Of a stretch of DNA of 64,000 nucleotides, positions 1 through 64,000 are shown in pieces; position 1 is the stretch's first letter, and every line of letters begins with the position of its first letter. The notes under the pieces are model-generated. The model was not told where the DNA came from, ran no database searches, and worked only from the letters and a program-made list of their open reading frames with translations. Source of the stretch: Desulfoscipio geothermicus DSM 3669 (lineage in GTDB: Bacteria; Bacillota; Desulfotomaculia; Desulfotomaculales; Desulfallaceae); the NCBI RefSeq assembly GCF_900115975.1, contig NZ_FOYM01000004.1, forward strand, positions 1 through 64,000, in the 5' to 3' direction. The position numbers were made by a program, and so were the translations under genes.

Positions 1-352
1 TCAATTAATGGAATGGATACGGCGAAGGCTGCGAATGAAAAAGATGCGGGAATGGAAGAAGTGGAAGCAACTGCACAAAGCACTAAGAAGGCGGGGCTAT
101 AAAGGAGATTTTCTCAAAATCTCCATGACGCGATGGCGTAATTCTGCCAGCCCGCTGATAAATATGGCGTTGCCTAACAGTTGGTTCGATGAGCTTGGGC
201 TAATTAACCTAACCTCATACAATGTCGGCATTTTGCATCATTTTCGAGAGAAATGACTGAGGTTTATCAGGAGCCGTATACGAGGCCCGTACGTACGGTT
301 CTGTGAGAGGGATAACGCCGCAGCAAATTACTGCGGCGCTACCCTACTCGAT
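1..352 (+). mobile_element. 3' end of a group II intron
   Basis: The segment ends with a recognisable group II intron domain V: a GAGCCGTATACGAGG half at 271 pairs with CCCGTACGTACGGTTC ending near 301. A GC-rich domain VI stem follows (about 312-343) with a CTACTCGAT-type 3' end near 352. The C-terminal coding part of the intron-encoded protein lies just upstream (2-256), in the order expected for an ORF in domain IV. The 5' part of the intron is outside the window, so completeness and mobility cannot be judged. Boundaries are from pattern recognition, not a covariance model. Confidence 0.8.
2..256 (+). CDS. Group II intron reverse transcriptase/maturase, C-terminal part (partial at window edge)
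   Basis: The reading frame is open from the window edge and encodes the end of an intron-encoded protein. A basic W-I-R-R-R-L-R-M segment is followed by K-x-W-K, a W-R-N-S motif and a terminal N-x-x-x-x-x-L-G-L block. This matches the maturase (domain X) and tail of group II intron reverse transcriptases. The polymerase domain would lie before base 1. The protein normally assists splicing and retrohoming of its own intron. The immediately downstream domain V/VI supports the call. Confidence 0.75.
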   Translation, partial: QLMEWIRRRLRMKKMREWKKWKQLHKALRRRGYKGDFLKISMTRWRNSASPLINMALPNSWFDELGLINLTSYNVGILHHFREK

Positions 353-413
353 GTTATGATAAAGTTATGGATTTAATGGATTTATTAGAAAAGTCTGAAG
401 AGGGGGTTTTTTG

Positions 414-1823
414 ATGGAGCAGCAGGATGCTTCCCTTAAAAAGTATACATTGCTGGTGGCAGCTACGGCGTCATTTTTGACTCCGTTTATGGGCAGCGCC
501 ATAAATTTGGCCATTCCATCCATTGGCCGGGAATTTAACAGCACCGCCTTTTTGCTTAGCTGGGTGGCCACCAGCTACATTCTGGCCTCGGCGGCGTTTT
601 TGGTGCCCTTCGGCCGGCTTGCGGACATCGTGGGCAGAAAGAAAATTTTTATCACGGGCGTTGTGTCCTTTTGCGTGTCTTCTCTGCTATGTGGACTGGC
701 CTGGTCTATAGAATCATTGATAGCTTTCAGGGTACTGCAGGGAATAGGGAGCGCCATGATATTCGGCACCGGCATGGCCATATTGACATCGGTGTTCCCG
801 CCCCGGGAGCGGGGCAAGGTGCTGGGGATCAACGTGGCCACGGTGTATATCGGCCTTTCCCTGGGACCCGTGCTCGGGGGCGCATTAAACCATAACCTGG
901 GCTGGGCATCCATTTTTTATTTTACCGCCGCAATTTCCGTGTTTGTAATATTCCTGGCCGTTTTCAAATTAAAAGGGGAATGGGCCGGTGCCAGGGGAGA
1001 AAAATTTGATCTCGCCGGAGCGGTTCTTTATGCGGTGGGGTTGGTTTCATTCATGTACGGGATGTCATCCATAGCAGCGTCGCCCCGGGCCAAATACCTG
1101 CTAATATTGGGCCTGGCATTGATGATAATGTTTATCCGGCATGAAATCAAAGTCGCCCAGCCCGTTTTAAATATCAGGCTGTTTACCCGCAATGTTACCT
1201 TTGCTTTTTCCAACCTGGCTGCGTTGATAAATTACAGCGCTACTTTTGCGGTGGGGTTTTTGCTCTCCCTGCACTTGCAGGTGGTGATGGGCTATGATTC
1301 ACAAAAAGCAGGTTTAATTCTGCTTTCCCAGCCTGTAATAATGGCCTTGTTATCGCCCTTTGCGGGTCGGCTTTCGGATCGGGTCGAACCGCGGGTGGTT
1401 GCTTCCTGGGGAATGACTTTCACTGCCCTGGGGCTGTTTGTTCTTTCATTCATCACGAAGGACACTCCCCTGTGGCTGATTATTATTAATCTGGTGGTAC
1501 TTGGTACGGGATTTGCGTTGTTCTCATCACCCAACAGCAACGCCGTGATGGGTTCCGTGGAAAAAAGGTTTTACGGGGTGGCTTCGTCCACCCTGGGCAC
1601 CATGCGTCTGACCGGCCAGGCTATCAGCATGGCCATAGTGACACTTTTACTGGCCATGTATATCGGTAACGTTGAACTGAGCAACGCTTCTACCGACCTG
1701 ATAAACAAGGGTGCCAAAACAGCGTTTGTCATATTCACTGTGCTATGTGTCGGGGGCATTTTTGCATCCCTGGCCAGGGGCAATGTGAATGCGGATGCCA
1801 TGCAAACAAAGCACAATCGGTAA
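414..1823 (+). CDS. MFS drug/solute exporter, DHA2 (EmrB/QacA-like) type
   Basis: A 469-aa polytopic membrane protein of the major facilitator superfamily. The N-terminal half carries the motif-A-like G-R-L-A-D-x-x-G-R-K-K loop (about residues 65-75) and the motif-C-like G-x-x-L-G-P-V-L-G-G stretch (about 145-155) typical of drug:H+ antiporters. Length and hydrophobic pattern suit the 14-helix DHA2 family, which exports drugs or metabolites. ATG 414 is preferred over TTG 411 because AAGAGGGGG lies about 8 bases before it. The last 35 residues are repeated as a fragment near 19730-19830, so a related gene once existed there. Substrate unknown. Confidence 0.85.
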   Translation: MEQQDASLKKYTLLVAATASFLTPFMGSAINLAIPSIGREFNSTAFLLSWVATSYILASAAFLVPFGRLADIVGRKKIFITGVVSFCVSSLLCGLAWSIESLIAFRVLQGIGSAMIFGTGMAILTSVFPPRERGKVLGINVATVYIGLSLGPVLGGALNHNLGWASIFYFTAAISVFVIFLAVFKLKGEWAGARGEKFDLAGAVLYAVGLVSFMYGMSSIAASPRAKYLLILGLALMIMFIRHEIKVAQPVLNIRLFTRNVTFAFSNLAALINYSATFAVGFLLSLHLQVVMGYDSQKAGLILLSQPVIMALLSPFAGRLSDRVEPRVVASWGMTFTALGLFVLSFITKDTPLWLIIINLVVLGTGFALFSSPNSNAVMGSVEKRFYGVASSTLGTMRLTGQAISMAIVTLLLAMYIGNVELSNASTDLINKGAKTAFVIFTVLCVGGIFASLARGNVNADAMQTKHNR

Positions 1824-1916
1824 ACATGATATGCTCTATACGCTTTAAGCAAAGGATATAATAACCTTTATTGATTTTATTTAAGGTTAGCAGAAGAAAA
1901 GTCAAAAAGGGGGCTT

Positions 1917-2299
1917 CTGATAATACAAGAAACTCCTAACAAACAGTACACTTATGAAGAATACTTAAAAATAAATGATGACAACCAGTATGAACTGGTC
2001 GAGGGTGAGTTGATTTTGGTTCCAGCGCCAAAAACTGTTCACCAGTTGGTAAAGGCTAATTTAGTTTGGCATATAACATCATTTGTGCGCAGGAAAAATC
2101 TCGGAAAACTAATGGACGCACCTACCATGGAGTAAAAGAATATTGGATTGTAGATCCGGATGCTAAAGTAGTGCAGGTATTTACCCCCGGTAAAAAAAAT
2201 TGGATTTTACATGAAGCATACAGCAGCGATGAGATCTTAGTTTCACCTCTGTTGTCAGGATTACAGATTGATTTAAACGACGTATTTCGAATAAAATAG
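1917..2299 (+). pseudogene. Uma2-family (DUF820) nuclease remnant with internal deletion
   Basis: Bases 1923-2135 encode the start of a Uma2 protein (T-Y-E-E-Y-L, then Y-E-L-V-E-G-E and P-x-x-x-H-Q). The frame then shifts near 2121-2127 directly into the family's C-terminal block Y-H-G-V-K-E-Y-W-I-V-D-P, which runs to a stop at 2299. The central third, carrying most of the PD-(D/E)xK-like catalytic residues, is missing and the halves are out of frame. No convincing start codon is left. It is therefore a deletion pseudogene; the intact family is widespread in cyanobacteria and clostridia and poorly characterised. Confidence 0.75.
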
Positions 2300-2332
2300 T
2301 TTTGCCGGAACTTAAATTCGGCCCGGTTGACT

Positions 2333-3985
2333 TTAATCTTTTTTTCTAAAAACGACAGAAAAAGTGGTGCCTCCGGTGCCGGTATCCAGTTTTATGGTGG
2401 CGTTGTGCCGTGCGGCAATACTGAAGCAAACCGCCAGGCCGAGTCCGGTGCCTTCTTCCTTGGTGGTAAAAAAGGGGGTGCCGATTTTATCCACAATTTC
2501 CGGAGCAATGCCGCAGCCTTGATCTTGTACCGATAAAACCACCTCCGCATCCTCGTTTACAAATGTTCTTATAGTGAGCTTGCCTCCGGGATTCATGGCC
2601 TCCAGACCGTTGCGGGCCAGATTTAACAGCAGCTGCCGGATTTCCTTTTCATCCAGCAGCAAGTCAGGCACCGCCTGCAGGTTCAGTTCCGTGATTTTGT
2701 TCGAGTTTATGGCATCTGCCGTTATCAGCGGGAGCATGGCTTGCACTATGCCGTTGAGGTTTTGCTTTTTATAATCAACGGGCCTGTTCTTGGCCAGGGA
2801 AAGATATTCCTTAATTATTGAATTGGCCCGGTCCAGTTCCTGAATCATCAAATCAAAATATTCTTTATATCCCCGGCATTCCTCTTTGCCGTTCAACAAT
2901 TGTAAAAAACCGCGTACCGTGGTCATGGGATTTCTTATTTCATGCCCGATGCTGGCGGCCATTTCTCCTACCAGGTTTAGCCGGTCCAGGCCGGCCATTT
3001 CCTTTTCTATTTGCTTTCTCTCGGTTATATCCTCGGCAAATTTTAAAATATGGGTAATCCGGCCCTCGGAGTCCCGGAGGGGGGAAAAGTAAGCATTTTC
3101 CCAGTAAGATTCCCCGTTTTTTTTTGTGCTGGTTATTTCGCCCTTCCACTCCTGGCCGGTTTTGATTATCTCCGACAACTGCCTTGAAGCCTCGGTCCGG
3201 TTTCCATAATAATCTACTATCTCCTTGCCTGCAACATCTTCGGGGGCATGGCCGGTAATCCGGGTGAAACTGTTGTTGACATACTTTATTCTGCCGTCTG
3301 TGCCCGCTATAACAACCATGACCGGGCTTTGTTCCACGGCGCAGGACAATACCCGGAGCTGCTCCTCGGCCTTTTCCCGGGAGGCAATTTCTTCTTTCAG
3401 AGAGCACAGGCTGCGGTTTAAACGCCTGCGGTGGTCCGCCTCCATGTTGGTCAGGCTGCCCACGAACCACCCCATTACGTACATCATGCCGATAAAAAGC
3501 AGATCTGCTTCCACGGTCCGGTAAATGTCCGTGTTGCCAATAATCCAGGTGTTATAAAGAACCAGAATGAAAGTACACAGGGTGGACATGAGTAATCCGC
3601 CGGTTTTACCGGTCATGGAAGCGACCACCAGAACGGGCAGCAGCAGAACGGTCTCGACGTTGTCCAGGCTGTTGTTTACGGCCAGCAGAGTGACTACCGT
3701 CACCACCAGGGGAAAAGCTAAATAAGCTGCCTTGGTTAAGGACATGGTGTTAATGTCGCCCAAAAATAAACTATTTCTTGTTTGAAAAATAAAAACAACA
3801 CCCAACGCAACCAGCCCTGCTAAGGCAAAAAAACGCAGGTTGATCACAGGATATATTTGAGACGATGCAAAGAATTTATTGCTTAGGACCAGTGAGGATA
3901 TCATGATTAGAAGGCAAAGCATATGCGTGGTGATCAAATATTCCTGCAACTCTTTTTCCCTTTGAGGCATATCGCCCGTTACCAT
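2333..3985 (-). CDS. Membrane-bound PAS sensor histidine kinase (sporulation-kinase type)
   Basis: A 550-aa kinase. An N-terminal region of five to six membrane segments (about residues 15-190) is followed by a short coiled coil, a PAS/PAC domain (about 210-330), a HisKA domain with the phospho-acceptor in G-H-E-I-R-N-P-M-T-T-V-R-G-F-L-Q-L-L, and a HATPase_c domain ending in a G-T-G-L-G-L-A box. The R-N-P-x-T-x-x-R-G-F-L-Q pattern is common in Spo0-type sporulation kinases. ATG 3985 is chosen because AAGAAGGTG precedes it. It is the last gene of the agr-like operon, and no response regulator is adjacent, so it may sense the peptide and feed a phosphorelay encoded elsewhere (inference). Confidence 0.85.
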   Translation of the reverse strand: MVTGDMPQREKELQEYLITTHMLCLLIMISSLVLSNKFFASSQIYPVINLRFFALAGLVALGVVFIFQTRNSLFLGDINTMSLTKAAYLAFPLVVTVVTLLAVNNSLDNVETVLLLPVLVVASMTGKTGGLLMSTLCTFILVLYNTWIIGNTDIYRTVEADLLFIGMMYVMGWFVGSLTNMEADHRRRLNRSLCSLKEEIASREKAEEQLRVLSCAVEQSPVMVVIAGTDGRIKYVNNSFTRITGHAPEDVAGKEIVDYYGNRTEASRQLSEIIKTGQEWKGEITSTKKNGESYWENAYFSPLRDSEGRITHILKFAEDITERKQIEKEMAGLDRLNLVGEMAASIGHEIRNPMTTVRGFLQLLNGKEECRGYKEYFDLMIQELDRANSIIKEYLSLAKNRPVDYKKQNLNGIVQAMLPLITADAINSNKITELNLQAVPDLLLDEKEIRQLLLNLARNGLEAMNPGGKLTIRTFVNEDAEVVLSVQDQGCGIAPEIVDKIGTPFFTTKEEGTGLGLAVCFSIAARHNATIKLDTGTGGTTFSVVFRKKD

Positions 3986-4107
3986 GCTTTTCACCTTCTT
4001 TATAATCGTCAAAGCGAAGAGGTGGAATAACCACCCCTTAAAACAAAGCAATTATGATAAAATTATCAATTACGTAAGTACTTTTAACTTGTAGATCAAT
4101 TGTTTCT

Positions 4108-4239
4108 TTATTTTCTTAATGCTTCAGGTACTTCTGGCTGATAAGAGGAAAAATAGCAGGCGGATGCGGCGGTGACGCTGGCTAAAAACAGCAGCGTCGT
4201 AACTGTAAATATAAAAAACCTGGATATAATTTTTTTCAT
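4108..4239 (-). CDS. agrD: AgrD-like cyclic (thio)lactone autoinducer pre-peptide
   Basis: A 43-aa peptide: a basic amphipathic leader (M-K-K-I-I-S-R-F-F), a hydrophobic stretch, then A-C-Y-F-S-S-Y-Q-P-E-V-P-E-A-L-R-K. The single Cys (residue 28) followed by a short aromatic/serine block and the acidic Q-P-E-V-P-E tail match clostridial AgrD precursors, in which the Cys thiol closes a macrocycle and AgrB removes the tail. A strong ribosome site (AAGGAGGTG) sits inside the last codons of agrB, five bases upstream of this ATG is the agrB stop. Position next to agrB makes the call firm; the mature ring size cannot be told from sequence. Confidence 0.85.
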   Translation of the reverse strand: MKKIISRFFIFTVTTLLFLASVTAASACYFSSYQPEVPEALRK

Positions 4240-4243
4240 TACA

Positions 4244-4888
4244 TTACACCTCCTTTCTTTTTTTTAAAATTTTATCAACAAAAGACATCAGTTTATGGCC
4301 CCAACCGGTGAGCATGAAACTGACCCACAGTAAAGTCAGGGCTATGCAGGACTGAATCATTCCGGCATATTGCCACCGGCTTTCCCGGAGTAACAGTACA
4401 ATAATGGTTACCAGCACCATAAGGGCAATTGATATTATTTTCAGCTTTCTTCTCCTTAGAGGGGATATGATGGGAGCGGCCGGAGAATCCACCGGGGCCA
4501 GCAGTACCACGGTCGTCATTCCCACCCCCAAGGCCCCGACAGACAGCACGTCAGCAAACCCCTGGCCCAAGCGGCTGAAAAATGAACCCAGCAGGGCAAG
4601 CAGTGGGAAAACTGCAATGGTGACGGCGGCGCAACGCCAAGGGGAACTGGAATGGGCTCCCCCGGCGCTGTGTCTGAATAATATTGCTGTTATCAGACAG
4701 GCTGCGGTACCGGGCAATACACCTAACAATACCCCCAGTAAAAGTGTAAAAACAATATTCATAAGGTTTAATACCAGCACTTCAATAACATATGTAAGGA
4801 TGGTTTCCTGCTCTGCTGAAAGGCCGGTTTTTCGGCTCAGATAACCGGCCCAGCGTTTGCTGAATGCTAGATAGCTCATATCCTCCAC
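4244..4888 (-). CDS. agrB: AgrB-family peptide-processing membrane endopeptidase
   Basis: A 214-aa integral membrane protein. It contains the AgrB core F-R-H-S-A-G-G-A-H-S-S-S-P-W-R-C near residues 70-87, with the catalytic His and Cys spaced as in Staphylococcus AgrB, and several membrane segments on both sides. AgrB cleaves AgrD at its C-terminal side and forms the thiolactone during export. The start is GTG 4888 (alternatively ATG 4879) and overlaps the end of the upstream membrane-protein gene by 13 bases, indicating translational coupling. agrD follows directly. Confidence 0.88.
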   Translation of the reverse strand: MEDMSYLAFSKRWAGYLSRKTGLSAEQETILTYVIEVLVLNLMNIVFTLLLGVLLGVLPGTAACLITAILFRHSAGGAHSSSPWRCAAVTIAVFPLLALLGSFFSRLGQGFADVLSVGALGVGMTTVVLLAPVDSPAAPIISPLRRRKLKIISIALMVLVTIIVLLLRESRWQYAGMIQSCIALTLLWVSFMLTGWGHKLMSFVDKILKKRKEV

Positions 4889-5337
4889 ATACCTTCCAGC
4901 GGTTTTCTGTATTTTGCAATAACTAGGGCAACTGCAATCATGGTAAGAGCCTGAGGCAACCCTATTAACATCTGTGTATAATCATTCAATAATAACTGGC
5001 TGACTTCCGTATTAAAAAGGTTGCCAATTAGTTCATACATGATAACTTCCAGCAGCGCCAGCAAGGCAAAACCGGCGAAAGAAACGATAAAGCTTGAGGA
5101 AGGCGGTACCCTGGTGGCTCTGGCGATAAACAATGTGTACAGCAAGATCCCCGTCACGGTGTGTAGTCCGAAGGTGACAGGCAGGCTCCTAACTACGTAG
5201 ATTACCAAGGTCATAATACCGGCAAAGGGCAGAATCACCTCCCAGCGCAGTTTCACCCTGGCCAAGGCCAGGCAACAGGCGAATAATCCTATAGATTCGG
5301 GAATTCCCTGCATAAAAAACAAAAGTGCCTGTAACAT
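4876..5337 (-). CDS. Agr-operon membrane protein B (unknown function, paralogue of next gene)
   Basis: A 153-aa, very hydrophobic protein with about five membrane segments. Shared landmarks with the neighbouring 170-aa protein are A-x-V-K-L-R-W near residue 30, V-T-F-G-L-H-T near 57, R-V-P-P-S-S-S-F near 79 and a cytoplasmic-looking tail K-x-R-x-P-L-E-G-M-W-R-I. ATG 5337 is favoured (GAGGTG six bases upstream); GTG 5343 is possible. I do not recognise the family. The gene is translationally coupled to agrB, so a role in peptide export, sensing or immunity is plausible but unproven. Confidence 0.7.
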   Translation of the reverse strand: MLQALLFFMQGIPESIGLFACCLALARVKLRWEVILPFAGIMTLVIYVVRSLPVTFGLHTVTGILLYTLFIARATRVPPSSSFIVSFAGFALLALLEVIMYELIGNLFNTEVSQLLLNDYTQMLIGLPQALTMIAVALVIAKYRKPLEGMWRI

Positions 5338-5383
5338 CTTCACACCTCATAAAAGCAGCATCAAAGAAGTCAATAAGTGCTGT

Positions 5384-5896
5384 TCAACGTATTCTCCACA
5401 TACCTTCCAAGGGAGTTCGAATTTTCGCTATCAACAGAGCTATTGCCACCATCAGCACGCCCTGGGGCAGGCTCAATACTGTCCATAATAAATAATCAGA
5501 CATAATATTATTAATATCAGTTTTTAATACCATTACTGACAATTCTATCATTAATCGTTCCAACGAAGCCAGAATGGCATAACTGATAAAAGAGGCCATG
5601 AAACTTGAGGATGGGGGAACCCTGGTGCCCTTGGTCAAAAACATTACCAGCAGTAGAAAGCCTGCAATGGTATGTAAACCAAAGGTTACCGGCATATGCC
5701 TGATTAGATAAATAATCGTTGCAAGCGTGGATGCCGCCGGTATTATTATCGTCCAGCGCAATTTGACCCTCACCAGGGCCAGACTGCAGGCAACAATCCC
5801 TGCGGATTCAACCGCACCCGGCAGCAAAAACAATAAAAATTCTGATACTTCAAGAAAATCAAACATAATAAATACAACCAATACAATAAAATCCAA
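5384..5896 (-). CDS. Agr-operon membrane protein A (unknown function, paralogue of previous gene)
   Basis: Up to 170 aa, about five membrane segments, clearly paralogous to the protein at 4876-5337 (same V-K-L-R-W, V-T-F-G-L-H-T, T-R-V-P-P-S-S-S-F and P-L-E-G-M-W-R-I blocks). It is the first gene of the minus-strand operon leading to agrB, agrD and the PAS kinase. The start is uncertain: TTG 5896 and ATG 5866 are in frame and neither has a convincing ribosome site. The topology is reminiscent of a membrane sensor module without its kinase, but no known domain is recognisable. Confidence 0.65.
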   Translation of the reverse strand: MDFIVLVVFIMFDFLEVSEFLLFLLPGAVESAGIVACSLALVRVKLRWTIIIPAASTLATIIYLIRHMPVTFGLHTIAGFLLLVMFLTKGTRVPPSSSFMASFISYAILASLERLMIELSVMVLKTDINNIMSDYLLWTVLSLPQGVLMVAIALLIAKIRTPLEGMWRIR

Positions 5897-6260
5897 CTAT
5901 ATCTATTCATTCAAAAAAATTCATTCGACAGCTTTGCTGAAACTCCTGTCAGAACAACCCATATTTCGATCGCAAATTATGACAATAAACACCAAAATTT
6001 AATATTAGAAGTAGAATTAATCTTAAATTGGCAGGTACGCGTAAAGTTCGTTTGTTGCTTGTGCTATCATAAAAATTGAATGGGTTTGAGTATTATTTAA
6101 AGAAAAAAATAAGATTCGATTGCAGGATTCATTAAACTTATGTAAAATAATAAGTATATAAGTTAACTTGGAAAATATTGAGGTCACGAAGACCTTTTTT
6201 CCGACCCAAATGTTTGGAAAGGAGGTTTTGTGGCTTTTTTTATTGCCGGGAGGTGGTTTT
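5897..6260. promoter_or_regulatory. AT-rich divergent intergenic region between the agr operon and trmO
   Basis: This 364-base region is AT-rich and separates divergent genes, so it must hold promoters for both directions. I see A/T-rich -10-like stretches but no assured hexamer pair, no terminator and no convincing coding frame. A long upstream extension of the trmO frame (from 6168) is open but lacks a ribosome site and family similarity. Confidence 0.4.
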
Positions 6261-6719
6261 TTGAAATTAGTGCCGATAGGGGTTGTGCACAGTATCTATA
6301 AATCCAAGGGAGACGCTCCTTTTCAGGGTCGTGATGCTAGTGAAATAACGGAACTGGAGATTTATCCGGAATTTACTGCAGGGCTAAAAGATATAGAAGA
6401 TGCAACTCATCTTATTGTTTTGTATTGGCTTGACCGGGCGCGGCGGGACATACTGCAGACCAAAACGCCTCACGGCCCGGATGTACATGGTGTATTTGCC
6501 TGCCGCTCACCAAACCGGCCCAATCCAATAGCTTTTTGTGTGGCCGAGTTATTGAGCCGCAAAGGAAATCGTTTGGTGGTGCAAGGTTTGGAGGCTTTGG
6601 ACGGCAGCCCGGTTGTGGATATAAAGCCTTATTCTTCTCATATCGATAGCGTTCCCGGGGCCCGGATACGCTGGTTTGATAAACAAAAAAATGTAAAATT
6701 TGAAAAAGGAGTGGGTTAA
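6261..6719 (+). CDS. trmO: tRNA (N6-threonylcarbamoyladenosine-37-N6)-methyltransferase TrmO
   Basis: A 152-aa protein of the TrmO/YaeB (UPF0066) family, which methylates t6A37 of tRNA-Thr using S-adenosylmethionine. Family landmarks are the N-terminal L-x-P-I-G-V-V-H-S, the R-D-A-S-E motif, H-L-I-V-L-Y-W-L, the G-V-F-A-C-R-S-P-N-R-P-N-P-I block and the D-I-K-P-Y terminal motif. TTG 6261 is chosen because GGGAGGTGG ends a few bases upstream and the family begins here. Its stop abuts the ATG of the flavin reductase gene, so the two form an operon. Confidence 0.88.
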   Translation: MKLVPIGVVHSIYKSKGDAPFQGRDASEITELEIYPEFTAGLKDIEDATHLIVLYWLDRARRDILQTKTPHGPDVHGVFACRSPNRPNPIAFCVAELLSRKGNRLVVQGLEALDGSPVVDIKPYSSHIDSVPGARIRWFDKQKNVKFEKGVG

Positions 6720-7319
6720 ATGATCCTGACGCCACGTAAAAGAGAACATATTATGCCTTTGCCGGTGGTATTGATATCGACGTTGAGCGGAGACGGGGTA
6801 AAAAATGCGGCACCCTGGTCAAACATCACTCCCATACTGAGACCCTTTAACGATATCGTTCTCGGTTCGTGGGTTAAGCGCGACACCTTGAACATCATTC
6901 GCGCTACCAAGGAATTTGTCATTAACGTGCCCACTGTCGACATGGTGGAGGCGGTAATGGTTTGCGCAAAAAATTATCCCCCCGAGGTTGATGAATTTGA
7001 ACAGGCCGGGCTCCGGGCCCGACCCTCCCGGAATGTCAAACCGCCGGGCATCGAAGGTTGTCTGGCTTGGGCGGAGTGCACTCTGGTGGAGGAAATCAGC
7101 AGAAAAAATTATTCACTGGTCATTGGGACAGTGGTTCACCTGGAGGTGGACGAGGGTTTCTTTAATGAGGCCGGAGAAATGGATTACGAACGGGCCAAGC
7201 CGCTTTCCGTCATGCTGGGCGACAAGGGCATGTATTTTACCAGGCCGGTATTTGCCGGCCGATATGCGGAGTACTCGGAGATGTTTCTTAGTCAAGAAAA
7301 CCATACCCCGGTGGAATAA
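6720..7319 (+). CDS. Flavin reductase-like (FMN-binding split-barrel) protein
   Basis: A 199-aa protein of the flavin_reduct/split-barrel family. The N-terminal P-L-P-V-V-L-I-S-T block followed by N-A-A-P-W-S-N-I-T-P forms the FMN-binding strand-loop of these enzymes, and K-R-D-T-L-N-I-I-R-A-T-K-E-F-V-I-N follows as usual. Such proteins reduce or bind FMN for partner oxidoreductases in strict anaerobes. The ATG directly follows the trmO stop. The specific electron donor and acceptor are not evident. Confidence 0.8.
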   Translation: MILTPRKREHIMPLPVVLISTLSGDGVKNAAPWSNITPILRPFNDIVLGSWVKRDTLNIIRATKEFVINVPTVDMVEAVMVCAKNYPPEVDEFEQAGLRARPSRNVKPPGIEGCLAWAECTLVEEISRKNYSLVIGTVVHLEVDEGFFNEAGEMDYERAKPLSVMLGDKGMYFTRPVFAGRYAEYSEMFLSQENHTPVE

Positions 7320-7375
7320 AAACGTTTTCAATCTCATTCGGATTGATTTTTCTGGTAACTGGAGCTAATATGGAA

Positions 7376-7447
7376 CCTCCTCGTAACCTGAGGAAGGCGA
7401 CCAAAGCGCAATTTATCTGCAATAACCCAGGCGTCCAGATCATTATT
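7376..7447 (-). pseudogene. IS110-family transposase fragment
   Basis: On the minus strand this stretch encodes N-D-L-D-A-W-V-I-A-D-K-L-R-F-G-R-L-P-Q-V, matching the D-A-x-x-I-A-D-x-L-R-F-G-R-L-P block that follows the first catalytic region of IS110-type (DEDD) transposases. Nothing before or after it continues the family, so only about 25 codons survive. It marks one edge of the decayed island that runs to about 14300. Confidence 0.6.
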
Positions 7448-7522
7448 TGGCGATGCTTGAGGAATATTATGACCGCTTCCTGCCCTACGACCTTTACGGG
7501 GTATGGATGACACAGCTTCAGC

Positions 7523-7693
7523 AGGATTGAAATGATTAAGACAGATACGCTGGCAAAAAATTACAAGGAGCACGGTGCCCCGTCTGAAGTATTGACCAGG
7601 GTTATGCTGCGGGAGGTATACAGGATGGATGTGGAAATCGTGAACAGTGCGGGAGCGATCCACATCGTCCCGATCTGCCGGCATACATGTTAG
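7523..7693 (+). pseudogene. 3' fragment of an iron-complex/cobalamin ABC transporter ATPase (FecE/BtuD-like)
   Basis: The open frame encodes G-A-P-S-E-V-L-T-R-x-x-L-R-E-V-Y then V-E-I-V and a terminal H-I-V-P-I, the typical C-terminal tail of FecE/BtuD ATPases (G-x-P-x-E-V-L-T ... V-Y ... H-x-x-P). The nucleotide-binding domain is gone. The sequence before it (about 7448-7522) holds a short unidentified frame with E-E-Y-Y-D-R-F-L-P-Y-D. A substrate-binding-protein fragment at about 12475-13010 probably derives from the same transporter type. Confidence 0.6.
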
Positions 7694-7742
7694 AATGTGC
7701 CAATAAGGTTATCAAGAAAGCGGTTGAAGGAAAAACAGAGTT

Positions 7743-7906
7743 TATGCTATAATCATTTTACCAAAACAAGATACAACAATTTTCCTTAAAACCACGAAGG
7801 TTGAGGTCATTCGCCGGGGGGCGGATCTCTTTTGCGTGGTTTTTTTTGTGTTTTCCGGACAGGGATGGATTCGGTTTCGGACCAAAATCAACGTGAGGTA
7901 ACGACG
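7743..7906 (+). promoter_or_regulatory. Leader with terminator-like hairpin, copy 1
   Basis: A GCTATAAT -10-like element at about 7746 is followed by a long stem (AAACCACG near 7789 pairing with CGTGGTTT near 7841, with an inner GAG...CGCC/GGCG...CTC stem) ending in eight T residues. Then about 55 bases lead to ATG 7907. The arrangement resembles a transcription attenuator ahead of the ABC exporter. Nearly the same leader recurs at 10913-11084, including the hairpin and the sequence up to the ATG, so selection or recent duplication preserved it. It matches no riboswitch class I can name. Confidence 0.55.
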
Positions 7907-9637
7907 ATGTCTTTTTTCCTGAGATTGTTCACCCTGCTGCAAGGCTCCCACCACCACATCGCCGGCAAGGTCGGCCTGGGGATCCTGATTACCGCTACCT
8001 TTGTGGGCTAGGCCCTGGCCGTGGCCGCCGGCCTCAAAATAGTCTTCTACCGGCAAAGCCTGGACGACCTGGGGCTGCTTCTGCCTGCCATCGGGCTGCT
8101 GGTGCTGCTGCGGGGAGTGCTCCACTGGCTGAGCGAGATCTACGGCATGCGGATCGCCTTTCTGGTCAAAAGCAAAATCAGGGAGCGGCTGTTCCAGCAC
8201 ATCTTAAACCTGGGACCGGGCTACCAGGAAAAACGCCGCAGCGGCGACCTGCAGGCATTGCTGACCGACGGGGTGGAATCCCTGGAGCCGTTGCTGACCG
8301 GCTACATTCCCCAGCTGCTGGTGGCTTTTTTCGGTTCCGGGCTCATTGCCCTGTACATATTCAGCCTGGACCCGGTGGTGGGGGTCATCGCCCTGGCGGG
8401 CATTCTCATCACGGTGGTGTTCCCCCAGCTGATGAGCAGGCGGGTGGGCAAAATAATGCTGGATTACTGGCAGTCCCACGCCCGTTTGAATGCGCATTAC
8501 ATCGACGCCATGCAAGGCATGCCCACCCTGAAAATGTTCAATGCCGGCGGAAGAAAGGGCCGGGAACTGGCCCGGGAGGCCTGGGGGCACTACCGCCATT
8601 CCATGCAGGGGTTGGGCATTTCACTGCTGGATTCCGCCGTGGTTAAATGGGCCGCCGCAGCCGGCTCGGCCCTGGCCGCCGGCGTGGGGGCGCTCAGGGT
8701 CAGCACCGGCGACATGCCCCTGGCGGAACTGTTTGTAATCCTTTTTCTGTCGGTGGAGTGTTTCCGGCCCTTAAACGACCTGATCATGCTCTGGCACCGC
8801 AGTTTTCTGGGCGTCGCCGCGGTCAGGGGCATATTTGCCATCCTGGACACCGCCGTCGACATCCGGGACCGGCCCGGAGAAAACGGCGCGGAAACACAAA
8901 CCCGCGCCCGGCCGGGGATCGAGTTTGTCAACGTCACCTTCGGCTATGCCGGGGGACAAAGGCCGGCGGTGCAGGACGTCTCCTTCCGGGTGCACCCGGG
9001 GGAAACGGTGGCCGTGGTGGGCAAGTCGGGTTCCGGCAAATCCACCCTGGTGAACCTGCTGCTGCGTTTTTTCGATCCCCAGGAGGGGTCGATACTGCTC
9101 AACGGGCGGGATATCAGGGACTACTCCCTGCCGCTGCTGCGCAGCCAGATTGCCGTTGTATTCCAGGACACCTACCTGTTTTACGGCACCGTGGCTGAAA
9201 ATTTAAGCGTAGCCCGTCCCGGGGCCGCCAGGGAAGAATTGGAGCGGGCCGCCCGGCTGGCCCACGCCCATGACTTCATCACGGATCTGCCGAACGGCTA
9301 CGATACCCAAATCGGGGAACGGGGAGTGCGGCTTTCCGGGGGGCAAAAACAAAGGCTGTCCATTGCCAGGGCCATATTGAAGGACGCCCCGCTGCTGATC
9401 CTGGACGAGGCCACCTCCAACGTGGACGGGGCCAGCGAAAAACTGATCCAGGCCTCCCTGGAACAGCTGGTTCAAAACAGGACCACCATCATTATCGCCC
9501 ACCGGCTGTCCACCATCCGGGGCGCGGACCGCATCATCGTCCTGGACGACCGGCGGGTCAGGGAGACCGGCACCCACGGCGAATTGCTGGCGGCCCGGGG
9601 CGTTTACGCGCAGCTGACCGGGCTGCGGCATGGTTAA
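7907..9637 (+). pseudogene. ABC exporter (fused membrane + ATPase domains) with an amber codon at position 35
   Basis: From ATG 7907 the frame reads M-S-F-F-L-R-L-F-T-L-L, reaches TAG at 8009-8011, then continues uninterrupted to 9637 (577 codons in all). The rest is a complete exporter half: six-helix membrane domain and ATPase with Walker A G-K-S-G-S-G-K-S-T, signature L-S-G-G-Q-K-Q-R, Walker B L-L-I-L-D-E-A-T and H-R-L-S-T switch. The second copy (11085) has CAG at the TAG position, so a Gln codon was lost by one base change. Internal initiation (GTG 8021) would drop the first helix. It is CydD/lipid-exporter-like, and its partner ABC gene is also broken. Either a very recent pseudogene or suppressed. 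Confidence 0.7.
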
Positions 9638-9663
9638 CATGGTTAATGAGAGGGGGAACGGCT

Positions 9664-9798
9664 TTGAGCGGCATGCTGGCCAGACTTCACCTGGTGGGTT
9701 TTGCCAAGCTTTTGGCATACCTGCGGCCTTATTGGAAGGGCATGGCCATTTCCGTAAGCAGCGGCACTTTTCATCACCTGTTTGCCAAAGCCGGGACA
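9664..9798 (+). pseudogene. Second ABC exporter gene, 5' fragment (copy 1)
   Basis: TTG 9664, with GAGGGGG just upstream, starts M-S-G-M-L-A-R-L-H-L-V-G-F-A-K-L-L-A-Y-L-R-P-Y-W-K-G. It matches the longer copy at 11440 until about 9798, where the sequence jumps to unrelated AT-rich DNA next to the VapBC module. Only the first 45 codons remain. The neighbouring ABC gene order suggests an original heterodimeric exporter pair. Confidence 0.7.
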
Positions 9799-9847
9799 AA
9801 TACAATTTGTCGTGCAAATAATAAGCAGTCTCTCGGCATTCGCCGAG

Positions 9848-10273
9848 TTAGATTCTGGGATTCGGCTTTTGTTTGAAGAGCCAGTTTTCCACTGTCAGGC
9901 CGGGTATCCTTCCAAACTCTTTTTCATTGTTTGTAACTAAGATGCCGCTACGGGAAAGGACCGTTGCGGCTATTATTAAATCATTGGGTCCAATTACGAT
10001 ACCTGTTTTTTCCATTTTTGCCCGAATAACAGAGTATTCAACTGTAGCTTTATCATCAAAGGGTATTATTTCAAAAGGCAAGAGGAATTTCTTCACCTTT
10101 TCCAGGTTTTCATTCTTTTTTTTACTTTTTTCAGCTCCATAAAGCAACTCAGCTTTTACCATTGATGAAATTTTTATATCAGCCGGGCTATGTGACATAA
10201 TTATATTCAATAATTGAGAGTATTGGCCTTTTAAAAAATAAATACAGATATTCGTATCAAGATAATATTTCAT
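9848..10273 (-). CDS. vapC: PIN-domain ribonuclease toxin (VapC family)
   Basis: A 141-aa PIN-domain protein. It begins M-K-Y-Y-L-D-T-N-I-C-I-Y-F, giving the first catalytic Asp, with a conserved Glu in S-S-M-V-K-A-E-L-L-Y-G-A and Asp residues in G-P-N-D-L-I-I-A-A-T and the V-T-N-N-E-x-E-F region. VapC toxins cleave RNA, often tRNA, unless bound by VapB. The start overlaps the antitoxin gene by four bases. The module sits exactly where ABC copy 1 is interrupted. Confidence 0.85.
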   Translation of the reverse strand: MKYYLDTNICIYFLKGQYSQLLNIIMSHSPADIKISSMVKAELLYGAEKSKKKNENLEKVKKFLLPFEIIPFDDKATVEYSVIRAKMEKTGIVIGPNDLIIAATVLSRSGILVTNNEKEFGRIPGLTVENWLFKQKPNPRI

Positions 10274-10500
10274 AACTCTTCTCGCTTCGAATCATCAAAA
10301 AAGCTATTGCGCTTTTCAACAACGAATGAATCGTCATCTACCGAACCGAATAAACTTGCATAGTTTTCCGGCCAGCTATTGGCAAGAGATTCTTTTAATC
10401 TTTCTGAAACCCATTTGGAAATTGAGATTTGGTTAATTTTGGCGGCAGTTTCTATCTTGGATAAGGTTTCATCATCAATATAAAGTGATAATTGCGGCAT
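10270..10500 (-). CDS. Antitoxin of the VapC module (ribbon-helix-helix type)
   Basis: A 76-aa protein starting M-P-Q-L-S-L-Y-I-D-D-E-T-L-S-K-I, a short beta strand then helix typical of ribbon-helix-helix (CopG/Arc-like) DNA-binding antitoxins. An acidic C-terminal tail (S-V-D-D-D-S-F-V-V-E) would wrap the toxin. ATG 10500 is preferred over GTG 10509 because the latter lies inside the AAGGTGG ribosome site. It is translationally coupled to the toxin and should autorepress the pair. Confidence 0.8.
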   Translation of the reverse strand: MPQLSLYIDDETLSKIETAAKINQISISKWVSERLKESLANSWPENYASLFGSVDDDSFVVEKRNSFFDDSKREEL

Positions 10501-10912
10501 AGTAACCACCTTCTTTCACAATTATATTATATATTATACTTGTGCTTCAATATTTTGTCAAATATGTGTGACAGCCAGCAGTGCTGAAGCATCAAAATAA
10601 CTTAAGCATTAACTCTTGCAATTTTCCCTGTTAAATTTAGCCACGAAAGCCATTGGTACGAATATTTCTTATGCCCCATACTGGTGAAAGCTCTTTGATG
10701 AACAGTACATTTCCGAATTATGGCATGGTGAATAAACCGTCTTTAATCAATATGTTGACGTATCAGAATATAGTGATTGGGTTTCCAACAGATTGCCGGA
10801 AGTGTTACAAACTTTAGCGGTAGCGCATACCCGGTAGGTGCCTCTGACAACATAGTAATTTTCTTCTACAACAGCATTTAATAAACAATAAATATGTACA
10901 AGAATTATAGTC
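10501..10912. other. Degenerate intergenic DNA
   Basis: After the vapBC promoter area, bases about 10617-10850 hold an interrupted plus-strand frame (pieces F-D-E-Q-Y-I-S-E-L-W-H-G-E and E-Y-S-D-W-V-S-N-R-L-P-E-V-L) broken by stops. It looks like a decayed gene, but I cannot identify the family. Nothing else is recognisable before the second copy of the ABC leader. Confidence 0.4.
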
Positions 10913-11084
10913 TGTGCTATAATCCTTTTATCAAAACAGAATCAGTAATATCTCTTAAAACCACGAAGGTTGAGATTATTCGCCGGGGGCGAATCTCTTT
11001 TTCGTGGTTTTTTTGTATTTTTCTCGTAATCAGAGACATAATTGGATTCGGTATTTGACCAAAATCTAACGCGAGGTAACGACG
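10913..11084 (+). repeat. Leader with terminator-like hairpin, copy 2
   Basis: This repeats 7743-7906: GCTATAAT near 10916, then the hairpin with CCACG at 10961-10965 pairing with CGTGG at 11003-11007 and a T run, then the same GGTAACGACG spacer up to the ATG at 11085. Differences are scattered substitutions and a slightly shorter hairpin loop, so the duplication is not brand new. It continues into ABC copy 2. Confidence 0.7.
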
Positions 11085-11418
11085 ATGTTTTTTTTTCCTA
11101 AGGTTATTTACCCTGCTGCGGGGCTCTTACCACCACATTGCCGGCAAGGTCGGCTTGGGGATACTGATTACCGCCACCTTTGTGGGCCAGGCCTTGGCTG
11201 TAGCCGCCGGTCTCAAAATAGTCTTCTACCAAAAAAGTCTGGACGGCCTGGGGCTGCTTCTGTTAACCATCCATTGTTATCGCCCATAGGCTGTCCACCA
11301 TCCAGAGCGCGGACCGCATCATCGTCCTGGACGACCGGCGGGTCAGGGAGACCGGCACCCACGGCGAATTGCTGGCGGCCCGGGGCGTTTACGCACAGCT
11401 GACCGGGCTGCAGCATGG
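11085..11418 (+). pseudogene. ABC exporter gene, copy 2: frameshifted 5' end joined to 3' end
   Basis: The first 180 bases match the start of the exporter at 7907 but carry one extra T in the homopolymer after the ATG, shifting the frame. Near 11265 the sequence jumps to the last 150 bases of the same gene (H-R-L-S-T-I ... [17 protein letters not shown]). About 1.4 kb of internal sequence is missing. The codon equal to TAG in copy 1 is CAG here. Confidence 0.75.
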
Positions 11419-11439
11419 TTAATGAGAGGGGGAACGGCT

Positions 11440-13020
11440 TTGAGCGGTATGCTGGCCAGACTTCACCTGGCGGGTTTTGCCAAGCTTTTGGTATACCTGC
11501 GGCCTTATTGGAAGGGCATGGCCATTTCCGTAAGCAGCGGCACTTTTCATCACCTGTTTGCCATAGCCGGGACGGCCCTGGCCGCCTACCTGGTGGGGCT
11601 GGCGGCCACGGGGGGCGGCCGGGAGCAGATTTGGCCCTTTTTGCCGGTGCTGGCCCTGCTGGTGACATTGCGGGTGATCATGTACTTTACCGACATGTAC
11701 GTGGCTCACGAAGTGGCCTTCCGGATCCTGGTGGAATTCAGGATCAAGATTTATCAGGCGGTGGAAAGGGTGGCCCCGGCCTACCTCTTGAACATGCGTT
11801 CCGGCCAGCTGGCCTCCACCCTGATGGCCGACACCGAAGTGCTGGAGTGGTTTTTCGCCCACACCGCCGGGAGTTTTCTGGTGGCGGTGCTGGTTTCGCT
11901 GGTCACCCTGGTCATGCTGGGCCTGGTGCACTGGCTGCTGCCCCTGGCGGTCCTGCCCTGGATGATTGTGCTGTTCAGCGTGCCTTTCTGGCTGCGGACC
12001 AGGGCCGACCGGCAGGGCCGGGACACCCGGGATAAACTGGCGGAGATCAACTCCGAAGCGGTGGACGGGGTGCAGGGGCTGCGGGAGATCCTATGCATTG
12101 GATATTCAAAAAAGAACGAAAACTACTGGCAAGGCCGTTCAGGCAGCTACAGCAAGCACATCCTGGGGGAAATGAACAGCTTTAAAAAAGACGCCTGGAC
12201 CGAACTGATCGACGAGCACCGGCCCCCGGGCAAACCGTTAAAAGTGTTGGACATCGGTACCGGCCCGGGATTTTTCGCCCTGCTGCTGTCCGGCATGGGA
12301 CACCGGGTTACCGCCATCGACTGCACCGACAACATGCTGGCGGAAGCTGAAAATAATGTCCGGGCGGCAGGTTACCAGGTGGAATTTTACAATATGGACT
12401 CCCATCAACTGGATTTTGCCGGCGGGACATTCGATCTGATCATCTGTCGGAATCTGACCTGGACATTAAGAGACCCCATCAAGGACGCCCTCGCCAGGTT
12501 GGAGCAGGCGGGAATACCTGTGCTGTTCGTTGACTTTTACATGGAGCCCATGACCAATTCCACCAAGAGCATGCTGCTGCTGGGCGAGATTATGGGAGAA
12601 AAACAGCGGGCTCAGGAGATCGTCGACTTTTACAATGATCAGGTAGACGTTGTATACTCCCGCCTGGCCGGGATTAACGGCAACAAGCCCGATGTATATA
12701 TCGAATGCGCATCCAAGGGCCCGGATGATTACGGCATTTCTTATGGAAACGTGGGGTGGGGCTCCATCGTCACCAAGGCCGGCGGTAATAACATTGCCGA
12801 ACCGCCGCTGGGTGAAAAGAGCGAAGCCCTCAGTCCGGAATACCTGGTGGACAACAGCCCGGACATTATCATCCTCACCGGCAGGCACTGGTCCACACCC
12901 GGCTCTTTGAGGCTGGGGTACGTAACTTCGCCAGACGAAGCGAGGAGCAGCATGGAGCCTTTTATCCGGCGTCCGGGCTGGAATACGATAGACGCTGTGA
13001 AGAATAACAGAAACGGCTGA
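11440..13020 (+). pseudogene. In-frame three-part chimera: ABC membrane domain / SAM methyltransferase / iron-type substrate-binding protein
   Basis: From TTG 11440 (GAGGGGG upstream) the frame is open for 526 codons but is not one gene. Residues 1 to about 220 are an ABC exporter membrane domain; a junction near 12095 leads into a class I methyltransferase N-terminal half (V-L-D-I-G-T-G-P-G motif I, R-N-L-T-W-T-L-R-D-P near 12460). A second junction near 12475 leads into a FecB/BtuF-like substrate-binding protein (A-G-I-P-V-L-F-V-D to P-G-W-N-T-I-D-A-V-K-N-N-R). The ATPase, the catalytic half of the methyltransferase and the lipoprotein signal are all absent, so function is unlikely. That both junctions are in frame is notable. 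Confidence 0.75.
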
Positions 13021-13641
13021 ACATCCTGGATGTGGGCTGCGGCACGGGTGAGATCAGCCTGGTGCTTGCCGGCATGGGGCACCGGGTGACCGGCATCGAT
13101 CTATCTCCCAAAATGCTCGACCGGGCGACGGCCAAAGCCAGGACAACGGCGGACAGCCATGACGCTCCGGCCGTCGAGTTCAGAATTGGAGATGCCTAGA
13201 ATCCTCCCTTCGCCCCGGGTTCATTTGATGCCGTAGTGACCAGGCACGTGCTCTGGACGCTGCCCAACCCCCAGCAGGCGGTCAACAGTTGGGCTGGTGT
13301 GCTTAAAGAAAACGGGAAGGCTGTAGTTATCGATTGCCTGTGGAACGACGACGGCAGGCTGGGCACCCGCCTGCGCAGGAAGGTTACGGCTTTACTGATC
13401 CGGTTATTGGAAAAGAACGACATATCCAAGGACAGCTATACGGCGGAAATAAACGCGGCGCTGCCCAACGCCAGAGGAGTGCCCCCCCGACCGGACCGCG
13501 GATTATCTCAAGAAGGCCGGGTTCAAGGATGTCGAGCTGGTTAAACTGGACGACCTGGTTGAGATCCAGAAAAAACACATGCCGTTCAGGTACCGGGTAA
13601 GCTACAAATATGGTTACTACGCGATCCATGGCCGAAGGTAA
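13017..13641 (+). pseudogene. Class I SAM-dependent methyltransferase, degraded
   Basis: The frame L-N-I-L-D-V-G-C-G-T-G-E-I-S-L (motif I) to F-R-I-G-D-A is followed by an in-frame TAG at 13197, then resumes F-D-A-V-V-T-R-H-V-L-W-T-L. A second lesion in a C run near 13485 shifts the frame; the last piece reads D-Y-L-K-K-A-G-F-K-D-V-E-L and ends at 13641. It is related to, but distinct from, the methyltransferase piece in the preceding chimera. Methyltransferase, ABC and FecB genes often cluster in metallophore or chalkophore-type loci, perhaps the origin of this island (inference). Confidence 0.75.
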
Positions 13642-13825
13642 ATTATTTGTCGATCGCAAGCCGACAGGCGCAGGTTTCTTTTCCGAACCCGCGCCCGGCG
13701 CATTTTCTGCTGTTTTCCTGACACCGCATATTATTGGCAGGCCGGGTGAATTGTTTTGATAAAATAGGTTTAATTGTCATGACCAATAAAGGGGATGAAA
13801 ACACGGAGCCGCAATAACCGGAAAA

Positions 13826-13948
13826 GTACCGCCTAAAATACATAACGTCATCAGGTTACTAAAATTGGCATCTGCCGACCTGACCAGGGAGCAAAAAGAA
13901 TTCCTGGCAGCGATCCAAAACCCCCGAAAATCGGGGGTGCTTTTTTAG
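13826..13948 (+). pseudogene. HEPN-domain protein fragment
   Basis: The frame encodes V-P-P-K-I-H-N-V-I-R-L-L-K-L-A, then L-T-R-E-Q-K-E-F-L-A-A-I, matching the central P-x-T-H-x-L-x-x-L helix and following helix of HEPN domains that partner MNT nucleotidyltransferases in toxin-antitoxin pairs. Both ends are missing and the frame runs into a terminator hairpin. Only about 30 codons are family-like. Confidence 0.5.
13921..13946 (+). terminator. Rho-independent terminator
   Basis: CCCCCGA-AAA-TCGGGGG followed by TGCTTTTTT: a seven-pair GC stem with a tight loop and T run. Confidence 0.8.
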
Positions 13949-14081
13949 TCCAGACTTGCGTCATTAAGCTCAGGTCAACCTTGGTGGTTTGGCTAATACG
14001 TGGGTTGTACGCAAATGTTTTTGCCGGTTTCTTATTCTGATTTCCATCTTCTGACGTTATAATAAACTAAAGTAAAAAAAG

Positions 14082-14246
14082 GCGGGGGAAGAGCAGATTA
14101 ACCGCACGGTTGCCGCGCTGCGCGAGTTGGGTGTGAAAAAACTTGGTGTGTCGCATTGTACCGGGCTTCCGGCTGCAATGATGCTGGCCCGGGAGTTCGG
14201 TATGGATTTCTTTTTTAATACTGCCGGAAGCATAATTGAGTTTTAA
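14082..14246 (+). pseudogene. C-terminal fragment of an MBL-fold hydrolase
   Basis: The frame reads I-N-R-T-V-A-A-L-R-E-L-G-V-K-K-L-G-V-S-H-C-T-G-L-P-A-A and ends F-N-T-A-G-S-I-I-E-F. The S-H-C-T-G motif with its metal-binding His and the N-x-A-G-x-x-I-x-F end match the 7,8-dihydropterin-6-methyl-4-aminobenzene-phosphate-synthase-like group of metallo-beta-lactamase-fold enzymes. The N-terminal H-x-H-x-D-H part is absent. Confidence 0.65.
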
Positions 14247-14312
14247 GCGGAAATTGCTGTCGTGGGACCGGAAGCACGGTAAATATCATCAACCGCAAAG
14301 AGAATAATAACG

Positions 14313-14354
14313 TACCAATAAACCCCACACCAAGTTGAGTGGGGTTTATTGGTA
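14313..14354. terminator. Long perfect hairpin, probably bidirectional terminator
   Basis: TACCAATAAACCCCAC pairs with GTGGGGTTTATTGGTA around a ten-base loop. T/A-rich DNA follows on the plus side. It lies just after the stop of the minus-strand J-like gene and after the MBL fragment. Confidence 0.6.
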
Positions 14355-14377
14355 TAAAAATTTTACAACAAAACCTC

Positions 14378-15637
14378 CTACCTCAATCTCCTTCTGGCCT
14401 CCCGGTTTAGCATGCCATAGCGGCTGGTAATCATATCATCCCATTGTGCTTTAAAACGTATGTAAATCACGGGGTACTTTTTCTTTAAGGCCATTATTCC
14501 CTCTACAATAAATTCATCTAATTGCTCCATCTGGCGGATAAAATCTTCACCCAATTGCTTACGGTAAAATGCTGTCATCTCCGGTCCTAAGAAGTCCTCG
14601 TAAAACCATTGAAAGGCATAAAGGCTCAATAACGGGATTATATCCTCATCCCGCTGCAAACGAAAAAACGCTTTTTCAAAGCGCGCCATTTCCCTGGTTT
14701 GGCGGTATTTTTCAGCATAGCTTTTATCTTTCGGCATGGCACGGCAGGCCAGATCAATAAAAATTTCTGCCTCTTTAAAACGGGCAACTTGATAATAATC
14801 ATCATGTTCCTCTACGAAAGCCATGGCCATCATTTTTCTATCCTCAATATCGGTAACGGATTTGATTAATTTGCGTACCTTGTTCTGGATAAGGGACCAT
14901 TTATCCCATTTTTCCGCTTCAATCATTATATTAATCCAGCCTATATACACGTGAATATCGTCGGCTGTCTGGTCTTTCGGTTCCGGCAGCATGTTGGGGA
15001 TAAGTTGCCAGGCCTCCTCATAACGCTCCAGTTGCATATAAACATTTAGGTAGGCGCTGTTTAAGTTATGGGCCTGGTCCGGGTATTTTTCCCTGGCGGC
15101 ATCCAAAATTTTAAGCGCTTCTTCGTACCGTTCGGAATCAATCAGCATAGTGGCCTGTAATAATCTAACGGATATAAGGTCTTTCTCCGACGTAAATTTC
15201 AAAGCTAGATTAAAATACTCGTAAAATTTTTGCACATTATCTTTTGCTAAGGCTACATTAGCCAATATAATATGAATCTGCGGCATTTCCGGGGCAATTA
15301 CCAGGGCTTTTTGTAAATTATCCTCTGCTGCGTCATAATCCTCAATCATAAAATAATAAAAGGCTTGATCCATTAACTTTTCAATTTTACTGCCAAATTT
15401 GCGCAAAAAGTCGTATTCCTTGCGCTTTACCGGGTCCCGGAGAGTCTCGTAAGCCTGGCGAATTTTCTGAAACTCCTCCGGGTGAGTCTCCGGTGGATAC
15501 ATTTTAACCATTTCAATATATTTCTTTTTAATAGTCAGTTGGGAAGCGTTGGCTCTGGTGTTTAGTATTTTATAGTAATTTTCCACCGGCTGTTTTTTCT
15601 TGCGTTTTGTAGTTTTTTTAGAAAAGGGAAAAACCAA
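14378..15637 (-). CDS. J-domain-like TPR protein lacking the HPD motif
   Basis: A 419-aa protein. Residues about 18-80 form a DnaJ-like domain (N-Y-Y-K-I-L-N, then F-Q-K-I-R-Q-A-Y-E-T-L-R-D-P-V-K-R-K-E-Y-D), but the HPD tripeptide that stimulates Hsp70 ATPase is replaced by Y-P-P-E. The rest (about 85-330) is helical with TPR-like repeats. TTG 15637 starts a few bases after the dnaK stop, so it is co-transcribed with dnaK and grpE. The absent HPD suggests it either uses an altered contact with this DnaK or serves as a client adaptor (inference). Confidence 0.8.
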   Translation of the reverse strand: MVFPFSKKTTKRKKKQPVENYYKILNTRANASQLTIKKKYIEMVKMYPPETHPEEFQKIRQAYETLRDPVKRKEYDFLRKFGSKIEKLMDQAFYYFMIEDYDAAEDNLQKALVIAPEMPQIHIILANVALAKDNVQKFYEYFNLALKFTSEKDLISVRLLQATMLIDSERYEEALKILDAAREKYPDQAHNLNSAYLNVYMQLERYEEAWQLIPNMLPEPKDQTADDIHVYIGWINIMIEAEKWDKWSLIQNKVRKLIKSVTDIEDRKMMAMAFVEEHDDYYQVARFKEAEIFIDLACRAMPKDKSYAEKYRQTREMARFEKAFFRLQRDEDIIPLLSLYAFQWFYEDFLGPEMTAFYRKQLGEDFIRQMEQLDEFIVEGIMALKKKYPVIYIRFKAQWDDMITSRYGMLNREARRRLR

Positions 15638-15642
15638 TTAGC

Positions 15643-17532
15643 TCAACTCCATTCAAAATCAATAAATAAATCCAGCGCCTCATCAATGGCTGACCGCAGG
15701 TTGTTTTCATCGCCGGCTGTGATGGCTTTCTGTAAATTGTGGATAACCTTTTGCAGCTTTTTCCGTCCTTTTACTGTGCCCTTATCTTGTAATTGCCGGG
15801 CTTTGTTCAACAAATTCTGCCCTTCGGCCAGCAACTCCTCCCATGTGCTTAATTCTTCCTCCGGTTCATCCCCCAGCCCGTCTTCATCCATCCAGTCAGC
15901 CATGTCATCGTCTTCAATGTTCAGGTCGAATGCCTCATCCCAGTCCTCATTTTCATCCATATCCGCCCCTTCAGCGCCGGCTTTTGTGTACAGTTCCTCC
16001 AGCCTTGCCACGCTCTCATTAAAGGCCTCCCGGGAGTTCCGGTTCAAATTGTCATGAACACTAACAGACATTTCTTTGCCGTTGGATACGCATCTGGCGG
16101 TTACCTCCAGGATGCCGTTGATATCATACTTGTAGGTAACCTCTATGGTCTCCGCTCCGGCCCTGTTGGGAGGGATGCCGTCAAGTAAAAACTCACCCAG
16201 CCGGTGATTTTGTTTGACCCACTGATTTTCCCCCTGATAAATTTCAATGGCTGCAGCTGTCTGGCCATCTGTCGCAGTGTAAAAATTTTCCGTCCTGCTG
16301 ACCGGTATGGTAGTGTTGCGGGGTATTATAACGTGGTAGCCGCCGGGACGCATGGTAGAATATTTCCATTCCTTTAAAACCGCAATACCCATGGAAAATG
16401 GGGCCACATCCGTTAAGATGAGTCCTTTTTTAGCCAGTGTGCCGGATTTTATCCCGGCCTGGACTGCCGCTCCCAGGGCCACTGCCTCATCCGGGTGCAC
16501 GTCGGAACGGGGCTCTTTATTGAAATAATCTCTGATCAGTTCCCTTACCCTGGGTATACGAGTGGACCCTCCCACCAAAAGGATCTGGTGGATATCTTCA
16601 GGTTTTAATCCGGCATCAGCCATTACCCTGCGCACGCAATCCATTGTTTCCATGAGATAATGATCAATGAGAGCAATAAATTGTTCTCTGGTAAATTCGG
16701 TAAATATGCCAACTGGTTTGCCATCCTTTACAGTCACCAGGGGCAGAGAAATATTCACCCGATCCGTTGTGGAAAGTTTTATTTTTATTTTTTCAGCTTC
16801 TTCTTTCAACAAAGCCCTGGCCCTTATATCCAGGCGCGGGTCAATCTGTTGCTCCAGTTTAATTTTATCTGCCAGCCAGTCCACGATGCGCCAGTCAAAA
16901 TCCTCCCCGCCAAGGTTGTTATTGCCGCTGGTGGCTTTGACCTCCATTATGCCGCTCATCATTTCCACCACGGAAACGTCAAAGGTGCCCCCGCCTAAAT
17001 CGTAAACCAGAACATGCTGGTCCTCTTTTAAATGATTTAATCCGAAAGCCATCGCTGCCGCAGTTGGTTCATTAATAATTCGTTCCACCACAAAACCGGC
17101 CAGTTCCCCGGCCTGTTTGGTGGCCCGGCGCTGTTCATCGGTAAAATAAGCGGGCACGGTGATGACGGCTTCTTTTTCACCTTCGCCGAATTTGGCATCT
17201 ACATAAGTTTTTAACTCTTTTAATATTAAAGCGGATATTTCCTGGGGCAGCAGTTGCTGACCGGCGATGGGAATTGGGTCCGGGGACCCCATTTTTCTTT
17301 TAACGGCAGCCACCGTCCGGTCCGGCATGGCTATTAAAGCCGAGCGGGCATCTTCTCCCACAATGATGTTGTTTGTTAAATCAATCAGCACCACTGATGG
17401 AATAATTCTATCCCCGCCGGGGGAAGGAATAATTTCCGGTTTTCCCCGGTTGATATAAGCCACTGCAGAATTGGTGGTGCCCAGGTCAATGCCCACTACC
17501 GGTCGGGCGTCATGGTTGTTGGTTTTAGACAT
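15643..17532 (-). CDS. dnaK: DnaK-type Hsp70 chaperone (divergent paralogue)
   Basis: A 629-aa Hsp70. Phosphate loop V-V-G-I-D-L-G-T-T-N-S-A, the D-L-G-G-G-T-F-D-V-S-V motif and G-G-S-T-R-I-P are present in the ATPase domain. The substrate-binding domain (about 400-510) is followed by an unusual acidic stretch rich in D/E (about 535-580) before the helical lid, and the usual EEVD-like or GGQ-rich DnaK tail is missing. ATG 17532 has AGGAGGAGG upstream; a longer frame to 17598 is not needed. Together with the adjacent GrpE- and J-like genes it forms a dedicated chaperone set, probably additional to the main dnaK operon. Confidence 0.88.
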   Translation of the reverse strand: MSKTNNHDARPVVGIDLGTTNSAVAYINRGKPEIIPSPGGDRIIPSVVLIDLTNNIIVGEDARSALIAMPDRTVAAVKRKMGSPDPIPIAGQQLLPQEISALILKELKTYVDAKFGEGEKEAVITVPAYFTDEQRRATKQAGELAGFVVERIINEPTAAAMAFGLNHLKEDQHVLVYDLGGGTFDVSVVEMMSGIMEVKATSGNNNLGGEDFDWRIVDWLADKIKLEQQIDPRLDIRARALLKEEAEKIKIKLSTTDRVNISLPLVTVKDGKPVGIFTEFTREQFIALIDHYLMETMDCVRRVMADAGLKPEDIHQILLVGGSTRIPRVRELIRDYFNKEPRSDVHPDEAVALGAAVQAGIKSGTLAKKGLILTDVAPFSMGIAVLKEWKYSTMRPGGYHVIIPRNTTIPVSRTENFYTATDGQTAAAIEIYQGENQWVKQNHRLGEFLLDGIPPNRAGAETIEVTYKYDINGILEVTARCVSNGKEMSVSVHDNLNRNSREAFNESVARLEELYTKAGAEGADMDENEDWDEAFDLNIEDDDMADWMDEDGLGDEPEEELSTWEELLAEGQNLLNKARQLQDKGTVKGRKKLQKVIHNLQKAITAGDENNLRSAIDEALDLFIDFEWS

Positions 17533-18256
17533 AATTATCCTCCTCCTGAACAGTGATAACCTGTGCTTTGCGCAGTATACGCCCCTCCGGGGTGACAAAA
17601 CCCCGTCTGGTTACCTCCACCACTTGATACGGCAGTAATGCATCTGCATCTGTATCAGTGCACATTTTTAGCGCTTCCGCCCTGGTCACGGTGGCGATGG
17701 CTTCAGCCCACCGGGGGTCAAAGCTTTTACCATACAGATCTATCTCCAGAATGCCTGCTTCAGCCAGAGCTTGTACCAGCCGGACGGCCCATTGCTCCAA
17801 CATTTGCCGCCAGTTATCCCTTGCGTCGTCTTGTAGTTCGTCTTTTAGTACCCGGCGGATATAATCAATATCATCCAGTTGTTTCATAACAGCTTCCGCC
17901 AGAGCTGTAATCTGCTTTTCCTTTAATTGCAGCTGGACCGTTTCCTGCAAATATTGCTCTTGCCACTGCTGTACTTTTTTTATACCGGTCATAAGCCTAT
18001 CCAGTTTGCTTTGAGTTTCCTGGCCCGTTTTGTAGTGCAGGCGGGCCAGTTTTTGTACCTGGGCGGCAGTTTCCGTCAATTGACCGGCATTTTGGACCAA
18101 TTGCCCGTCAATATGGTAAACTTGCTGCTGACTGCTCTTTAAAAATGCTTCCAAATTATCCAGTCTGCCGGCTATATTTGCTAATTGTTCACTGATAACA
18201 GCAGGGGATGGGCGCTCATCCCGCTTCTTTTTTACCTCCCAGAACTTCCAGTTCAT
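17525..18256 (-). CDS. grpE: GrpE-family nucleotide exchange factor, divergent
   Basis: A 243-aa protein. Residues about 15-140 are predicted coiled coil rich in Q, and the C-terminal part shows the GrpE beta-domain pattern (I-x-x-x-G-x-x-F-D-P-R-x-x-E-A-I, then V-V-E-V-T-R-R-G-F-x-x-x-x-G-R-I-L-R-K-A-Q-V). GrpE releases ADP from DnaK. Its end overlaps the dnaK start by eight bases. It is the first gene of the operon; 18257-18487 upstream is AT-rich promoter DNA with no obvious CIRCE (TTAGCACTC) element. Confidence 0.8.
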   Translation of the reverse strand: MNWKFWEVKKKRDERPSPAVISEQLANIAGRLDNLEAFLKSSQQQVYHIDGQLVQNAGQLTETAAQVQKLARLHYKTGQETQSKLDRLMTGIKKVQQWQEQYLQETVQLQLKEKQITALAEAVMKQLDDIDYIRRVLKDELQDDARDNWRQMLEQWAVRLVQALAEAGILEIDLYGKSFDPRWAEAIATVTRAEALKMCTDTDADALLPYQVVEVTRRGFVTPEGRILRKAQVITVQEEDNYV

Positions 18257-18487
18257 TTTTCACTCTCCTTGAAAGGCGGATAAAACTGGTGCCCTAATTC
18301 GCCTGAAAATACCTTACTCACTAATATACTTGAAAAATATGATAAAAACCAGCAAAAAAGATGGCCCTACCTTCTTCCTAAAAGCTGGAAAAGTTAAGCC
18401 CGGGTATTTTGGGTTATTTTAAAGAATTGACGTATTCCACAAAGCATTAGTGGAAGATGCTGCATGCATTAATGTATCTCAAATGAC

Positions 18488-18743
18488 ATGGAAACAGGAT
18501 TCGGAAGCTACGTTCTTTGGGCGTTCCTGATTGGGCTGTTTTTATGATGGCCAACTCCCGTAGAGGGTGCTGGTTTATGTCCCGTAATATAAATAACGCC
18601 CTTGACACCTCCTACTGGAAGGCGCAAGGGCTGAAAAGTTTACGTGCTCGCTATCTGGAACTACGTAACCTTTGGGAACCGCCTAGTGCGGACCCGCATG
18701 CTAGGTTGTATGAGAGGTCGGGGGCTGGCCGCCCCCGACCTCT
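18488..18743 (+). mobile_element. 3' remnant of a second group II intron with frameshifted maturase tail
   Basis: Bases about 18508-18670 encode R-K-L-R-S-L-G-V-P-D-W-A, M-M-A-N-S-R-R-G and Y-W-K-A-Q-G-L-K-S-L, the maturase end of an intron-encoded protein, with one extra base near 18494 breaking the frame just before it. Domain V follows (18674-18708, GGGAACCGCC...GCATGCTAGGTTGT), then a GC-rich domain VI stem (CGGGGGC...GCCCCCG) ending near 18743. All upstream intron domains are missing. Downstream sequence matches the unoccupied DNA at 22530, suggesting the 3' insertion boundary. Confidence 0.75.
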
Positions 18744-18775
18744 AGATTTTAGGACAATCATTTTAATTCATTTGC

Positions 18776-19156
18776 TTATTGGGTCTGAATATCACTGTAG
18801 TTGCCGTACCCGCCCATCATGCCGGGGCCGTAATTACCGTTATAGCCACCCATCATACCATATCCGTAATTGCCGTTGCCGCCAAAACCGCCCATCATGC
18901 CACCCATCATGCCAAAACCATATTGATTATGGAAATCTCTCATGTAATCAAAATGCTCTTTCCAGGCTTTAGCTTGATCGTCACTTATTTGGCCATTTTT
19001 CACGGCGTCATTAAGCCATTGTTCATGCCAGTCGAACATTTGATCAAAGAATTGGTTGGAGTACCCGTTGTTGGGGTTAATGGCAGCCATTGCGCTGGGG
19101 GCTATCAAGGCAACTACCAGGAGTACCCCTGCAGCTAAGATAAATGCTTTTTTCAT
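18776..19156 (-). CDS. Secreted Met/Gly-rich small protein
   Basis: A 126-aa protein with a clear signal peptide (M-K-K-A-F, hydrophobic core, A-M-A-A near residue 24). Then comes a helical W-H-E-Q-W ... D-D-Q-A-K-A-W-K-E-H-F segment like DUF2680-type exported proteins, and a low-complexity tail built of G-M-M-G-G and G-Y-x-G-N-Y-G units. Met-rich tails often bind Cu(I), but this is only a suggestion here. A near-identical copy lacking its start lies at 22561-22941. AAGGGTG precedes the ATG. Function unknown. Confidence 0.75.
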   Translation of the reverse strand: MKKAFILAAGVLLVVALIAPSAMAAINPNNGYSNQFFDQMFDWHEQWLNDAVKNGQISDDQAKAWKEHFDYMRDFHNQYGFGMMGGMMGGFGGNGNYGYGMMGGYNGNYGPGMMGGYGNYSDIQTQ

Positions 19157-19361
19157 GTGTTTTTAACACCCTTTCTTTTAATTTTTTTTCTTTGTGATTA
19201 TATTTTAACGTTAAAGTTTCACAAAACTGTTACAATCATTTGAAAATATAATGTAAAAACCGCTACTGGGGTTATACGAGTTAACCATTTGGCTAATCAT
19301 AATTTATGAAAAAATTTCAAGCCGGAAAAACAAGATGCCCGGCTTACAGGAGGTATAAGCT

Positions 19362-19532
19362 GTGCCCAGTTTAGGTTTCGGTGAATTGGTTTTGATCCTA
19401 ATAATCGCCCTGGTGATTTTCGGGCCCGGCAAGCTGCCCGGGGTGGGCAGGGCCGTGGGAAGCGCCATGCGGGAGTTTAGAGCCGCCAAGGACGGGATTA
19501 TGAACGACCATTCGGAAAACTGCAGAGGTTAG
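19362..19532 (+). CDS. tatA: TatA-family twin-arginine translocase subunit, C-terminally truncated
   Basis: A 56-aa protein from GTG 19362 with a perfect AGGAGGT seven bases upstream. It shows a TatA membrane helix (L-G-F-G-E-L-V-L-I-L-I-I-A-L-V-I-F-G-P), the F-G-P-x-K-L-P hinge, and an amphipathic helix (V-G-R-A-V-G-S-A-M-R-E-F-R). From about codon 48 the DNA is actually a chemoreceptor-gene fragment read out of frame, so the natural acidic tail is replaced by D-H-S-E-N-C-R-G. The helix-hinge-helix core needed for pore formation is intact, so it may still work. Confidence 0.8.
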   Translation: MPSLGFGELVLILIIALVIFGPGKLPGVGRAVGSAMREFRAAKDGIMNDHSENCRG

Positions 19533-19896
19533 TAAAACGGAAGCGGAAAAGGGTCGCGATGGAATTCAAAAGGTAACCGTACAAAATGTTGCCAGCACCA
19601 CCGAGGAAGCGACGGCCGTCATGGAAAAGATGGCTTCATCCGGCTTCATCCACCGAAACTTTAAACGAAATGCCGAAGAATTGCAAAATATGGCTGTTAA
19701 ATTTAAGGTGGATGATATTTTACGGGGTGGCCTTAACAAGGGCGCCAAAACAGCGTTTATCATTTTTACCTTTCTTTGTATCGGGGGCATCTTTGCATCC
19801 CTGGCCAGGGGTAATGTGAATACGGTACATTTTAAAAGAAAGGCGCACAATAAAGAACTGATTTTAGTGTGCGCCTTTCTTTTTAATAACCTTTAA
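19504..19896 (+). pseudogene. Chemoreceptor (MCP) 3' scrap fused in frame to MFS transporter 3' scrap
   Basis: One open frame carries an MCP-like C-terminus (T-I-R-K-T-A-E-V-S-K ... A-S-T-T-E-E-A-T-A-V-M-E-K-M, N-A-E-E-L-Q-N-M-A-V-K-F-K-V, the usual receptor end) to about 19710. It then switches to N-K-G-A-K-T-A-F-I-I-F-T-F-L-C-I-G-G-I-F-A-S-L-A-R-G-N-V-N, the end of the MFS exporter at 411-1823. Together with tatA this is a three-gene junction within 400 bases. No start or domain core remains. Confidence 0.7.
19839..19882 (+). terminator. Rho-independent terminator
   Basis: AAAGGCGCACA...TGTGCGCCTTT stem followed by CTTTTTAA; on the other strand it also ends the SHOCT-protein gene. Confidence 0.8.
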
Positions 19897-20134
19897 TTTC
19901 TTCTTTCCTGGCAATATATTCTTCTGTTGTCAACTCACCTGCCGCATAACGTTTCTTTAATATCTCAAGGGCTGATTCACCGCCACCGGCTTCGTGATAA
20001 TTATGGCTTAGCTTGTTTTTTCCACCTACCCAACGTACTAATAAAACGATAACCCCAATGATAATAAATAGCCAAATAAGCATAGGCAAGATCATACCGA
20101 AGAATCCTAAACCCCCACCATAAAACATATGCAT
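19883..20134 (-). CDS. SHOCT-domain membrane protein
   Basis: An 83-aa protein: a Gly-rich N-terminus, one membrane helix (about residues 12-35), then a C-terminal SHOCT motif (A-L-E-I-L-K-K-R-Y-A-A-G-E-L-T-T-E-E-Y-I-A-R-K-E-E-I). SHOCT domains are short oligomerisation/binding modules at the ends of bacterial membrane proteins. GGGAGGTAT lies before the ATG. Specific role unknown. Confidence 0.8.
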   Translation of the reverse strand: MHMFYGGGLGFFGMILPMLIWLFIIIGVIVLLVRWVGGKNKLSHNYHEAGGGESALEILKKRYAAGELTTEEYIARKEEIKGY

Positions 20135-20256
20135 TTATATACCTCCCATAAATTCTGTATTTGAAAATATAATAATTGAAAAGTTTTACGAAAATATCAC
20201 ATGATTATAAATAAATAATAACAATTGCAATTAGAATATAGCAATTTATAAAGTTT

Positions 20257-20300
20257 GAAATCCCGGTGATAGTTGGCCGGGATTTCAATTTTGGTTTTTT
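20257..20300 (+). terminator. Hairpin terminator in the sigI upstream region
   Basis: GAAATCCCGG...CCGGGATTTC followed by AATTTTGGTTTTTT. It isolates the sigI region from upstream DNA on the plus strand; no gene reads into it from the plus side apart from the scraps before 19896. Confidence 0.6.
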
Positions 20301-20532
20301 AAAAAGGAGGTGGTTATTGGGGATCCTGTAAGCAATAATAACAGAAAAATGTAACAAAAGACAAAAGAAGAATTAAATATTTTGTTAACTCTGAATTCAG
20401 GGTTGGATTTTTGCTACGCTAATGAATGGATTGTAACAAAATTGTTAAAATGGCGTGCAAAATATTATACATTTAAACTTTATAATTAATATAATCTTGC
20501 CAGGCAATGGGTGAAACAAATCTTGAAGGTGA

Positions 20533-20575
20533 CAAGGCAGACGCCATCCGGTGGCTGCCTTGAAAATTTTTATTT
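20533..20575 (+). promoter_or_regulatory. Attenuator-like hairpin in the sigI leader
   Basis: CAAGGCAG (20533-20540) pairs with CTGCCTTG (20555-20562), with an inner CCA/TGG extension, and is followed by AAAATTTTTATTT. It sits about 120 bases before sigI. A second possible stem (ACTCCATCC with GGTTGGAGT, ending near 20672) would include the sequence just before the ribosome site. The pair could form an on/off leader. No known riboswitch consensus fits. Confidence 0.4.
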
Positions 20576-20681
20576 CAATGCCCCCAAAATATAAAGCTGC
20601 CTTCGAATAACTGACCAAAACCGGCAAGACTCCATCCACTGTCACCAATCTAAATAGCATAAAAGGTTGGAGTTGAGATAA

Positions 20682-21398
20682 TTGCATGAAAAAATATGTG
20701 AATCATTAATTGAACAGGCCCAATTGGGTGATCACCTGGCGCGGGAGCAAATCATTGAACAAGGTAAGCCATTCATAGCCAAGGTAAGTTCCACTATTTG
20801 CAAGAGATATCTATGCTGGGGTAGGGACGAGGAATTAAGTGTTGCTCTGTTGGCTTATAATGAAGCCATAGATGCCTATAATAAAGATAATAAGACGACT
20901 TTTACAACTTTTGCGCACAGGGTAATACATCGCCGGCTGGTGGATTACTTCCGAAAAGAAGTAAAGCAGCAACATCTGTCACTGGTACCGATTGACGAAG
21001 ATAATAATGAATTTAGTAAAGCGGAAAAAGACATTTCCATAATCAAATATCAAGACAGTACGCAACAAGAGGACCTCGTCGCTACTATAGCAACCTTTAA
21101 TATGATTCTCAAGGATTATGGAATAACTTTTAAAAATTTGGTAAAGTGCTCACCGAAACACCGCGATACAAGAGAAAACCTGATGCGTATAGCATTATAT
21201 ATTGCTGAGAATAACGAGTTGTTTACTCAGTTGAAAAAAACAAAGCGTTTACCTGTTCATGAACTTTGTAAAAAGCTGGGGGTAAGCCGTAAAGTAATTG
21301 AAAAGGGGAGAAAATACATAATTGCCCTGACTCTCATTTTAACCGAACCGGAGTTAACAGCACTGAAGAATTTCACAAGTTTTCCTAATACAATTTAA
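20682..21398 (+). CDS. sigI: RNA polymerase sigma factor SigI
   Basis: A 238-aa sigma-I-type factor. Region 2-like sequence (A-R-E-Q-I-I-E-x-x-x-P-F-I, then A-L-L-A-Y-N-E-A-I-D-A-Y ... F-x-T-F-A-H-R-V-I-H-R-R-L-V-D-Y-F-R-K-E) lies in the first 110 residues, and a SigI-specific C-terminal helix-turn-helix (K-L-G-V-S-R-K-V-I-E-K-G-R-K-Y-I) near 200. SigI controls heat/cell-envelope genes in Bacillus and polysaccharide-responsive genes in Clostridium. TTG 20682 is the start with GGAG upstream. rsgI follows 13 bases after the stop, the canonical pair. Confidence 0.88.
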   Translation: MHEKICESLIEQAQLGDHLAREQIIEQGKPFIAKVSSTICKRYLCWGRDEELSVALLAYNEAIDAYNKDNKTTFTTFAHRVIHRRLVDYFRKEVKQQHLSLVPIDEDNNEFSKAEKDISIIKYQDSTQQEDLVATIATFNMILKDYGITFKNLVKCSPKHRDTRENLMRIALYIAENNELFTQLKKTKRLPVHELCKKLGVSRKVIEKGRKYIIALTLILTEPELTALKNFTSFPNTI

Positions 21399-21411
21399 GA
21401 AGGTGTCTGCC

Positions 21412-22488
21412 ATGAAAATTTCGGGGGTAGTTATTGAAACTTGTAAAAAAAGAAATATGGTTACTGTTTATACCAGCAATGGCCAGTTCTTGAAGGTACC
21501 TGCTCCAAGATTTGATATAAAAACCGGGGAAATAATCGAAGTACCACAAAACGCAACCCGATGTGTTAGAAAAACAATGTTATCTATGCGGGTTATTTCA
21601 GCTGCCGCAGCCGTATTTGCTTTGGTTATGTTCTTAAGTATTTACCTTGCATTTTTTACTGTCCCGGTATCGGCTTACGTAGCTCTGGATTTCAATCCCA
21701 GTTTGGAACTTAAAATCAACAAGCAAGCAAAAGTAATGGATGTCCGCAGTATTAACGAAGATGCTGATAAGTTATTGAAAGACTTGAACTTAAAGGATGC
21801 AAATGTATATAAAGCTGTGGAAAAAATAATGGATAAAGCAATTGCCCTTGGGTATATAAAACTTGATGAAAAAAATCTGGTTATTGCTTCGGTAGTGCCG
21901 GTTGGTGAAGAAACTGTTGTTGATAGAGAAAAGTTGGAATCAGTAATTGCAAATAATATACAGCAAAAGGAAATTGACAGTTATATATTGGTAGATACAA
22001 GTAATGAAAAAACACGCAATATTGCTGCCGAAAATGGGCTTTCCGTAAATAGGTATAAAGTTATGGAACATTATCATGAGGCCGGCTTAAATATTAGCGC
22101 CCAAGAAATTAATAATAAAAATATGATGGATATTATGAAAGATAATAATATATATTTAACTAAAAAACAGGATTATACAACACTGACACATCAAAATGAA
22201 ATAAACCCAGGAAAAAATGCTGGCATGCAGAACAACAGTGATATGATGGAAACCAGTGGCGCTTTAATGAGCAACAATATGGATAGAGATTCATCCAAAT
22301 CACAATTTAATTATATACAACGTTCGGGAGATATGAAAAACGATACAATGCATAATGGCAGCGAAAAAAATGAACAAACAATGGAGTCGTCGCGCACCGG
22401 TGATACTGATATGAATCATGACCAATATGAGGACATGAAATATCCAAATAAACAAATGAACCATGATATGTCAAGAATAAAATATTAA
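21412..22488 (+). CDS. rsgI: Anti-sigma-I factor RsgI
   Basis: A 358-aa membrane protein. An N-terminal RsgI domain (I-S-G-V-V-I-E ... V-Y-T-S-N-G-Q-F-L-K-V) binds SigI in the cytoplasm; a single membrane helix lies near residues 63-85; the external part (A-Y-V-A-L-D-F-N-P-S-L-E-L-K-I-N) is the conserved extracytoplasmic RsgI domain. The last 120 residues are an Asn/Met/Asp-rich low-complexity tail instead of a carbohydrate-binding module. ATG 21412 is favoured (AAGGTG upstream). The Met/Asn-rich tail resembles that of the adjacent Met/Gly-rich protein in composition, which may hint at a shared ligand such as a metal (inference). Confidence 0.85.
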   Translation: MKISGVVIETCKKRNMVTVYTSNGQFLKVPAPRFDIKTGEIIEVPQNATRCVRKTMLSMRVISAAAAVFALVMFLSIYLAFFTVPVSAYVALDFNPSLELKINKQAKVMDVRSINEDADKLLKDLNLKDANVYKAVEKIMDKAIALGYIKLDEKNLVIASVVPVGEETVVDREKLESVIANNIQQKEIDSYILVDTSNEKTRNIAAENGLSVNRYKVMEHYHEAGLNISAQEINNKNMMDIMKDNNIYLTKKQDYTTLTHQNEINPGKNAGMQNNSDMMETSGALMSNNMDRDSSKSQFNYIQRSGDMKNDTMHNGSEKNEQTMESSRTGDTDMNHDQYEDMKYPNKQMNHDMSRIKY

Positions 22489-22497
22489 AAAAAAAGT

Positions 22498-22525
22498 AAA
22501 CCCAGGGTCGCATAAACCCTGGGTT
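22498..22525. terminator. Bidirectional terminator after rsgI
   Basis: AAACCCAGGG-TCGCATAA-ACCCTGGGTTT; followed on the minus strand by a long T-rich run, on the plus strand by GCAAGATTTTAG. The downstream GATTTTAG also borders the second intron remnant at 18744. Confidence 0.75.
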
Positions 22526-22529
22526 TGCA

Positions 22530-22941
22530 AGATTTTAGACAATCATTTTAATTCATTTGCTTATTGGGTCTGAATATCACTGTAGTTGCCGTACCCGCCC
22601 ATCATGCCAGGGCCGTAATTACCGTTATAGCCACCCATCATACCATATCCGTAATTGCCGTTGCCGCCAAAACCGCCCATCATGCCACCCATCATGCCAC
22701 CCATCATGCCAAAACCATATTGATTATGGAAATCTCTCATGTAATCAAAATGCTCTTTCCAGGCTTTGGCTTGATCGTCACTTATTTGGCCATTTTTCAC
22801 GGCGTCATTAAGCCATTGTTCATGCCAGTCAAACATTTGATCAAAGAATTGGTTGGGGTATCCGTTGTTGGGATTGATGGCAGCCATTGCGCTGGGGGCT
22901 ATCAAGGCAACTACCAGGAGTACCCCTGCAGCTAAGATAAA
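22530..22941 (-). pseudogene. Duplicate of the Met/Gly-rich secreted protein, signal peptide start lost
   Basis: Bases 22530-22941 repeat 18744-19144 with a few substitutions and one extra 12-base M-M-G-G unit. Homology stops three or four codons after where the start should be; upstream in frame is a TAA with no ATG/GTG. TTG 22905 could start a product lacking a signal peptide. The copy without the intron end shows what the 18744 flank looked like before insertion. Reading frame otherwise intact, ending at 22561. Confidence 0.7.
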
Positions 22942-23038
22942 GATTTATTGGCATCATGCCAACCGGGGGAGGGAAAACTATTTGTTGTCAAATACCCGCG
23001 ATGCTGTTCCCCGGAATATCAAGATGTTATAAAACCTA

Positions 23039-23073
23039 AAACCCGCAACTCCTTTATATGAGGAGAGCGGGTT
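23039..23073 (-). terminator. Terminator of the yedE-tusA operon
   Basis: On the minus strand AACCCGC...GCGGGTT with an inner CTCCT/AGGAG stem, followed by TTAGGTTTTAT. A second smaller hairpin, GGCTCCCT-GTTA-AGGGAGCC, lies at 23083-23102 between it and tusA. Confidence 0.75.
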
Positions 23074-23132
23074 GCTTTTACAGGCTCCCTGTTAAGGGAG
23101 CCATTTACAGTGTTGCAAACTCTAGTTCGATA

Positions 23133-23345
23133 TTATTTGGAAATGTTAAGTATATAATCTAATCCCCGTTGTTTAACTATAACATTCCATCCCTTATTTT
23201 CGCACAATCTAGTTACGTTTTCTTTGGCGGCTGGATTATCCACCATAACCTCTATGGAACCGCCTGGTAACTGGTCAATTACTTTTTTCGTGAGTAAAAC
23301 GGGTTCAGGGCAAAGTAACCCCCTGGCATCAACTGTTCTGCTCAA
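23133..23345 (-). CDS. TusA/SirA-family sulfur-carrier protein
   Basis: A 70-aa TusA-like protein. It starts with D-A-R-G-L-L-C-P-E-P-V, containing the single Cys that carries persulfide (or selenide) in the C-P-x-P motif, and ends in a beta-rich domain. The ATG overlaps the last codons of yedE, so the two are translationally coupled. YedE-TusA (YedF-like) pairs are associated with thiosulfate/sulfur or selenium uptake; the nearby selC-like tRNA makes a selenium or cysteine-coding link tempting but unproven. Confidence 0.85.
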   Translation of the reverse strand: MSRTVDARGLLCPEPVLLTKKVIDQLPGGSIEVMVDNPAAKENVTRLCENKGWNVIVKQRGLDYILNISK

Positions 23346-24414
23346 AATTTACACCCCCGGACATAGAAAATTGTTTGTTGCCTAAATATCCAAGACCCAG
23401 AACCAGGATTAAACCAACTACGACAGCCCATTGACCCGCTACAGGTACCCCCTTCGGGCTGGCAGCAAGGCCAAAATTATGGGCAAAAGCCGCACCAGCT
23501 ATTAAACCTAAAATTGAAATTACACAGTCCGTATTACCTTCACTGGCGGCTATTAACTGCCTTAAAGGGCATCCCCCAAGCAACGTCACTGCAGTACCGG
23601 CCAGGGCCATGCCTAGGAAATTCCAAACACCGTCACTGTGGGCTACCGGCTGGCCTGCAAAACCAGGGGTAAACATCCCGGTAATTAAGTTCCCTGCAAA
23701 AGCAAAAACAAGCATGGCTACGAAACCAATCAGCAGATGCACATCTTTAAACAGAATAAAGTCCCTAATACCACCAATCATACAAAACCGCGACCGCTGG
23801 GCCAAAATTCCCACGGCAATCCCGGCCCCAAGTGACAGAAATACCGGAGCGTGCATCGCCCCAGGTCCCTCCTGGCTTGTATAAAATACTGTTGTGCCGA
23901 ATAGAACCAATACGGTTATCACAAGGGTTACCAGGGGAAATACCTGGCCGTTTAAGTTGTGCTGCACATTTGCCCTGCCAAGGGAAAAGCCTTGGTTTAA
24001 AAAGTAAATTCCTACTGCTATACCAGCTATCAAACCTACAATTCCGACAATCGCATTTAGATCACCACCAGCCAATCTCAACACCGCACGGACGGGGCAG
24101 CCCAAAAAGACAAGCATACCGATCATGGCCACAAAAGCCAGGAAAAACCTGATTAAAGGACTGGATCCGCCTACTGATTTATACTCTCTGGTAAGCAAGG
24201 CTGCTCCAAAAGCACCAATGACCATACCCAAAATTTCGGGACGTATGTACTGGACGGGTGCCGCTTTGTGAAAACCCAGCCCGCCGCTGATATCGCGTAA
24301 AAAACAAGCAATGCAGTAACCCATATTGGGTGGGTTCCCGTATTTAACAAGCAATACTGCCATTACGCCAATAACTCCCCCTGTTACCCCCACCAACAAC
24401 CTCTTCTTTTGCAT
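23329..24414 (-). CDS. yedE: YeeE/YedE-family sulfur or selenium transporter
   Basis: A 361-aa protein with about ten membrane segments in two homologous halves. Conserved cysteine motifs mark the pore: G-Y-C-I-A-C-F near residue 33, F-L-G-C-P-V-R near 104, R-S-R-F-C-M-I-G-G near 208 and L-L-G-G-C-P-L-R-Q near 283. YeeE of this superfamily imports thiosulfate, and the YedE subgroup is annotated as a putative selenium transporter. GAGAGGTGG precedes ATG 24414. It begins only 24 bases after the 3' end of the selC-like tRNA on the same strand, so the two are probably one transcript. Confidence 0.88.
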   Translation of the reverse strand: MQKKRLLVGVTGGVIGVMAVLLVKYGNPPNMGYCIACFLRDISGGLGFHKAAPVQYIRPEILGMVIGAFGAALLTREYKSVGGSSPLIRFFLAFVAMIGMLVFLGCPVRAVLRLAGGDLNAIVGIVGLIAGIAVGIYFLNQGFSLGRANVQHNLNGQVFPLVTLVITVLVLFGTTVFYTSQEGPGAMHAPVFLSLGAGIAVGILAQRSRFCMIGGIRDFILFKDVHLLIGFVAMLVFAFAGNLITGMFTPGFAGQPVAHSDGVWNFLGMALAGTAVTLLGGCPLRQLIAASEGNTDCVISILGLIAGAAFAHNFGLAASPKGVPVAGQWAVVVGLILVLGLGYLGNKQFSMSGGVNFEQNS

Positions 24415-24437
24415 ATAACCACCTCTCGGAACTTATA

Positions 24438-24534
24438 TGGAGGGGAAAAGTCGGAATCGAACCGGACTTCCACTTGGATCACAAGCAGGCCAAGGGGTTT
24501 GCAGCCCGTGGGGGGCACCAACCCCATTTTCCCC
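24438..24534 (-). tRNA. selC-shaped tRNA with Cys anticodon GCA
   Basis: A 97-base RNA gene. Acceptor stem of eight pairs (GGGGAAAA 24534-24527 with TTTTCCCC 24449-24442), discriminator T at 24441 and encoded CCA. The D arm is a five-pair stem (GGGGT/GCCCC) with a four-base loop TGGT, as in bacterial tRNA-Sec. A long variable arm (CTTGG/CCAAG) and a T arm with TTCGATT loop and one bulged C (five pairs) follow. The anticodon loop CTGCAAA gives GCA (Cys, reads UGC); its stem is irregular beyond three G-C pairs. U73 is a CysRS identity base, while the 8-pair acceptor and D arm mimic tRNA-Sec. Related selC-like Cys tRNAs have been reported in tRNA surveys; the role is unsettled. Confidence 0.7.
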
Positions 24535-24905
24535 GGCTCTATTATTCAATATTATTCCATGGGTATCCTTTATTAACGTTATTTAATTATTTTATTAAGC
24601 TTTGCCTTTTGTTTAAACTTTTTTATGAACTTAAGACATAAAATAAATACAATGGTTTGCAAAACATAAAAGCCCGCCCTCCTTTCTAAAAAGGAATCAG
24701 CGAGCTTTGGCTATCATATTGGACTATTCTGCTCCCATTGATGAAAGAAGCGGGCTGTTCATTTTATTTTACAGTGGTACTTTCCAAAGATACTATGAAA
24801 AAAGAATCCATCGTTTGCAACACTACCCATAAAACATGTAACAAAACAAAAAGGTTGGACGTGCATTTCTGCGTCCAACCTCTAATCCGTTAATTTTTGT
24901 GGTTT
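24535..24905. other. Intergenic stretch with a long-range stem (24671-24756)
   Basis: AGCCCGC at 24671-24677 pairs with GCGGGCT at 24750-24756, enclosing about 70 bases that contain a smaller CCTTTC/AAAGG-type stem. On the minus strand the closing arm is followed by TTTATGTTTT, terminator-like. It lies between tRNA-Leu and the selC-like tRNA and could be a small RNA, a processing element or an overgrown terminator. No coding frame is convincing here. Confidence 0.4.
24852..24881 (-). terminator. Terminator after tRNA-Leu
   Basis: On the minus strand AGGTTGGACG...CGTCCAACCT is followed by TTTTGTTTTGTT, about 25 bases after the tRNA 3' end. Confidence 0.8.
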
Positions 24906-24990
24906 TGGTGCCGAAGGAGGGAGTCGAACCCTCACGGGAAAACCCGCACGATTTTGAGTCGTGTGCGTCTGCCAGTTCCGCCACTTCGGC
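24906..24990 (-). tRNA. tRNA-Leu(CAA)
   Basis: Canonical class II tRNA: acceptor GCCGAAG/CTTCGGC, T arm with GGTTCGACTCC, long variable arm (GCGGGTTTTCCCGT region), anticodon stem CACGA/TCGTG with loop CTCAAAA giving CAA, discriminator A and encoded CCA. The A73 and long variable arm support Leu. Confidence 0.92.
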
Positions 24991-25178
24991 ATGGTTATTT
25001 TTAAATGCAAGTCAATTAAAAGTTTTCTCAAACGACCTGCATATCAGATTTTAACACAGTTAAAACGCCATTGTCAACAGTATCAAAATGGAAAATGTCT
25101 GTTATGACATGGCAGCAGCCAAGTGGCAAAACAGGGAGGTTGTCCGTGCAGGAAAGGTGTTGGGTGTTGTCGAAAAAT

Positions 25179-25212
25179 AAGCCAGGGTGAAATATGATTC
25201 CTGGCTTTTTTC
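25179..25212 (+). terminator. Hairpin terminator upstream of the ECF sigma gene
   Basis: AAGCCAGG...CCTGGCTT followed by a T run. It overlaps an in-frame ATG (25187) of the sigma gene, so that ATG would be inside the terminator; this argues for the TTG start at 25238 and a promoter immediately before it. Confidence 0.75.
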
Positions 25213-25237
25213 TTATTATGACGGGAGTGAAATAAAA

Positions 25238-25861
25238 TTGCACCTTCCCGATGAAGAACTGGTGCAACAATCAATCAAAGGTGATCTTGATGCCTTTGAT
25301 CAACTGGTGCGCCGTTATGAAGGCAAAGTATACGGCCTGGCTTACCGGTTTATGGGTAATCACGCGGATGCCAGCGATCTGGCCCAGGAAACCTTTATCC
25401 GCATCTACCAGGCCCTGGCCAGGTTCAGGGGCGACTCTTCGTTTGCCACCTGGCTGTATAGAATCGCCGCCAACGCCTGCCGTGACGAGTTGAGAAAACG
25501 CCGGCGGCGGCGCAGCGTTTCCATGGAGGAGATGATGGACGCCTCCCCGGCCAATGTGCCCGTGGCCGGCGATGATTATTCACCCGAAGAGGTCGCCCAG
25601 CGTGGTGAAGTGCAGCGCCAGGTGCAGGATTGTTTAAATGAACTTTCCGAAGATCACAGGTTGATTCTTCTGATGCGGGAAATGCAAGGCATGAGTTATG
25701 AGGAAATTGCCGGTGTACTGGAATGTTCCCTGGGGACGGTAAAGTCCCGCATTAGCAGGGCCAGAAACGCCTTAAAAGAAAAGATGCGTAAGAAAGGGGA
25801 ACTTTTGACCCGCGACGGGCGTCTGAACGGAAAAGGGGGGAAGAGAAGTGCAATGCCATGA
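25238..25861 (+). CDS. ECF sigma factor (SigW-like)
   Basis: A 207-aa ECF sigma factor. Region 2 (A-F-D-Q-L-V-R-R-Y-E ... D-A-S-D-L-A-Q-E-T-F-I-R-I-Y) and region 4 (L-N-E-L-S-E-D-H-R-L-I-L-L-M-R-E-M-Q-G-M-S-Y-E-E-I-A ... G-T-V-K-S-R-I-S-R-A-R) are complete. TTG 25238 has GGGAGTGA seven bases upstream. The product should be held by the zinc-finger anti-sigma factor whose GTG start overlaps its last 14 bases. Likely an envelope- or redox-stress regulator. Confidence 0.88.
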   Translation: MHLPDEELVQQSIKGDLDAFDQLVRRYEGKVYGLAYRFMGNHADASDLAQETFIRIYQALARFRGDSSFATWLYRIAANACRDELRKRRRRRSVSMEEMMDASPANVPVAGDDYSPEEVAQRGEVQRQVQDCLNELSEDHRLILLMREMQGMSYEEIAGVLECSLGTVKSRISRARNALKEKMRKKGELLTRDGRLNGKGGKRSAMP

Positions 25862-27116
25862 CATCTGTGAACTGTTATCAGCATATATCGACGGCATGCT
25901 TGATTCCTCCCAGGCTGCCCGGGTGGAAGAACATATTGCGTCCTGCGCGGTATGCAAAATGGAATATGAAGATTTGAGGACCGCTGTGGACTTGGTCAGG
26001 GGGCTGCCGGAGGTTGCCCCGCCACCCGAATTTCATGACCGGCTGCAGCAAAAGTTGCGTTCTTTGCCCGCACCGGCGGATACAAATCTTAAAACCGGGC
26101 TGCTATACAAGCTGGCCCGGGGTAAGTGGTGCGGAACGCTGGCTGCGGCGGCGGTGATATTCCTGACTGTCGGGGTGACCGCCCTGTGGTATAACAGCAA
26201 TAACGGTGCAATCCTCGACCCGGTTTTGCAGAACAATGTGGAGAAGAATAATCAAAATAGTGCCGATACTATCGACAAAGGAAATACGGTTAGCCCGAAT
26301 GCTTATAAATCAATGGACGGAAAAAAGGTTGCCGACGGGCAGCAGGAGTATGTTGCTAACCCCAGCCTGGAGGAATCCAGCCCCGCCTACAACGCGCCGC
26401 CCGGCATGGGGGGGCTGGAAAAATCCGGGGCGTTGGTGGCGCAGTCCGCACCGGGTACGACAGCTCCCGGTGACGGCGAACAGGTGCGCAGTCTGTCCGC
26501 TCCGGTGGGCGCAGCGGACCGGGCTACCAAGAACCAATCTCCGGAGAGTAAACACCCGGCCGGAGATGAACCGCAGTTGACTGTCAGCGCGGTACCCCGG
26601 GCCGAGCCCGGGGACCCCGGTGCCAAAGACGGCAGGGCAGGCGGCAGTGGTAGGACTATGGAAGACGAAACCATTTTGGCTATGGAATATACTGTGACTG
26701 TAAAAGGACTGCCCGAAAACCCGGAACAATTGTTGACGGAAACGGCGGGCAAGTACGGCGGGGTCATTGAGTCCAAACCGGTTGAGCCGGGGCAGTACTG
26801 GTCCATGCGCATTCCCGCGGGTCAAGTTGAACTGTTTTTTGATGAAATTGAAAAATATGGAAAAGTGGAAGACAAATGTATCCAATCAAATGATTTAACT
26901 GCTGATTTTGGCCGGACTCGGGATAAGTTAAACGAGTTGTTGGCACGGGAAGAAAAATTATTGCAAGAGCGGGGCGTTGCGGAAGATGCCGGCCAAAAAT
27001 CGGGCGTGGACAAGGAACTGTCTGAGCTGCAGGAGCAAATTACCACCCTCAGGCATGTTCTGGCCGGCATGCAGCAAGCCCCCAATATGGTCACGGTACA
27101 AATTATGGTGCAATAG
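25848..27116 (+). CDS. Zinc-finger anti-sigma factor with C-terminal DUF4349-like domain
   Basis: A 422-aa membrane protein. The N-terminal ZAS motif H-I-A-S-C-A-V-C (with upstream C-H) binds zinc and the sigma factor; one membrane helix lies near residues 90-110; a long Pro/Ala/Gly-rich linker leads to an external DUF4349-like domain with T-V-K-G-L-P-E-N-P, G-G-V-I-E-S-K and R-I-P-A-G-Q, closing in a coiled coil. GTG 25848 overlaps the ECF sigma gene. Signal is probably sensed by the external domain and relayed by release or proteolysis. Confidence 0.85.
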   Translation: MQCHDICELLSAYIDGMLDSSQAARVEEHIASCAVCKMEYEDLRTAVDLVRGLPEVAPPPEFHDRLQQKLRSLPAPADTNLKTGLLYKLARGKWCGTLAAAAVIFLTVGVTALWYNSNNGAILDPVLQNNVEKNNQNSADTIDKGNTVSPNAYKSMDGKKVADGQQEYVANPSLEESSPAYNAPPGMGGLEKSGALVAQSAPGTTAPGDGEQVRSLSAPVGAADRATKNQSPESKHPAGDEPQLTVSAVPRAEPGDPGAKDGRAGGSGRTMEDETILAMEYTVTVKGLPENPEQLLTETAGKYGGVIESKPVEPGQYWSMRIPAGQVELFFDEIEKYGKVEDKCIQSNDLTADFGRTRDKLNELLAREEKLLQERGVAEDAGQKSGVDKELSELQEQITTLRHVLAGMQQAPNMVTVQIMVQ

Positions 27117-27270
27117 GTCAAGTTTATTATTTGGCAACCAAGCCCAATAACCTGTTAAAGCTATTGCTTCGCTGGTAAATTGCAGTTAAAATAGGAATAG
27201 TTGCGGTTTGGACATGCTTATAATGTTTAACCCCGTTAGTTATACTAGGATTAGAAGGGAGGTCGGAAAA

Positions 27271-27492
27271 GTGCGCGAAAAAGTGCAAGCTGCCCTGGAT
27301 AAAGTGCGTCCCGCCCTGCAGCGCGACGGCGGTGATGTTGAGTTGGTTGAAGTTACGCCTGACGGCGTAGTAAAAGTAAGATTGAAAGGTGCTTGCGGCG
27401 GGTGACCGATGTCCACGTATACCCTGAAAATGGGGATTGAGCGGTCGCTCAAGCAAGCTGTGCCCGAGGTGAAAGAAGTAGTCCAGGCATGA
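27271..27492 (+). CDS. NifU C-terminal-domain (Nfu) Fe-S protein, candidate selenoprotein with in-frame UGA
   Basis: GTG 27271, with GGGAGG eight bases upstream, starts [24 protein letters not shown], then K-G-A-C-G-G. The next codon is TGA (27403-27405), followed in the same frame by [16 protein letters not shown] and E-V-K-E-V-V-Q-A to TGA 27492. Nfu domains have C-G-G-C-P here; the two Cys of a dimer bind a 4Fe-4S cluster for delivery. The UGA replaces exactly the second cluster Cys, total length (73 aa) equals normal Nfu, and the downstream part is intact. Selenocysteine is the attractive reading; a simple TGC-to-TGA nonsense mutation cannot be excluded from one sequence. Confidence 0.75.
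27407..27439 (+). promoter_or_regulatory. Candidate SECIS-like hairpin just after the nfu UGA
   Basis: Starting two bases after the UGA, CGAT-G-TCCA (27407-27415) can pair with TGGG-G-ATTG (27431-27439) around a 15-base loop, including two G-U pairs and one G-G mismatch. Bacterial SECIS elements sit in this position, but this fold is weak and was found by eye. Confidence 0.3.
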
Positions 27493-27500
27493 ATTGAAGC

Positions 27501-27524
27501 AACCCCTGCTCCGGCGGGGGTTTT
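27501..27524 (+). terminator. Terminator after nfu
   Basis: AACCCCTGC-TCC-GGCGGGGGTTTT, nine bases after the distal stop codon (27490-27492), not after the UGA. This fits a gene that really extends past the UGA. Confidence 0.75.
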
Positions 27525-27556
27525 ATGGTTATAGAACATGGTTTGGGGGTTTTGCA

Positions 27557-28390
27557 ATGACCGAAAGTTTCCAACTGGCGGTATGCCAGAATAATGTAGT
27601 GGAAAAAAAGGCGGAGAATATCCGGCGCGCCGAAGATATGATTCGGGAAGCCGCCGGTATGGGTGCCCGGGTGGTGGTGCTGCCGGAAATGTTCAACTGC
27701 CCGTATGAAACCCGGCTGTTCCCTGATTATGCCGAACCTTACCCGGACGGAGAAACGGTGCGAATGCTGTCCCGGGTGGCGGCCGACGCGGGTATTGTGC
27801 TGGTGGGCGGATCCATTCCGGAAAAAGATGGGGATATCGTTTACAACACCTGTTTTACTTTCGGTCCAAGAGGAGAACTTTTGGGGCGGCACCGTAAAGT
27901 GCACCTTTTTGATGTGGATTTGCCCAACCTGCGGGTCAGGGAATCAAGCACTTTGGGTCCGGGTAACGATGTGGCCGTGATGGACGCCGGGTTTGTCAAG
28001 CTGGGGGTGATGATCTGTTTTGACGTGCGGTTTCCCGAGCTGGCCCGGTTGCTGGCCCTGGGCGGCATTGATGTGCTGGTGGTCCCGGCCGCGTTCAACA
28101 CCATTACCGGTCCTGCGCACTGGGATTTAAATATGCGGGCCCGGGCGGTGGACAACCAGGTTTACGTGGCTGCAGCTTCACCGGCCCGGGATGAAAACGC
28201 CGGTTACGTGGTTTATGGTCACTCTATGGTGGTGGACCCCTGGGGCGATACAGTAGCCCGGGCCGGAACCGGCGAAGAAATCATTATCGGGGAGATTGAC
28301 CCGGAAAGAATTAAGGAGGTGCGCGCCCGCCTGCCTTTGCTGGCTCAGATGCGCACCGACCTGTATGAATTACGAAAGAGTGGCCGGTGA
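27557..28390 (+). CDS. Carbon-nitrogen hydrolase (nitrilase superfamily, omega-amidase-like)
   Basis: A 277-aa nitrilase-fold amidase. Catalytic triad residues are visible: Glu in V-V-L-P-E-M-F-N, Lys in H-R-K-V-H-L-F-D, Cys in M-I-C-F-D-V-R-F-P-E. The sequence resembles Nit2/YafV-type omega-amidases that hydrolyse alpha-keto amides from transamination side reactions. ATG 27557 is the natural start; longer frames run into the preceding terminator. Monocistronic by context. Confidence 0.88.
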   Translation: MTESFQLAVCQNNVVEKKAENIRRAEDMIREAAGMGARVVVLPEMFNCPYETRLFPDYAEPYPDGETVRMLSRVAADAGIVLVGGSIPEKDGDIVYNTCFTFGPRGELLGRHRKVHLFDVDLPNLRVRESSTLGPGNDVAVMDAGFVKLGVMICFDVRFPELARLLALGGIDVLVVPAAFNTITGPAHWDLNMRARAVDNQVYVAAASPARDENAGYVVYGHSMVVDPWGDTVARAGTGEEIIIGEIDPERIKEVRARLPLLAQMRTDLYELRKSGR

Positions 28391-28509
28391 CGGGGAATCG
28401 GTTAAAAATATCATAAAAATACTTTCTCTGTTTCGGTCCCTTCTTCCTTGGCTGCGCCTTTAAAAAAGTGATCCGGTAAAATAATATCTAACTATATATT
28501 TAAGGACAG

Positions 28510-28546
28510 CCCCCGGTAAAAGGTTGCAGTTTTACCGGGGGTTGTT
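28510..28546 (+). terminator. Terminator after the nitrilase gene
   Basis: CCCCCGGTAAAA...TTTTACCGGGGG followed by TTGTTTGTG. Confidence 0.85.
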
Positions 28547-28667
28547 TGTGACTACGATGATGGGCGAAATGAAAGACTACTTTATGTAGAATGCTGTTCG
28601 TTGATGATGCTTGACGCAGCCGGTATAGAGGTGTATAAATACCTTTAGGAGAAATGGAGGTATAAGT

Positions 28668-29759
28668 ATGCTTACATGTGGTATTGTTGGTTTGCCCATG
28701 GTTGGTAAAACCACAATTTTTAATTTAGTAACCAATTCGGATTTTGAGACATCCAATTATTTAACGGGTAAGACTGAAATTAATGTATCCATGGCCAATG
28801 TTCCAGACACCAGGATTGATTTTCTTGCTAATCTATACAAGCCCAAGAAGACCACCTACGCCCAGATTCAATTCAGCGACGTACCGGGTCTGGTGCGGGG
28901 GGCCAGCGAGGGCAAGGGGGTGGGCAACCGTTTTCTGGACGGCATCCGCAACGCAGACCTCCTGGTGCATGTAGTACGGGCCTTCGAGAACAAGGATGTG
29001 CCCCACGTAGATGACAGCATCGACCCCATGCGGGACATTGAAACCGTAAACATGGAAATTTTGCTGGCCGACATGGACCTGGTGGAAAAAAGAATTGAGC
29101 GTATTAAGGCCGGGAAGAAAATAAAGAAGGAACAGGAAGCAGAAATAGCAGTGCTGCAAAAGTGCCTGGAGGCACTGGAAAACGAGGTAACTGTACATAA
29201 CATAGACCTTTCGGCAGCGGAAAGGGAGCTGTTGGTCAACTATAGCTTTTTAACGGACAAGCCCATGATAATGGCTGTGAATATTGACGAGGAGCAACTG
29301 CGTTCCGGTAGCTACCCTGAAATGGAGCAGGTGCGGGAATTTGCTGCGGAAAAGGGCATTATTTTACTGGAGATATGCGGTCAGATTGAAATGGAAATAA
29401 GCCAGCTTCCCGGTGATGACAGAAAGGAGTTTATGGAGGACCTGGGACTCAACGAGTCCGGTATCGACCGGCTGGCCCGGGCTGCTTACGACACCCTTGG
29501 CCTGATATCGTTTTTCACTGTGGGTGAGGACGAGGTTAAGGCCTGGACGATACCGGAGGGATTGAATGCCAAAAGTGCTGCCGGCAAGATCCACTCCGAC
29601 CTGGAGCGGGGGTTTATCCGGGCCGAGGTGGTAGCTTTTAAAGACCTTTATGAACTTGGGAATATGACCAAAGTCAAAGAAAAGGGCCTGGCCCGCCTGG
29701 AGGGCAAGGACTACATAGTCAAGGACGGGGATATTATGAATATCCGGTTTAATGTATAG
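28668..29759 (+). CDS. ychF: YchF-type P-loop ATPase/GTPase
   Basis: A 363-aa Obg-like protein: G1 G-L-P-M-V-G-K-T-T, switch region D-V-P-G-L-V-R-G-A-S-E-G-K-G-V-G-N-R-F-L, the N-x-x-E-type base motif (N-I-D-E) that prefers ATP in this family, a coiled-coil insertion and a C-terminal TGS domain (S-F-F-T-V-G-E-D-E-V-K-A-W ... G-K-I-H-S-D-L-E-R-G-F-I-R-A-E-V). YchF binds ribosomes/70S stalk and influences stress translation. ATGGAGGTATAAGT precedes the ATG. Confidence 0.9.
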   Translation: MLTCGIVGLPMVGKTTIFNLVTNSDFETSNYLTGKTEINVSMANVPDTRIDFLANLYKPKKTTYAQIQFSDVPGLVRGASEGKGVGNRFLDGIRNADLLVHVVRAFENKDVPHVDDSIDPMRDIETVNMEILLADMDLVEKRIERIKAGKKIKKEQEAEIAVLQKCLEALENEVTVHNIDLSAAERELLVNYSFLTDKPMIMAVNIDEEQLRSGSYPEMEQVREFAAEKGIILLEICGQIEMEISQLPGDDRKEFMEDLGLNESGIDRLARAAYDTLGLISFFTVGEDEVKAWTIPEGLNAKSAAGKIHSDLERGFIRAEVVAFKDLYELGNMTKVKEKGLARLEGKDYIVKDGDIMNIRFNV

Positions 29760-29780
29760 CCCGGCAACGCGCCGGGCTTT
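29758..29780 (+). terminator. Terminator after ychF
   Basis: AGCCCGGC-AACGC-GCCGGGCTTT, beginning within the ychF stop codon. Confidence 0.8.
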
Positions 29781-29936
29781 GTGCTCATTTAGGAATCTAT
29801 ACCGCGTCCTTTTCAATTTAGGCTTACGGTCCCGGAAAAAAATAAGACTGTGTCGTTTAAGCTTTAAGACCGTAGATACATGCTGTCGGCTATTAAAAAA
29901 AGTAAAATTATAAAAAAAAATCGGAGGTGATGGTTG

Positions 29937-30125
29937 ATGTCGCTGTTGGCCAAGCTGTGGAAGGAAGAGAGCGGTCAGGGAATGGCGGAGTATGGTTTAA
30001 TTTTAGCCCTGGTGGCAGTTTTATGCATTGCCGCATTTACAGGATTGAGCGGTAAAATTTCGAGTAAACTAAATGAAGTTGGCACCCAAATTGAAAATAA
30101 CGGTAGTTCTACTCCTACTCAATAA
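29937..30125 (+). CDS. flp: Flp-type Tad pilin
   Basis: A 62-aa class IVb prepilin: short positively charged leader, G-Q-G-M-A-E-Y-G-L-I-L-A-L-V-A-V with the G(x4)E-Y motif just after the processing site, then a hydrophobic helix and a short polar tail. The prepilin peptidase encoded at 30421 should cleave after the Gly. ATG 29937 has TCGGAGGTGATGG upstream (TTG 29934 also in frame). It opens the Tad pilus locus. Confidence 0.88.
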   Translation: MSLLAKLWKEESGQGMAEYGLILALVAVLCIAAFTGLSGKISSKLNEVGTQIENNGSSTPTQ

Positions 30126-30158
30126 CTATTGATATGTTATCTTGATTTTTAGGGGACG

Positions 30159-30338
30159 ATGCCCATCGATAGCTTATTAACTTTGTTAAAAAATGTAGTT
30201 ATCGACGAAACCGGTCAGGGAATAGTGGAATGCGTACTTATACTTTCATTGATTGCCGTTATGTGCATAACTGCCTTACAAAGCCTGGCCCCGAAAATAA
30301 TTATCTTAGTTGACAAAACAGCCGCTGAATTCCAGTAA
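30159..30338 (+). CDS. Second Flp-like pilin with E-C in place of E-Y
   Basis: A 59-aa prepilin-like protein preceded by AGGGGACG. It shows G-Q-G-I-V-E-C-V-L-I-L-S-L-I-A-V-M-C and a short hydrophobic helix ending A-A-E-F-Q. Same architecture as Flp, but the conserved Tyr after Glu is Cys and a second Cys lies in the helix. It may be a minor pilin or a pseudopilin initiating assembly. It sits between flp and a terminator, so flp and this gene may be expressed far above the assembly genes. Confidence 0.75.
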   Translation: MPIDSLLTLLKNVVIDETGQGIVECVLILSLIAVMCITALQSLAPKIIILVDKTAAEFQ

Positions 30339-30361
30339 CATAATATGCTAAATTTTCCAGG

Positions 30362-30400
30362 TGACCCTACTTAGGACCCAACTTAAGTAGGGTCGCGTTT
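30362..30400 (+). terminator. Terminator between pilin genes and Tad assembly genes
   Basis: GACCCTACTTA...TAAGTAGGGTC followed by GCGTTTT. Partial read-through here would set the ratio of pilin to assembly machinery. Confidence 0.75.
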
Positions 30401-30420
30401 TCAAAAGGTGGGTGACCCTG

Positions 30421-30960
30421 ATGATAAACCCGGACGTTCCCCTTGTTACTTACATTGATGTTCCGGTGATTATTCTTTTGCTGATTTGTTGTTATACCGA
30501 CCTGCGTTCTCGGAAAATATACAACCATGTTTTATTACCTGCCGTCGTGACGGCTTTTATGGTCAACTTTCTAAATGGCGGATTGTCCGCCTGCCTGGAC
30601 AGCTTGCAAGGGCTGCTTTTGGGAATGGCCCTGTTGATCATCCCCTTCGCCGCCGGGGGCATGGGGGCGGGTGACGTCAAACTGCTGGGCGCCATCGGCG
30701 CTTTTAAAGGGCCCGAGTTTGTTTTTACCGTCTTTTTGGCCGGAGCCATTGCCGGCGGCATCGTATCCCTTTATTTGCTTGCTCGAAAGGGCAAATTATT
30801 GCTGACGTTAAAGAAAATCTACTATCTTTTCCTTAACAAATTGTTACATATTCCATCAAGCATAACTTTCAACAAACTGGAAACGGCGGTGCAGGGTGAG
30901 AGTTTCCCCTATGCCCTGGCATTGGGTCTGGGGGCAGCATGGGCATATATTCTGGGGTGA
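30421..30960 (+). CDS. tadV: TadV/CpaA prepilin peptidase
   Basis: A 179-aa A24-type aspartic membrane peptidase. Catalytic aspartates are in C-Y-T-D-L-R-S-R-K-I and G-A-G-D-V-K-L-L, with about five to six membrane helices. It cleaves Flp prepilins (and TadE/F) at the cytoplasmic side. ATG 30421 with AAGGTGGG upstream is preferred over GTG 30412. First gene of the assembly operon; tadE starts seven bases after its stop. Confidence 0.88.
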   Translation: MINPDVPLVTYIDVPVIILLLICCYTDLRSRKIYNHVLLPAVVTAFMVNFLNGGLSACLDSLQGLLLGMALLIIPFAAGGMGAGDVKLLGAIGAFKGPEFVFTVFLAGAIAGGIVSLYLLARKGKLLLTLKKIYYLFLNKLLHIPSSITFNKLETAVQGESFPYALALGLGAAWAYILG

Positions 30961-30966
30961 TTTATC

Positions 30967-31368
30967 GTGGCGCTGTTAGCAAAAATGCGCAGGGAGAGCG
31001 GGGGACAGGCGCTGGTGGAGTTTGCCCTGGTACTTCCCTTGCTGCTGCTGCTATTGATGGCTGTTTTTGAATTCGGAAACATTTTTCATTCCTACCTGAC
31101 TATAACCAATGCGGCCCGGGAAGGGGCCAGGCTGGGAGTGGTAAACCCGGATGCCGATATAGAAAATTGCGTCCGAACCGTGTGTTCGGCACTGGATACC
31201 GCGCAACTGGAAATAACCGTCGCCCCCCAGGATCCCGTCAACCGGAAACCCGGCTATTACTTGACGGTGGATGTGCGGTATAAAGTTTTTCTTATTACCC
31301 CTTTGTTAAGCAATTTCTTGCCGGACCCCCTGGATATCAGCGCCCGGTCAGTGATGAGGATTGAGTGA
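30967..31368 (+). CDS. tadE: TadE-like pseudopilin
   Basis: A 133-aa TadE family protein: short cytoplasmic N-terminus, G-Q-A-L-V-E-F-A-L-V-L-P-L-L-L-L processing/transmembrane motif, then the TadE signature N-A-A-R-E-G-A-R near residue 55 and an extracellular beta-rich part. GTG 30967. Pseudopilins of this class are needed for pilus biogenesis. Overlaps the next gene. Confidence 0.88.
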   Translation: MALLAKMRRESGGQALVEFALVLPLLLLLLMAVFEFGNIFHSYLTITNAAREGARLGVVNPDADIENCVRTVCSALDTAQLEITVAPQDPVNRKPGYYLTVDVRYKVFLITPLLSNFLPDPLDISARSVMRIE

Positions 31369-32374
31369 AGTGGGCAGCCTGGCAATCAACGTGGGTAAAA
31401 AATTGATGTTTGACAATAAAGGCACCGTCACCATTATCGTTGCCGCGGCGATGGTGGCGCTGATAGGCTTTTGCTCCCTGGTGGTGGATATAGGCAACCT
31501 GTTCCTGACCAGGCAGAGGTTGAACAACGCTTTGGACGCCGCCGTTCTGGCGGGGGTGCAGGAATTGCCGGGTTCCCCCGATGAGGCCCGGGACAAGGCT
31601 GCCCGCTGTTTTACAGATAACGGCATGGATATGGCTTCTCTGACCGGAGTTGACATTTCCGGCGACCGGCGCACAATAACGGCCACCGGTCAAGCAGATG
31701 TTGAATTTTTCCTGGCCCGGGTGCTGGGCATAACATCTTCCACGGTCAACTGTACCAGCGCTGCCCGAATTGACCTTTTAACCTCGGCGACGGACCTCGT
31801 GCCGGTGGGCATTAAAGAACCCCCGCCGGGCCAGACGCTGGAACCAGGACGGGAGTATGATTTAAAGATCTCAGCCCGGGACGCGAGCCATGATGATTGG
31901 TACAACTACCTGGGACCAGGCAACTGCGGGCTTTTGGACTTTCCGGGCGGTCCCCGCGGCAAGGGGTCCAGCGAGTGGCGGGAGGACTTTATGGAAGGGT
32001 ACGACGGCTGGTTGACCATGGGGGACGTGATTGACACCATTCCGGGAAACAGAAGCGGCCCGGTCAAGCAAGTGCTCGATGACAGGCTAAACAAAGCGCA
32101 AGATTGCAATTGCTACCCTGATAATTATGACCGTTCCTGCCCACGGGTGGTGCTGGTGCCCGTATATGTGCCGGTAGGGGAACCGGGTGACGACAATAAG
32201 GTAAGGAAAGTTGAGATAACTGGTTTTGCCCTGGTCCATTTAAGCAATTATGTCGATAACGGACAGGAGAGTTATATCAAAGCTGTGCTCATTGGCGGAT
32301 TTGCCGAGGGAGAAAGCGATCCCGGCACGCCCAGCGGAGATTTCGGGTGCTATAACATTAAATTGGTTAAATAA
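31361..32374 (+). CDS. tadG: TadG-like Tad pilus protein
   Basis: A 337-aa protein with the TadG N-terminal pattern: short cytoplasmic tail with D-N-K-G-T-V-T-I-I-V-A-A-A-M-V-A-L-I-G, a membrane helix, then Q-R-L-N-N-A-L-D-A-A-V-L-A-G. The large extracellular region contains several Cys (N-C-T-S, C-N-C, C-Y-N) and no vWA domain as found in some TadG proteins. The start is TTG 31361 or GTG 31370. It overlaps tadE by eight bases. Confidence 0.82.
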   Translation: MSEVGSLAINVGKKLMFDNKGTVTIIVAAAMVALIGFCSLVVDIGNLFLTRQRLNNALDAAVLAGVQELPGSPDEARDKAARCFTDNGMDMASLTGVDISGDRRTITATGQADVEFFLARVLGITSSTVNCTSAARIDLLTSATDLVPVGIKEPPPGQTLEPGREYDLKISARDASHDDWYNYLGPGNCGLLDFPGGPRGKGSSEWREDFMEGYDGWLTMGDVIDTIPGNRSGPVKQVLDDRLNKAQDCNCYPDNYDRSCPRVVLVPVYVPVGEPGDDNKVRKVEITGFALVHLSNYVDNGQESYIKAVLIGGFAEGESDPGTPSGDFGCYNIKLVK

Positions 32375-32443
32375 CCGGTCACACTTTCAACAAAAAACAA
32401 CTTTCAACACCCGGCACCTTAAGATGACAAAGGAGAATAACCC

Positions 32444-33154
32444 ATGAAAATGCACAGGATAAATGTTATTTTGCTGCTGGCGGTGGTTTTCGGGGTGGCT
32501 GCGGCCTACGGAGTGCTGCAGTATTTGAACGGCGTTCGGGCTGCATATGTGGAAAAAGGCCATTTTATTCAGGTGGCCGTGGCCGGGCAATATATACCGC
32601 CCAAAACCCGGGTTGCTCCGCAGATGTTTACCATGCGCGAAATACCTGCCAAGTATGTAAATAAAGACGCTGCGGTGGACCCCGGGGAGATTACGGGCAA
32701 GTTGACCAAAACGGCCATATATCCGGATGAACAAATTCTTCGGGGAAAGCTGGCGGGCAAAAATGACACTTCCGAGGGCCTGGCCTTTATTATTCCCGAA
32801 GGGAAAAGGGCGGTGACCGTGGCAGTAAATGAGGTATCGGGCGTTGCCGGCCTGGTCAGGCCGGGGGACAGCGTGGATGTATTGGTTACCTTTGAGGTCA
32901 CTGAAAAAACTCTGACTTCATTAATCCTGCAAGACATTACGGTGCTGGCCGTGGACCGGAATATGAGCGCCGCTGCCGGGCAGGGAAGTCAACAGGAAGC
33001 GGCCCGGACGGTAACCCTGTCCGTGACACCGCAGCAGGCCCAGCCCCTGGTGCTGGCCTCGGAGAAAGGCAGTATCAGGCTGATAATGCGCTCGCCCGCT
33101 GATGAAAAGATAGTCAATATTCCTTCCACCAATATGAACGGGCTGGTGAGATAA
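32444..33154 (+). CDS. cpaB: CpaB/RcpC-type pilus protein (SAF domain)
   Basis: A 236-aa protein: N-terminal membrane anchor, a SAF domain (V-A-G-Q-Y-I-P-P-K-T-R-V-A-P-Q-M-F) and an RcpC/CpaB C-terminal domain (R-A-V-T-V-A-V-N-E-V-S-G-V-A-G-L-V-R-P-G-D-S-V-D-V-L-V-T). CpaB is a periplasmic/wall-facing component of Tad machines. AAAGGAGAA precedes ATG 32444. Confidence 0.88.
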   Translation: MKMHRINVILLLAVVFGVAAAYGVLQYLNGVRAAYVEKGHFIQVAVAGQYIPPKTRVAPQMFTMREIPAKYVNKDAAVDPGEITGKLTKTAIYPDEQILRGKLAGKNDTSEGLAFIIPEGKRAVTVAVNEVSGVAGLVRPGDSVDVLVTFEVTEKTLTSLILQDITVLAVDRNMSAAAGQGSQQEAARTVTLSVTPQQAQPLVLASEKGSIRLIMRSPADEKIVNIPSTNMNGLVR

Positions 33155-33177
33155 CCAAAGAAAAGGGGGGCATCCCG

Positions 33178-34413
33178 GTGCAGCCGATCAGGCTTTTGAT
33201 AGTGGATGATGTGGAAAACACCAGGGAAGACATCAAGCGGTTTTTATACTTCGAGGAGGATATGGAAGTGGTCGGGGAAGCGGCTACCGGGGAGGAGGCC
33301 GTGGATCTGGCCAACAGTTTAAAACCCGACGTTATATTAATGGATATAAACCTGCCCGGGATGGACGGCATCAGTGCCACGGAAATTATTTCGGTGCAGG
33401 TGCCCGAGGCGGCCATTATCATCATTTCCATTCAGGGAGAAAAAGAGTACCTCAAAAAAGCCATGGCCGCCGGTGCCAGGGATTACCTGGTCAAGCCCTT
33501 TACCAGCACGGACCTGGCCGATACCGTGCGACGGGCCAATGATTTTTCCCGTAAGCGGCACCTGCGCCTCGTGGGCGAAGGGGAAAAGCCGGCTGCCAGG
33601 CGGGGGAAATCTCCGGGCAAAATTATTACTTTTTTCAGCACCAAGGGCGGTGTGGGCAAAACCACGCTGGCCTGTAACCTGGCCATAGCCCTGGCGGCGG
33701 AAAAGGGCAAAAGCGTGGTGCTGGTGGACCTCGACCTCCAGGGCGGCGACGTGACGGTAATATTGAATCTGGTTGCTTCGCAAACCATTGCCGACCTGGT
33801 GCAGGAGGACCTGGAAAACGATATAGCGGTTACGGATACCTTTCTCGCCGCGCATTTTTCCGGTATCAAGGTGCTCTGCGCCCCCAACAGCCCGGAACAG
33901 GCGGAACTGGTGACTCAGGACCATGTTACGGCTATAATCGGTTATCTTAGAACGAAGTATGAGTATGTGATAGTTGATACGGCGCCGTCGTACAGTGAAG
34001 TAAACCTGAATATCCTGGAAATAACCGACAAGGTGCTGGTGCCGGTCACCCAGGACCTGCCCACACTCCGGCACGTCCGTTCTGCTATGGAGGTGTTGAA
34101 CGCCTTGCGTTACACGGAAAAAATAGTTTTATTGCTCAACCAGCTGCGGCCTGACGGCATCAGTGTCAAAGACCTGGAAAAAAACCTGGGATGTTCCATG
34201 ACCACGGTGATTCCCACCGATGATAAGACGGTGCTGCAGTCTGTAAACAAGGGACAGCCCTTTGTGCTGGCCCAAAAAAAAAGCCGGGTGGCCGGAAGCG
34301 TTGTCGAATTGGCTGATCAACTTTGCGCCGTGAAAACACCGGAGAAAGAAAATCCCGCTCAAGGGGCGGCCAGGTTCAACCCCATTAAAAAAATATTCAG
34401 CTTGTCGAGGTGA
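33178..34413 (+). CDS. tadZ: TadZ/CpaE: receiver domain fused to a ParA/MinD-like ATPase
   Basis: A 411-aa protein. Residues 1-120 form a CheY-like receiver with a phosphorylatable Asp in D-V-I-L-M-D-I-N-L-P-G and a conserved K-P-F. Residues about 145-400 form a deviant Walker A ATPase (S-T-K-G-G-V-G-K-T-T-L-A-C-N-L-A, D-L-D-L-Q-G-G-D). TadZ localises the pilus machine to a pole or focus. In many TadZ the receiver is degenerate; here its acidic and Lys residues appear intact, so input from a histidine kinase is possible. GTG 33178 with AAAGGGGGG upstream. Confidence 0.9.
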   Translation: MQPIRLLIVDDVENTREDIKRFLYFEEDMEVVGEAATGEEAVDLANSLKPDVILMDINLPGMDGISATEIISVQVPEAAIIIISIQGEKEYLKKAMAAGARDYLVKPFTSTDLADTVRRANDFSRKRHLRLVGEGEKPAARRGKSPGKIITFFSTKGGVGKTTLACNLAIALAAEKGKSVVLVDLDLQGGDVTVILNLVASQTIADLVQEDLENDIAVTDTFLAAHFSGIKVLCAPNSPEQAELVTQDHVTAIIGYLRTKYEYVIVDTAPSYSEVNLNILEITDKVLVPVTQDLPTLRHVRSAMEVLNALRYTEKIVLLLNQLRPDGISVKDLEKNLGCSMTTVIPTDDKTVLQSVNKGQPFVLAQKKSRVAGSVVELADQLCAVKTPEKENPAQGAARFNPIKKIFSLSR

Positions 34414-34419
34414 TAAACG

Positions 34420-35757
34420 GTGTCCCTGTTGGAACGTCTGGAAAAAAGCAATCTGGAAAAAACAGCGCCTCCGGTTGGGCCGGCCAAGGATACTTATAAA
34501 GAGCTCCGGGCCGATCTGCATAAAAAAGTAATTGCCGAGCTTTCCGGCGTCCAAATGAGCCCCGACGGCGACATGCAAGAGATGGCCCGTAAAATAGAAG
34601 CGCTGGTTATGGAGCACCTGGCCGGGTTGAACGGGGGTATGTCCAGACTGGACAAAGAACGGCTGGTGGAGGAAATCACCAATGACGCCATCGGTTACGG
34701 ACCCATAACCCCGCTGCTGGAGGACCCGGATATCACCGAGGTGATGGTGAACGGGGCCGACACGGTATATATAGAGCGCAACGGCAGCTTGATATTGACG
34801 GGCATAAAATTCAGGGATAACGACCACGTACATCACGTTATAGAAAAAATAGTGGCCCCCATAGGGCGGCGCATAGATGAAAGTTCGCCGATGGTGGATG
34901 CCAGGCTGCCCGACGGTTCCCGGGTGAACGTGATCATTCCGCCGCTGGCCCTTACCGGTCCTACCATTACTATTCGTAAATTCTACCGGGACCCGTTGCA
35001 GGTGGACGACCTGATCAAGCTGGGCACGCTGACGGCGGAAATGGCGGAGTTCCTCGAAGCCTGTGTCAAGGCGCGACTGAATATAGTCGTTTCCGGCGGT
35101 ACCGGCAGCGGCAAAACCACTACTTTAAACGTGCTGTCTTCCTTTATACCCAGCAATGAAAGGATCGTCACCGTCGAGGATTCAGCGGAACTGCAATTGC
35201 GGCAGGACCATGTAATTACCCTGGAAAGCCGGCCGCCCAACGTCGAGGGCAAGGGGGCCGTCACCATTCGCGACCTGGTGCGCAACTGCCTGCGCATGCG
35301 CCCCGACCGGATAGTGGTGGGCGAAGTGCGCAGCGGTGAAGCCCTGGACATGCTGCAGGCCATGAACACGGGGCATGACGGTTCTTTGACCACCGGGCAT
35401 GCCAACTCGCCCCGGGATATAATATCCCGCCTGGAAACCATGGTTTTGATGGCGGGTATGGAGATTCCGGTGCGGGCCATCAGGGAACAAATAGCATCCG
35501 CCATTGATTTGATTATTCAACAGAGCAGGATGAAGGACGGCACCCGCAAGATCACGCACATTACCGAGGTGCAGGGCATGGAGGGGGATGTTATCACCTT
35601 GCAGGACCTGTTTGTTTTCCGCCAGACCGGGGTTGATGAGAACGGCAAGATTACGGGCCGGTTTGAGGCCACCGGCATTCAGCCACGGTTTATGGATCGC
35701 CTGGAGGCTTACGGCATCAAGTTACGCGCTGATCTTTTCGCGGGGGGGTACTGGTAA
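34420..35757 (+). CDS. tadA: TadA/CpaF secretion ATPase
   Basis: A 445-aa type II/IV secretion ATPase of the TadA (VirB11-like) class: N-terminal helical domain, I-T-P-L-L-E-D-P-D-I-T-E-V-M-V-N-G, Walker A S-G-G-T-G-S-G-K-T-T-T-L-N, Asp box, Walker B region R-P-D-R-I-V-V-G-E-V-R and the His box G-H-D-G-S-L-T-T-G-H-A. It powers pilus extension (and in some Tad systems retraction). GTG 34420, six bases after the tadZ stop. Confidence 0.92.
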   Translation: MSLLERLEKSNLEKTAPPVGPAKDTYKELRADLHKKVIAELSGVQMSPDGDMQEMARKIEALVMEHLAGLNGGMSRLDKERLVEEITNDAIGYGPITPLLEDPDITEVMVNGADTVYIERNGSLILTGIKFRDNDHVHHVIEKIVAPIGRRIDESSPMVDARLPDGSRVNVIIPPLALTGPTITIRKFYRDPLQVDDLIKLGTLTAEMAEFLEACVKARLNIVVSGGTGSGKTTTLNVLSSFIPSNERIVTVEDSAELQLRQDHVITLESRPPNVEGKGAVTIRDLVRNCLRMRPDRIVVGEVRSGEALDMLQAMNTGHDGSLTTGHANSPRDIISRLETMVLMAGMEIPVRAIREQIASAIDLIIQQSRMKDGTRKITHITEVQGMEGDVITLQDLFVFRQTGVDENGKITGRFEATGIQPRFMDRLEAYGIKLRADLFAGGYW

Positions 35758-35759
35758 TT

Positions 35760-36734
35760 GTGGAAACCAAATATATCTCCGGGCTTGTTTTTATTAGCGT
35801 GTTGCTGACGGTGCTGGGGCTGTACCGGCCGGCGCTTGCCGACCAGCAGGAGTTTTCCCGCCGGTTGAGCCGGATAATGAAAAAAAAGGAGCCCGGCTCC
35901 GGGGAGGATCGGAAAGGCCTCCCCGGTGGTTACAGGGGCATTGTCCGGGGTCTGAACCGGGCGCTGGGTAAACTGGTTGTCACCGCCCGGCTCAAGCAGT
36001 GGATGGAAAAGGAACTGACCAAGGCCGACCTGCCCCTGCGGGGGGAAGAATTCCTGGCCTTCTCTTTGGCGGGTATTGGTGCGGCGGTCCTAATCGCTAT
36101 TCTGGTAACAGGCAGCTTGCTGATGACGTTGCTGGCGTTGATTGTCCTACTGCCCGTTCCCTATCTTTTCATCCAGCGGGCCAGACATAAACGCCTGGCC
36201 AGATTAAACGCCCAAATCGGGGATGCCCTGACGATTATAGCCAATTCGCTGCGGTCCGGTTTCAGCTTTTTGCAAGCCATGGAACTGGTCCGGAAGGAAA
36301 TGCCCGATCCCATTGCCAGGGAATTCGGGCGTACTTTCCAGGAAGTGAACCTGGGCACCCCGACAGAGCAGGCCCTGCTAAACATGGTGGAGCGGGCCGG
36401 CAGCGACGATCTGGAGATGGTCATCACGGCGGTATTGATCCAGCGGCAGGTGGGGGGCAACCTGGCGGAGGTGCTGGATAAGATTGCCCATACCATGCGA
36501 GAGCGGATTCGTGTCAAGGGGGAAATAAAAACCCTCACCGCCCAGGGGCGCATCTCCGGCGTGGTAGTGGGCCTGTTGCCCGTGGGTCTGGCCTTGTTTT
36601 TGTCGGCTATTAATCCGGAATATCTCGCTGTTCTTTTTACCACCCGGCTGGGGCTGGTAATGCTGGGCGTGGCCTTGGTAGCCCAGACCACCGGCTTTTT
36701 GATCATCAGGCGGATAGTGGACATCAGGTATTGA
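35760..36734 (+). CDS. tadB: TadB pilus platform protein
   Basis: A 324-aa inner-membrane protein with an N-terminal helix and three C-terminal helices flanking a T2SSF (GspF-like) domain (N-S-L-R-S-G-F-S-F-L-Q-A-M-E-L-V ... E-V-N-L-G-T-P ... I-Q-R-Q-V-G-G-N-L-A-E-V-L). TadB and TadC form the platform turned by TadA. GTG 35760 lies immediately after tadA; the end overlaps the upstream region of tadC. Confidence 0.9.
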   Translation: METKYISGLVFISVLLTVLGLYRPALADQQEFSRRLSRIMKKKEPGSGEDRKGLPGGYRGIVRGLNRALGKLVVTARLKQWMEKELTKADLPLRGEEFLAFSLAGIGAAVLIAILVTGSLLMTLLALIVLLPVPYLFIQRARHKRLARLNAQIGDALTIIANSLRSGFSFLQAMELVRKEMPDPIAREFGRTFQEVNLGTPTEQALLNMVERAGSDDLEMVITAVLIQRQVGGNLAEVLDKIAHTMRERIRVKGEIKTLTAQGRISGVVVGLLPVGLALFLSAINPEYLAVLFTTRLGLVMLGVALVAQTTGFLIIRRIVDIRY

Positions 36735-36745
36735 ACGGGGGGGTA

Positions 36746-37666
36746 ATGATGCTTTACTTGTTGTCGCTGGTTTTCGGAGCTGCTTTTTTTACGTTCCTGC
36801 TGGGTTACGTTTTTATCTTCGGTGAACGAATTACGCTGGCCAGGCGGGTTAACCAGGTGGTGGGGGCGCCGCCCGCAACCATTAGGGAGAAGGAATTGAG
36901 CGCTCCCTTTGCCGCGCGGGTAATTAAGCCGCTGATGGCGAAAGCGGCCGCGGTGTTGGTCAGGATACTCCCGTCGGAAAAGGAGGCGGCGCTGCGGAAT
37001 AAGCTGGTCCGCGCCGGTCTTACGGAACGTTTAACTCCGGTGGAAGTGATGGTGTTCAAGTACCTGGGCGCCGGGCTGCTGGGTTTGGCCGCCGTGTTTA
37101 TTGCCGGTGTAGCCGGCGGATCGCTGGTCAAATCCACCTGTATCATTGTGCTGGCCGTGGCGGTGGGTCTGATGCTGCCGGAATATTACTTGGTGACCAG
37201 GGCCAGGCGCCGAAACGCGGAGGTGGAAGCCGCCCTGCCGCAAATCCTGGACCTGCTGACGGTAAGCGTGGAGGCGGGCCTGGGTTTTGACGGCGCTGTT
37301 TCCAAGGTAATAGAAAAAACCAGGGGGGTGCTGGCGCTGGAGTTGAAAAAGATGATGCAGGAAGTCCGGGTGGGGAAAACCAGGCGCGAGGCCTTAAAGG
37401 ACCTGGCCGGCAGGTTTGATGTCAATGATCTGAACAATTTTGTGAGCGCCGTGATACTGGGTGAACAGCTGGGCATCAGCATCGGCAACGTTATGCGGCG
37501 ACAGGCGGACCAGATCAGACTGCGCAGGCGCCAGCAGGCCGAGGAAAGGGCCATGAAAGCCCCGGTAAAAATGCTCTTCCCGCTGGTGTTCATGATTTTT
37601 CCCGCATTGTTTATCATTATTCTGGGTCCCGGGGCCATTCAAATTTACCGGTCGTTTATCCGGTAA
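36746..37666 (+). CDS. tadC: TadC pilus platform protein
   Basis: A 306-aa T2SSF-domain membrane protein paralogous to TadB (L-P-Q-I-L-D-L-L-T-V-S-V-E-A-G-L-G-F-D ... E-V-R-V-G-K-T-R-R-E-A ... I-L-G-E-Q-L-G-I-S-I-G-N-V). ATG 36746 after GGGGGGTA is favoured over the in-frame TTG 36731. It completes the core Tad gene order TadZ-TadA-TadB-TadC. Confidence 0.9.
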   Translation: MMLYLLSLVFGAAFFTFLLGYVFIFGERITLARRVNQVVGAPPATIREKELSAPFAARVIKPLMAKAAAVLVRILPSEKEAALRNKLVRAGLTERLTPVEVMVFKYLGAGLLGLAAVFIAGVAGGSLVKSTCIIVLAVAVGLMLPEYYLVTRARRRNAEVEAALPQILDLLTVSVEAGLGFDGAVSKVIEKTRGVLALELKKMMQEVRVGKTRREALKDLAGRFDVNDLNNFVSAVILGEQLGISIGNVMRRQADQIRLRRRQQAEERAMKAPVKMLFPLVFMIFPALFIIILGPGAIQIYRSFIR

Positions 37667-37680
37667 CGGGCGGAGGTGGC

Positions 37681-38052
37681 ATGTTGGCAGGCAATTTGCT
37701 GTTACTGAATAAATCCCGGGACACGGTTATCGGGGACCGGGTGCTGCTGGCCGGGACTTTCGCACAGCGTTTGCGGGGCCTTTGGGGACTGGATCGCGAT
37801 GATTTTCCGGCCGGGTCGGCACTGGTTATCGCCCCTTGCAAACAGGTACACACCTGGTTCATGCGTTTTCCCATTGATGTATTGTTCGTGGATCAAGACG
37901 GTTTGGTTTTAAAGGTCGTACCTTGCCTGCAGCCATACAGAATCAGCCCATACCTGAAAAGGGCCCGGATGGTTATAGAACTGCCTCCGGGCACCATCGG
38001 CGAAACCGGCACTGCGGAAAACGATGTATTAAATATTTCTGACCGGAGGTAG
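37681..38052 (+). CDS. DUF192-family protein
   Basis: A 123-aa DUF192 protein: A-G-T-F-A-Q-R-L-R-G-L, C-x-Q-V-H-T-W-F-M-R-F-P-I-D-V-L-F-V-D and V-I-E-L-P-P-G-T-I. The family forms a small beta-barrel of unknown function and is frequently found at the end of Tad loci in Firmicutes. GGAGGTGGC precedes ATG 37681. Unlike many members it has no signal peptide. Confidence 0.85.
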   Translation: MLAGNLLLLNKSRDTVIGDRVLLAGTFAQRLRGLWGLDRDDFPAGSALVIAPCKQVHTWFMRFPIDVLFVDQDGLVLKVVPCLQPYRISPYLKRARMVIELPPGTIGETGTAENDVLNISDRR

Positions 38053-38056
38053 AAAC

Positions 38057-39361
38057 ATGAAAATACCGGGACGGGGGCAATTTTCCATCACCACTAAAAT
38101 AGCCGCCGGCTTGAGCCTGTTGATAACTTTTTTAATGTTGATGATGGGGCTGGTGATGTGGGGATACCTGAAAATGACCGTGCAAACCCAGCATTTACAG
38201 CAAGTTTTTAAAAACTTCAGCGTGTTCTGGGGAGCTATCACCACGGCTTCCATTATTGCCGGAATATTTTTGGCCATGTTGATCAGTAAACGCATTTTGA
38301 ATCAGCCCATCAAGGACCTGGTGACGGCCACGGAGAATATCGCCGCCGGGGACGTTTCCGGGAAAGTAAATCTCCGGCACCGGGATGAACTGGGCAACCT
38401 GGCCGCGTCCTTCAACATGATGACCGGTTACCTGGCCAATCTTTTTCGTTCCATCACTTCCTATACGAACGAACTGGTCAAGTCTTCCCAGTCTTTAAGT
38501 TTGCACTTGAAGTCCACCGCCAGTTCCTCCGGGCGGCTGATCGAATCCATGCATCAGCATACCGGTAAAATGGAAGAGCAAATTGAACTGCTGCAGGGGT
38601 GCGCCGATCTGGCCTGCGAGCTTGTGGATCAGGTTGAACAAACCGGGCGGGCCCTGCAGCGGTCCGCCGGTGCGATGGCCGCTGCCGTGGATGCCGGGCG
38701 GGAACCCGGCGCATTGCTGGGCGGGGCGCTTGATGACGTGGGGGAAATCGGCCGAACCCTGCGGGAAATGCAAACGGCGGTGAGGGCCGGTAAAGAAACC
38801 CTACTGGAAGTGGAGCGGATAGCCGGGTTGTTTGCCGATTACCTTGACCGCAGCCGCACGTTTAATTTCAATATTGCCGTGGAAGTGGCCAAAATGGGCG
38901 GGGCCAACATGGCGGACACTTTGGAGGAGTTACAGAAGCTGGCCGATGAGGGTATGGAAAATACCAGGGAGATTATCCATAAAATCAAGCTGGCCGGAGA
39001 AGCCGCCAGTAATATGGATGAAGTGTTGGAAAAAAATATTACGGCAGCCCAAAAGGGGCAAAAAAGTATGGAAGAAACCGGTGAGTGCTGGGGGAAGATA
39101 AGCAATAGGCTGAACCGGGAAAAAGATGCGGTCGATAAACTGATGACGGCCTGGGCGGAGAACAGGAAGCAGGGGGAGCAGTTGCTGGAGACCCTGGATA
39201 TTGTAATGAGCGGCCTGAAAAAATCGGCCCAAACCATCGCCGCCACCGGGGAGGCCGGCCATAAGCAGGCGGAACTGCTGGCTGAACTGGAAGCAATCTT
39301 GCGCAAAATGTTGCGGGTGTCCAATACTTTAAACAACCTGTGCTTACAATTCAAAATCTAA
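38057..39361 (+). CDS. HAMP-domain, MCP-like protein with a divergent signalling tip
   Basis: A 434-aa membrane protein: two N-terminal helices (about 15-40 and 55-75) with almost no sensor loop, a HAMP domain (P-I-K-D-L-V-T-A-T-E-N-I-A-A-G-D-V-S-G-K-V ... D-E-L-G-N-L-A-A-S-F-N-M-M), then a long coiled-coil rod. Where chemoreceptors have the CheA-binding tip, this protein has F-N-F-N-I-A-V-E-V-A-K-M-G-G-A-N-M-A-D-T: the helix register matches but the near-invariant E-A-A-R-A-G-E core is lost. It ends the Tad operon, four bases after the DUF192 gene. It may sense contact or position within the pilus machine rather than drive chemotaxis (inference). Confidence 0.75.
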   Translation: MKIPGRGQFSITTKIAAGLSLLITFLMLMMGLVMWGYLKMTVQTQHLQQVFKNFSVFWGAITTASIIAGIFLAMLISKRILNQPIKDLVTATENIAAGDVSGKVNLRHRDELGNLAASFNMMTGYLANLFRSITSYTNELVKSSQSLSLHLKSTASSSGRLIESMHQHTGKMEEQIELLQGCADLACELVDQVEQTGRALQRSAGAMAAAVDAGREPGALLGGALDDVGEIGRTLREMQTAVRAGKETLLEVERIAGLFADYLDRSRTFNFNIAVEVAKMGGANMADTLEELQKLADEGMENTREIIHKIKLAGEAASNMDEVLEKNITAAQKGQKSMEETGECWGKISNRLNREKDAVDKLMTAWAENRKQGEQLLETLDIVMSGLKKSAQTIAATGEAGHKQAELLAELEAILRKMLRVSNTLNNLCLQFKI

Positions 39362-39429
39362 ACTTGGGACTGCATGCCCGGTAATATACTCCTGAAAAGA
39401 ATGGGTAAAAAGTCCCGGTAAAATACGCA

Positions 39430-39459
39430 AAACCCCTCCAATTTACGGGCGGGGTTTTT
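39430..39459. terminator. Bidirectional terminator between the Tad operon and the response regulator
   Basis: AAACCCC-TCC-AATTTAC-GGG-CGGGGTTTTTT; T run on the plus strand, and it abuts the stop of the minus-strand regulator. Confidence 0.75.
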
Positions 39460-40109
39460 TAAATGTCCACTAGTTTCTCTTTGATCGCCAGCAAAGCGGC
39501 CTGGGTGCGGTCGGAAACGTTCAGTTTTTGAAATATATTGGTCAGGTGGTTTTTGACGGTTTTTTCACTGATAAACAGCTTGCCGGCAATTACTTTATTG
39601 GAATCGCCGTTGGCCACCAGGCGCAGCACTTCGATTTCCCTGTCGGTCAAACCCCAGGGCCTGTTTTCCGGTGGTTTGGTGGAGAGTTTATTCAACTGGT
39701 TAAATATTTTGGCCGTCAAGGACGGAGAAATGAAGGATTTTCCTTCGGCTACCTGTAAAATGGTGTCGATGAGCTGGTCGGGGCTGATATCCTTCAACAA
39801 GTAAGCGGCAATGCCGTTTTTAATCATCTCAATAATATATTCGTCCTGGTCATGGATGGTCAGGGCAATAACCTCGGTGGCCGGCAATTCTTGCTTGATG
39901 GTCCGGCACACTTCAACGCCCGTTATGTCCGGCAGGTTAATGTCCAGCAAAACAATGTCCGGCTGCCGGGTGCGGCAGATACTGATGGCCTCCTTGCCGT
40001 TGGCCGCTTCAGCCAGCACCTTGATGCGTTCTTCCAATCCAAGTGTTTTGCGGATACCTTCTCTGATGAGGGCGTGGTCATCCACTATCAGTACGGTAAT
40101 TTGCTGCAA
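39459..40109 (-). CDS. NarL/DegU-type response regulator
   Basis: A 216-aa regulator: receiver with D-D-H, phosphoacceptor Asp in D-I-V-L-L-D-I-N-L-P-D, and conserved Lys in L-L-K-D; then a LuxR-type helix-turn-helix (L-T-D-R-E-I-E-V-L-R-L-V-A-N-G-D-S-N-K-V-I-A ... S-E-K-T-V-K-N-H-L-T-N-I-F-Q-K-L). Downstream of the cytosolic kinase in a two-gene operon. Its position next to the Tad and coat genes suggests control of motility/adhesion or development, as DegU does in Bacillus. Confidence 0.9.
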   Translation of the reverse strand: MQQITVLIVDDHALIREGIRKTLGLEERIKVLAEAANGKEAISICRTRQPDIVLLDINLPDITGVEVCRTIKQELPATEVIALTIHDQDEYIIEMIKNGIAAYLLKDISPDQLIDTILQVAEGKSFISPSLTAKIFNQLNKLSTKPPENRPWGLTDREIEVLRLVANGDSNKVIAGKLFISEKTVKNHLTNIFQKLNVSDRTQAALLAIKEKLVDI

Positions 40110-40138
40110 TTTCCAATGCCCCCCTTGCTATTGCCAGT

Positions 40139-41269
40139 TTATACCGGTATGGTCAGAGTAATTACCGTTCCCTTCCCCGGTAAACTGTTTATTTTAAATT
40201 CTCCCTTTAAGATCTGCACCCGTTCACGCATGTTAATCAGCCCGTAGCATTCGCGGTCCTTGCTCTGTTCGATGGATGCCGGGTCAAAGCCCCGCCCGTC
40301 ATCCTTGATCCGGATGGTTATTTTATCGCTGAGTTGCTCCATTTTCACCAACACTTGCCCGGCCCGGGCATGCTTATGTACATTATTGAGTGCTTCCTGC
40401 ACCACCCGGAACAAGGCAATTTCGGTGGCCGGCGGCAGGCGCTCCTGTTTGCCGAAGAATACCAGTTCCGCATTTATTTTATACTGGTTTTTAAAGTCTT
40501 CAATATAGCGGTTGAGGGCCGGTACCAGTCCAAGGTCATCCAACACCATGGGCCTTAAATCAAATATGATTTTGCGTACATCCTGCAGGCTCTGGCGTAC
40601 CAGTTGCTGCAGGTTGGTGAGTTCTTCCTTTACGGCCCCGGGGTTCACGTTCATCAGTTTTAAAATATATTCGGCCCGCATGACGATATTGGCCAATAAT
40701 TGGGCGGGACCGTCGTGGATTTCCCGGGCCACTCGCTTGCGCTCTTCTTCCTGGGCCTTGATAATGCTGATGCCCAGTTGCTGTATCTTATGCAGTTCCT
40801 CTATTTGGGAGGATATACTGGCCATATTTTCGCTCAGGTAATTAAAGACCACTCCCAGGTGGGACATCATGTTTTCCGCTTTACCCAGCATATCCTGCAG
40901 CCTTCGCAAGCTGCGTTCCAGGTCGTTCCGCTTGTCGCGCAGCACCTGTTCCTGCCCCCGGAGGATGGCCAGTTCCACCTGCATTTTTTGCGCCCTGTCA
41001 TAAGCCCGCTTGATGTCGTTTTCCGTGTAACGGTTGAAATTTCTGCTTACTTCCATCAGGTGAAGGCGCGCTTTTTTCTCCCTAATACTGAGTTTATCCA
41101 CCCGGTCGATCAACTGGGTCACCGATAGTTTAACTTTTTCCAATTCTTCTTTGATGTGGACATACTCACTGCGGGTATTTTCTGTAATATCATATATTTG
41201 TTCCTGGGATTTTTTGATGTAAAAAATAATATCATTAATAATTTTGTCAAGCTTTGATGCTTCAAGCAA
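40139..41269 (-). CDS. Cytosolic DegS-type sensor histidine kinase
   Basis: A 376-aa soluble kinase with a long N-terminal coiled coil (DegS-like sensor domain, residues 1-175), a HisKA_3 dimerisation domain with the phospho-His in V-A-R-E-I-H-D-G-P-A-Q-L-L-A-N and a HATPase domain (V-V-Q-E-A-L-N-N-V-H-K-H-A, D-D-G-R-G-F). No membrane segment. The partner regulator follows 30 bases downstream. TTG 41269 is the likely start. Confidence 0.88.
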   Translation of the reverse strand: MLEASKLDKIINDIIFYIKKSQEQIYDITENTRSEYVHIKEELEKVKLSVTQLIDRVDKLSIREKKARLHLMEVSRNFNRYTENDIKRAYDRAQKMQVELAILRGQEQVLRDKRNDLERSLRRLQDMLGKAENMMSHLGVVFNYLSENMASISSQIEELHKIQQLGISIIKAQEEERKRVAREIHDGPAQLLANIVMRAEYILKLMNVNPGAVKEELTNLQQLVRQSLQDVRKIIFDLRPMVLDDLGLVPALNRYIEDFKNQYKINAELVFFGKQERLPPATEIALFRVVQEALNNVHKHARAGQVLVKMEQLSDKITIRIKDDGRGFDPASIEQSKDRECYGLINMRERVQILKGEFKINSLPGKGTVITLTIPV

Positions 41270-41382
41270 GAAGTTCCACCTGCCATTGACTGTGTGCTTA
41301 AATATTCGCTGTCAGGTACCGGCTATCCTGCAAAGATTGTCTAAAAAAGTTTCCTTTGGAAAAATGTATAATCCCTCGCTGC

Positions 41383-42228
41383 CTACCCGGCGGCGGGTTG
41401 GCTTGTAAAAGTCACCGTGCGCTGCTGGGGATTCCACAGTACCTGCAGGGACGGGAGCGCTTTTTGCCACAGGGACCCCGGGGCGTAGGTCGTGCCGTTC
41501 ACCATGGTCAGTTCTTTAGCGGTAAATTCTATTGGCCCGACCTTTACCTTACCGGTGACACACGCAATGCTAATGTTTACGCCGGGTTTGCTGACCTGGA
41601 TGGTAGAAGCGGCGCCATCCCAGGCCAGGGTATACCCCAGGGCGTTAAACACCGTGCGCAGCGGCAGCAGGGGAGTCCCGTCCCCGGCAGGTGCAACCGG
41701 TATGGTAGCCGGGATTTTATTCCCATTCACCACTATGGTGACGGACTGGGGCTTGGGCCGGGGCTCGGGAACCCCATGGGAGCGTATTATTTTAACCGGC
41801 GTGCCCAGCGGTGTATGATCGTACAGCCAGATGACGTCCCGGTTGTGCATTCTGATGCACCCGGCCGAGGCGTAAGTGCCGATGGAAGCGGGATTATTGG
41901 TGCCGTGGATGCCGTAGATGCCTCCGCCGCCGATACTCAAGCCCAGCCAGCGGCAGCCCAGAGGGTTTTGCTGGCTGCCGCCCGGGATATTTTTACGGGC
42001 GTAATAAGGGTTCACAACCTTGACCACGATTTTAAAAAGACCCTCCGGGGTATATGAGGGGTCCCTTCCGGTAGCTATGGGGAAGGACTTGACCAGTATG
42101 CCGTCTTTCCAGTACTGCAGCCGGTTGGTGGATTTGTCGATGACAATTTGTACGCCGGCAAAAGCCGGCCCGGCCAGGGTCACCGATATCAACACGGTCA
42201 GTAATAACACAGCCAACCTCTTGCCCAT
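41383..42228 (-). CDS. Secreted L,D-transpeptidase with copper-amine-oxidase-N-like domain
   Basis: A 281-aa exported enzyme from ATG 42228 (AAGGAGG upstream). Signal peptide ending A-G-P-A-F-A, then a YkuD domain with H-G-T-N and the catalytic S-A-G-C-I-R-M motif, then a C-terminal domain (P-L-L-P-L-R-T-V-F-N-A-L-G-Y) of the copper amine oxidase N-terminal type common in thermophilic clostridia. YkuD enzymes crosslink peptidoglycan through the active-site Cys. The C-terminal module probably binds the wall. Confidence 0.88.
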   Translation of the reverse strand: MGKRLAVLLLTVLISVTLAGPAFAGVQIVIDKSTNRLQYWKDGILVKSFPIATGRDPSYTPEGLFKIVVKVVNPYYARKNIPGGSQQNPLGCRWLGLSIGGGGIYGIHGTNNPASIGTYASAGCIRMHNRDVIWLYDHTPLGTPVKIIRSHGVPEPRPKPQSVTIVVNGNKIPATIPVAPAGDGTPLLPLRTVFNALGYTLAWDGAASTIQVSKPGVNISIACVTGKVKVGPIEFTAKELTMVNGTTYAPGSLWQKALPSLQVLWNPQQRTVTFTSQPAAG

Positions 42229-42399
42229 CGTGTTCCTCCTTATAATGCGATAATTCATATTACGATGGGAGGCCGGTATTGATGACTGCCCGGTTTTCAA
42301 ATTTACTAATTGTATTTTTTCCCAGCGCCTGATTTACATAAAATCACCCTGGGTGCAAAAAATAACATTGTAAAAATTTGCAGGGGGGTGAAAAAGAAA

Positions 42400-42624
42400 A
42401 TGCATATGGGGAGACTTACCGAGATGGAAAAGCTGGCCATTGAGGAGCAACTGCGGGCCGAGGAGCTCTGTGCCAAAAAGGTGCAGTTATACATGAGCGT
42501 CAGCCGCGACCCGGCGGTGCAATCCGTCCTGCAGCAATTGGCCGAAAAGGGGCAGCGGCACATCAGCACCTTGAACAGCATGCTGCAGGATGCCGGCTTT
42601 TCGCCCACTATGTCGCAGCATTAA
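42400..42624 (+). CDS. Small CotF-associated helical protein, probable spore coat component
   Basis: A 74-aa helical protein from ATG 42400 with GGGGGGTGAAAA upstream. It reads M-G-R-L-T-E-M-E-K-L-A-I-E-E-Q-L-R-A-E-E-L-C-A-K-K, Q-R-H-I-S-T-L-N-S-M-L, a ferritin-like two-helix pattern that usually accompanies CotF-type genes. The next gene encodes the CotF-like partner. Role inferred from pairing. Confidence 0.7.
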   Translation: MHMGRLTEMEKLAIEEQLRAEELCAKKVQLYMSVSRDPAVQSVLQQLAEKGQRHISTLNSMLQDAGFSPTMSQH

Positions 42625-42680
42625 ACCTTGTATGTTGGTAAGCGCGACAGGACATTAAATGCATACCGGGAGGTGTAAAT

Positions 42681-42953
42681 ATGCAGTTCGGAGACAAGGA
42701 TATCATGACCGACTTGCTCATGGGCACCAAGTATATTTCCGGCAGTTACCATAAGGCGGTTTTGGAATCTGCCAACGATAGGATTCGCAATACGCTGATC
42801 CAGCTTAACAATGACGAAATTAACCTGCAGAAACAGATTTTTAATTTAATGCATGACCGCAACTGGTACGAAGTGCGTCCCGCAAATACCGCGGGCTGGC
42901 AGGCCAGGCCGGGCATGGGAGCCATGGGAATGCAGCAACAAATGCCTTATTAG
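42681..42953 (+). CDS. CotF-family spore coat protein
   Basis: A 90-aa protein with the Coat_F pattern: D-K-D-I-M-T-D-L-L-M-G-T-K-Y-I-S-G-S-Y-H-K-A-V-L-E-S-A, N-D-E-I-N-L-Q-K-Q-I-F-N-L-M-x-x-R-N-W-Y, then a Met/Gln-rich tail. Indicates endospore formation in the host. GGGAGGTGTAAAT precedes the ATG. A T-rich terminator follows. Confidence 0.88.
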   Translation: MQFGDKDIMTDLLMGTKYISGSYHKAVLESANDRIRNTLIQLNNDEINLQKQIFNLMHDRNWYEVRPANTAGWQARPGMGAMGMQQQMPY

Positions 42954-42972
42954 ATGCTTTTATAGCCTGTGC

Positions 42973-43010
42973 AATTAAAGCCCGCGTGAACAGGGCTTTA
43001 ATTTTTTTTG
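42973..43010 (+). terminator. Terminator after the coat genes
   Basis: AATTAAAGCCC...GGGCTTTAATT followed by seven T residues. Confidence 0.85.
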
Positions 43011-43033
43011 TTTTTAAGCCAGGAAAGTATACT

Positions 43034-43106
43034 CAAAAAGGGGACTGGCAAAAAAGGGGACTGGCTCCATTTTCGTTTTTTGAAAATGGTGCCTGTCCCC
43101 TTTTTT
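43034..43106. repeat. Dispersed-repeat-like long hairpin (GGGGACTGGC family)
   Basis: AAAAAGGGGACTGGC followed by CCATTTT pairs with AAAATGG and GCCTGTCCCCTTTTTT (43051-43106), with an extra partial left arm directly before it (43034-43050). Palindromes built on GGGGACAGGCACC are widely dispersed in many bacterial genomes, often between convergent genes. It can also stop transcription from both sides. Confidence 0.65.
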
Positions 43107-43118
43107 GCCCCGGGCGGG

Positions 43119-44267
43119 CTAGAAAAGGGCGTTTTCGGCCAGGCTGGTGTTGTTGAAACGGTTGGGGGAAAGAGGCGCCGGGTCCAGGGGCGGTTTTTCC
43201 CCCAGGACGAGACAAGCGGTGATCAACCCGATGGCAGGGGCGTGCATGAAGCCGTTGCCGCCGAATCCCCCGGCGCAGTAAAAGCCCTTAATTTGCGTTT
43301 CGCCCAGGATGCCCAGGCCGTCCGGGGTCAGGGAGCGAATGCCGGCGTAGACGCGGGTAATCTGGGCTTCTTCCAGGACCGGGATGCGGGCGGTGGCCGC
43401 CTCAATAAAATCTGTCAGCCGGGACCGGTCCACCGCGGTTTCCAGCCCGGGGGCGCTGTTCCGGTCGGTGCCGCCCAGGAGCAGGATGCCGTTTTTTTCT
43501 GCGTGTATATAAAACCCCGTATCCAAGTCTACAATCAGCGGTATGTCGGGGGGGATGTCCGGCATGGGGGCACAGACATATACCTGCCGGCGGTAAGGGG
43601 CTGCGGGAATATCCAGGCCGGCGGACCGGGCCACCAGATGCAGGTGGGGTCCGGTGGCGTTGATGACCACGGGGGCGTGTATTTCTTCCCGGCCGGCCTG
43701 CACCCCCTTGACGGCACCGTTTTGTACGATAACGGCACCTGCCTCGGTGCTGTAAAAAACTTCCACGCCCAGCCGGCGGCACTGTTTGAAATAACCTTCC
43801 ATTACACCGTAGGGGTCGGCATAGGCGTCCAGCGGACAATAACTGCCGCCCAGCAGGTCACCGGTGCGTATAAAGGGGTGCCGGGCGGCAATTTCCTCCG
43901 GTGCCGGCAATTCCGCAGGCACAGCCAGCCGTTCCATTTGATTGTGCATTTCCTTTAATATCGCCCAGCGCCGTTCCCGGGAGGTTACAAAAAGGTAGCC
44001 CCGGCGGCGAAAGTAGATGGGGTACTGCATTTCTGCTGCAAAACGGATAAAATAAGGGTAACTGATTTGAGTCAACTGAATATTAAACGGGTTGGTAAAC
44101 TGGTGCCTGATACCCCCGGTGCACTGGGCGGTGGAACCCGCACCGTGGAATTTTTCCTTTTCCAGGATGACAATGCGCAAATTTTTATTTTTGCCGGCCA
44201 GGTGATAGGCCGTGCTCAGGCCGATCACCCCGGCGCCGATGACAATAACATCCGCCGTTTCTGTCAT
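43119..44267 (-). CDS. FAD-dependent amino-acid oxidase-like oxidoreductase (DAO family)
   Basis: A 382-aa flavoprotein. N-terminal FAD motif V-I-V-I-G-A-G-V-I-G-L-S-T-A-Y-H-L-A, E-K-E-K-F-H-G-A-G-S-T-A-Q-C-T-G-G-I-R-H-Q-F, and C-terminal G-x-R-S-L-T-P-D-G-L-G-I-L-G and C-A-G-G-F-G-G-N-G-F resemble sarcosine/glycine/proline dehydrogenase-type DAO enzymes. Substrate not determinable. GGAGAAAACC precedes the ATG. Single gene. Confidence 0.85.
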   Translation of the reverse strand: MTETADVIVIGAGVIGLSTAYHLAGKNKNLRIVILEKEKFHGAGSTAQCTGGIRHQFTNPFNIQLTQISYPYFIRFAAEMQYPIYFRRRGYLFVTSRERRWAILKEMHNQMERLAVPAELPAPEEIAARHPFIRTGDLLGGSYCPLDAYADPYGVMEGYFKQCRRLGVEVFYSTEAGAVIVQNGAVKGVQAGREEIHAPVVINATGPHLHLVARSAGLDIPAAPYRRQVYVCAPMPDIPPDIPLIVDLDTGFYIHAEKNGILLLGGTDRNSAPGLETAVDRSRLTDFIEAATARIPVLEEAQITRVYAGIRSLTPDGLGILGETQIKGFYCAGGFGGNGFMHAPAIGLITACLVLGEKPPLDPAPLSPNRFNNTSLAENALF

Positions 44268-44424
44268 GGGTTTTCTCCTCTCTCAAAGCACATGTTATAT
44301 AATAATATGAAGTTGATGTCAGTTTTTCAACGCAATTGATAAAAGGTTTGCCGGTAAAAATGAAGAATTAATATTTTCGGGTATTTTATATGAGGTCATT
44401 GTAATTGACAAGGGGGAAATTTTT

Positions 44425-46053
44425 TTGTACATATTTTCCTTTGACGGAGAGCAATTGAAATATATGTTGATCGGCGCCGCCAACCAGCTGGCGGAAAACA
44501 AGGCGGAAATTGACGCGCTGAATGTGTTTCCGGTGCCCGACGGGGATACCGGCACCAACATGTACCTGACCCTGCTGGCCGGGGTCAAGGAAGCACGGCA
44601 GGTGGACAGCGAAAAAATAGGCGAAGTGGTGGACGCTGCCGCCCGTGGTTGTCTCTTGGGGGCGCGGGGAAACTCCGGTGTCATTTTGTCCCAGATATTA
44701 AGCGGTTTTGCCGGGGCCCTGCGAGGCAAAGAACGGGCCGGCGCCGCCGATATCGCCCGGGCGTTTCGCAGCGGCGCCCGGGCCGCATACCAGGCCGTGG
44801 GCAACCCTGTGGAAGGGACCATCCTGACCGTGTGCCGCAAAACAGCCGATGCGCTGGAAAAAGCAGCCTCCAGAAGCAAGGACCCGGTGCGGGTGCTCCT
44901 TCATGCTTACCGGGCGGCCGGACAGGCCCTGGAAGAAACCCCGGACCTGCTGCCGGTGCTGCGGGAAGCCGGCGTGGTGGACGCCGGCGGCAAGGGGCTG
45001 GTGGTGGTTTTGGAAGGGATTATCCGGGCCCTGAAAGACGCCGCCGCCCGGCGCGATATAGAATTGTTCGACCTGGCGACCAGCCAGCAAAAGGAGTTTG
45101 TCCGTACCCGGCCCATCGACTTTACTGATGAGATCGAATTTACTTACTGTACTGAATTTATAGTTTCAGGCAGGCAGATACCGGTGGATACATTGCGCCA
45201 GGAATTGGCCCCATACGGCGATTGCCTGCTGGTGGTGGGCGACGACCGGGCTACCAAGGTGCATATTCATTCCAACCACCCGGGGCTGGTGCTGGAATGC
45301 GGATTGAAGTACGGTGCCCTGCAGGCGGTGCGGATAAGCAACATGGAAGAGCAGCACCAGGAGATGCGGGCAAGGCCGGCCCAGGCGGGTGCGGCCAAAC
45401 CGGTGGGCGTGGTGGCCGTGGGGGCCGGGGAAGGTATTGCCACCATCCTGGAAAGCATGGGGGTGGACGTGGTTGTTGAGGGGGGGCAGACTATGAACCC
45501 TTCGGCAGAAGATTTGATGCAAGCTATTAAAAGCTGTAATGCAGAAGCGGTAATAGTTTTACCCAATAATGCCAATATCCTGCTGTCGGCCCGGCAGGCG
45601 GCCGCTCTGGCCGGCAAGGAAGTGCATGTGGTGCCGGCGGTAACCATTCCGCAGGCCTTTACTGCGCTGCTGGCCTATAATCCATACGACAGCGTGGGGG
45701 AAAATGCCGACCGGATGCAAGCCGTTCTGGGGGATGTCAAGACCGGGGAAGTGACCATGGCGGTGCGGGATACATCGGTGGACGGCATGTCCATCGCCAA
45801 AGGAGATTTTATCGGTATGGCTGACGGTCGGCTGTTGGCGTTTGATCACTACCTGGATAACCTGGTCATGGCGCTGGTGCGGAAAATGATTGATGATGAT
45901 ACCGGCCTGGTGGCCCTTTACTACGGAGCGGATACTGCCGGCGGGGAAGCCAGGGAGATTTTGGGCAAACTGGAGGATGAGTTTGCCGGCATAGATTTTG
46001 AACTGCATTATGGCGGCCAGCCCTTGTATAATTTTATAATTTCCATCGAATAA
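44425..46053 (+). CDS. fakA: Fatty-acid kinase subunit FakA (DhaL/DAK2 family)
   Basis: A 542-aa protein. N-terminal DhaL nucleotide-binding domain (N-V-F-P-V-P-D-G-D-T-G-T-N-M with metal-binding Asp residues, then G-A-R-G-N-S-G-V-I-L-S-Q), middle region and C-terminal FakB-interacting domain. With a DegV/FakB protein it phosphorylates exogenous fatty acids. TTG 44425 after GGGGGAAA. degV follows 15 bases downstream, the classical pair. Confidence 0.88.
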   Translation: MYIFSFDGEQLKYMLIGAANQLAENKAEIDALNVFPVPDGDTGTNMYLTLLAGVKEARQVDSEKIGEVVDAAARGCLLGARGNSGVILSQILSGFAGALRGKERAGAADIARAFRSGARAAYQAVGNPVEGTILTVCRKTADALEKAASRSKDPVRVLLHAYRAAGQALEETPDLLPVLREAGVVDAGGKGLVVVLEGIIRALKDAAARRDIELFDLATSQQKEFVRTRPIDFTDEIEFTYCTEFIVSGRQIPVDTLRQELAPYGDCLLVVGDDRATKVHIHSNHPGLVLECGLKYGALQAVRISNMEEQHQEMRARPAQAGAAKPVGVVAVGAGEGIATILESMGVDVVVEGGQTMNPSAEDLMQAIKSCNAEAVIVLPNNANILLSARQAAALAGKEVHVVPAVTIPQAFTALLAYNPYDSVGENADRMQAVLGDVKTGEVTMAVRDTSVDGMSIAKGDFIGMADGRLLAFDHYLDNLVMALVRKMIDDDTGLVALYYGADTAGGEAREILGKLEDEFAGIDFELHYGGQPLYNFIISIE

Positions 46054-46068
46054 GGAAGGTGTTTCGAT

Positions 46069-46929
46069 ATGGCCCGGGTGCGTATTGTCACTGACAGTAC
46101 AGCTGATTTGCCGGCGGACGTGGTGCATAAATATGGTATAACGGTGGTGCCCCTGAAAGTGTTTTTCGGTTCGGAGTGTTTCCTGGACGGGGTGGACCTG
46201 AAAACCGGCGAATTTTATCGCCGCCTGGAATCCAGCCGGGAACTGCCCACCACTTCCCAGCCTTCGCCGGCTGAATTCGTTGAGTACTACCGGCCCTTGG
46301 TGGAAGAGGGGGCGGACATTATTTCCATACACATTTCCATGCACATGAGCGGTACCGTCCATTCTGCCCAGTTGGCCAAAACTATGTTGAAATACGACCG
46401 GTTGGCAGTGATAGATTCCCGTACGGTCAGCGTGGTGCTGGGGATGATCGTGTTGGGGGCGGCCCGCGCTGCGGCCGCCGGTTGTTCCCGGGAAGAGGTC
46501 ATGGACGTGGTGGATAAAATGATTGCTGACCACCGGGTTTACTTTATGGTGGACACCCTGGAGTACCTGCAGCGCGGGGGGCGTATCGGCAAGGCCCAGG
46601 CCTTTTGGGGCACCATTTTAAATGTAAAACCCGTCTGCACCATTCGGAAGGGAATCATCTGTCCTCATGAAAAGGTGCGGGGGCGCAAAAAAGCCGTCAA
46701 CCGGCTGGTACAGCTTATCGGAGATAGTTTTCGGGACACGGAATCGCTTTTTTGTTTTCTCACGCACGGTAACGACCCGGAAGGACTGCAGGAACTGCAA
46801 AAGCTGGTGCAGGCCGGGCTGAACTGCGCGGAAATTATGATCAGCCAGATGGGCGCGGTGGTGGGAACTCACGTCGGTCCGGGTGTGCTGGGCCTGGGGG
46901 TCTGCCGGTACAATTACCTGGATAAATAA
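46069..46929 (+). CDS. degV: DegV/FakB fatty-acid-binding protein
   Basis: A 286-aa DegV family protein: I-V-T-D-S-T-A-D-L-P, T-T-S-Q-P-S-P-A-E-F, I-S-I-H-I-S-M-H-M-S-G-T, D-S-R-T-V-S, Y-L-x-R-G-G-R-I-G-K-A and the terminal H-V-G-P-G-V-L-G. FakB binds the acyl chain and presents it to FakA. GGAAGGTG precedes ATG 46069. Confidence 0.9.
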   Translation: MARVRIVTDSTADLPADVVHKYGITVVPLKVFFGSECFLDGVDLKTGEFYRRLESSRELPTTSQPSPAEFVEYYRPLVEEGADIISIHISMHMSGTVHSAQLAKTMLKYDRLAVIDSRTVSVVLGMIVLGAARAAAAGCSREEVMDVVDKMIADHRVYFMVDTLEYLQRGGRIGKAQAFWGTILNVKPVCTIRKGIICPHEKVRGRKKAVNRLVQLIGDSFRDTESLFCFLTHGNDPEGLQELQKLVQAGLNCAEIMISQMGAVVGTHVGPGVLGLGVCRYNYLDK

Positions 46930-46984
46930 GCGCCGGTGCGGTAACGCGCCGCCATTTTTATTTTTTACGTGGGGAGAAAGAACA

Positions 46985-47296
46985 ATGACATTAATATTTG
47001 TCAGCCTGGGCATAGGCATAATTTGGGGGCATTTGCGCCCGTTATCGGGCCGGGGGGCACGGGCGGCCCATGTAGTAACCCTGGCGGGGCTGTTTATCAT
47101 GCTGGTATCCATGGGCGCGCAACTGGGCAGTGATGAACGGGTGCTGGCGAACCTGGGGCGGATGGGGCTGCAGGCGGTTGTGCTGTCGGTTTTTAGTGTG
47201 CTGGGCAGCGTGCTTATGGTATACCTGGCCCGCAACTTTATTTACCGGGGTTTGGATGCAAAGTTGACCCGCGGGCAAAGGAGGGAAAAGCAATGA
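46985..47296 (+). CDS. lysO: LysO-family exporter, N-terminal half
   Basis: A 103-aa protein with three membrane helices, homologous to the N-terminal domain of the lysine exporter LysO (YbjE, DUF340). G-x-x-x-G-H-L-R-P-L and G-A-Q-L-G-S-D lie in the first half. Its stop overlaps the start of the next gene (ATGA), so the transporter is made as two coupled subunits rather than one chain, a known split form in some Firmicutes. GGGGAGAAAGAACA precedes the ATG. Confidence 0.8.
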   Translation: MTLIFVSLGIGIIWGHLRPLSGRGARAAHVVTLAGLFIMLVSMGAQLGSDERVLANLGRMGLQAVVLSVFSVLGSVLMVYLARNFIYRGLDAKLTRGQRREKQ

Positions 47297-47889
47297 CTGT
47301 ATTGGTAATCGGCGCCATTCTGGCGGGCGTAATGCTGGGCTACTGGCTGCTGCCGCCGGACATAACAACCCACCTGGATACTGTTACCACTGTTGCCCTG
47401 TGTCTGATGTTGGTGGGAGTGGGCATGGACCTGGGAAGCCAGCGCCAGACCTGGCTGCGCCTGCGGGCCCTGGGCTGGAAGGTGCTGCTGGTGCCCGCCC
47501 TGGTGGCCCTGGGCAGCCTGGCCGGCGCGGTGGCCGGGGGGGGGCTGCTGGGATTGCCCGTCAATGAGTCGTCGGCTATCGGCGCGGGATTTGGCTGGTA
47601 CAGCCTGTCCGGGGTGCTCATTGCCAAGATATACAGCGTGGAAACCGGGGCGCTGGCGTTTTTGACCAATATCAGCCGGGAACTCTTGGCTTTCGTGCTC
47701 ATTCCGGCGCTGGCGGTGCGATTGGGCCACCTGGTGGCGGTATCTCCCGGCGGGGCCACCACCATGGATACCACCCTGCCTTTGATTGCGCGGTCCACCG
47801 ACGCGGATACCACGGTGATCGCCGTGGTCAACGGAACCACCTTATCTGCCCTGGTGCCGTTTCTGGTGCCGCTGTTGATACACCTGTAG
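47293..47889 (+). CDS. lysO: LysO-family exporter, C-terminal half
   Basis: A 198-aa protein with five to six helices, homologous to the second half of LysO (L-V-G-V-G-M-D-L-G, S-S-A-I-G-A-G-F-G-W-Y-S-L-S-G-V-L-I, A-F-L-T-N-I-S-R-E-L-L-A, G-G-A-T-T-M-D-T-T-L-P). The Asp in T-M-D-T-T-L-P and the Glu in S-R-E correspond to charged residues needed for lysine export. Together with the preceding gene it should form one transporter. Confidence 0.85.
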   Translation: MTVLVIGAILAGVMLGYWLLPPDITTHLDTVTTVALCLMLVGVGMDLGSQRQTWLRLRALGWKVLLVPALVALGSLAGAVAGGGLLGLPVNESSAIGAGFGWYSLSGVLIAKIYSVETGALAFLTNISRELLAFVLIPALAVRLGHLVAVSPGGATTMDTTLPLIARSTDADTTVIAVVNGTTLSALVPFLVPLLIHL

Positions 47890-48274
47890 CGGGCCAGGTA
47901 AGGTGGTCCACTTACAACATGGAACAATAACGGTTTATGTGGTATTACTGTTGCAGGAAAAGGATCTACAACTTTTTTTACCCCAACCCAACAAATAGTA
48001 TCAGGTTTGGGTTTAGATGTAATAGAAGAGTCATTACCAGTAAAACAGTTAGAACCTACAATATAAATGAACTACAAGGCACAGAGGAGCCGGGGAATAT
48101 TCGATATTTTGTGTGAATGGCTTCTAGCCTTAAAAATAGATTTATCTTTATGTAATAGAGGGGTATTTTTTTGTGTTATTTTTTATCGTTTGGCTAAATA
48201 AGAAACTTGGTTTTTGAGGTAAATCCTGAACCTATCAGAACGCATTGCTGTTACCCCCTCTGTTAGAATAGTTT
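47890..48274. other. Intergenic stretch with an unidentified C-terminal gene remnant (47902-48066)
   Basis: A plus-strand frame without a start is open from 47902 to a stop at 48066: G-P-L-T-T-W-N-N-N-G-L-C-G-I-T-V-A-G, F-F-T-P-T-Q-Q-I-V-S-G-L-G-L-D-V-I-E. The composition looks like real protein, but I do not recognise it. The remaining AT-rich 200 bases hold no gene. Confidence 0.4.
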
Positions 48275-50209
48275 TTAAAACAAATCATCAAGTTTTAACT
48301 CGGCCAGTTTTTGAGGGGTAGGTTTTCCGGTTTGTGGGTCCCAGCCCCGGGCGCGGTAGTAGTCGGCCAGGGTTTCCCGCACTTTGGTCCGGTCCAGTTT
48401 GCGTCCTTTTTGGGGGCCGGCGCCCACCGGTTCCTCGTAAAACCGGGCGGGGTAGTCGCTATAGGCGGGTTTTTCCCCGTGTTTGATGTTAAACAGCTTT
48501 TGCAGGTTCCAGGTCCTTTCCCCGGCCTGGATAGCATCCTCCGGGGTGATGTCGATGCCTGTGAGGGCTGAATACAGCCCGGCGATGAGGGTGGGCCCGA
48601 CGGTGTGCAGCACCGGGGGCCTGATGCACATGCCCGTGGCGTTGTAAAGTGAAATCAGGTCCTCGGACCACTTGCTCATTTTGGGGATGTCCACGTCCCG
48701 GGTGGTGGGATCGAAGATCTCTTTTTTCAGTGCTTCCGGCATGTCCAGGTTGTGGTACATGGCTTCCGGAAAGGCAAATTTCTCCGTGCGGTAGGGCGTT
48801 GGGTTGTCATTATAGCGTAAATTTTCCACCGGGTTGCGGGTGCGCAGGTGGTCGCCGCCTCGGATGTTGGTAATGTATCCCAGGGTCCAGGTGGACCAGC
48901 GCCCGCGCGGGTCGATTAAAAAGCACTCCAGCCCTTTGACATGGGGGACGTTTTTATCGCTGCCCGTGATGCGGTCTGAGGCCCGGCGGGTGCCCTCGGC
49001 CAGCGTATCCCCGATCCCCTGCCGGTGGGCGATGTCGTGCAGCAGTTTAAAGGTTTGCTCTTCGCTGCCCCAGGGCAGGGGATAACCCAGGTCGCCCTCG
49101 CTTATTGTTCCCTTCTCGTATAACTCCATGGCCAGGGCCACGGCTGAGGCAGCGGAAACCATGTCCAGGCCCAGGCGCTGGCAAATTTCCGTGATGCGGG
49201 CGATGGCCGGCAGGTTGTTGATATCGCAACCGGCTCCGAACCCGATTACCGGTGTTACCTCCATATCCTTGACTTTCAAGCCCTTATACGGGCCGTCTTT
49301 GATTTCCACCCAGTGGGCGCAGGCGATGGGACAGGCGATGCAGGCCACCCCGCGGTTGCTGTACCGGGATACCTGTTTGCGGCTTCTGGATTCCACCCAA
49401 CCGTCAACGATACCGGTTTGAAAGTTGCGACCGGGCAGGATGCCGAATTCCTGGTAGGGCAGGGTTACCAGCATGGTGCCGAAGCGTTCGAAGGGGCCGT
49501 AAAATGGGGAAGCGTAAATGGCCTTGCGGGTGGCCGCCACCTTTTCCATGAATTCCCGCCGCCGGGCCACTCGAACATGTCCGGTGCCCCGGACGGCGAC
49601 GGCTTTCAGATTTTTGGAGCCCATCACCGCCCCCAGGCCGGTGCGGGCCCAGGCATCGAATGGACCGTTTTCGATGCTGGCGAAACGGACCAGGTTTTCG
49701 CCTGCGGGGCCGATGGAGGCCACTTGCATATCCCGGTCCCGTAATTCAGCGCGCAGGGCGGCAATGGTTTCCCAGGCATCCCGGCCCCACAGGTGTCCGG
49801 CGGGAATGATGCGCACGTTATCGTTGGTAACCAGGATATAAACCGGGTGCGCGGCCCGGCCCCGGATGACGATGCCGTCATAACCGGCGTATTTAAGCTC
49901 GCTGCCCCAGTAATTACCGGAGTTGGCGGTGCCGAACAGGCCGGTGGCCGGGGATTTGGCCGACACTTCCGACCGGCTGGCGGTGGGAACATTGGTGCCC
50001 ACCAGTGCGCCCACGTGGAAAACCAGTATGTTTTCGGGGCCCAGGGGGTCGGCGCCGGCCGGTAGTTCTTCATACAATACTTTGGCGTTAAATCCCACGC
50101 CGGAAAGGTATTTTCGATTACTCTCCCCATCCGGCAGGTAAGTTTTAATGCTATGCGTGGAAAGGTCAATGTCAAGGATTTTTCCTGCATATCCGAAGAT
50201 TGCCGTCAT
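48275..50209 (-). CDS. aor: Aldehyde:ferredoxin oxidoreductase (tungsten AOR family)
   Basis: A 644-aa AOR family enzyme. Family features: N-terminal I-L-D-I-D-L-S-T-H-S, K-Y-L-S-G-V-G-F-N-A, P-A-T-G-L-F-G-T-A-N-S-G-N-Y-W-G, the 4Fe-4S motif C-I-A-C-P-I-A-C with the fourth Cys in T-G-M-C-I-R-P, and pterin-binding blocks D-M-V-S-A-A-S-A-V-A. It interconverts aldehydes and acids with ferredoxin. ATG 50209 follows GGAGGTAA and overlaps the ferredoxin-like partner gene by four bases; a partner of this type suggests a heterodimeric enzyme. Confidence 0.9.
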   Translation of the reverse strand: MTAIFGYAGKILDIDLSTHSIKTYLPDGESNRKYLSGVGFNAKVLYEELPAGADPLGPENILVFHVGALVGTNVPTASRSEVSAKSPATGLFGTANSGNYWGSELKYAGYDGIVIRGRAAHPVYILVTNDNVRIIPAGHLWGRDAWETIAALRAELRDRDMQVASIGPAGENLVRFASIENGPFDAWARTGLGAVMGSKNLKAVAVRGTGHVRVARRREFMEKVAATRKAIYASPFYGPFERFGTMLVTLPYQEFGILPGRNFQTGIVDGWVESRSRKQVSRYSNRGVACIACPIACAHWVEIKDGPYKGLKVKDMEVTPVIGFGAGCDINNLPAIARITEICQRLGLDMVSAASAVALAMELYEKGTISEGDLGYPLPWGSEEQTFKLLHDIAHRQGIGDTLAEGTRRASDRITGSDKNVPHVKGLECFLIDPRGRWSTWTLGYITNIRGGDHLRTRNPVENLRYNDNPTPYRTEKFAFPEAMYHNLDMPEALKKEIFDPTTRDVDIPKMSKWSEDLISLYNATGMCIRPPVLHTVGPTLIAGLYSALTGIDITPEDAIQAGERTWNLQKLFNIKHGEKPAYSDYPARFYEEPVGAGPQKGRKLDRTKVRETLADYYRARGWDPQTGKPTPQKLAELKLDDLF

Positions 50210-50469
50210 CTGCTGCTTACCTCCCTCTCTTTTTTCCCCGGTACATCCACCAGTTGCAGGGCTCCTGACGGGCAGACCCGGGCGCATTGTTTACACCCGT
50301 TACAGGTAGAGGAAAATCGCAGTTCAAACGTTCCGGCAAATTCGTCCCGGCAAATGCGGATATTGGCCCGCCCGGTGTCAAACACACCGTGGTGGGCCAG
50401 TGAACAGGTCAGGGCGCAGGTGCTGCAGCCGATGCACTGCCACGGTCTGACTATTATTTCGGTGGCCAT
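50206..50469 (-). CDS. Ferredoxin-like electron-transfer subunit of the AOR
   Basis: An 87-aa protein with two 4Fe-4S cluster motifs: C-I-G-C-S-T-C-A-L-T-C and C-N-G-C-K-Q-C-A-R-V-C-P-S-G-A, as in HycB/AOR small subunits. ATG 50469 with GGTG upstream is preferred over GTG 50481. Transcribed first, its stop overlaps the AOR start, so a 1:1 complex is likely. Confidence 0.88.
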   Translation of the reverse strand: MATEIIVRPWQCIGCSTCALTCSLAHHGVFDTGRANIRICRDEFAGTFELRFSSTCNGCKQCARVCPSGALQLVDVPGKKEREVSSR

Positions 50470-50700
50470 AATTTTCACCACGCAAAAAAAGTTTGTGAAA
50501 TATATTCAATATTTTTTTCCTTTTACCTTTATTCAGTGACTATTTAAATAACATAAAAAGAGAAAAAGTTTCAGGTATTTGCCAGGATTGGTATTGTGGA
50601 TTATATTATAATAGATTACGATAAAATATAAGTTATAAGGGGTTACGGCGGTAAATAATTATGTACCGTCAAAAAGCAATTATTGAAGGGAGAATATGGT

Positions 50701-51648
50701 TTGCAATTACCACAACTAAAAATTGGCAATTTGCTTCCCAGGCTGCCTATTATCCAGGGAGGAATGGCTCTGCGGGTGTCCACCGCTTCGCTGGCCGCCG
50801 CCGTGGCCAACGCCGGGGGCATCGGGGTGATCGGGGCCACCGGGATGGAGTCGGACGAGCTGCGCGAGGAAATCAGGTTAGCGCGCGGGCAGACTGACGG
50901 CATTATCGGGGTGAACATTATGTTTGCCATTCGCAATTTTGCCACCCTGGTGCGGACGGCCCTGGAGGAAAAAATAGACGTCATATTCTCGGGGGCGGGT
51001 TTTTCCCGGGATATATTCGGTTGGGGGCGCGAGGCCGGGGTGCCCGTGGTTTCCATAGTTTCCTCGGGCAAGCTGGCCGCCATTGCCGAGAAATACGGCG
51101 CCGCCGCAGTGGTGGCCGAAGGTACGGAAGCCGGGGGACATTTGGGCACCAACCGCTCCATTTGTGAAATACTGCCGGAGATCAGAAAGAGAGTGAAAAT
51201 CCCGGTGATTGCCGCCGGCGGCATCGTCGACGGTTTTGGGGTGGCCCGGATGCTCAAACTGGGCGCCGACGGGGTGCAAATGGCTACCCGTTTTGTATTG
51301 AGCAAGGAGTGCGCTGTGGCCGATGCTTTCAAGGAAATGTACCTGCGGGCCAGGCCGGAGGATGTGCTGGTGGTGGAAAGTCCAGTGGGCATGCCCGGGC
51401 GGGCTTTGCGCAACAAGTTTGTAGACAAGTTGATGCATGGCACTCAACCCGGACCGGAGCGATGCCGCAACTGCCTCAAAGCATGTTCCAACAAGTATTG
51501 TATCATGGATGCCCTGGAGAACTCCCGTACCGGGGAGGTGGACGAGGGGCTGGTTTTTTGCGGGCAAAATGTGTTTAAAATCAAGGAAATCCTGTCCGTT
51601 AAAGAAATTTTTCAGCGCATCGTGCGCGAGGTTCAATCGGTGAGTTAA
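50701..51648 (+). CDS. Nitronate monooxygenase/FabK-like FMN enzyme with a C-terminal Cys motif
   Basis: A 315-aa TIM-barrel flavoprotein: L-P-I-I-Q-G-G-M-A-L-R-V-S-T, A-N-A-G-G-I-G-V-I-G-A-T-G, E-G-T-E-A-G-G-H-L-G, A-A-G-G-I-V-D-G and G-A-D-G-V-Q-M-A-T-R-F match 2-nitropropane dioxygenase/FabK enzymes. The C-terminus adds C-R-N-C-L-K-A-C-S-N-K-Y-C, a four-Cys motif fit for an Fe-S cluster, as in a subset of anaerobe enzymes. TTG 50701 after AGGGAG is preferred over TTG 50683. FabK-type enoyl-ACP reductase function is possible; no fab genes are nearby. Confidence 0.82.
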   Translation: MQLPQLKIGNLLPRLPIIQGGMALRVSTASLAAAVANAGGIGVIGATGMESDELREEIRLARGQTDGIIGVNIMFAIRNFATLVRTALEEKIDVIFSGAGFSRDIFGWGREAGVPVVSIVSSGKLAAIAEKYGAAAVVAEGTEAGGHLGTNRSICEILPEIRKRVKIPVIAAGGIVDGFGVARMLKLGADGVQMATRFVLSKECAVADAFKEMYLRARPEDVLVVESPVGMPGRALRNKFVDKLMHGTQPGPERCRNCLKACSNKYCIMDALENSRTGEVDEGLVFCGQNVFKIKEILSVKEIFQRIVREVQSVS

Positions 51649-51660
51649 AGCACCCGTTGT

Positions 51661-51981
51661 TCAAAACAGGTATTGTATAACCAGCAGCACGGTGATCGCG
51701 CCGGCCAGGCTGAAAGCGATGTTCCGAGTGAAATAGGCGATTATGCCGGCAGCCAGCACGGTGACCAGGTCGGTCACGTGGGCCTGCGGTGCCAGGCTGT
51801 TGCCTTCCACCAGCAGGGGCGGCGTGATCATGCTGGCAAAAATAACGGTGGGCAATAATTTGAGCCATTTGCGCACCGGTTGGGAAAGATTTGTTTTATT
51901 TAAAATGTAATAGGGCAATAAACGGGGGATGGCGGTTACGAGGGCCATTCCGCCGATGATCAACCAGATTTTTGCGTCCAT
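51661..51981 (-). CDS. azlD: AzlD-like branched-chain amino-acid exporter subunit
   Basis: A 106-aa protein with four helices (I-G-G-M-A-L-V-T-A-I-P-R-L-L-P, L-L-P-T-V-I-F-A-S-M-I-T-P-P-L-L) typical of AzlD, the small partner of AzlC. ATG 51981 lies within the last codons of azlC (22-base overlap). The pair exports branched-chain amino acids or analogues. Confidence 0.88.
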   Translation of the reverse strand: MDAKIWLIIGGMALVTAIPRLLPYYILNKTNLSQPVRKWLKLLPTVIFASMITPPLLVEGNSLAPQAHVTDLVTVLAAGIIAYFTRNIAFSLAGAITVLLVIQYLF

Positions 51982-52667
51982 TTTTGCACCCCCAGTACGG
52001 TTACGGAAGCTATCAAGCTGGCCAGCAGAATGGCAGTGTTGCGGTAGCCGCCCATGGTGAACGCCACGGCAAGGGTACCGGCCAGTACCGCCGCCCAAAA
52101 TTCCGGATAGCTGGAAACTGAAAGCACCAGGATGGCGGCAAACAACGAATAAAGGGCGGCCTGCATGCCCAAGTCCGCCAGCCCGGGAAGCGCACTGCCC
52201 AGCAGCAGACCGGCCAGCGTGGCTATAAACCACTGTACATAGACAGACAGGTTGGCGCCTACTATATACTGGTAAGAGGCCCGTTGTCCCTTGCCCAAGC
52301 GCTGGGAAATCAGGGCGAAGCTTTCGTCGGTAATAAGCAGTCCGACGGGCAGGTAACTTGCCAGGCGGCGGCCCGGGATCAGGCCGGCCACGTATGAACT
52401 CATCAGGAAATGCCTTAGGTTGATAAAGAAAGTACCTAAAACGATGGTGGTGGCGGAAGCCCCCGCGCCGAGCATAGTGATTGCCAGGAACTGGCTGGCA
52501 CCGGCAAAAACAATGGTGGACATACCCACGGCGGCCCAGGTCGACAGCCCTGCATCGGCGGACATGGTGCCAAACAACAGGCCCAGCGGAAGCAGCTCAA
52601 AGGCAAAGATAAAGGTGGCGACAAAACCCTGAATAAATTCTCTGGTACCGTCTCGCAAAATAATCAC
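51960..52667 (-). CDS. azlC: AzlC-like branched-chain amino-acid exporter subunit
   Basis: A 235-aa protein with about six helices: L-P-L-G-L-L-F-G, F-A-G-A-S-Q-F-L-A, F-I-N-L-R-H-F-L-M-S and L-L-I-T-D-E-S-F-A are AzlC landmarks. GTG 52667 with GCGGTG. First gene of the two-gene minus-strand operon. Confidence 0.9.
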   Translation of the reverse strand: MIILRDGTREFIQGFVATFIFAFELLPLGLLFGTMSADAGLSTWAAVGMSTIVFAGASQFLAITMLGAGASATTIVLGTFFINLRHFLMSSYVAGLIPGRRLASYLPVGLLITDESFALISQRLGKGQRASYQYIVGANLSVYVQWFIATLAGLLLGSALPGLADLGMQAALYSLFAAILVLSVSSYPEFWAAVLAGTLAVAFTMGGYRNTAILLASLIASVTVLGVQKWTQKSG

Positions 52668-52748
52668 CGCTTTGTATTTGGTTAGTTGGAGTTACTTTTT
52701 TAGCATACACCTGATGTGTTTTATGTCAAGTATTTCAGGAGGGTTTTT

Positions 52749-53285
52749 ATGACAGAAAAAAACATTTACGCTTACGGAGATAGAAAACCGGTGCTGCACG
52801 AAACTGTTTTTATCGCCCCCGGAGCCCGAGTCATTGGCCGGGTGGAGATCGGCGCTGATTCCAGTGTCTGGTATAATGCGGTAATCCGCGGTGATGTTGA
52901 TGAGGTGAAAATTGGTGCCGGTACCAATATACAGGATGGAGCGGTGCTGCACGAGGACGGAGGCTTCCCGCTGGTCATCGGGGACAACGTAACGGTGGGG
53001 CATAATGCCATATTGCATGGCTGCCACGTCGGTAACGGCGCTGTGGTCGGCATGGGGGCCATTATTATGTCCGGAGCCCGGATCGGCGCCAACAGCGTCA
53101 TCGGAGCCGGGGCGCTGGTGCCCGGGGGCAAAGAGTTTCCACCCAACGTGCTGGTCATGGGGTCCCCGGCCAGGGTAGTGAGGGAATTGTCCCAGGAAGA
53201 TATAGAGAACTTCGGTAAAATGGCAAAACATTACCGCAAGCGGGCCATATACTGCCGGGGGGAGGACCAAAATCCCGATTTTTAA
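52749..53285 (+). CDS. Gamma-class carbonic anhydrase-like protein
   Basis: A 178-aa left-handed beta-helix protein of the gamma-CA/YrdA group. Hexapeptide repeats run through the chain; zinc-ligand His residues occur in V-L-H-E-D and V-G-H-N-A-I-L-H-G-C, and R-G-D-V follows the usual strand. TTCAGGAGGGTTTTT precedes ATG 52749. Many such proteins bind zinc, but activity varies. Confidence 0.88.
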   Translation: MTEKNIYAYGDRKPVLHETVFIAPGARVIGRVEIGADSSVWYNAVIRGDVDEVKIGAGTNIQDGAVLHEDGGFPLVIGDNVTVGHNAILHGCHVGNGAVVGMGAIIMSGARIGANSVIGAGALVPGGKEFPPNVLVMGSPARVVRELSQEDIENFGKMAKHYRKRAIYCRGEDQNPDF

Positions 53286-53586
53286 AGCTGTGGGACAGGT
53301 AGTGTCACTTGTTCAGAGGGTTCTAACCGAAGGTAATACTTTCAGGCCCCAAAAAAACTGATTTGTGTTATAATATAAATTGCTGTTTATATTTTGCGCA
53401 ATTTTGTTCCTGCTGTTTTTGGCGCTGGTTGTCGGCTGCTATTTTTAACTTGCGCAAATTTTTAAAAAATCATATGATAACCCTAAGCATTTGCTTGTAT
53501 CAGGGTGGCATATTGAAATATTGTTAATATATTAATTAATTGGTTTTTGTTGCTAATAAGATCGTTGCAAAATGAGGTGATAAAAT
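53286..53586 (+). promoter_or_regulatory. crp1 upstream region with two TTGCGCAA palindromes
   Basis: A TATAAT -10-like hexamer lies near 53370. TTTTGCGCAATTTT (core 53394-53401) and ACTTGCGCAAATTT (core 53450-53457) share the palindrome TTGCGCAA, 56 bases apart. No copy of the TGTC-N8-GACA element seen downstream of the other CRP genes is present. No coding frame stands out. Confidence 0.4.
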
Positions 53587-54291
53587 ATGAGTAACATCAG
53601 CGGTATCATGGATTTGTCCGCCAACAGCAACATATTGAGGTCCGACCCCATGCTGACCGAGATGGAAAAGATGCTTATCCGGGGGGCCGGTTCCATGGTA
53701 CATTATCCCAAGGGGCACGTAATATTTGCCGCCGGAGATATTTCCGACCGGGTTTACTTGCTGGAGAGCGGGTGGGTGAAGATTTACCGGCTGTCCGCCG
53801 ACGGTCGGAGGGTTACGGTTGGCAGTATCCGCAATCCCGGTGAATTGATGGGCCTGGCGGAAGCCATACTGGGGGTGGAGCGTACCTGCTTTGCCGGAGC
53901 CATTAACAATGTATCCATGGTGGTTATGACCAAAAGCAAATTTGAGGAACTAATGGCCCAGCATCCTTTTTTGGCCATAAAAGTGGCCAAGTTACTGGGT
54001 GCCAGGATGCGCGAGGCGGAGGCCATTATCCACGAAATGGTTTGCTGGCAGGCTCCCGGCAGATTAGCTCTGATGCTGATGAAAATGGGCGAGCGGATGG
54101 GCGAGCAGACCAAGAACGGCATCAAGATAAACCTGCAGCTGACGCATGAAGAAATAGCCAACATGGTGGGAACATCCCGGCAGACGGTTACTTCGCTGCT
54201 GAACACCTTCAAGCAGGAAAAAAGCATTGTTTTTGAAGGACGGACGATTCGCATCGTCAATCCCGATAAACTGGCCAAATGGGTGGTATAA
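53587..54291 (+). CDS. CRP/FNR-family regulator 1
   Basis: A 234-aa regulator: cNMP-like beta-barrel (Y-P-K-G-H-V-I-F-A-A-G-D-I-S-D-R-V-Y-L-L-E-S-G-W-V-K-I-Y), dimer helix, and a winged helix-turn-helix with recognition helix G-T-S-R-Q-T-V-T-S-L-L-N. Arg-Gln-Thr at these positions matches CooA, which binds TGTCA-N6-CGACA. The CooA heme ligands are not present. A Cys (residue 101) in E-R-T-C-x-A is shared by all three paralogues and could be a sensor. ATGAGGTGATAAAAT precedes the ATG. First of three regulators in the 53.6-58.5 kb region. Confidence 0.88.
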   Translation: MSNISGIMDLSANSNILRSDPMLTEMEKMLIRGAGSMVHYPKGHVIFAAGDISDRVYLLESGWVKIYRLSADGRRVTVGSIRNPGELMGLAEAILGVERTCFAGAINNVSMVVMTKSKFEELMAQHPFLAIKVAKLLGARMREAEAIIHEMVCWQAPGRLALMLMKMGERMGEQTKNGIKINLQLTHEEIANMVGTSRQTVTSLLNTFKQEKSIVFEGRTIRIVNPDKLAKWVV

Positions 54292-54321
54292 AAGACCGGT
54301 AGCTGTTAGCGCCGGTCTTTT
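54291..54321 (+). terminator. Terminator after crp1
   Basis: AAAGACCGG...CCGGTCTTT then T; begins at the crp1 stop codon and ends at the first operator site. Confidence 0.75.
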
Positions 54322-54392
54322 GACATTTAAGCGACTGATTATTGTCTGATGTGTGACTGCAATGAAGGACAAAAGATATTTTAATGTATTAA
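54321..54392 (+). promoter_or_regulatory. Predicted CRP-type operator pair and class II promoter for crp2
   Basis: TGACATTTAAGCGACT (54321-54336) and TGTCTGATGTGTGACT (54343-54358) fit TGTCN-N6-NGACA with one to two mismatches and start 22 bp apart. The second is centred at 54350.5; a -10-like TTTAAT begins 29.5 bp later at 54380, giving a centre of about -41.5 for a start near 54392. Confidence 0.6.
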
Positions 54393-54426
54393 GGTGCTTT
54401 ATTTAATGTCAAGCGGAGGAAAGTCC

Positions 54427-55089
54427 ATGGATATAAAAAACATAGTTAAACTGGAAGATTGCGAAAGGGAAATGTTGCGTCAGGTGGGATTGACCAGGTA
54501 TTATAAACGGGGGGAAAACATTTTTTGCCACGGGGACCCGGCGGACCGGGTATACTTGATTGAAAGCGGTTGGGTCAAAATTTTTCGTATTAATGGGAAC
54601 GGACGGTACGTTACGGTGGGTTCCATACGCCAGCCCGGTGAAATGATGGGGTTGGCGGAAGCGCTGCATGGTGTGGAGCGTACCTGTAACGCCGGTGCCG
54701 TTACGGATGTGCAACTGGTAACCATTTACCGGGAAAAGTTTTTCGAATTGCTGGAATGCGAGACGTTGCTGGCCTTGAAGGTGGCCAAACTACTGGCCTT
54801 TCGCATGCGGGACGCCGAGATGGCCGTGCATGAAATCGTCACCCGCCAGGTGGCGGGCCGTTTGGCCACGCTTTTGTTGAAATTTGCGGAAAGCTGCGGC
54901 CAGCAGGTAGCCGGCGGAATTACCATTGAACCCCGTTTTACCCACGAGGAACTGGCAGCCATGATCGGGGCGTCCCGGCAGACGGTTACGGCGATACTGA
55001 CTGCCATGCGTGACGAACAATGCGTGGAAATTGAAGGGGGCTCGATAAAAATAACCAACTGGCATGCTCTGCAGCGCTTTATTTCCTGA
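54427..55089 (+). CDS. CRP/FNR-family regulator 2
   Basis: A 220-aa paralogue of the preceding regulator (H-G-D-P-A-D-R-V-Y-L-I-E-S-G-W-V-K-I-F, recognition helix G-A-S-R-Q-T-V-T-A-I-L-T). It keeps the shared Cys (residue 87, E-R-T-C-N-A) and has extra Cys near the ends of the barrel (F-C-H-G-D). ATG 54427 with AAGCGGAGGAAA upstream; an in-frame GTG 54394 lies too close to the predicted start of transcription. Predicted to be activated from the site pair at 54321-54358. Confidence 0.87.
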   Translation: MDIKNIVKLEDCEREMLRQVGLTRYYKRGENIFCHGDPADRVYLIESGWVKIFRINGNGRYVTVGSIRQPGEMMGLAEALHGVERTCNAGAVTDVQLVTIYREKFFELLECETLLALKVAKLLAFRMRDAEMAVHEIVTRQVAGRLATLLLKFAESCGQQVAGGITIEPRFTHEELAAMIGASRQTVTAILTAMRDEQCVEIEGGSIKITNWHALQRFIS

Positions 55090-55155
55090 TGTGTAAGGTG
55101 TCAGTCGATTGTTCGCGCCGGCGCTGCGAATAAAAAGATACAAATACAACTCATA

Positions 55156-55256
55156 AAAAGGTGTCGTGCAGGCGACACCTTTTTGTCGTTAAGACGACTT
55201 TTTGACTGTCAAGCCGGTGACATCTAGCGTATAAATTATTTGCTATGCTTATTGTA
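55156..55256 (+). promoter_or_regulatory. Predicted triple CRP-type operator and class II promoter for the TauE gene
   Basis: TGTCGTGCAGGCGACA (55162), TGTCGTTAAGACGACT (55184) and TGTCAAGCCGGTGACA (55207) are 16-bp inverted repeats spaced 22 and 23 bp. The third is centred at 55214.5 and a -10-like TATGCT starts 29.5 bp later (55244), so its centre would be -41.5 for a start near 55256. The first site is embedded in a hairpin with a T run (55156-55185), which also serves as the crp2 terminator. Confidence 0.65.
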
Positions 55257-55509
55257 AACATTATTAAAAATGATCATTATTCTAAAATGTTAAGCCTTTC
55301 TTGCTTTGATCTGGTCATGGCCGTTATAGCTGACGGTCATGCGATAATAATACGCTTTCCGGCAACTGTTTATAAAAAAAGTCTGATGATTAATTAATTT
55401 AACATCGGTTGTCAGGCAGCGTGAAAATTATTCAAAAGGGGGGGATTTGACAAGTAACAGTAGTAATACTATTTATTTTCAAAATAAAAATAACAGGGGG
55501 GTTTTTGTT

Positions 55510-56493
55510 TTGGATCTTATAGCAGGTAATCCAATAATGATTTTGCTTTGGGGAATTATCGTAGGTTATGTGTTTTCCACAGTAGGTGCCGCCGGCGCTA
55601 TCTTAACCTTTATCGGTCAAACCATTGTGTTTAAGTTTGACAAGGCCATGATCAAGAACCTCATGGGCGCCGGGGTGGCGGAGGCTGAAGCCAAAGCTGC
55701 CGCCAAAAACACCTTGAAGGTGCATAATTTGATGGCTGTTATCTTTTCTCCCATTATTGCGGTACCCAGGTACTTTAAGGAGAAAAGGGTGGCCATACCC
55801 CTTGCCATGTGCGTAGCTGCCGGTGTAGTCCTGGGCGCAATAATAGGCCCCATGATCCCCATGACCTTAAAACAATATAAGTTCTGGTTCGGGGTTATTA
55901 CTTTCTTTATTGGCATTAGATTATATTATGAAACCACTGAAACTTATCGTAAAGGTAAACAAAAACTGCAGAACATTTCCAAAAAGTTTGAAGCCAAGGT
56001 TAAAGAACTTAAACAGTCCGGCAATTGGAACGAACTGGCTGCTGAAGGTTTTAAAGTCAACAGATTCAATGTTTCCAGCTTAAAGTTCACTTTCTGGGGT
56101 GAGGAATTCTCCATTAACCCCATTATGGCAGCAGTGGGTGGTTTCTTTATCGCCATTATCGCTTCCATGTTCGGTCTGGGCGGCGGCTTTATGCTGGTGC
56201 CGTACCTGTCCTCCGTATTCGTGTTGCCGATGTTCGTAGTTTCCGGCACTTCTATTACCATTGTGCTTGTTAACTCCGTGGTGGCTATTATCAGCTACCT
56301 GCAAAAAGGCGCCCAGCCCGACCTTTTGTTTATGGGTATCATGCTGGTTGGTATCGCCATCGGTTCCTTTGTCGGGCCTGCTACCCAGAAGTATTATAAA
56401 GAAAAATATCTCAGGTTGTTCCTGGCAGCCATTCTGCTTTTCTACGGCCTGCGCTATATGGGCGTATGGGCTGCGCTGGGTATTCCTATCTAA
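55510..56493 (+). CDS. TauE/SafE-family sulfite/organosulfur exporter
   Basis: A 327-aa membrane protein with about eight helices in two repeats (G-Y-V-F-S-T-V-G-A-A-G-A-I-L and I-A-S-M-F-G-L-G-G-G-F-M-L-V-P-Y-L), typical of TauE/SafE transporters. It has a long soluble loop near residues 165-205 seen in homologues of sulfate reducers. TTG 55510 (AGGGGGG upstream; product M-D-L-I-A-G-N-P) is preferred over TTG 55447. Likely moves sulfite, sulfonate or a related anion; predicted to be under the CRP sites upstream. Confidence 0.85.
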   Translation: MDLIAGNPIMILLWGIIVGYVFSTVGAAGAILTFIGQTIVFKFDKAMIKNLMGAGVAEAEAKAAAKNTLKVHNLMAVIFSPIIAVPRYFKEKRVAIPLAMCVAAGVVLGAIIGPMIPMTLKQYKFWFGVITFFIGIRLYYETTETYRKGKQKLQNISKKFEAKVKELKQSGNWNELAAEGFKVNRFNVSSLKFTFWGEEFSINPIMAAVGGFFIAIIASMFGLGGGFMLVPYLSSVFVLPMFVVSGTSITIVLVNSVVAIISYLQKGAQPDLLFMGIMLVGIAIGSFVGPATQKYYKEKYLRLFLAAILLFYGLRYMGVWAALGIPI

Positions 56494-56516
56494 GGTAAAT
56501 TAACTTGGATTTTTTA

Positions 56517-56556
56517 AAAGCTATCACCGGGGATAATCCCAGTGATAGCTTTTTAA
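56517..56556 (+). terminator. Terminator after the TauE gene
   Basis: AGCTATCACCGGGG...CCCAGTGATAGCT followed by TTTTTAA. Confidence 0.85.
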
Positions 56557-56615
56557 TGCATTTGACCTCTATTTAAATTACTTATATACTGTTACAATAG
56601 AAATTTTGAAGGGTA

Positions 56616-57077
56616 GTGGTGGTAATAAATGTAAAAGCTGCCTTTTTTGTCAGCTTGCTTGCTGTTATTGTGACCACACTGGTGGTTATAATATCTGCCC
56701 GGCTGTCCCAACAAAAGAGAAAAGACGAAATAATGTCCGAAATAAAAAAATATAACGAGCTTTCCAGGGATGCTTCCGAAGTAGGGGCTAAAAGTATGTA
56801 CGCCGCATTTCAGAAACAAGGTAATGAAACGCTGATGAATTATTTTATGACCATCTATAAAGAAGCTGTAGTGGAAATTGCTTTACACGTCCTAGCCTTG
56901 GGCATTTTACAAAAATATTACCCAGTAACGGTTATTCGCTTTCCAATTCATGTGTGGGGTTTCGGGGACGGTTTGGGCAGCGTGGGTTGGTATGTTATCA
57001 GTGCTTTTGCATTTTTCTTTCTGGTTATTAAACGTCTAAGGCCAAAGATTAGATTTTTTAGACCTTACTGGGTATAA
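56616..57077 (+). CDS. EMC3/TMCO1 (DUF106)-like membrane protein
   Basis: A 153-aa protein: N-terminal membrane helix, a charged coiled coil (Q-Q-K-R-K-D-E-I-M-S-E-I-K-K-Y-N-E-L), then two helices separated by F-P-I-H-V-W-G-F-G-D-G-L-G-S-V-G-W-Y. The helix-coiled coil-helix plan and the terminal G-W-Y recall the Oxa1-superfamily DUF106 proteins (archaeal and EMC3-like) that insert membrane proteins. Similarity is judged by eye, so moderate. GTG 56616 is the likely start. Confidence 0.5.
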   Translation: MVVINVKAAFFVSLLAVIVTTLVVIISARLSQQKRKDEIMSEIKKYNELSRDASEVGAKSMYAAFQKQGNETLMNYFMTIYKEAVVEIALHVLALGILQKYYPVTVIRFPIHVWGFGDGLGSVGWYVISAFAFFFLVIKRLRPKIRFFRPYWV

Positions 57078-57112
57078 CCAGCCTTAAAGGCAATTATCAA
57101 GTTGTATCAGTT

Positions 57113-57253
57113 TTAATGCGTTTCGTCATAGGAAAGTCTGGTCACCCGGGTGAAATTACCTTTGCGGATTTCTTCCCGGGTGGCCTTTTTTTCTAAAAAA
57201 TCGCTCATTCCCGGAGCCACTTGGGGGCGGGTTTTTTTTCTTTCTTTTTTCAA
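57113..57253 (-). CDS. Conserved small basic protein, copy 1 (46 aa, unknown)
   Basis: TTG 57253 is preceded by GGAGGTGAACAG, a strong ribosome site. The peptide is M-K-K-E-R-K-K-T-R-P, P-G-M-S-D-F, R-E-E-I-R-K-G-N-F-T-R-V-T-R and ends Y-D-E-T-H. A second copy at 62922-63065 codes for nearly the same peptide, and the few base differences are mostly synonymous or conservative, including one codon insertion that keeps the frame. This supports real translation. No family recognised. Confidence 0.65.
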   Translation of the reverse strand: MKKERKKTRPQVAPGMSDFLEKKATREEIRKGNFTRVTRLSYDETH

Positions 57254-57430
57254 ACTGTTCACCTCCAAATTTATTTTATCCCCTTATAGTTTTAATTTTA
57301 AGTTATTGCATATATTATTTTTCACCATTGAAAATTAGTTAATACTTAATGGTTACGCCCTTGCTGGGAAAGATTTAAAGTCCTTGGCGAACACAGCAGG
57401 TTGAAAATACTAAAACTTTTGTCCATTAAC
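57254..57430 (+). repeat. Partial duplicate of the small-protein/arsR region, arsR decayed
   Basis: The sequence upstream of the small gene repeats 63066-63345. After a deletion of about 70 bases it contains L-G-E-x-x-R-L-K-I-L-K-L-L-S-I (about 57376-57425), the N-terminal part of the arsR gene at 63257. The remainder of arsR is absent. A minus-strand frame from about 57513 (M-E-S-A-V-L-K-E-I-Q-N) borders it and is unidentified. Confidence 0.6.
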
Positions 57431-57829
57431 GTGATGGACCGGGACATCTTTGAGCACTAGGGGTAAGCGTTAGCAAATGATTTTGAATTTCTTTCAATAC
57501 TGCTGACTCCATAATTACCCCTCCATCTAGTAATATCATAAGCAAATTTCAGCTTATTTTAGCATAGGTAAAAATGCAACATCTTCAAGTAGTAGGCGAC
57601 ATTTATTGACGCGTAAGGCTGAATTTTAATAAGAGTTATAAAATTATCTCATTGAAATTAGCGCAAAATTTAATGAACCCATTTATTTTGAATCGCTATG
57701 AGATCGCTTTTCCAGTTGATTATTCAAATGGAAAATACTTTTGTTTAACGAAATAGTCAAAGCTCTTTATCAAAATTGTCAGTTATATTACAATAGATTA
57801 TATGAGTAGGTACTAAGGAGGTGAAATAT
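57431..57829 (+). promoter_or_regulatory. crp3 upstream region with one predicted operator
   Basis: AT-rich DNA. TGTCAGTTATATTACA (57777-57792) matches the TGTCN-N6-NNACA variant seen at 58554. It is only about 25 bp before the crp3 ribosome site and has no -10 hexamer at the class II distance, so it could serve for autorepression instead. No coding frame otherwise. Confidence 0.4.
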
Positions 57830-58528
57830 TTGACTCAGTCCTCAATTGAATCAAATGATTATCCGTTCAATTTAGTCGCTAATAAATTAACTCTCAATGA
57901 ATCGGATAAAAACATTTTCAATGCATACGGTAACAAGTTTCATTATATCAAGGGGCAATTGCTTTTTGCTGCTGGGGATAAGTCGGATCATATCTATTTC
58001 ATCGAAAAAGGTTTGTTAAATATTTACCGGCTAACCAACAAAGGACACCAGGTAACAGTGGCCTTTCGCAACGCCGGTGAAGTTGTGGGTCTGGCTGAGG
58101 CCCTCTATGGAGGGGAAAGAATATGTTTTGCAGAGGCTATGGAAGATTTAACAGTAATCGCAGTGAGTTATAAAGATTTTAAAAAGATTCTAGCTAATAA
58201 CCCAATTTTAGCAATAAGCGTGGCTGAGGTTTTAGGATCACGGTTAAGAGAAGCCCACTCCGTGATTCATGAAATGGCCTACTGCCAGGTTCCCGCAAGG
58301 ATTGCTTCTGTACTGATCAAACTTGGAGAAAAAAGTAACTTATCTTCAAAAGATGGCTTACAAATAAATTTAAAATTAACTCATGAAGAGATAGCTCGAA
58401 TGGTAGGTACATCCAGGCAAACTGTTACCTCGGTTTTAAATACATTTAAAAAAGAACAGAGTGTGATCTTTAAAGGGAGGGATATATATAAAATATATCC
58501 CGAAAAGCTGGCCAGCTGGATAAGCTAA
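57830..58528 (+). CDS. CRP/FNR-family regulator 3
   Basis: A 232-aa paralogue of the two regulators at 53587 and 54427 (L-F-A-A-G-D-K-S-D-H-I-Y-F-I-E-K-G, E-R-I-C-F-A with the shared Cys at residue 99, recognition helix G-T-S-R-Q-T-V-T-S-V-L-N). TTG 57830 follows AAGGAGG by eight bases; GTG 57821 lies inside the ribosome site. Codon use is more AT-rich than in crp1/crp2, suggesting a different history. It precedes the apr-like operon. Confidence 0.87.
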   Translation: MTQSSIESNDYPFNLVANKLTLNESDKNIFNAYGNKFHYIKGQLLFAAGDKSDHIYFIEKGLLNIYRLTNKGHQVTVAFRNAGEVVGLAEALYGGERICFAEAMEDLTVIAVSYKDFKKILANNPILAISVAEVLGSRLREAHSVIHEMAYCQVPARIASVLIKLGEKSNLSSKDGLQINLKLTHEEIARMVGTSRQTVTSVLNTFKKEQSVIFKGRDIYKIYPEKLASWIS

Positions 58529-58530
58529 TT

Positions 58531-58553
58531 AAAAGCCCAAAGGGCTTTTTTTT
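58531..58553 (+). terminator. Terminator after crp3
   Basis: AAAAGCCC-AAA-GGGCTTTTTTTT, directly followed by the first operator of the next array. Confidence 0.85.
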
Positions 58554-58647
58554 TGTCGAAAAGGTTACATTCAAATGTCGCAAACCCGACATCCTTATGT
58601 CCGAGTTGTGACAATGCGGTGTTTATTATTTTGGTATTTTTATTAAA
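58554..58647 (+). promoter_or_regulatory. Predicted triple CRP-type operator and class II promoter for the apr-like operon
   Basis: TGTCGAAAAGGTTACA (58554), TGTCGCAAACCCGACA (58576) and TGTCCGAGTTGTGACA (58598) start exactly 22 bp apart. The last is centred at 58605.5, and TATTTT, a -10-like hexamer, starts 29.5 bp later at 58635, giving a start near 58647 and a centre of -41.5. Same geometry as upstream of crp2 and TauE. Confidence 0.65.
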
Positions 58648-58788
58648 ACCACTTATATGAAAAATTAGTTTAACTTATGCTTGGGGGTGGGAATTAGATA
58701 GGTATCGGGGGCAGTAAGTAAAGGGAAAAAAGTTGGTTTAGTAGAGTAAAAATAAAAAATATAACTGCAGGTGTTTGTGATTTGTTTT

Positions 58789-59106
58789 ATGAAGGCGCTA
58801 CCGGCGCCGATCAAATCCTGGGTTGTTCTTTTCGCCGTGATTAAGCAGGTGTCAACATCCCAGGAGTTAACCGCGGAGGGCAGGGCCGCCATGGCCATAA
58901 TGGCCTGGACGATTGTAATTTGGGTTACCGACACCTTGCCCAAGAGTATTTCCGGGCTGGCCATTCCCATTTTGCTGCTTTGGGGCCGAAGCTTTACCGA
59001 AAAAATGGTACTGGCCTGTTTCGGATTAGCCGTGCTGCTCTGGGCTACCGGCAGCATTCACGGGTTTAAAGCACGCATGGCCAAGTGCATGTTACCACAT
59101 GGTTAA
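58789..59106 (+). pseudogene. SLC13/DASS anion transporter, internally deleted remnant
   Basis: A 105-codon frame. L-T-A-E-G-R-A-A-M-A-I-M-A-W-T-I-V-I-W-V-T-D-T-L-P-K-S matches the N-terminal region of DASS (CitT/sulfate-type) carriers. The sequence then jumps to F-T-E-K-M-V-L-A-C-F-G-L-A-V-L-L-W-A-T-G-S-I-H-G, which belongs hundreds of residues later, and ends. Transport domains are missing. It is transcribed ahead of the apr-like genes and could now act only as leader. Confidence 0.6.
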
Positions 59107-59136
59107 TTGAAGTAATTTCGCAAAGGAGGAGAACAA

Positions 59137-60909
59137 ATGGCAATGAAAGCAAAGTTGCCCGAAAGCTTGGACCAAGTGGAAAAAGTTTACTGCGAAACCG
59201 ATATTCTTATTATTGGTGCGGGAAACGCCGGTTGTTTTGCCGCCATTGAAGCCAAGCGCAAAAATCCCGACTTGAAGGTTACCTTGATGGAAAAAGCTTA
59301 TATCGACCGCAGCGGCTGCCTGGCGGCAGGGATGGACGCAATCAACACCTATCTAAAAAAAGGTAAAACAATCGAGGATTTTATCAAATGGAGCAGGTCC
59401 CAGGCGGGCGGACTCCTTAGAGAGGACCTGGCCATAAAAGTGGCGGAAAACCTCAATGCTCCGGTTGAGGAGTGGGAAGAATGGGGTTTGCCGATCAAGA
59501 AAAATGAAGATACCGCAGAGTATGCCAACCGGGGTAAATGGGATATTACCATTCAAGGTGAATCCATGAAACCAATCATTGCTGAAAAAGTAAGGGAATA
59601 CGGCTGTGAAGTGCTGAACAGGGTAGTGGCAACCAATTACCTGCTCAAGGATGGCAGGGTAGTGGGTGCCATGGGATTTCATGTGAGACAGGGGAAAATG
59701 GTTGTCGTAAAGGCCAAGGCCACCATTATAGCCACCGGAGGTGCCGCTGGCATCTATAAACCCTACACCAACGACGGTTCCGACAGTCACCACCAATTAT
59801 GGTACAGTCCCTTTAATACGGGAGCCGGTTACGCCATGGGTATCAGGGCGGGTGCTGAAATGACCACCTTTGAAATGAGATGGTGTGCCACCAGGACCAA
59901 GGACTTTACCGGACCCATTGATACCATTTCGGTAGGCTACGGCACGCCTATGATCAACGGTAAAGGTGAGAAAATCCTGCAAAAGAGATATGCCGAGTGG
60001 GGTGGTGAAACCGCTCCGAGGTTTATCAGAGCCAATGCTCCAATGGAAGAGTGGATGGAAGGTAGAGGCCCCTGTTTCATGGACACAACAGGCATGTCCG
60101 ATGAAGAAATTAAACAAATGAAAAATGATTATCTGAATGAAAGGCCTACTTACGTGCTTTTTCTGGCCGCCAGGGGGCAGGACCTTAAAAAAGAACCCAT
60201 CGAGATCTACGGCAATGACCCTTATATAGTCGGCGGTCACACAGCCAGCGGCTACTGGCTCAATTCCGAGGATTGGAGCACCACGCTGCCCGGTCTGTTT
60301 GCCTGCGGCGACGTGGCAGGGGGCGTTCCAAATAAGTTTGTGGGCGGCTGCGCCGCGGAAGGTTTGCTGGCAGCGCGGGGAGCAGTTGAATATGTGGCCC
60401 AGTTGAACGGCGAAATCGAAATTGATGAAGCACAAGTTGAAGCAGAAAAAGCAAGGATTTATGCCCCGGTATTCAGATTAATCGAGGAAGGCGACGGGGT
60501 CAAGCCCAAGGAAATGGAAGAAAGAATGCAGCGGTTGATGGATGAGTATGCTGGCGGTGTACACCAGTTTTTCCGCATGAATGAAGAACAACTGCAATAT
60601 GCGTTAAAGCACATTAAGATACTGCAAGACCAGGTTAAGTACCTGATCGCCAATGACCTGCACGAATTAATGGGTGCCCATGAAGTTATTGACAGGCTCG
60701 ATGTGGCGGAAGTATTAATTCATCACCTGTTATACAGAAAAGAGACCAGGTGGCCGGGCTGGCAAACCAGGACCGATTATCCTGAAAAGAATGATGAGGC
60801 TTTTGATTGCTTCGTAAATTCTACCAGGGACCCGGAAACAGGGGAAGTTAAAATATTTACCCGGGAATACGAACAAATTGTCCCGGGCGACAGAATGAAA
60901 CCAAACTAA
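59137..60909 (+). CDS. AprA-like (adenylylsulfate reductase alpha/fumarate-reductase superfamily) flavoprotein
   Basis: A 590-aa flavoprotein with FAD motif I-L-I-I-G-A-G-N-A-G-C-F-A-A-I-E-A and AprA landmarks: G-C-L-A-A-G-M-D-A-I-N-T-Y, E-E-W-G-L-P-I, I-T-I-Q-G-E-S-M-K-P-I-I-A-E, G-F-H-V-R-x-G, A-T-G-G-A-A-G-I-Y-K-P, W-Y-S-P-F-N-T-G, G-G-H-T-A-S-G and C-G-D-V-A-G-G. It is shorter than typical AprA (about 610-690 aa) and the order is aprA-aprB, reversed from the usual aprBA. It could be an AprA paralogue for APS/sulfite or another oxyanion or acid. AAAGGAGGAGAACAA precedes the ATG. Confidence 0.82.
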   Translation: MAMKAKLPESLDQVEKVYCETDILIIGAGNAGCFAAIEAKRKNPDLKVTLMEKAYIDRSGCLAAGMDAINTYLKKGKTIEDFIKWSRSQAGGLLREDLAIKVAENLNAPVEEWEEWGLPIKKNEDTAEYANRGKWDITIQGESMKPIIAEKVREYGCEVLNRVVATNYLLKDGRVVGAMGFHVRQGKMVVVKAKATIIATGGAAGIYKPYTNDGSDSHHQLWYSPFNTGAGYAMGIRAGAEMTTFEMRWCATRTKDFTGPIDTISVGYGTPMINGKGEKILQKRYAEWGGETAPRFIRANAPMEEWMEGRGPCFMDTTGMSDEEIKQMKNDYLNERPTYVLFLAARGQDLKKEPIEIYGNDPYIVGGHTASGYWLNSEDWSTTLPGLFACGDVAGGVPNKFVGGCAAEGLLAARGAVEYVAQLNGEIEIDEAQVEAEKARIYAPVFRLIEEGDGVKPKEMEERMQRLMDEYAGGVHQFFRMNEEQLQYALKHIKILQDQVKYLIANDLHELMGAHEVIDRLDVAEVLIHHLLYRKETRWPGWQTRTDYPEKNDEAFDCFVNSTRDPETGEVKIFTREYEQIVPGDRMKPN

Positions 60910-60940
60910 AGAATAATTTACTTATAAGGGGGAATATCTT

Positions 60941-61261
60941 ATGCCACCAAAAGTAGATTTAACCAAATGCGACGGGTGCAAAGCAGAAGAGGAACCCTTG
61001 TGCGAGCAGATTTGCCCCGGCAACTTGATGACTTTAAATGATGACGGAAAAGCCATGTGCCGGGAAAGCCGGGATTGCTGGGACTGCATGAGCTGTACCA
61101 AAATTTGTCCCCAGGGTGCCATCGAAACCAGGCTGCCTTACCAGTTAGGGTATTATCCGGCAAAATTGATTCCCAAAGTGGGTACGAACAAGATTATTTG
61201 GACTTGTGTTGACAAAGACGGAAAGATAGAAAGATTTATAGTAAAAACAAGGAATGATTAG
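60941..61261 (+). CDS. AprB-like two-cluster ferredoxin subunit, short form
   Basis: A 106-aa protein with the AprB pattern: K-C-D-G-C-K-A-E-E-E-P-L-C-E-Q-I-C-P (cluster I with the characteristic insertion) and C-W-D-C-M-S-C-T-K-I-C-P-Q-G-A-I-E-T-R (cluster II), followed by I-I-W-T-C and G-K-I-E-R-F. The C-terminal tail of about 40 residues that wraps AprA in true APS reductases is absent. AAGGGGGAATATCTT precedes the ATG. It should pass electrons between the Hdr/Mvh-like protein and the flavoprotein. Confidence 0.85.
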   Translation: MPPKVDLTKCDGCKAEEEPLCEQICPGNLMTLNDDGKAMCRESRDCWDCMSCTKICPQGAIETRLPYQLGYYPAKLIPKVGTNKIIWTCVDKDGKIERFIVKTRND

Positions 61262-61272
61262 GAGGACCTGAA

Positions 61273-62457
61273 TTGCCTAAAGTGGGAGTAGTTTTATGCC
61301 GCTGCAACTCAATTATTGACAGCAAGCTGGACTTTAATCATCTATCTGAAAAGATGGCCAACGAAAAAAATGTTCACTCCGTTATTCAGGTAGATATGGC
61401 CTGCAGTCCTCAAGGGAAAAAGGCTATTGAGGAGTTGGCTGCTATAGAAGATGTGGACAGGTTGGTTGTAGCGGCCTGCTCCCCCCTTGCCAAAGGGGCG
61501 GTTTTTGAAGGATACGCCCGGGAATTTAACCTGCCGGGACAGCATATTGAAATTGTCAATTTGCGTGAACAATGTGCATGGGTCCATGACGGCGGGGATG
61601 CAGTCGAAAAGGCCTTGATTCTTTTAAAAATGGGATTAAAAAGGGTGATTAAGGCCAAGGATGTGGGGCAATGGCAGGTAAACCACGCCTATATCAATAA
61701 GATTAAGTGTGACAAATGCAAGCGCTGTATTGAGGAATGTCCCAATAAGGCTATTCAACTGGGGGACGACGGGTACCCGGCAGTTGCCCCGAAAGTGTGC
61801 CAGCGCTGTGGTGTTTGTGTCGGTGGATGCCCTCTGGGTGTAATCTCTTTACCCGATTTCCGGTTGGAAGAAATCAGCGCCATGATGGCCCCCGTGGCCA
61901 GCGCCAAGTCTCCGGCCATAGTAGGTTTTTTCTGTGATTATACTTACGGCGAGGCTGACTTGATGGGTCAAATAGGGTCAGGTTATTCACCGAACTTATA
62001 TATTATCAAGGTCCCGTGCACCGGGGCGGTTAATATGATCATGGTTAATGATGCCATTGCGGAAGGTATTGACGGAATCATCGTAGCCGGCTGTGATTCC
62101 AGCCAGTGTCAGCTCAGGAAAGGGAATGAATTGGCTCGGTACAGAATAGCCAATGCCCAAAAAGGTCTGGAAGAACAATTTCTGGAGAGAGAAAGACTGA
62201 GTTATGTCGCTTTGGGCGAAGGGCTGGTAGAACCCTCTATAATAAACCACCAAAAATGTGCCGGTTGCGGTCTCTGCCGGCAGGTTTGTCCTTACGGAGC
62301 AATTAAGATGGTTGAAGACGGCAAATTTGAAGTTAATGGTAAGGCTTGCCGGGGTTGTGGCACCTGTGTAAGTTCTTGCAGGTCCGGGGCAATTGACTTA
62401 CCGTACTGTACTGACGAAAAGATAATAACGGCTATGAAGATTTTACTGGCGAGCTAG
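61273..62457 (+). CDS. HdrA-N / MvhD / polyferredoxin fusion (QmoB-like without FAD domain)
   Basis: A 394-aa iron-sulfur protein. Residues 1-130: HdrA N-terminal domain (V-V-L-C-R-C-N, D-M-A-C-S-P-Q-G, V-A-A-C-S-P, N-L-R-E-Q-C-A-W-V-H). Residues 145-200: two 4Fe-4S motifs (C-D-K-C-K-R-C-I-E-E-C-P, C-Q-R-C-G-V-C-V-G-G-C-P). Residues 215-315: MvhD-like domain (F-F-C-D-Y-T-Y-G-E-A-D, C-T-G-A-V, A-G-C-D-S-S-Q-C). Residues 325-394: two more clusters. The FAD domain of HdrA/QmoA/QmoB is missing, so it is a wire, not a bifurcating flavoprotein. GGAGGACCTGAA precedes TTG 61273. Confidence 0.82.
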   Translation: MPKVGVVLCRCNSIIDSKLDFNHLSEKMANEKNVHSVIQVDMACSPQGKKAIEELAAIEDVDRLVVAACSPLAKGAVFEGYAREFNLPGQHIEIVNLREQCAWVHDGGDAVEKALILLKMGLKRVIKAKDVGQWQVNHAYINKIKCDKCKRCIEECPNKAIQLGDDGYPAVAPKVCQRCGVCVGGCPLGVISLPDFRLEEISAMMAPVASAKSPAIVGFFCDYTYGEADLMGQIGSGYSPNLYIIKVPCTGAVNMIMVNDAIAEGIDGIIVAGCDSSQCQLRKGNELARYRIANAQKGLEEQFLERERLSYVALGEGLVEPSIINHQKCAGCGLCRQVCPYGAIKMVEDGKFEVNGKACRGCGTCVSSCRSGAIDLPYCTDEKIITAMKILLAS

Positions 62458-62468
62458 GGGGGGGGAGC

Positions 62469-62921
62469 ATGAAAACAAATATACTTATCTGCGCTAAAAA
62501 AGAATGCCTTGGCGACATCATAGATTTTCCACAAATAAAAAAATACTTTGAAAGCAAAAGGCATGAAGTTATTATTCACGAAAATTTTTGCCTCGAAATA
62601 AACAACTTAAAATTTATTTCCCCCTTTAATGTTCCTAAGCGTCCAACGGTTTTTGCGGGCTGTTCGCCACTTGTCATGGAGAACAGAATAAAAACGTTGT
62701 TTGATGCGCCGGTGGAAATCGCAAATATCAGGGAACAATGTTCATGGGCATGCGAAGAACCTGATATTGCCACTAAACTTTGTAAGGAAATTATTTATTT
62801 GGCTGTTAACCAAATCGTTTACACAAAGCGTTACAATCCTCCGGACAATGTTTTAAAGCAAAAATTGGCGGAGTATGAATCAGTAATCAAGGAAATCGGC
62901 CCAAATCCGTTTAAATTGTAA
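62469..62921 (+). CDS. Stand-alone HdrA N-terminal-domain-like protein
   Basis: A 150-aa protein resembling the first domain of the preceding fusion: I-C-A-K-K-E-C, F-A-G-C-S-P-L-V-M-E-N-R, I-A-N-I-R-E-Q-C-S-W-A-C. It carries seven Cys but no ferredoxin motif. In HdrA this domain holds an extra 4Fe-4S cluster close to the partner interface. Starts with ATG 62469 after GGGGGGGAGC, 11 bases after the fusion gene, closing the operon. Function likely as an accessory cluster-binding subunit. Confidence 0.7.
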   Translation: MKTNILICAKKECLGDIIDFPQIKKYFESKRHEVIIHENFCLEINNLKFISPFNVPKRPTVFAGCSPLVMENRIKTLFDAPVEIANIREQCSWACEEPDIATKLCKEIIYLAVNQIVYTKRYNPPDNVLKQKLAEYESVIKEIGPNPFKL

Positions 62922-63065
62922 TTAATCTGTTTCGTCATAAGAAAGTCTGGTCACCCGGGTGAAATTACCTTTGCGGATTTCTTCCCGGGTGGCTTTTTTT
63001 TCTGAAAAATCGCTCATTCCCGGGGCTACTCGGGGGCGGGTGGTTTTTTTTCTTTCTTTTTTCAA
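62922..63065 (-). CDS. Conserved small basic protein, copy 2 (47 aa, unknown)
   Basis: TTG 63065 preceded by GGAGGTGAACAG; peptide M-K-K-E-R-K-K-T-T-R, P-G-M-S-D-F-S-E-K-K, R-E-E-I-R-K-G-N-F-T-R-V-T-R, ending Y-D-E-T-D. Tail-to-tail with the HdrA-N gene and divergent from arsR. See the copy at 57113-57253. The shared strong ribosome site and frame-preserving differences suggest a translated protein. Confidence 0.65.
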   Translation of the reverse strand: MKKERKKTTRPRVAPGMSDFSEKKATREEIRKGNFTRVTRLSYDETD

Positions 63066-63256
63066 TCTGTTCACCTCCAAATTTATTTTACCCTATTATA
63101 GTTTTAAGTTATTGCATATTATTTTCCACCATTGAATTTTAGTTAATATTTAATGGTGGCCTCCTTATTGGGAAAATAACTAATATTGACAATAATAATG
63201 AATAAAGATATTATTTAATAAAAAAATCATTATATAAATATTAATGGGGGTTGACA

Positions 63257-63652
63257 ATGAACTTAAATAATTATGTAAAGATATTTAAAGCCCTGGGCGA
63301 ACCCACCAGGTTGAAAATACTGAAACTTTTGTCCATCAGGCCCATGTACGTCTGCGAACTGGAGTCGGTGCTGCACATGAGCCAGCCGAGAATATCCCAG
63401 CATCTGCGGACCATGAAGGAAGCAGGATTGGTTACCGAAAAAAAAGAAGCCCAGCGTACCTTTTACAGCCTGCAAATCGAATACCTTGACGAGTGTTTTA
63501 ACAATTTAATTGCCTTTTTCCATGCCGACCTGGCCGACCTGCCGCAATTTAAAGAGGAGCATTTGCGGCTGAAGCAGCTGGAAAGCGATGCGGAAGTATC
63601 ACTTTGTAAAGAAGGGAAAACCCAGGTCTTAAATTTGAAACAGAATGCCTGA
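63257..63652 (+). CDS. arsR: ArsR-family winged-helix regulator
   Basis: A 131-aa ArsR/SmtB protein: F-K-A-L-G-E-P-T-R-L-K-I-L-K-L-L, Y-V-C-E-L-E-S-V-L-H-M-S-Q-P-R-I-S-Q-H-L-R-T-M-K-E-A-G-L-V. The E-L-C-V-C metal motif of classical ArsR is reduced to one Cys (Y-V-C-E-L), with another Cys near the C-terminus (S-L-C-K-E). The neighbouring Acr3 fragment suggests arsenite regulation. ATG 63257 after GGGGTTG; TTG 63251 also possible. Confidence 0.88.
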   Translation: MNLNNYVKIFKALGEPTRLKILKLLSIRPMYVCELESVLHMSQPRISQHLRTMKEAGLVTEKKEAQRTFYSLQIEYLDECFNNLIAFFHADLADLPQFKEEHLRLKQLESDAEVSLCKEGKTQVLNLKQNA

Positions 63653-63730
63653 ACTGCTGCACGTCAGACACGATTTAGTCTAAAATATAAGATGATTTTT
63701 ATATAATAGAATGTGTTGGGAGGCTTATAT

Positions 63731-64000
63731 ATGTCGGATTCAGTAACCGGCAAACTCTCTTTTCCGGACCGGTATTTAACTCTGTGGATCTTCCTGGCGA
63801 TGGCAGTGGGTGTGGCGGGCGGCTACATTTACCCGCAGATTGCCGGCTTTTGGGGACGCTGCCAGGTGGGCGCCACCAACATCCCCATTGCCATCGGCCT
63901 GATCGTCATGATGTACCCGCCCCTGGCCAGGGCGCCCGAGGTGTTATCCATGCTACAGGAAGCGAACGCCGACGTGCTGGTGTGCGGCCATACTCATCTG
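63731..64000 (+). pseudogene. Acr3 arsenite-exporter N-terminus joined to a YfcE-like phosphoesterase fragment (runs off window)
   Basis: ATG 63731 with GGGAGG upstream starts [17 protein letters not shown] and reaches [16 protein letters not shown], the first two helices of Acr3. At about 63930 the frame continues as [20 protein letters not shown], the G-H-T-H motif of YfcE/MJ0936 metallophosphoesterases. The join is in frame. The remainder lies beyond the window, so the exact end is unknown. Confidence 0.65.

Follow-up and report, generated by a model that had tools for sequence, protein, structure and literature searches.

A selenocysteine-like cysteine tRNA in front of a putative selenium transporter gene in Desulfoscipio geothermicus and its relatives

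In Desulfoscipio geothermicus DSM 3669, a tRNA gene that has the overall shape of a selenocysteine tRNA and the anticodon of a cysteine tRNA is situated directly in front of a yedE gene. Is it a working tRNA, to which class does it belong, and what might connect it with a putative selenium transporter? The locus lies in a stretch of 64,000 nucleotides (hereafter the window), for which no plasmid match was found; the genome comprises 3.65 Mb in 83 contigs, and the YedE comparison places Desulfotruncus arcticus and Desulfallas sp. Bu1-1 among its near relatives. The features of the locus are compiled in Table 1.

Table 1. Coordinates of the features of the tRNA-yedE locus (positions in the window)
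Feature	Position	Strand	Evidence
TusA/YedF-like protein, overlaps yedE end	23133..23345	minus	Pfam TusA 70.5 bits; TIGR03527 YedF 62.3, cut-off 110
yedE, putative selenium transporter	23329..24414	minus	TIGR04112 seleno_YedE 488.7 bits, cut-off 200; Pfam Sulf_transp
selC*-type tRNA-Cys, CCA included	24438..24534	minus	ARAGORN; Rfam tRNA-Sec 40.4 bits; model R1 103.7 bits
Discriminator U73 (Cys identity)	24441..24441	minus	Sequence; homologue comparison
Bulged C in T stem, either of two Cs	24464..24465	minus	Alignment and structure
Anticodon arm with C28-C42 mismatch (24508 with 24494)	24494..24508	minus	13-homologue alignment; folding
Anticodon GCA	24500..24502	minus	ARAGORN (anticodon at position 33); sequence
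Double LysR-type box ATAA-N7-AAAT-N7-ATAA-N7-CCAT	24559..24595	minus	37 bp, 25-61 nt upstream of tRNA

Structure and class of the tRNA

ARAGORN predicts a tRNA-Cys(GCA) at 24442-24534 on the minus strand. The original prediction, made from the letters of the sequence, had proposed an eight-pair acceptor stem, a D arm with a four-base loop, a long variable arm, a bulged T stem, anticodon GCA, U73 and an encoded CCA, and had suggested a comparison with covariance models. In that comparison, the Rfam tRNA-Sec model (RF01852) spans the whole tRNA, though with 40.4 bits (E 1.7e-6) it stays below its cut-off of 47, and the general Rfam tRNA model reports no match. Each of the proposed elements is borne out by ARAGORN, Rfam, the sequence itself and the alignment: the acceptor stem has 8 bp (GGGGAAAA/UUUUCCCC), the D arm reads GGGGU-UGGU-GCCCC and thus has the 4-nt loop UGGU, the variable arm is long, and the T stem (GUC(C)GG/CCGAC) contains one bulged C with five pairs counted. 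Across 13 homologues this structure is paired in 97.7% of cells (43-63% with slid partners), and in 5 pairs both sides have changed. In the T stems of the homologues, the bulged base is either A (L111, L124) or C, or a bulge is missing altogether (L202). At position 28-42, the window copy has C-C, a mismatch which the original prediction had not listed, whereas the other 12 aligned copies have C-G.

With its 8-bp acceptor stem, 4-nt D loop and long variable arm the tRNA resembles bacterial tRNA-Sec (selC), but it carries GCA instead of UCA and U73 instead of G73 and scores below the RF01852 cut-off. Neither is it an ordinary tRNA-Cys, for which a 7-bp acceptor stem and a short variable loop would be expected. 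The Sec-like fold, the long acceptor stem and variable arm, and U73 together with GCA are those of the selC*-type tRNA-Cys; it is a real tRNA and belongs to this known class. Such tRNAs were reportedly treated by Mukai in 2017 and, with Desulfotomaculum nigrificans, by Vargas-Rodriguez in 2018, and the class is presumably the one also called tRNA-ReC.

Concerning the published class, selC* tRNA-Cys with tRNA-Sec shape, U73 and either GCA or UCA is known from Firmicutes and other anaerobes, and is described as '8/4' with an unpaired adenosine 51a, a bulge called dispensable (PMC7609411). The window tRNA differs from this description in its bulged C and its five T-stem pairs, and furthermore in the mismatch of its anticodon stem. 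For D. nigrificans, PMC11415595 reports a GCA tRNA-Cys of Sec-like structure by which Sec UGA codons are read with Cys, and names SelB, not EF-Tu, as its carrier. The Cys tRNA shaped for handling by SelB that had been envisaged for the window is therefore a type already described (PMC7609411, PMC11415595), and the role of the class as a backup adaptor that places Cys at Sec positions is already known.

As in other hosts of selC* tRNA-Cys, selC and SelB are present in the window genome. It contains an ordinary tRNA-Cys on a separate contig (C40) and a UCA selC, both of which the original prediction had suggested looking for, as well as SelA, one full SelB and one CysRS above cut-off. The single SelB and CysRS are situated on other contigs, and no second SelB or CysRS above cut-off was found in the genome. 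A special second SelB or CysRS serving the tRNA is thus rejected; in the selC*/selB*/cysS* cluster of Desulfobacterales, by contrast, a second selB or cysS adjoins the tRNA. A second and better-preserved Sec-like tRNA-Cys, followed by a tRNA-Lys(CTT), is found on contig C27; it reaches 119.1 bits with model R1 versus 103.7 bits for the window copy.

Linkage to yedE and distribution

Between the CCA of the tRNA and the ATG of yedE there are 23 nt, in agreement with the start of yedE 24 bases downstream given in the original prediction. YedE is predicted to be a selenium-related transporter in the accessible part of Lin 2015 (PMC5322559), which also describes a LysR_Se regulator and, in that part, mentions no tRNA-Cys with the YedE, YedF and LysR_Se genes. 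The window YedE agrees with that set in passing TIGR04112, as do, with NF040786, the LysR genes found next to such loci in relatives. The small protein encoded behind yedE (70 aa) scores best with the YedF model, of which it covers the first domain only, and reaches no equivalog cut-off; it is not a YedF as defined by TIGR03527 (TusA plus DsrE domains), since the second domain is absent. A modification of the tRNA via TusA, which had been proposed, is not borne out: the small protein is nearest to a selenium model, and TusA-linked modification finds no specific support.

The juxtaposition with a sulfur/selenium importer, in which the original prediction had seen a hint of a functional unit, recurs in relatives. 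A same-strand tRNA directly upstream of yedE is found at 23 loci in six families of the order (six loci in f1, one in f3, five in f4, eight in f7, one in f11 and two in f15). At 22 of these 23 loci, tusA was detected behind yedE, the exception being L128. No report of the linkage was found in the literature covered, and in the selC* accounts among it neither the yedE-tusA linkage nor the shared motif treated below is mentioned. The recurrent operon, and a control sequence common to a Sec-like Cys tRNA and a predicted selenium-uptake gene, appear to be new.

The linkage is far from universal: many yedE genes have no tRNA in front, many Sec-like tRNA-Cys genes have no yedE behind them, and several genomes keep only one of the partners. 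On the YedE tree, linkage changes 11 times, as compared to a mean of 16.1 after shuffling, with 3 of 500 shuffles as low. The linked loci are thus clustered, as would be expected if tRNA and yedE-tusA merely formed a neutral neighbourhood that was inherited without function. Well-supported branches require at least eight gains or losses, however, so that the linkage has been gained or lost repeatedly; none of the eight f7 genomes has lost it, and outside the order, in genome G388 (L204), the tRNA is situated between yedE and tusA. In addition, a motif common to unlinked genes (see below) argues for one regulon, and we consider the neutral neighbourhood improbable.

Concerning the distribution of the tRNA itself, 113 genomes represent the order, and a covariance model built from 13 copies finds matches in 73 of them. 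Among the 81 loci found there, 72 combine U73 with GCA, apart from two of them with ACA instead, and nine possess UCA with A or G at position 73. Most of the UCA loci are situated in operons whose tested proteins match Sao families (SaoT, SaoE, SaoX, SaoB). Six UCA-type loci of family f16 (L116, L118, L119, L125, L132, L139), all with A73, lie directly behind a gene ending in Asp-Cys-Cys-stop, and the tested proteins of their operons match SaoT/SaoE/SaoX/SaoB. In a sample of the phylum, 32 of 398 genomes match the covariance model; five loci outside the order (L196, L200, L206, L208, L209) possess UCA and G73 and represent ordinary selC. The selA gene is present in 19 of 19 matching genomes outside the order versus 13 of 18 non-matching ones (Fisher p=0.02), an association which is weak because the matching set includes genomes in which only ordinary selC matches. 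Inside the order, SelA is useless as a discriminator, as nearly all genomes carry it.

Other neighbourhoods of the tRNA recur as well. At seven loci (L082, L096, L114, L121, L137, L048, L052), the neighbours are proteins clustering with one from L082, which matches the double-cubane-cluster reductase family NF040772. At five further loci (L028, L047, L053, L055, L080), the Sec-like tRNA-Cys is followed by a protein of 71-77 aa, often with a tRNA-Lys(CTT) nearby; the small protein behind the L028 tRNA has no Pfam or NCBIfam family match.

Upstream double box and candidate regulator

The upstream regions of linked loci contain two ATAA-N7-TTAT boxes 22 bp apart, which have the T-N11-A form of LysR sites. 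This double box was first spotted by eye and scored afterwards in the same sequences, with a trained motif built on 17 linked loci; the motif is AT-rich and related loci are not independent, and the following p values should be read with this in mind. Scored by leave-one-out, 16 of the 17 linked loci reach p<0.01 against shuffles, and the window box yields p=0.003 against shuffles and, with 393 upstream regions taken as background, p=0.010. The plain symmetric pattern brings 11 of the 17 linked loci to p<0.01 against shuffles; the window is not among them (p=0.23), its box being significant only with the trained motif.

The motif is also found where the partners are separated. At p<0.01 against shuffles, it occurs in front of 14 of 18 yedE genes that lack an intact tRNA and of 26 of 47 tRNAs without yedE, as compared to 3 of 51 other tRNA genes taken from the genome as controls; 17 of the 47 have no match even at p<0.05. 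Against the 393 background regions, 8 of the 18 yedE genes and 13 of the 47 unlinked tRNAs remain at p<0.01.

A candidate for the protein that binds the box is found in the neighbourhood. Just upstream of the tRNA, a gene for a LysR_Sec_metab protein above cut-off is situated at L130, L133, L134 and L135, these tested regulators belonging to three families (f2, f7, f11); L214 has one too, and at most other f7 loci a LysR gene is present by sequence. At L130 (f2) yedE was not found, and the other three tested loci possess it, such that a selenium-associated LysR gene adjoins the tRNA-yedE operon in two families. In the window's own family, a regulator of this type occurs in 16 of 16 genomes. 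Judging from the adjacency and from the T-N11-A form of the boxes, the LysR_Se regulator probably binds the double box. A search in front of the LysR_Sec_metab genes in the window's family yielded no good double box, and an autoregulatory box there is rejected.

Rfam contains no known regulatory RNA matching upstream of the window tRNA. The stretch 24655-24905 (minus strand), between tRNA-Leu and tRNA-Cys, folds strongly (z -3.2) and has a T-rich end and no Rfam family; it probably represents terminators after tRNA-Leu.

Might the tRNA act mainly in cis, its folding, processing or charging as a leader controlling the expression of yedE? Its close and steady position before yedE in most linked loci would suit such a role, as would the changed anticodons of some linked copies and the folding predictions, which give two of four copies an alternative structure. 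The upstream motif, however, is the same at unlinked tRNAs and unlinked yedE genes, so that control of transcription suffices without a leader; the encoded CCA and the conserved cloverleaf point to a working tRNA, and no terminator-like hairpin was found between tRNA and yedE. A leader acting in cis is therefore highly improbable.

Proposed function and state of the window copy

We put the probability at about 0.55 that a selC*-type Cys tRNA is here the first gene of an operon with yedE and the TusA/YedF-like carrier behind a LysR operator, and that selenium shortage raises both selenium uptake and Cys-for-Sec replacement. Points that count against this reading are the misfold and the lesions described below, the many yedE genes and Sec-like tRNAs that stand alone, the limits of the motif, the missing double box in front of the family's LysR_Sec_metab genes, and the archaeal yedE deletion treated below. 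The tRNA would be charged with Cys by CysRS, as U73 and GCA suggest for the window copy, and its long acceptor stem would direct it to SelB instead of EF-Tu. By analogy with the findings on the relative D. nigrificans, it would then insert Cys at Sec UGA codons. The 23-nt spacing, with no terminator-like hairpin found in it, suggests that it is transcribed together with yedE, which would serve selenium uptake, and with the putative carrier; the double LysR-type operator would precede this transcript, probably bound by the selenium-associated regulator.

For the direction of regulation, the closest parallel is archaeal. In Methanococcus maripaludis, depletion of selenium raises yedE mRNA by 5.28 log2, and HrsM, a LysR_Se protein of this archaeon, switches Cys isogenes according to selenium status; the deletion of yedE causes no clear defect in selenium uptake. 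As in the system proposed here, a LysR_Se protein thus controls Cys-containing replacements by selenium and yedE is induced on depletion, which is why we expect induction under selenium shortage, with scavenging and Cys-for-Sec replacement both raised. HrsM acts on isogenes, whereas the switch presumed here would act on the tRNA. On the best reading, a selenium-responsive regulon would couple uptake with Cys-for-Sec recoding. More tentatively, and with somewhat less than an even chance, a selenium-sensing LysR protein may co-regulate the importer and the Sec-like Cys tRNA through one double-box operator, such that Sec UGA is read as Cys when selenium is short. Such a LysR-controlled reassignment of UGA would parallel, at the level of translation, the change to Cys isoenzymes in the archaeon, and what UGA means in these bacteria would vary with nutrition under transcriptional control. 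The operon and motif shared with a putative selenium transporter point to selenium shortage as a concrete condition open to experiment, and they supply a candidate for the regulator.

The window copy itself raises doubts of another kind. The best fold predicted for it departs from the cloverleaf, which, when imposed as a constraint, comes out 4.9 kcal/mol worse, as compared to a gap of 0.4 kcal/mol in the sister copy; the folding was computed on unmodified RNA and constitutes a hint only. Together with the C28-C42 mismatch, the predicted misfold suggests that the copy may be weakened. Further lesions affect yedE-linked copies of the same family, namely a damaged T arm in G007, the anticodon ACA in G008 and G012, and a relic tRNA before yedE in G013 (L217). 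By a hand count chosen post hoc, lesions are present in 5 of 7 yedE-linked versus 1 of 8 unlinked copies of the family (p=0.04). On these grounds, there is a real chance that the window copy is fading while its sister works.

Taken to its end, this would make the window copy a duplicate in decay, with the functional copy elsewhere in the genome and only the yedE promoter still of importance here; the lower R1 score of the window copy would fit this. Yet the window retains an intact acceptor stem, T arm and anticodon along with U73, CCA and the upstream box, single anticodon-stem mismatches occur elsewhere too (L099, L122), and the yedE-linked copies of families f4 and f7 look intact; we therefore hold complete decay to be rather unlikely. 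The original prediction had named a decayed tRNA as the finding that would speak against it: the mismatch and the predicted misfold lend this some weight for the window copy, but not for the class, which is conserved. The second genome copy probably carries most of the work, and the window copy looks partly degraded.

The anticodon ACA was seen in yedE-linked copies only (L045 in G012, L054 in G008, and the relic L217 in G013); its A34, which deamination would turn into I34, could alter how UGA is read. In G012, the yedE behind the ACA tRNA (L045, around 1620-1720) is frameshifted near its start, apparently by a short tandem duplication, and a second yedE is present in this genome.

Elsewhere in the window, two near-identical copies of a gene for a Met/Gly-rich protein (18776-19156 and 22561-22905) flank a probable sigma factor/anti-sigma pair (20682-22488), and positions 269-352 match an Rfam group II intron with 45.2 bits.
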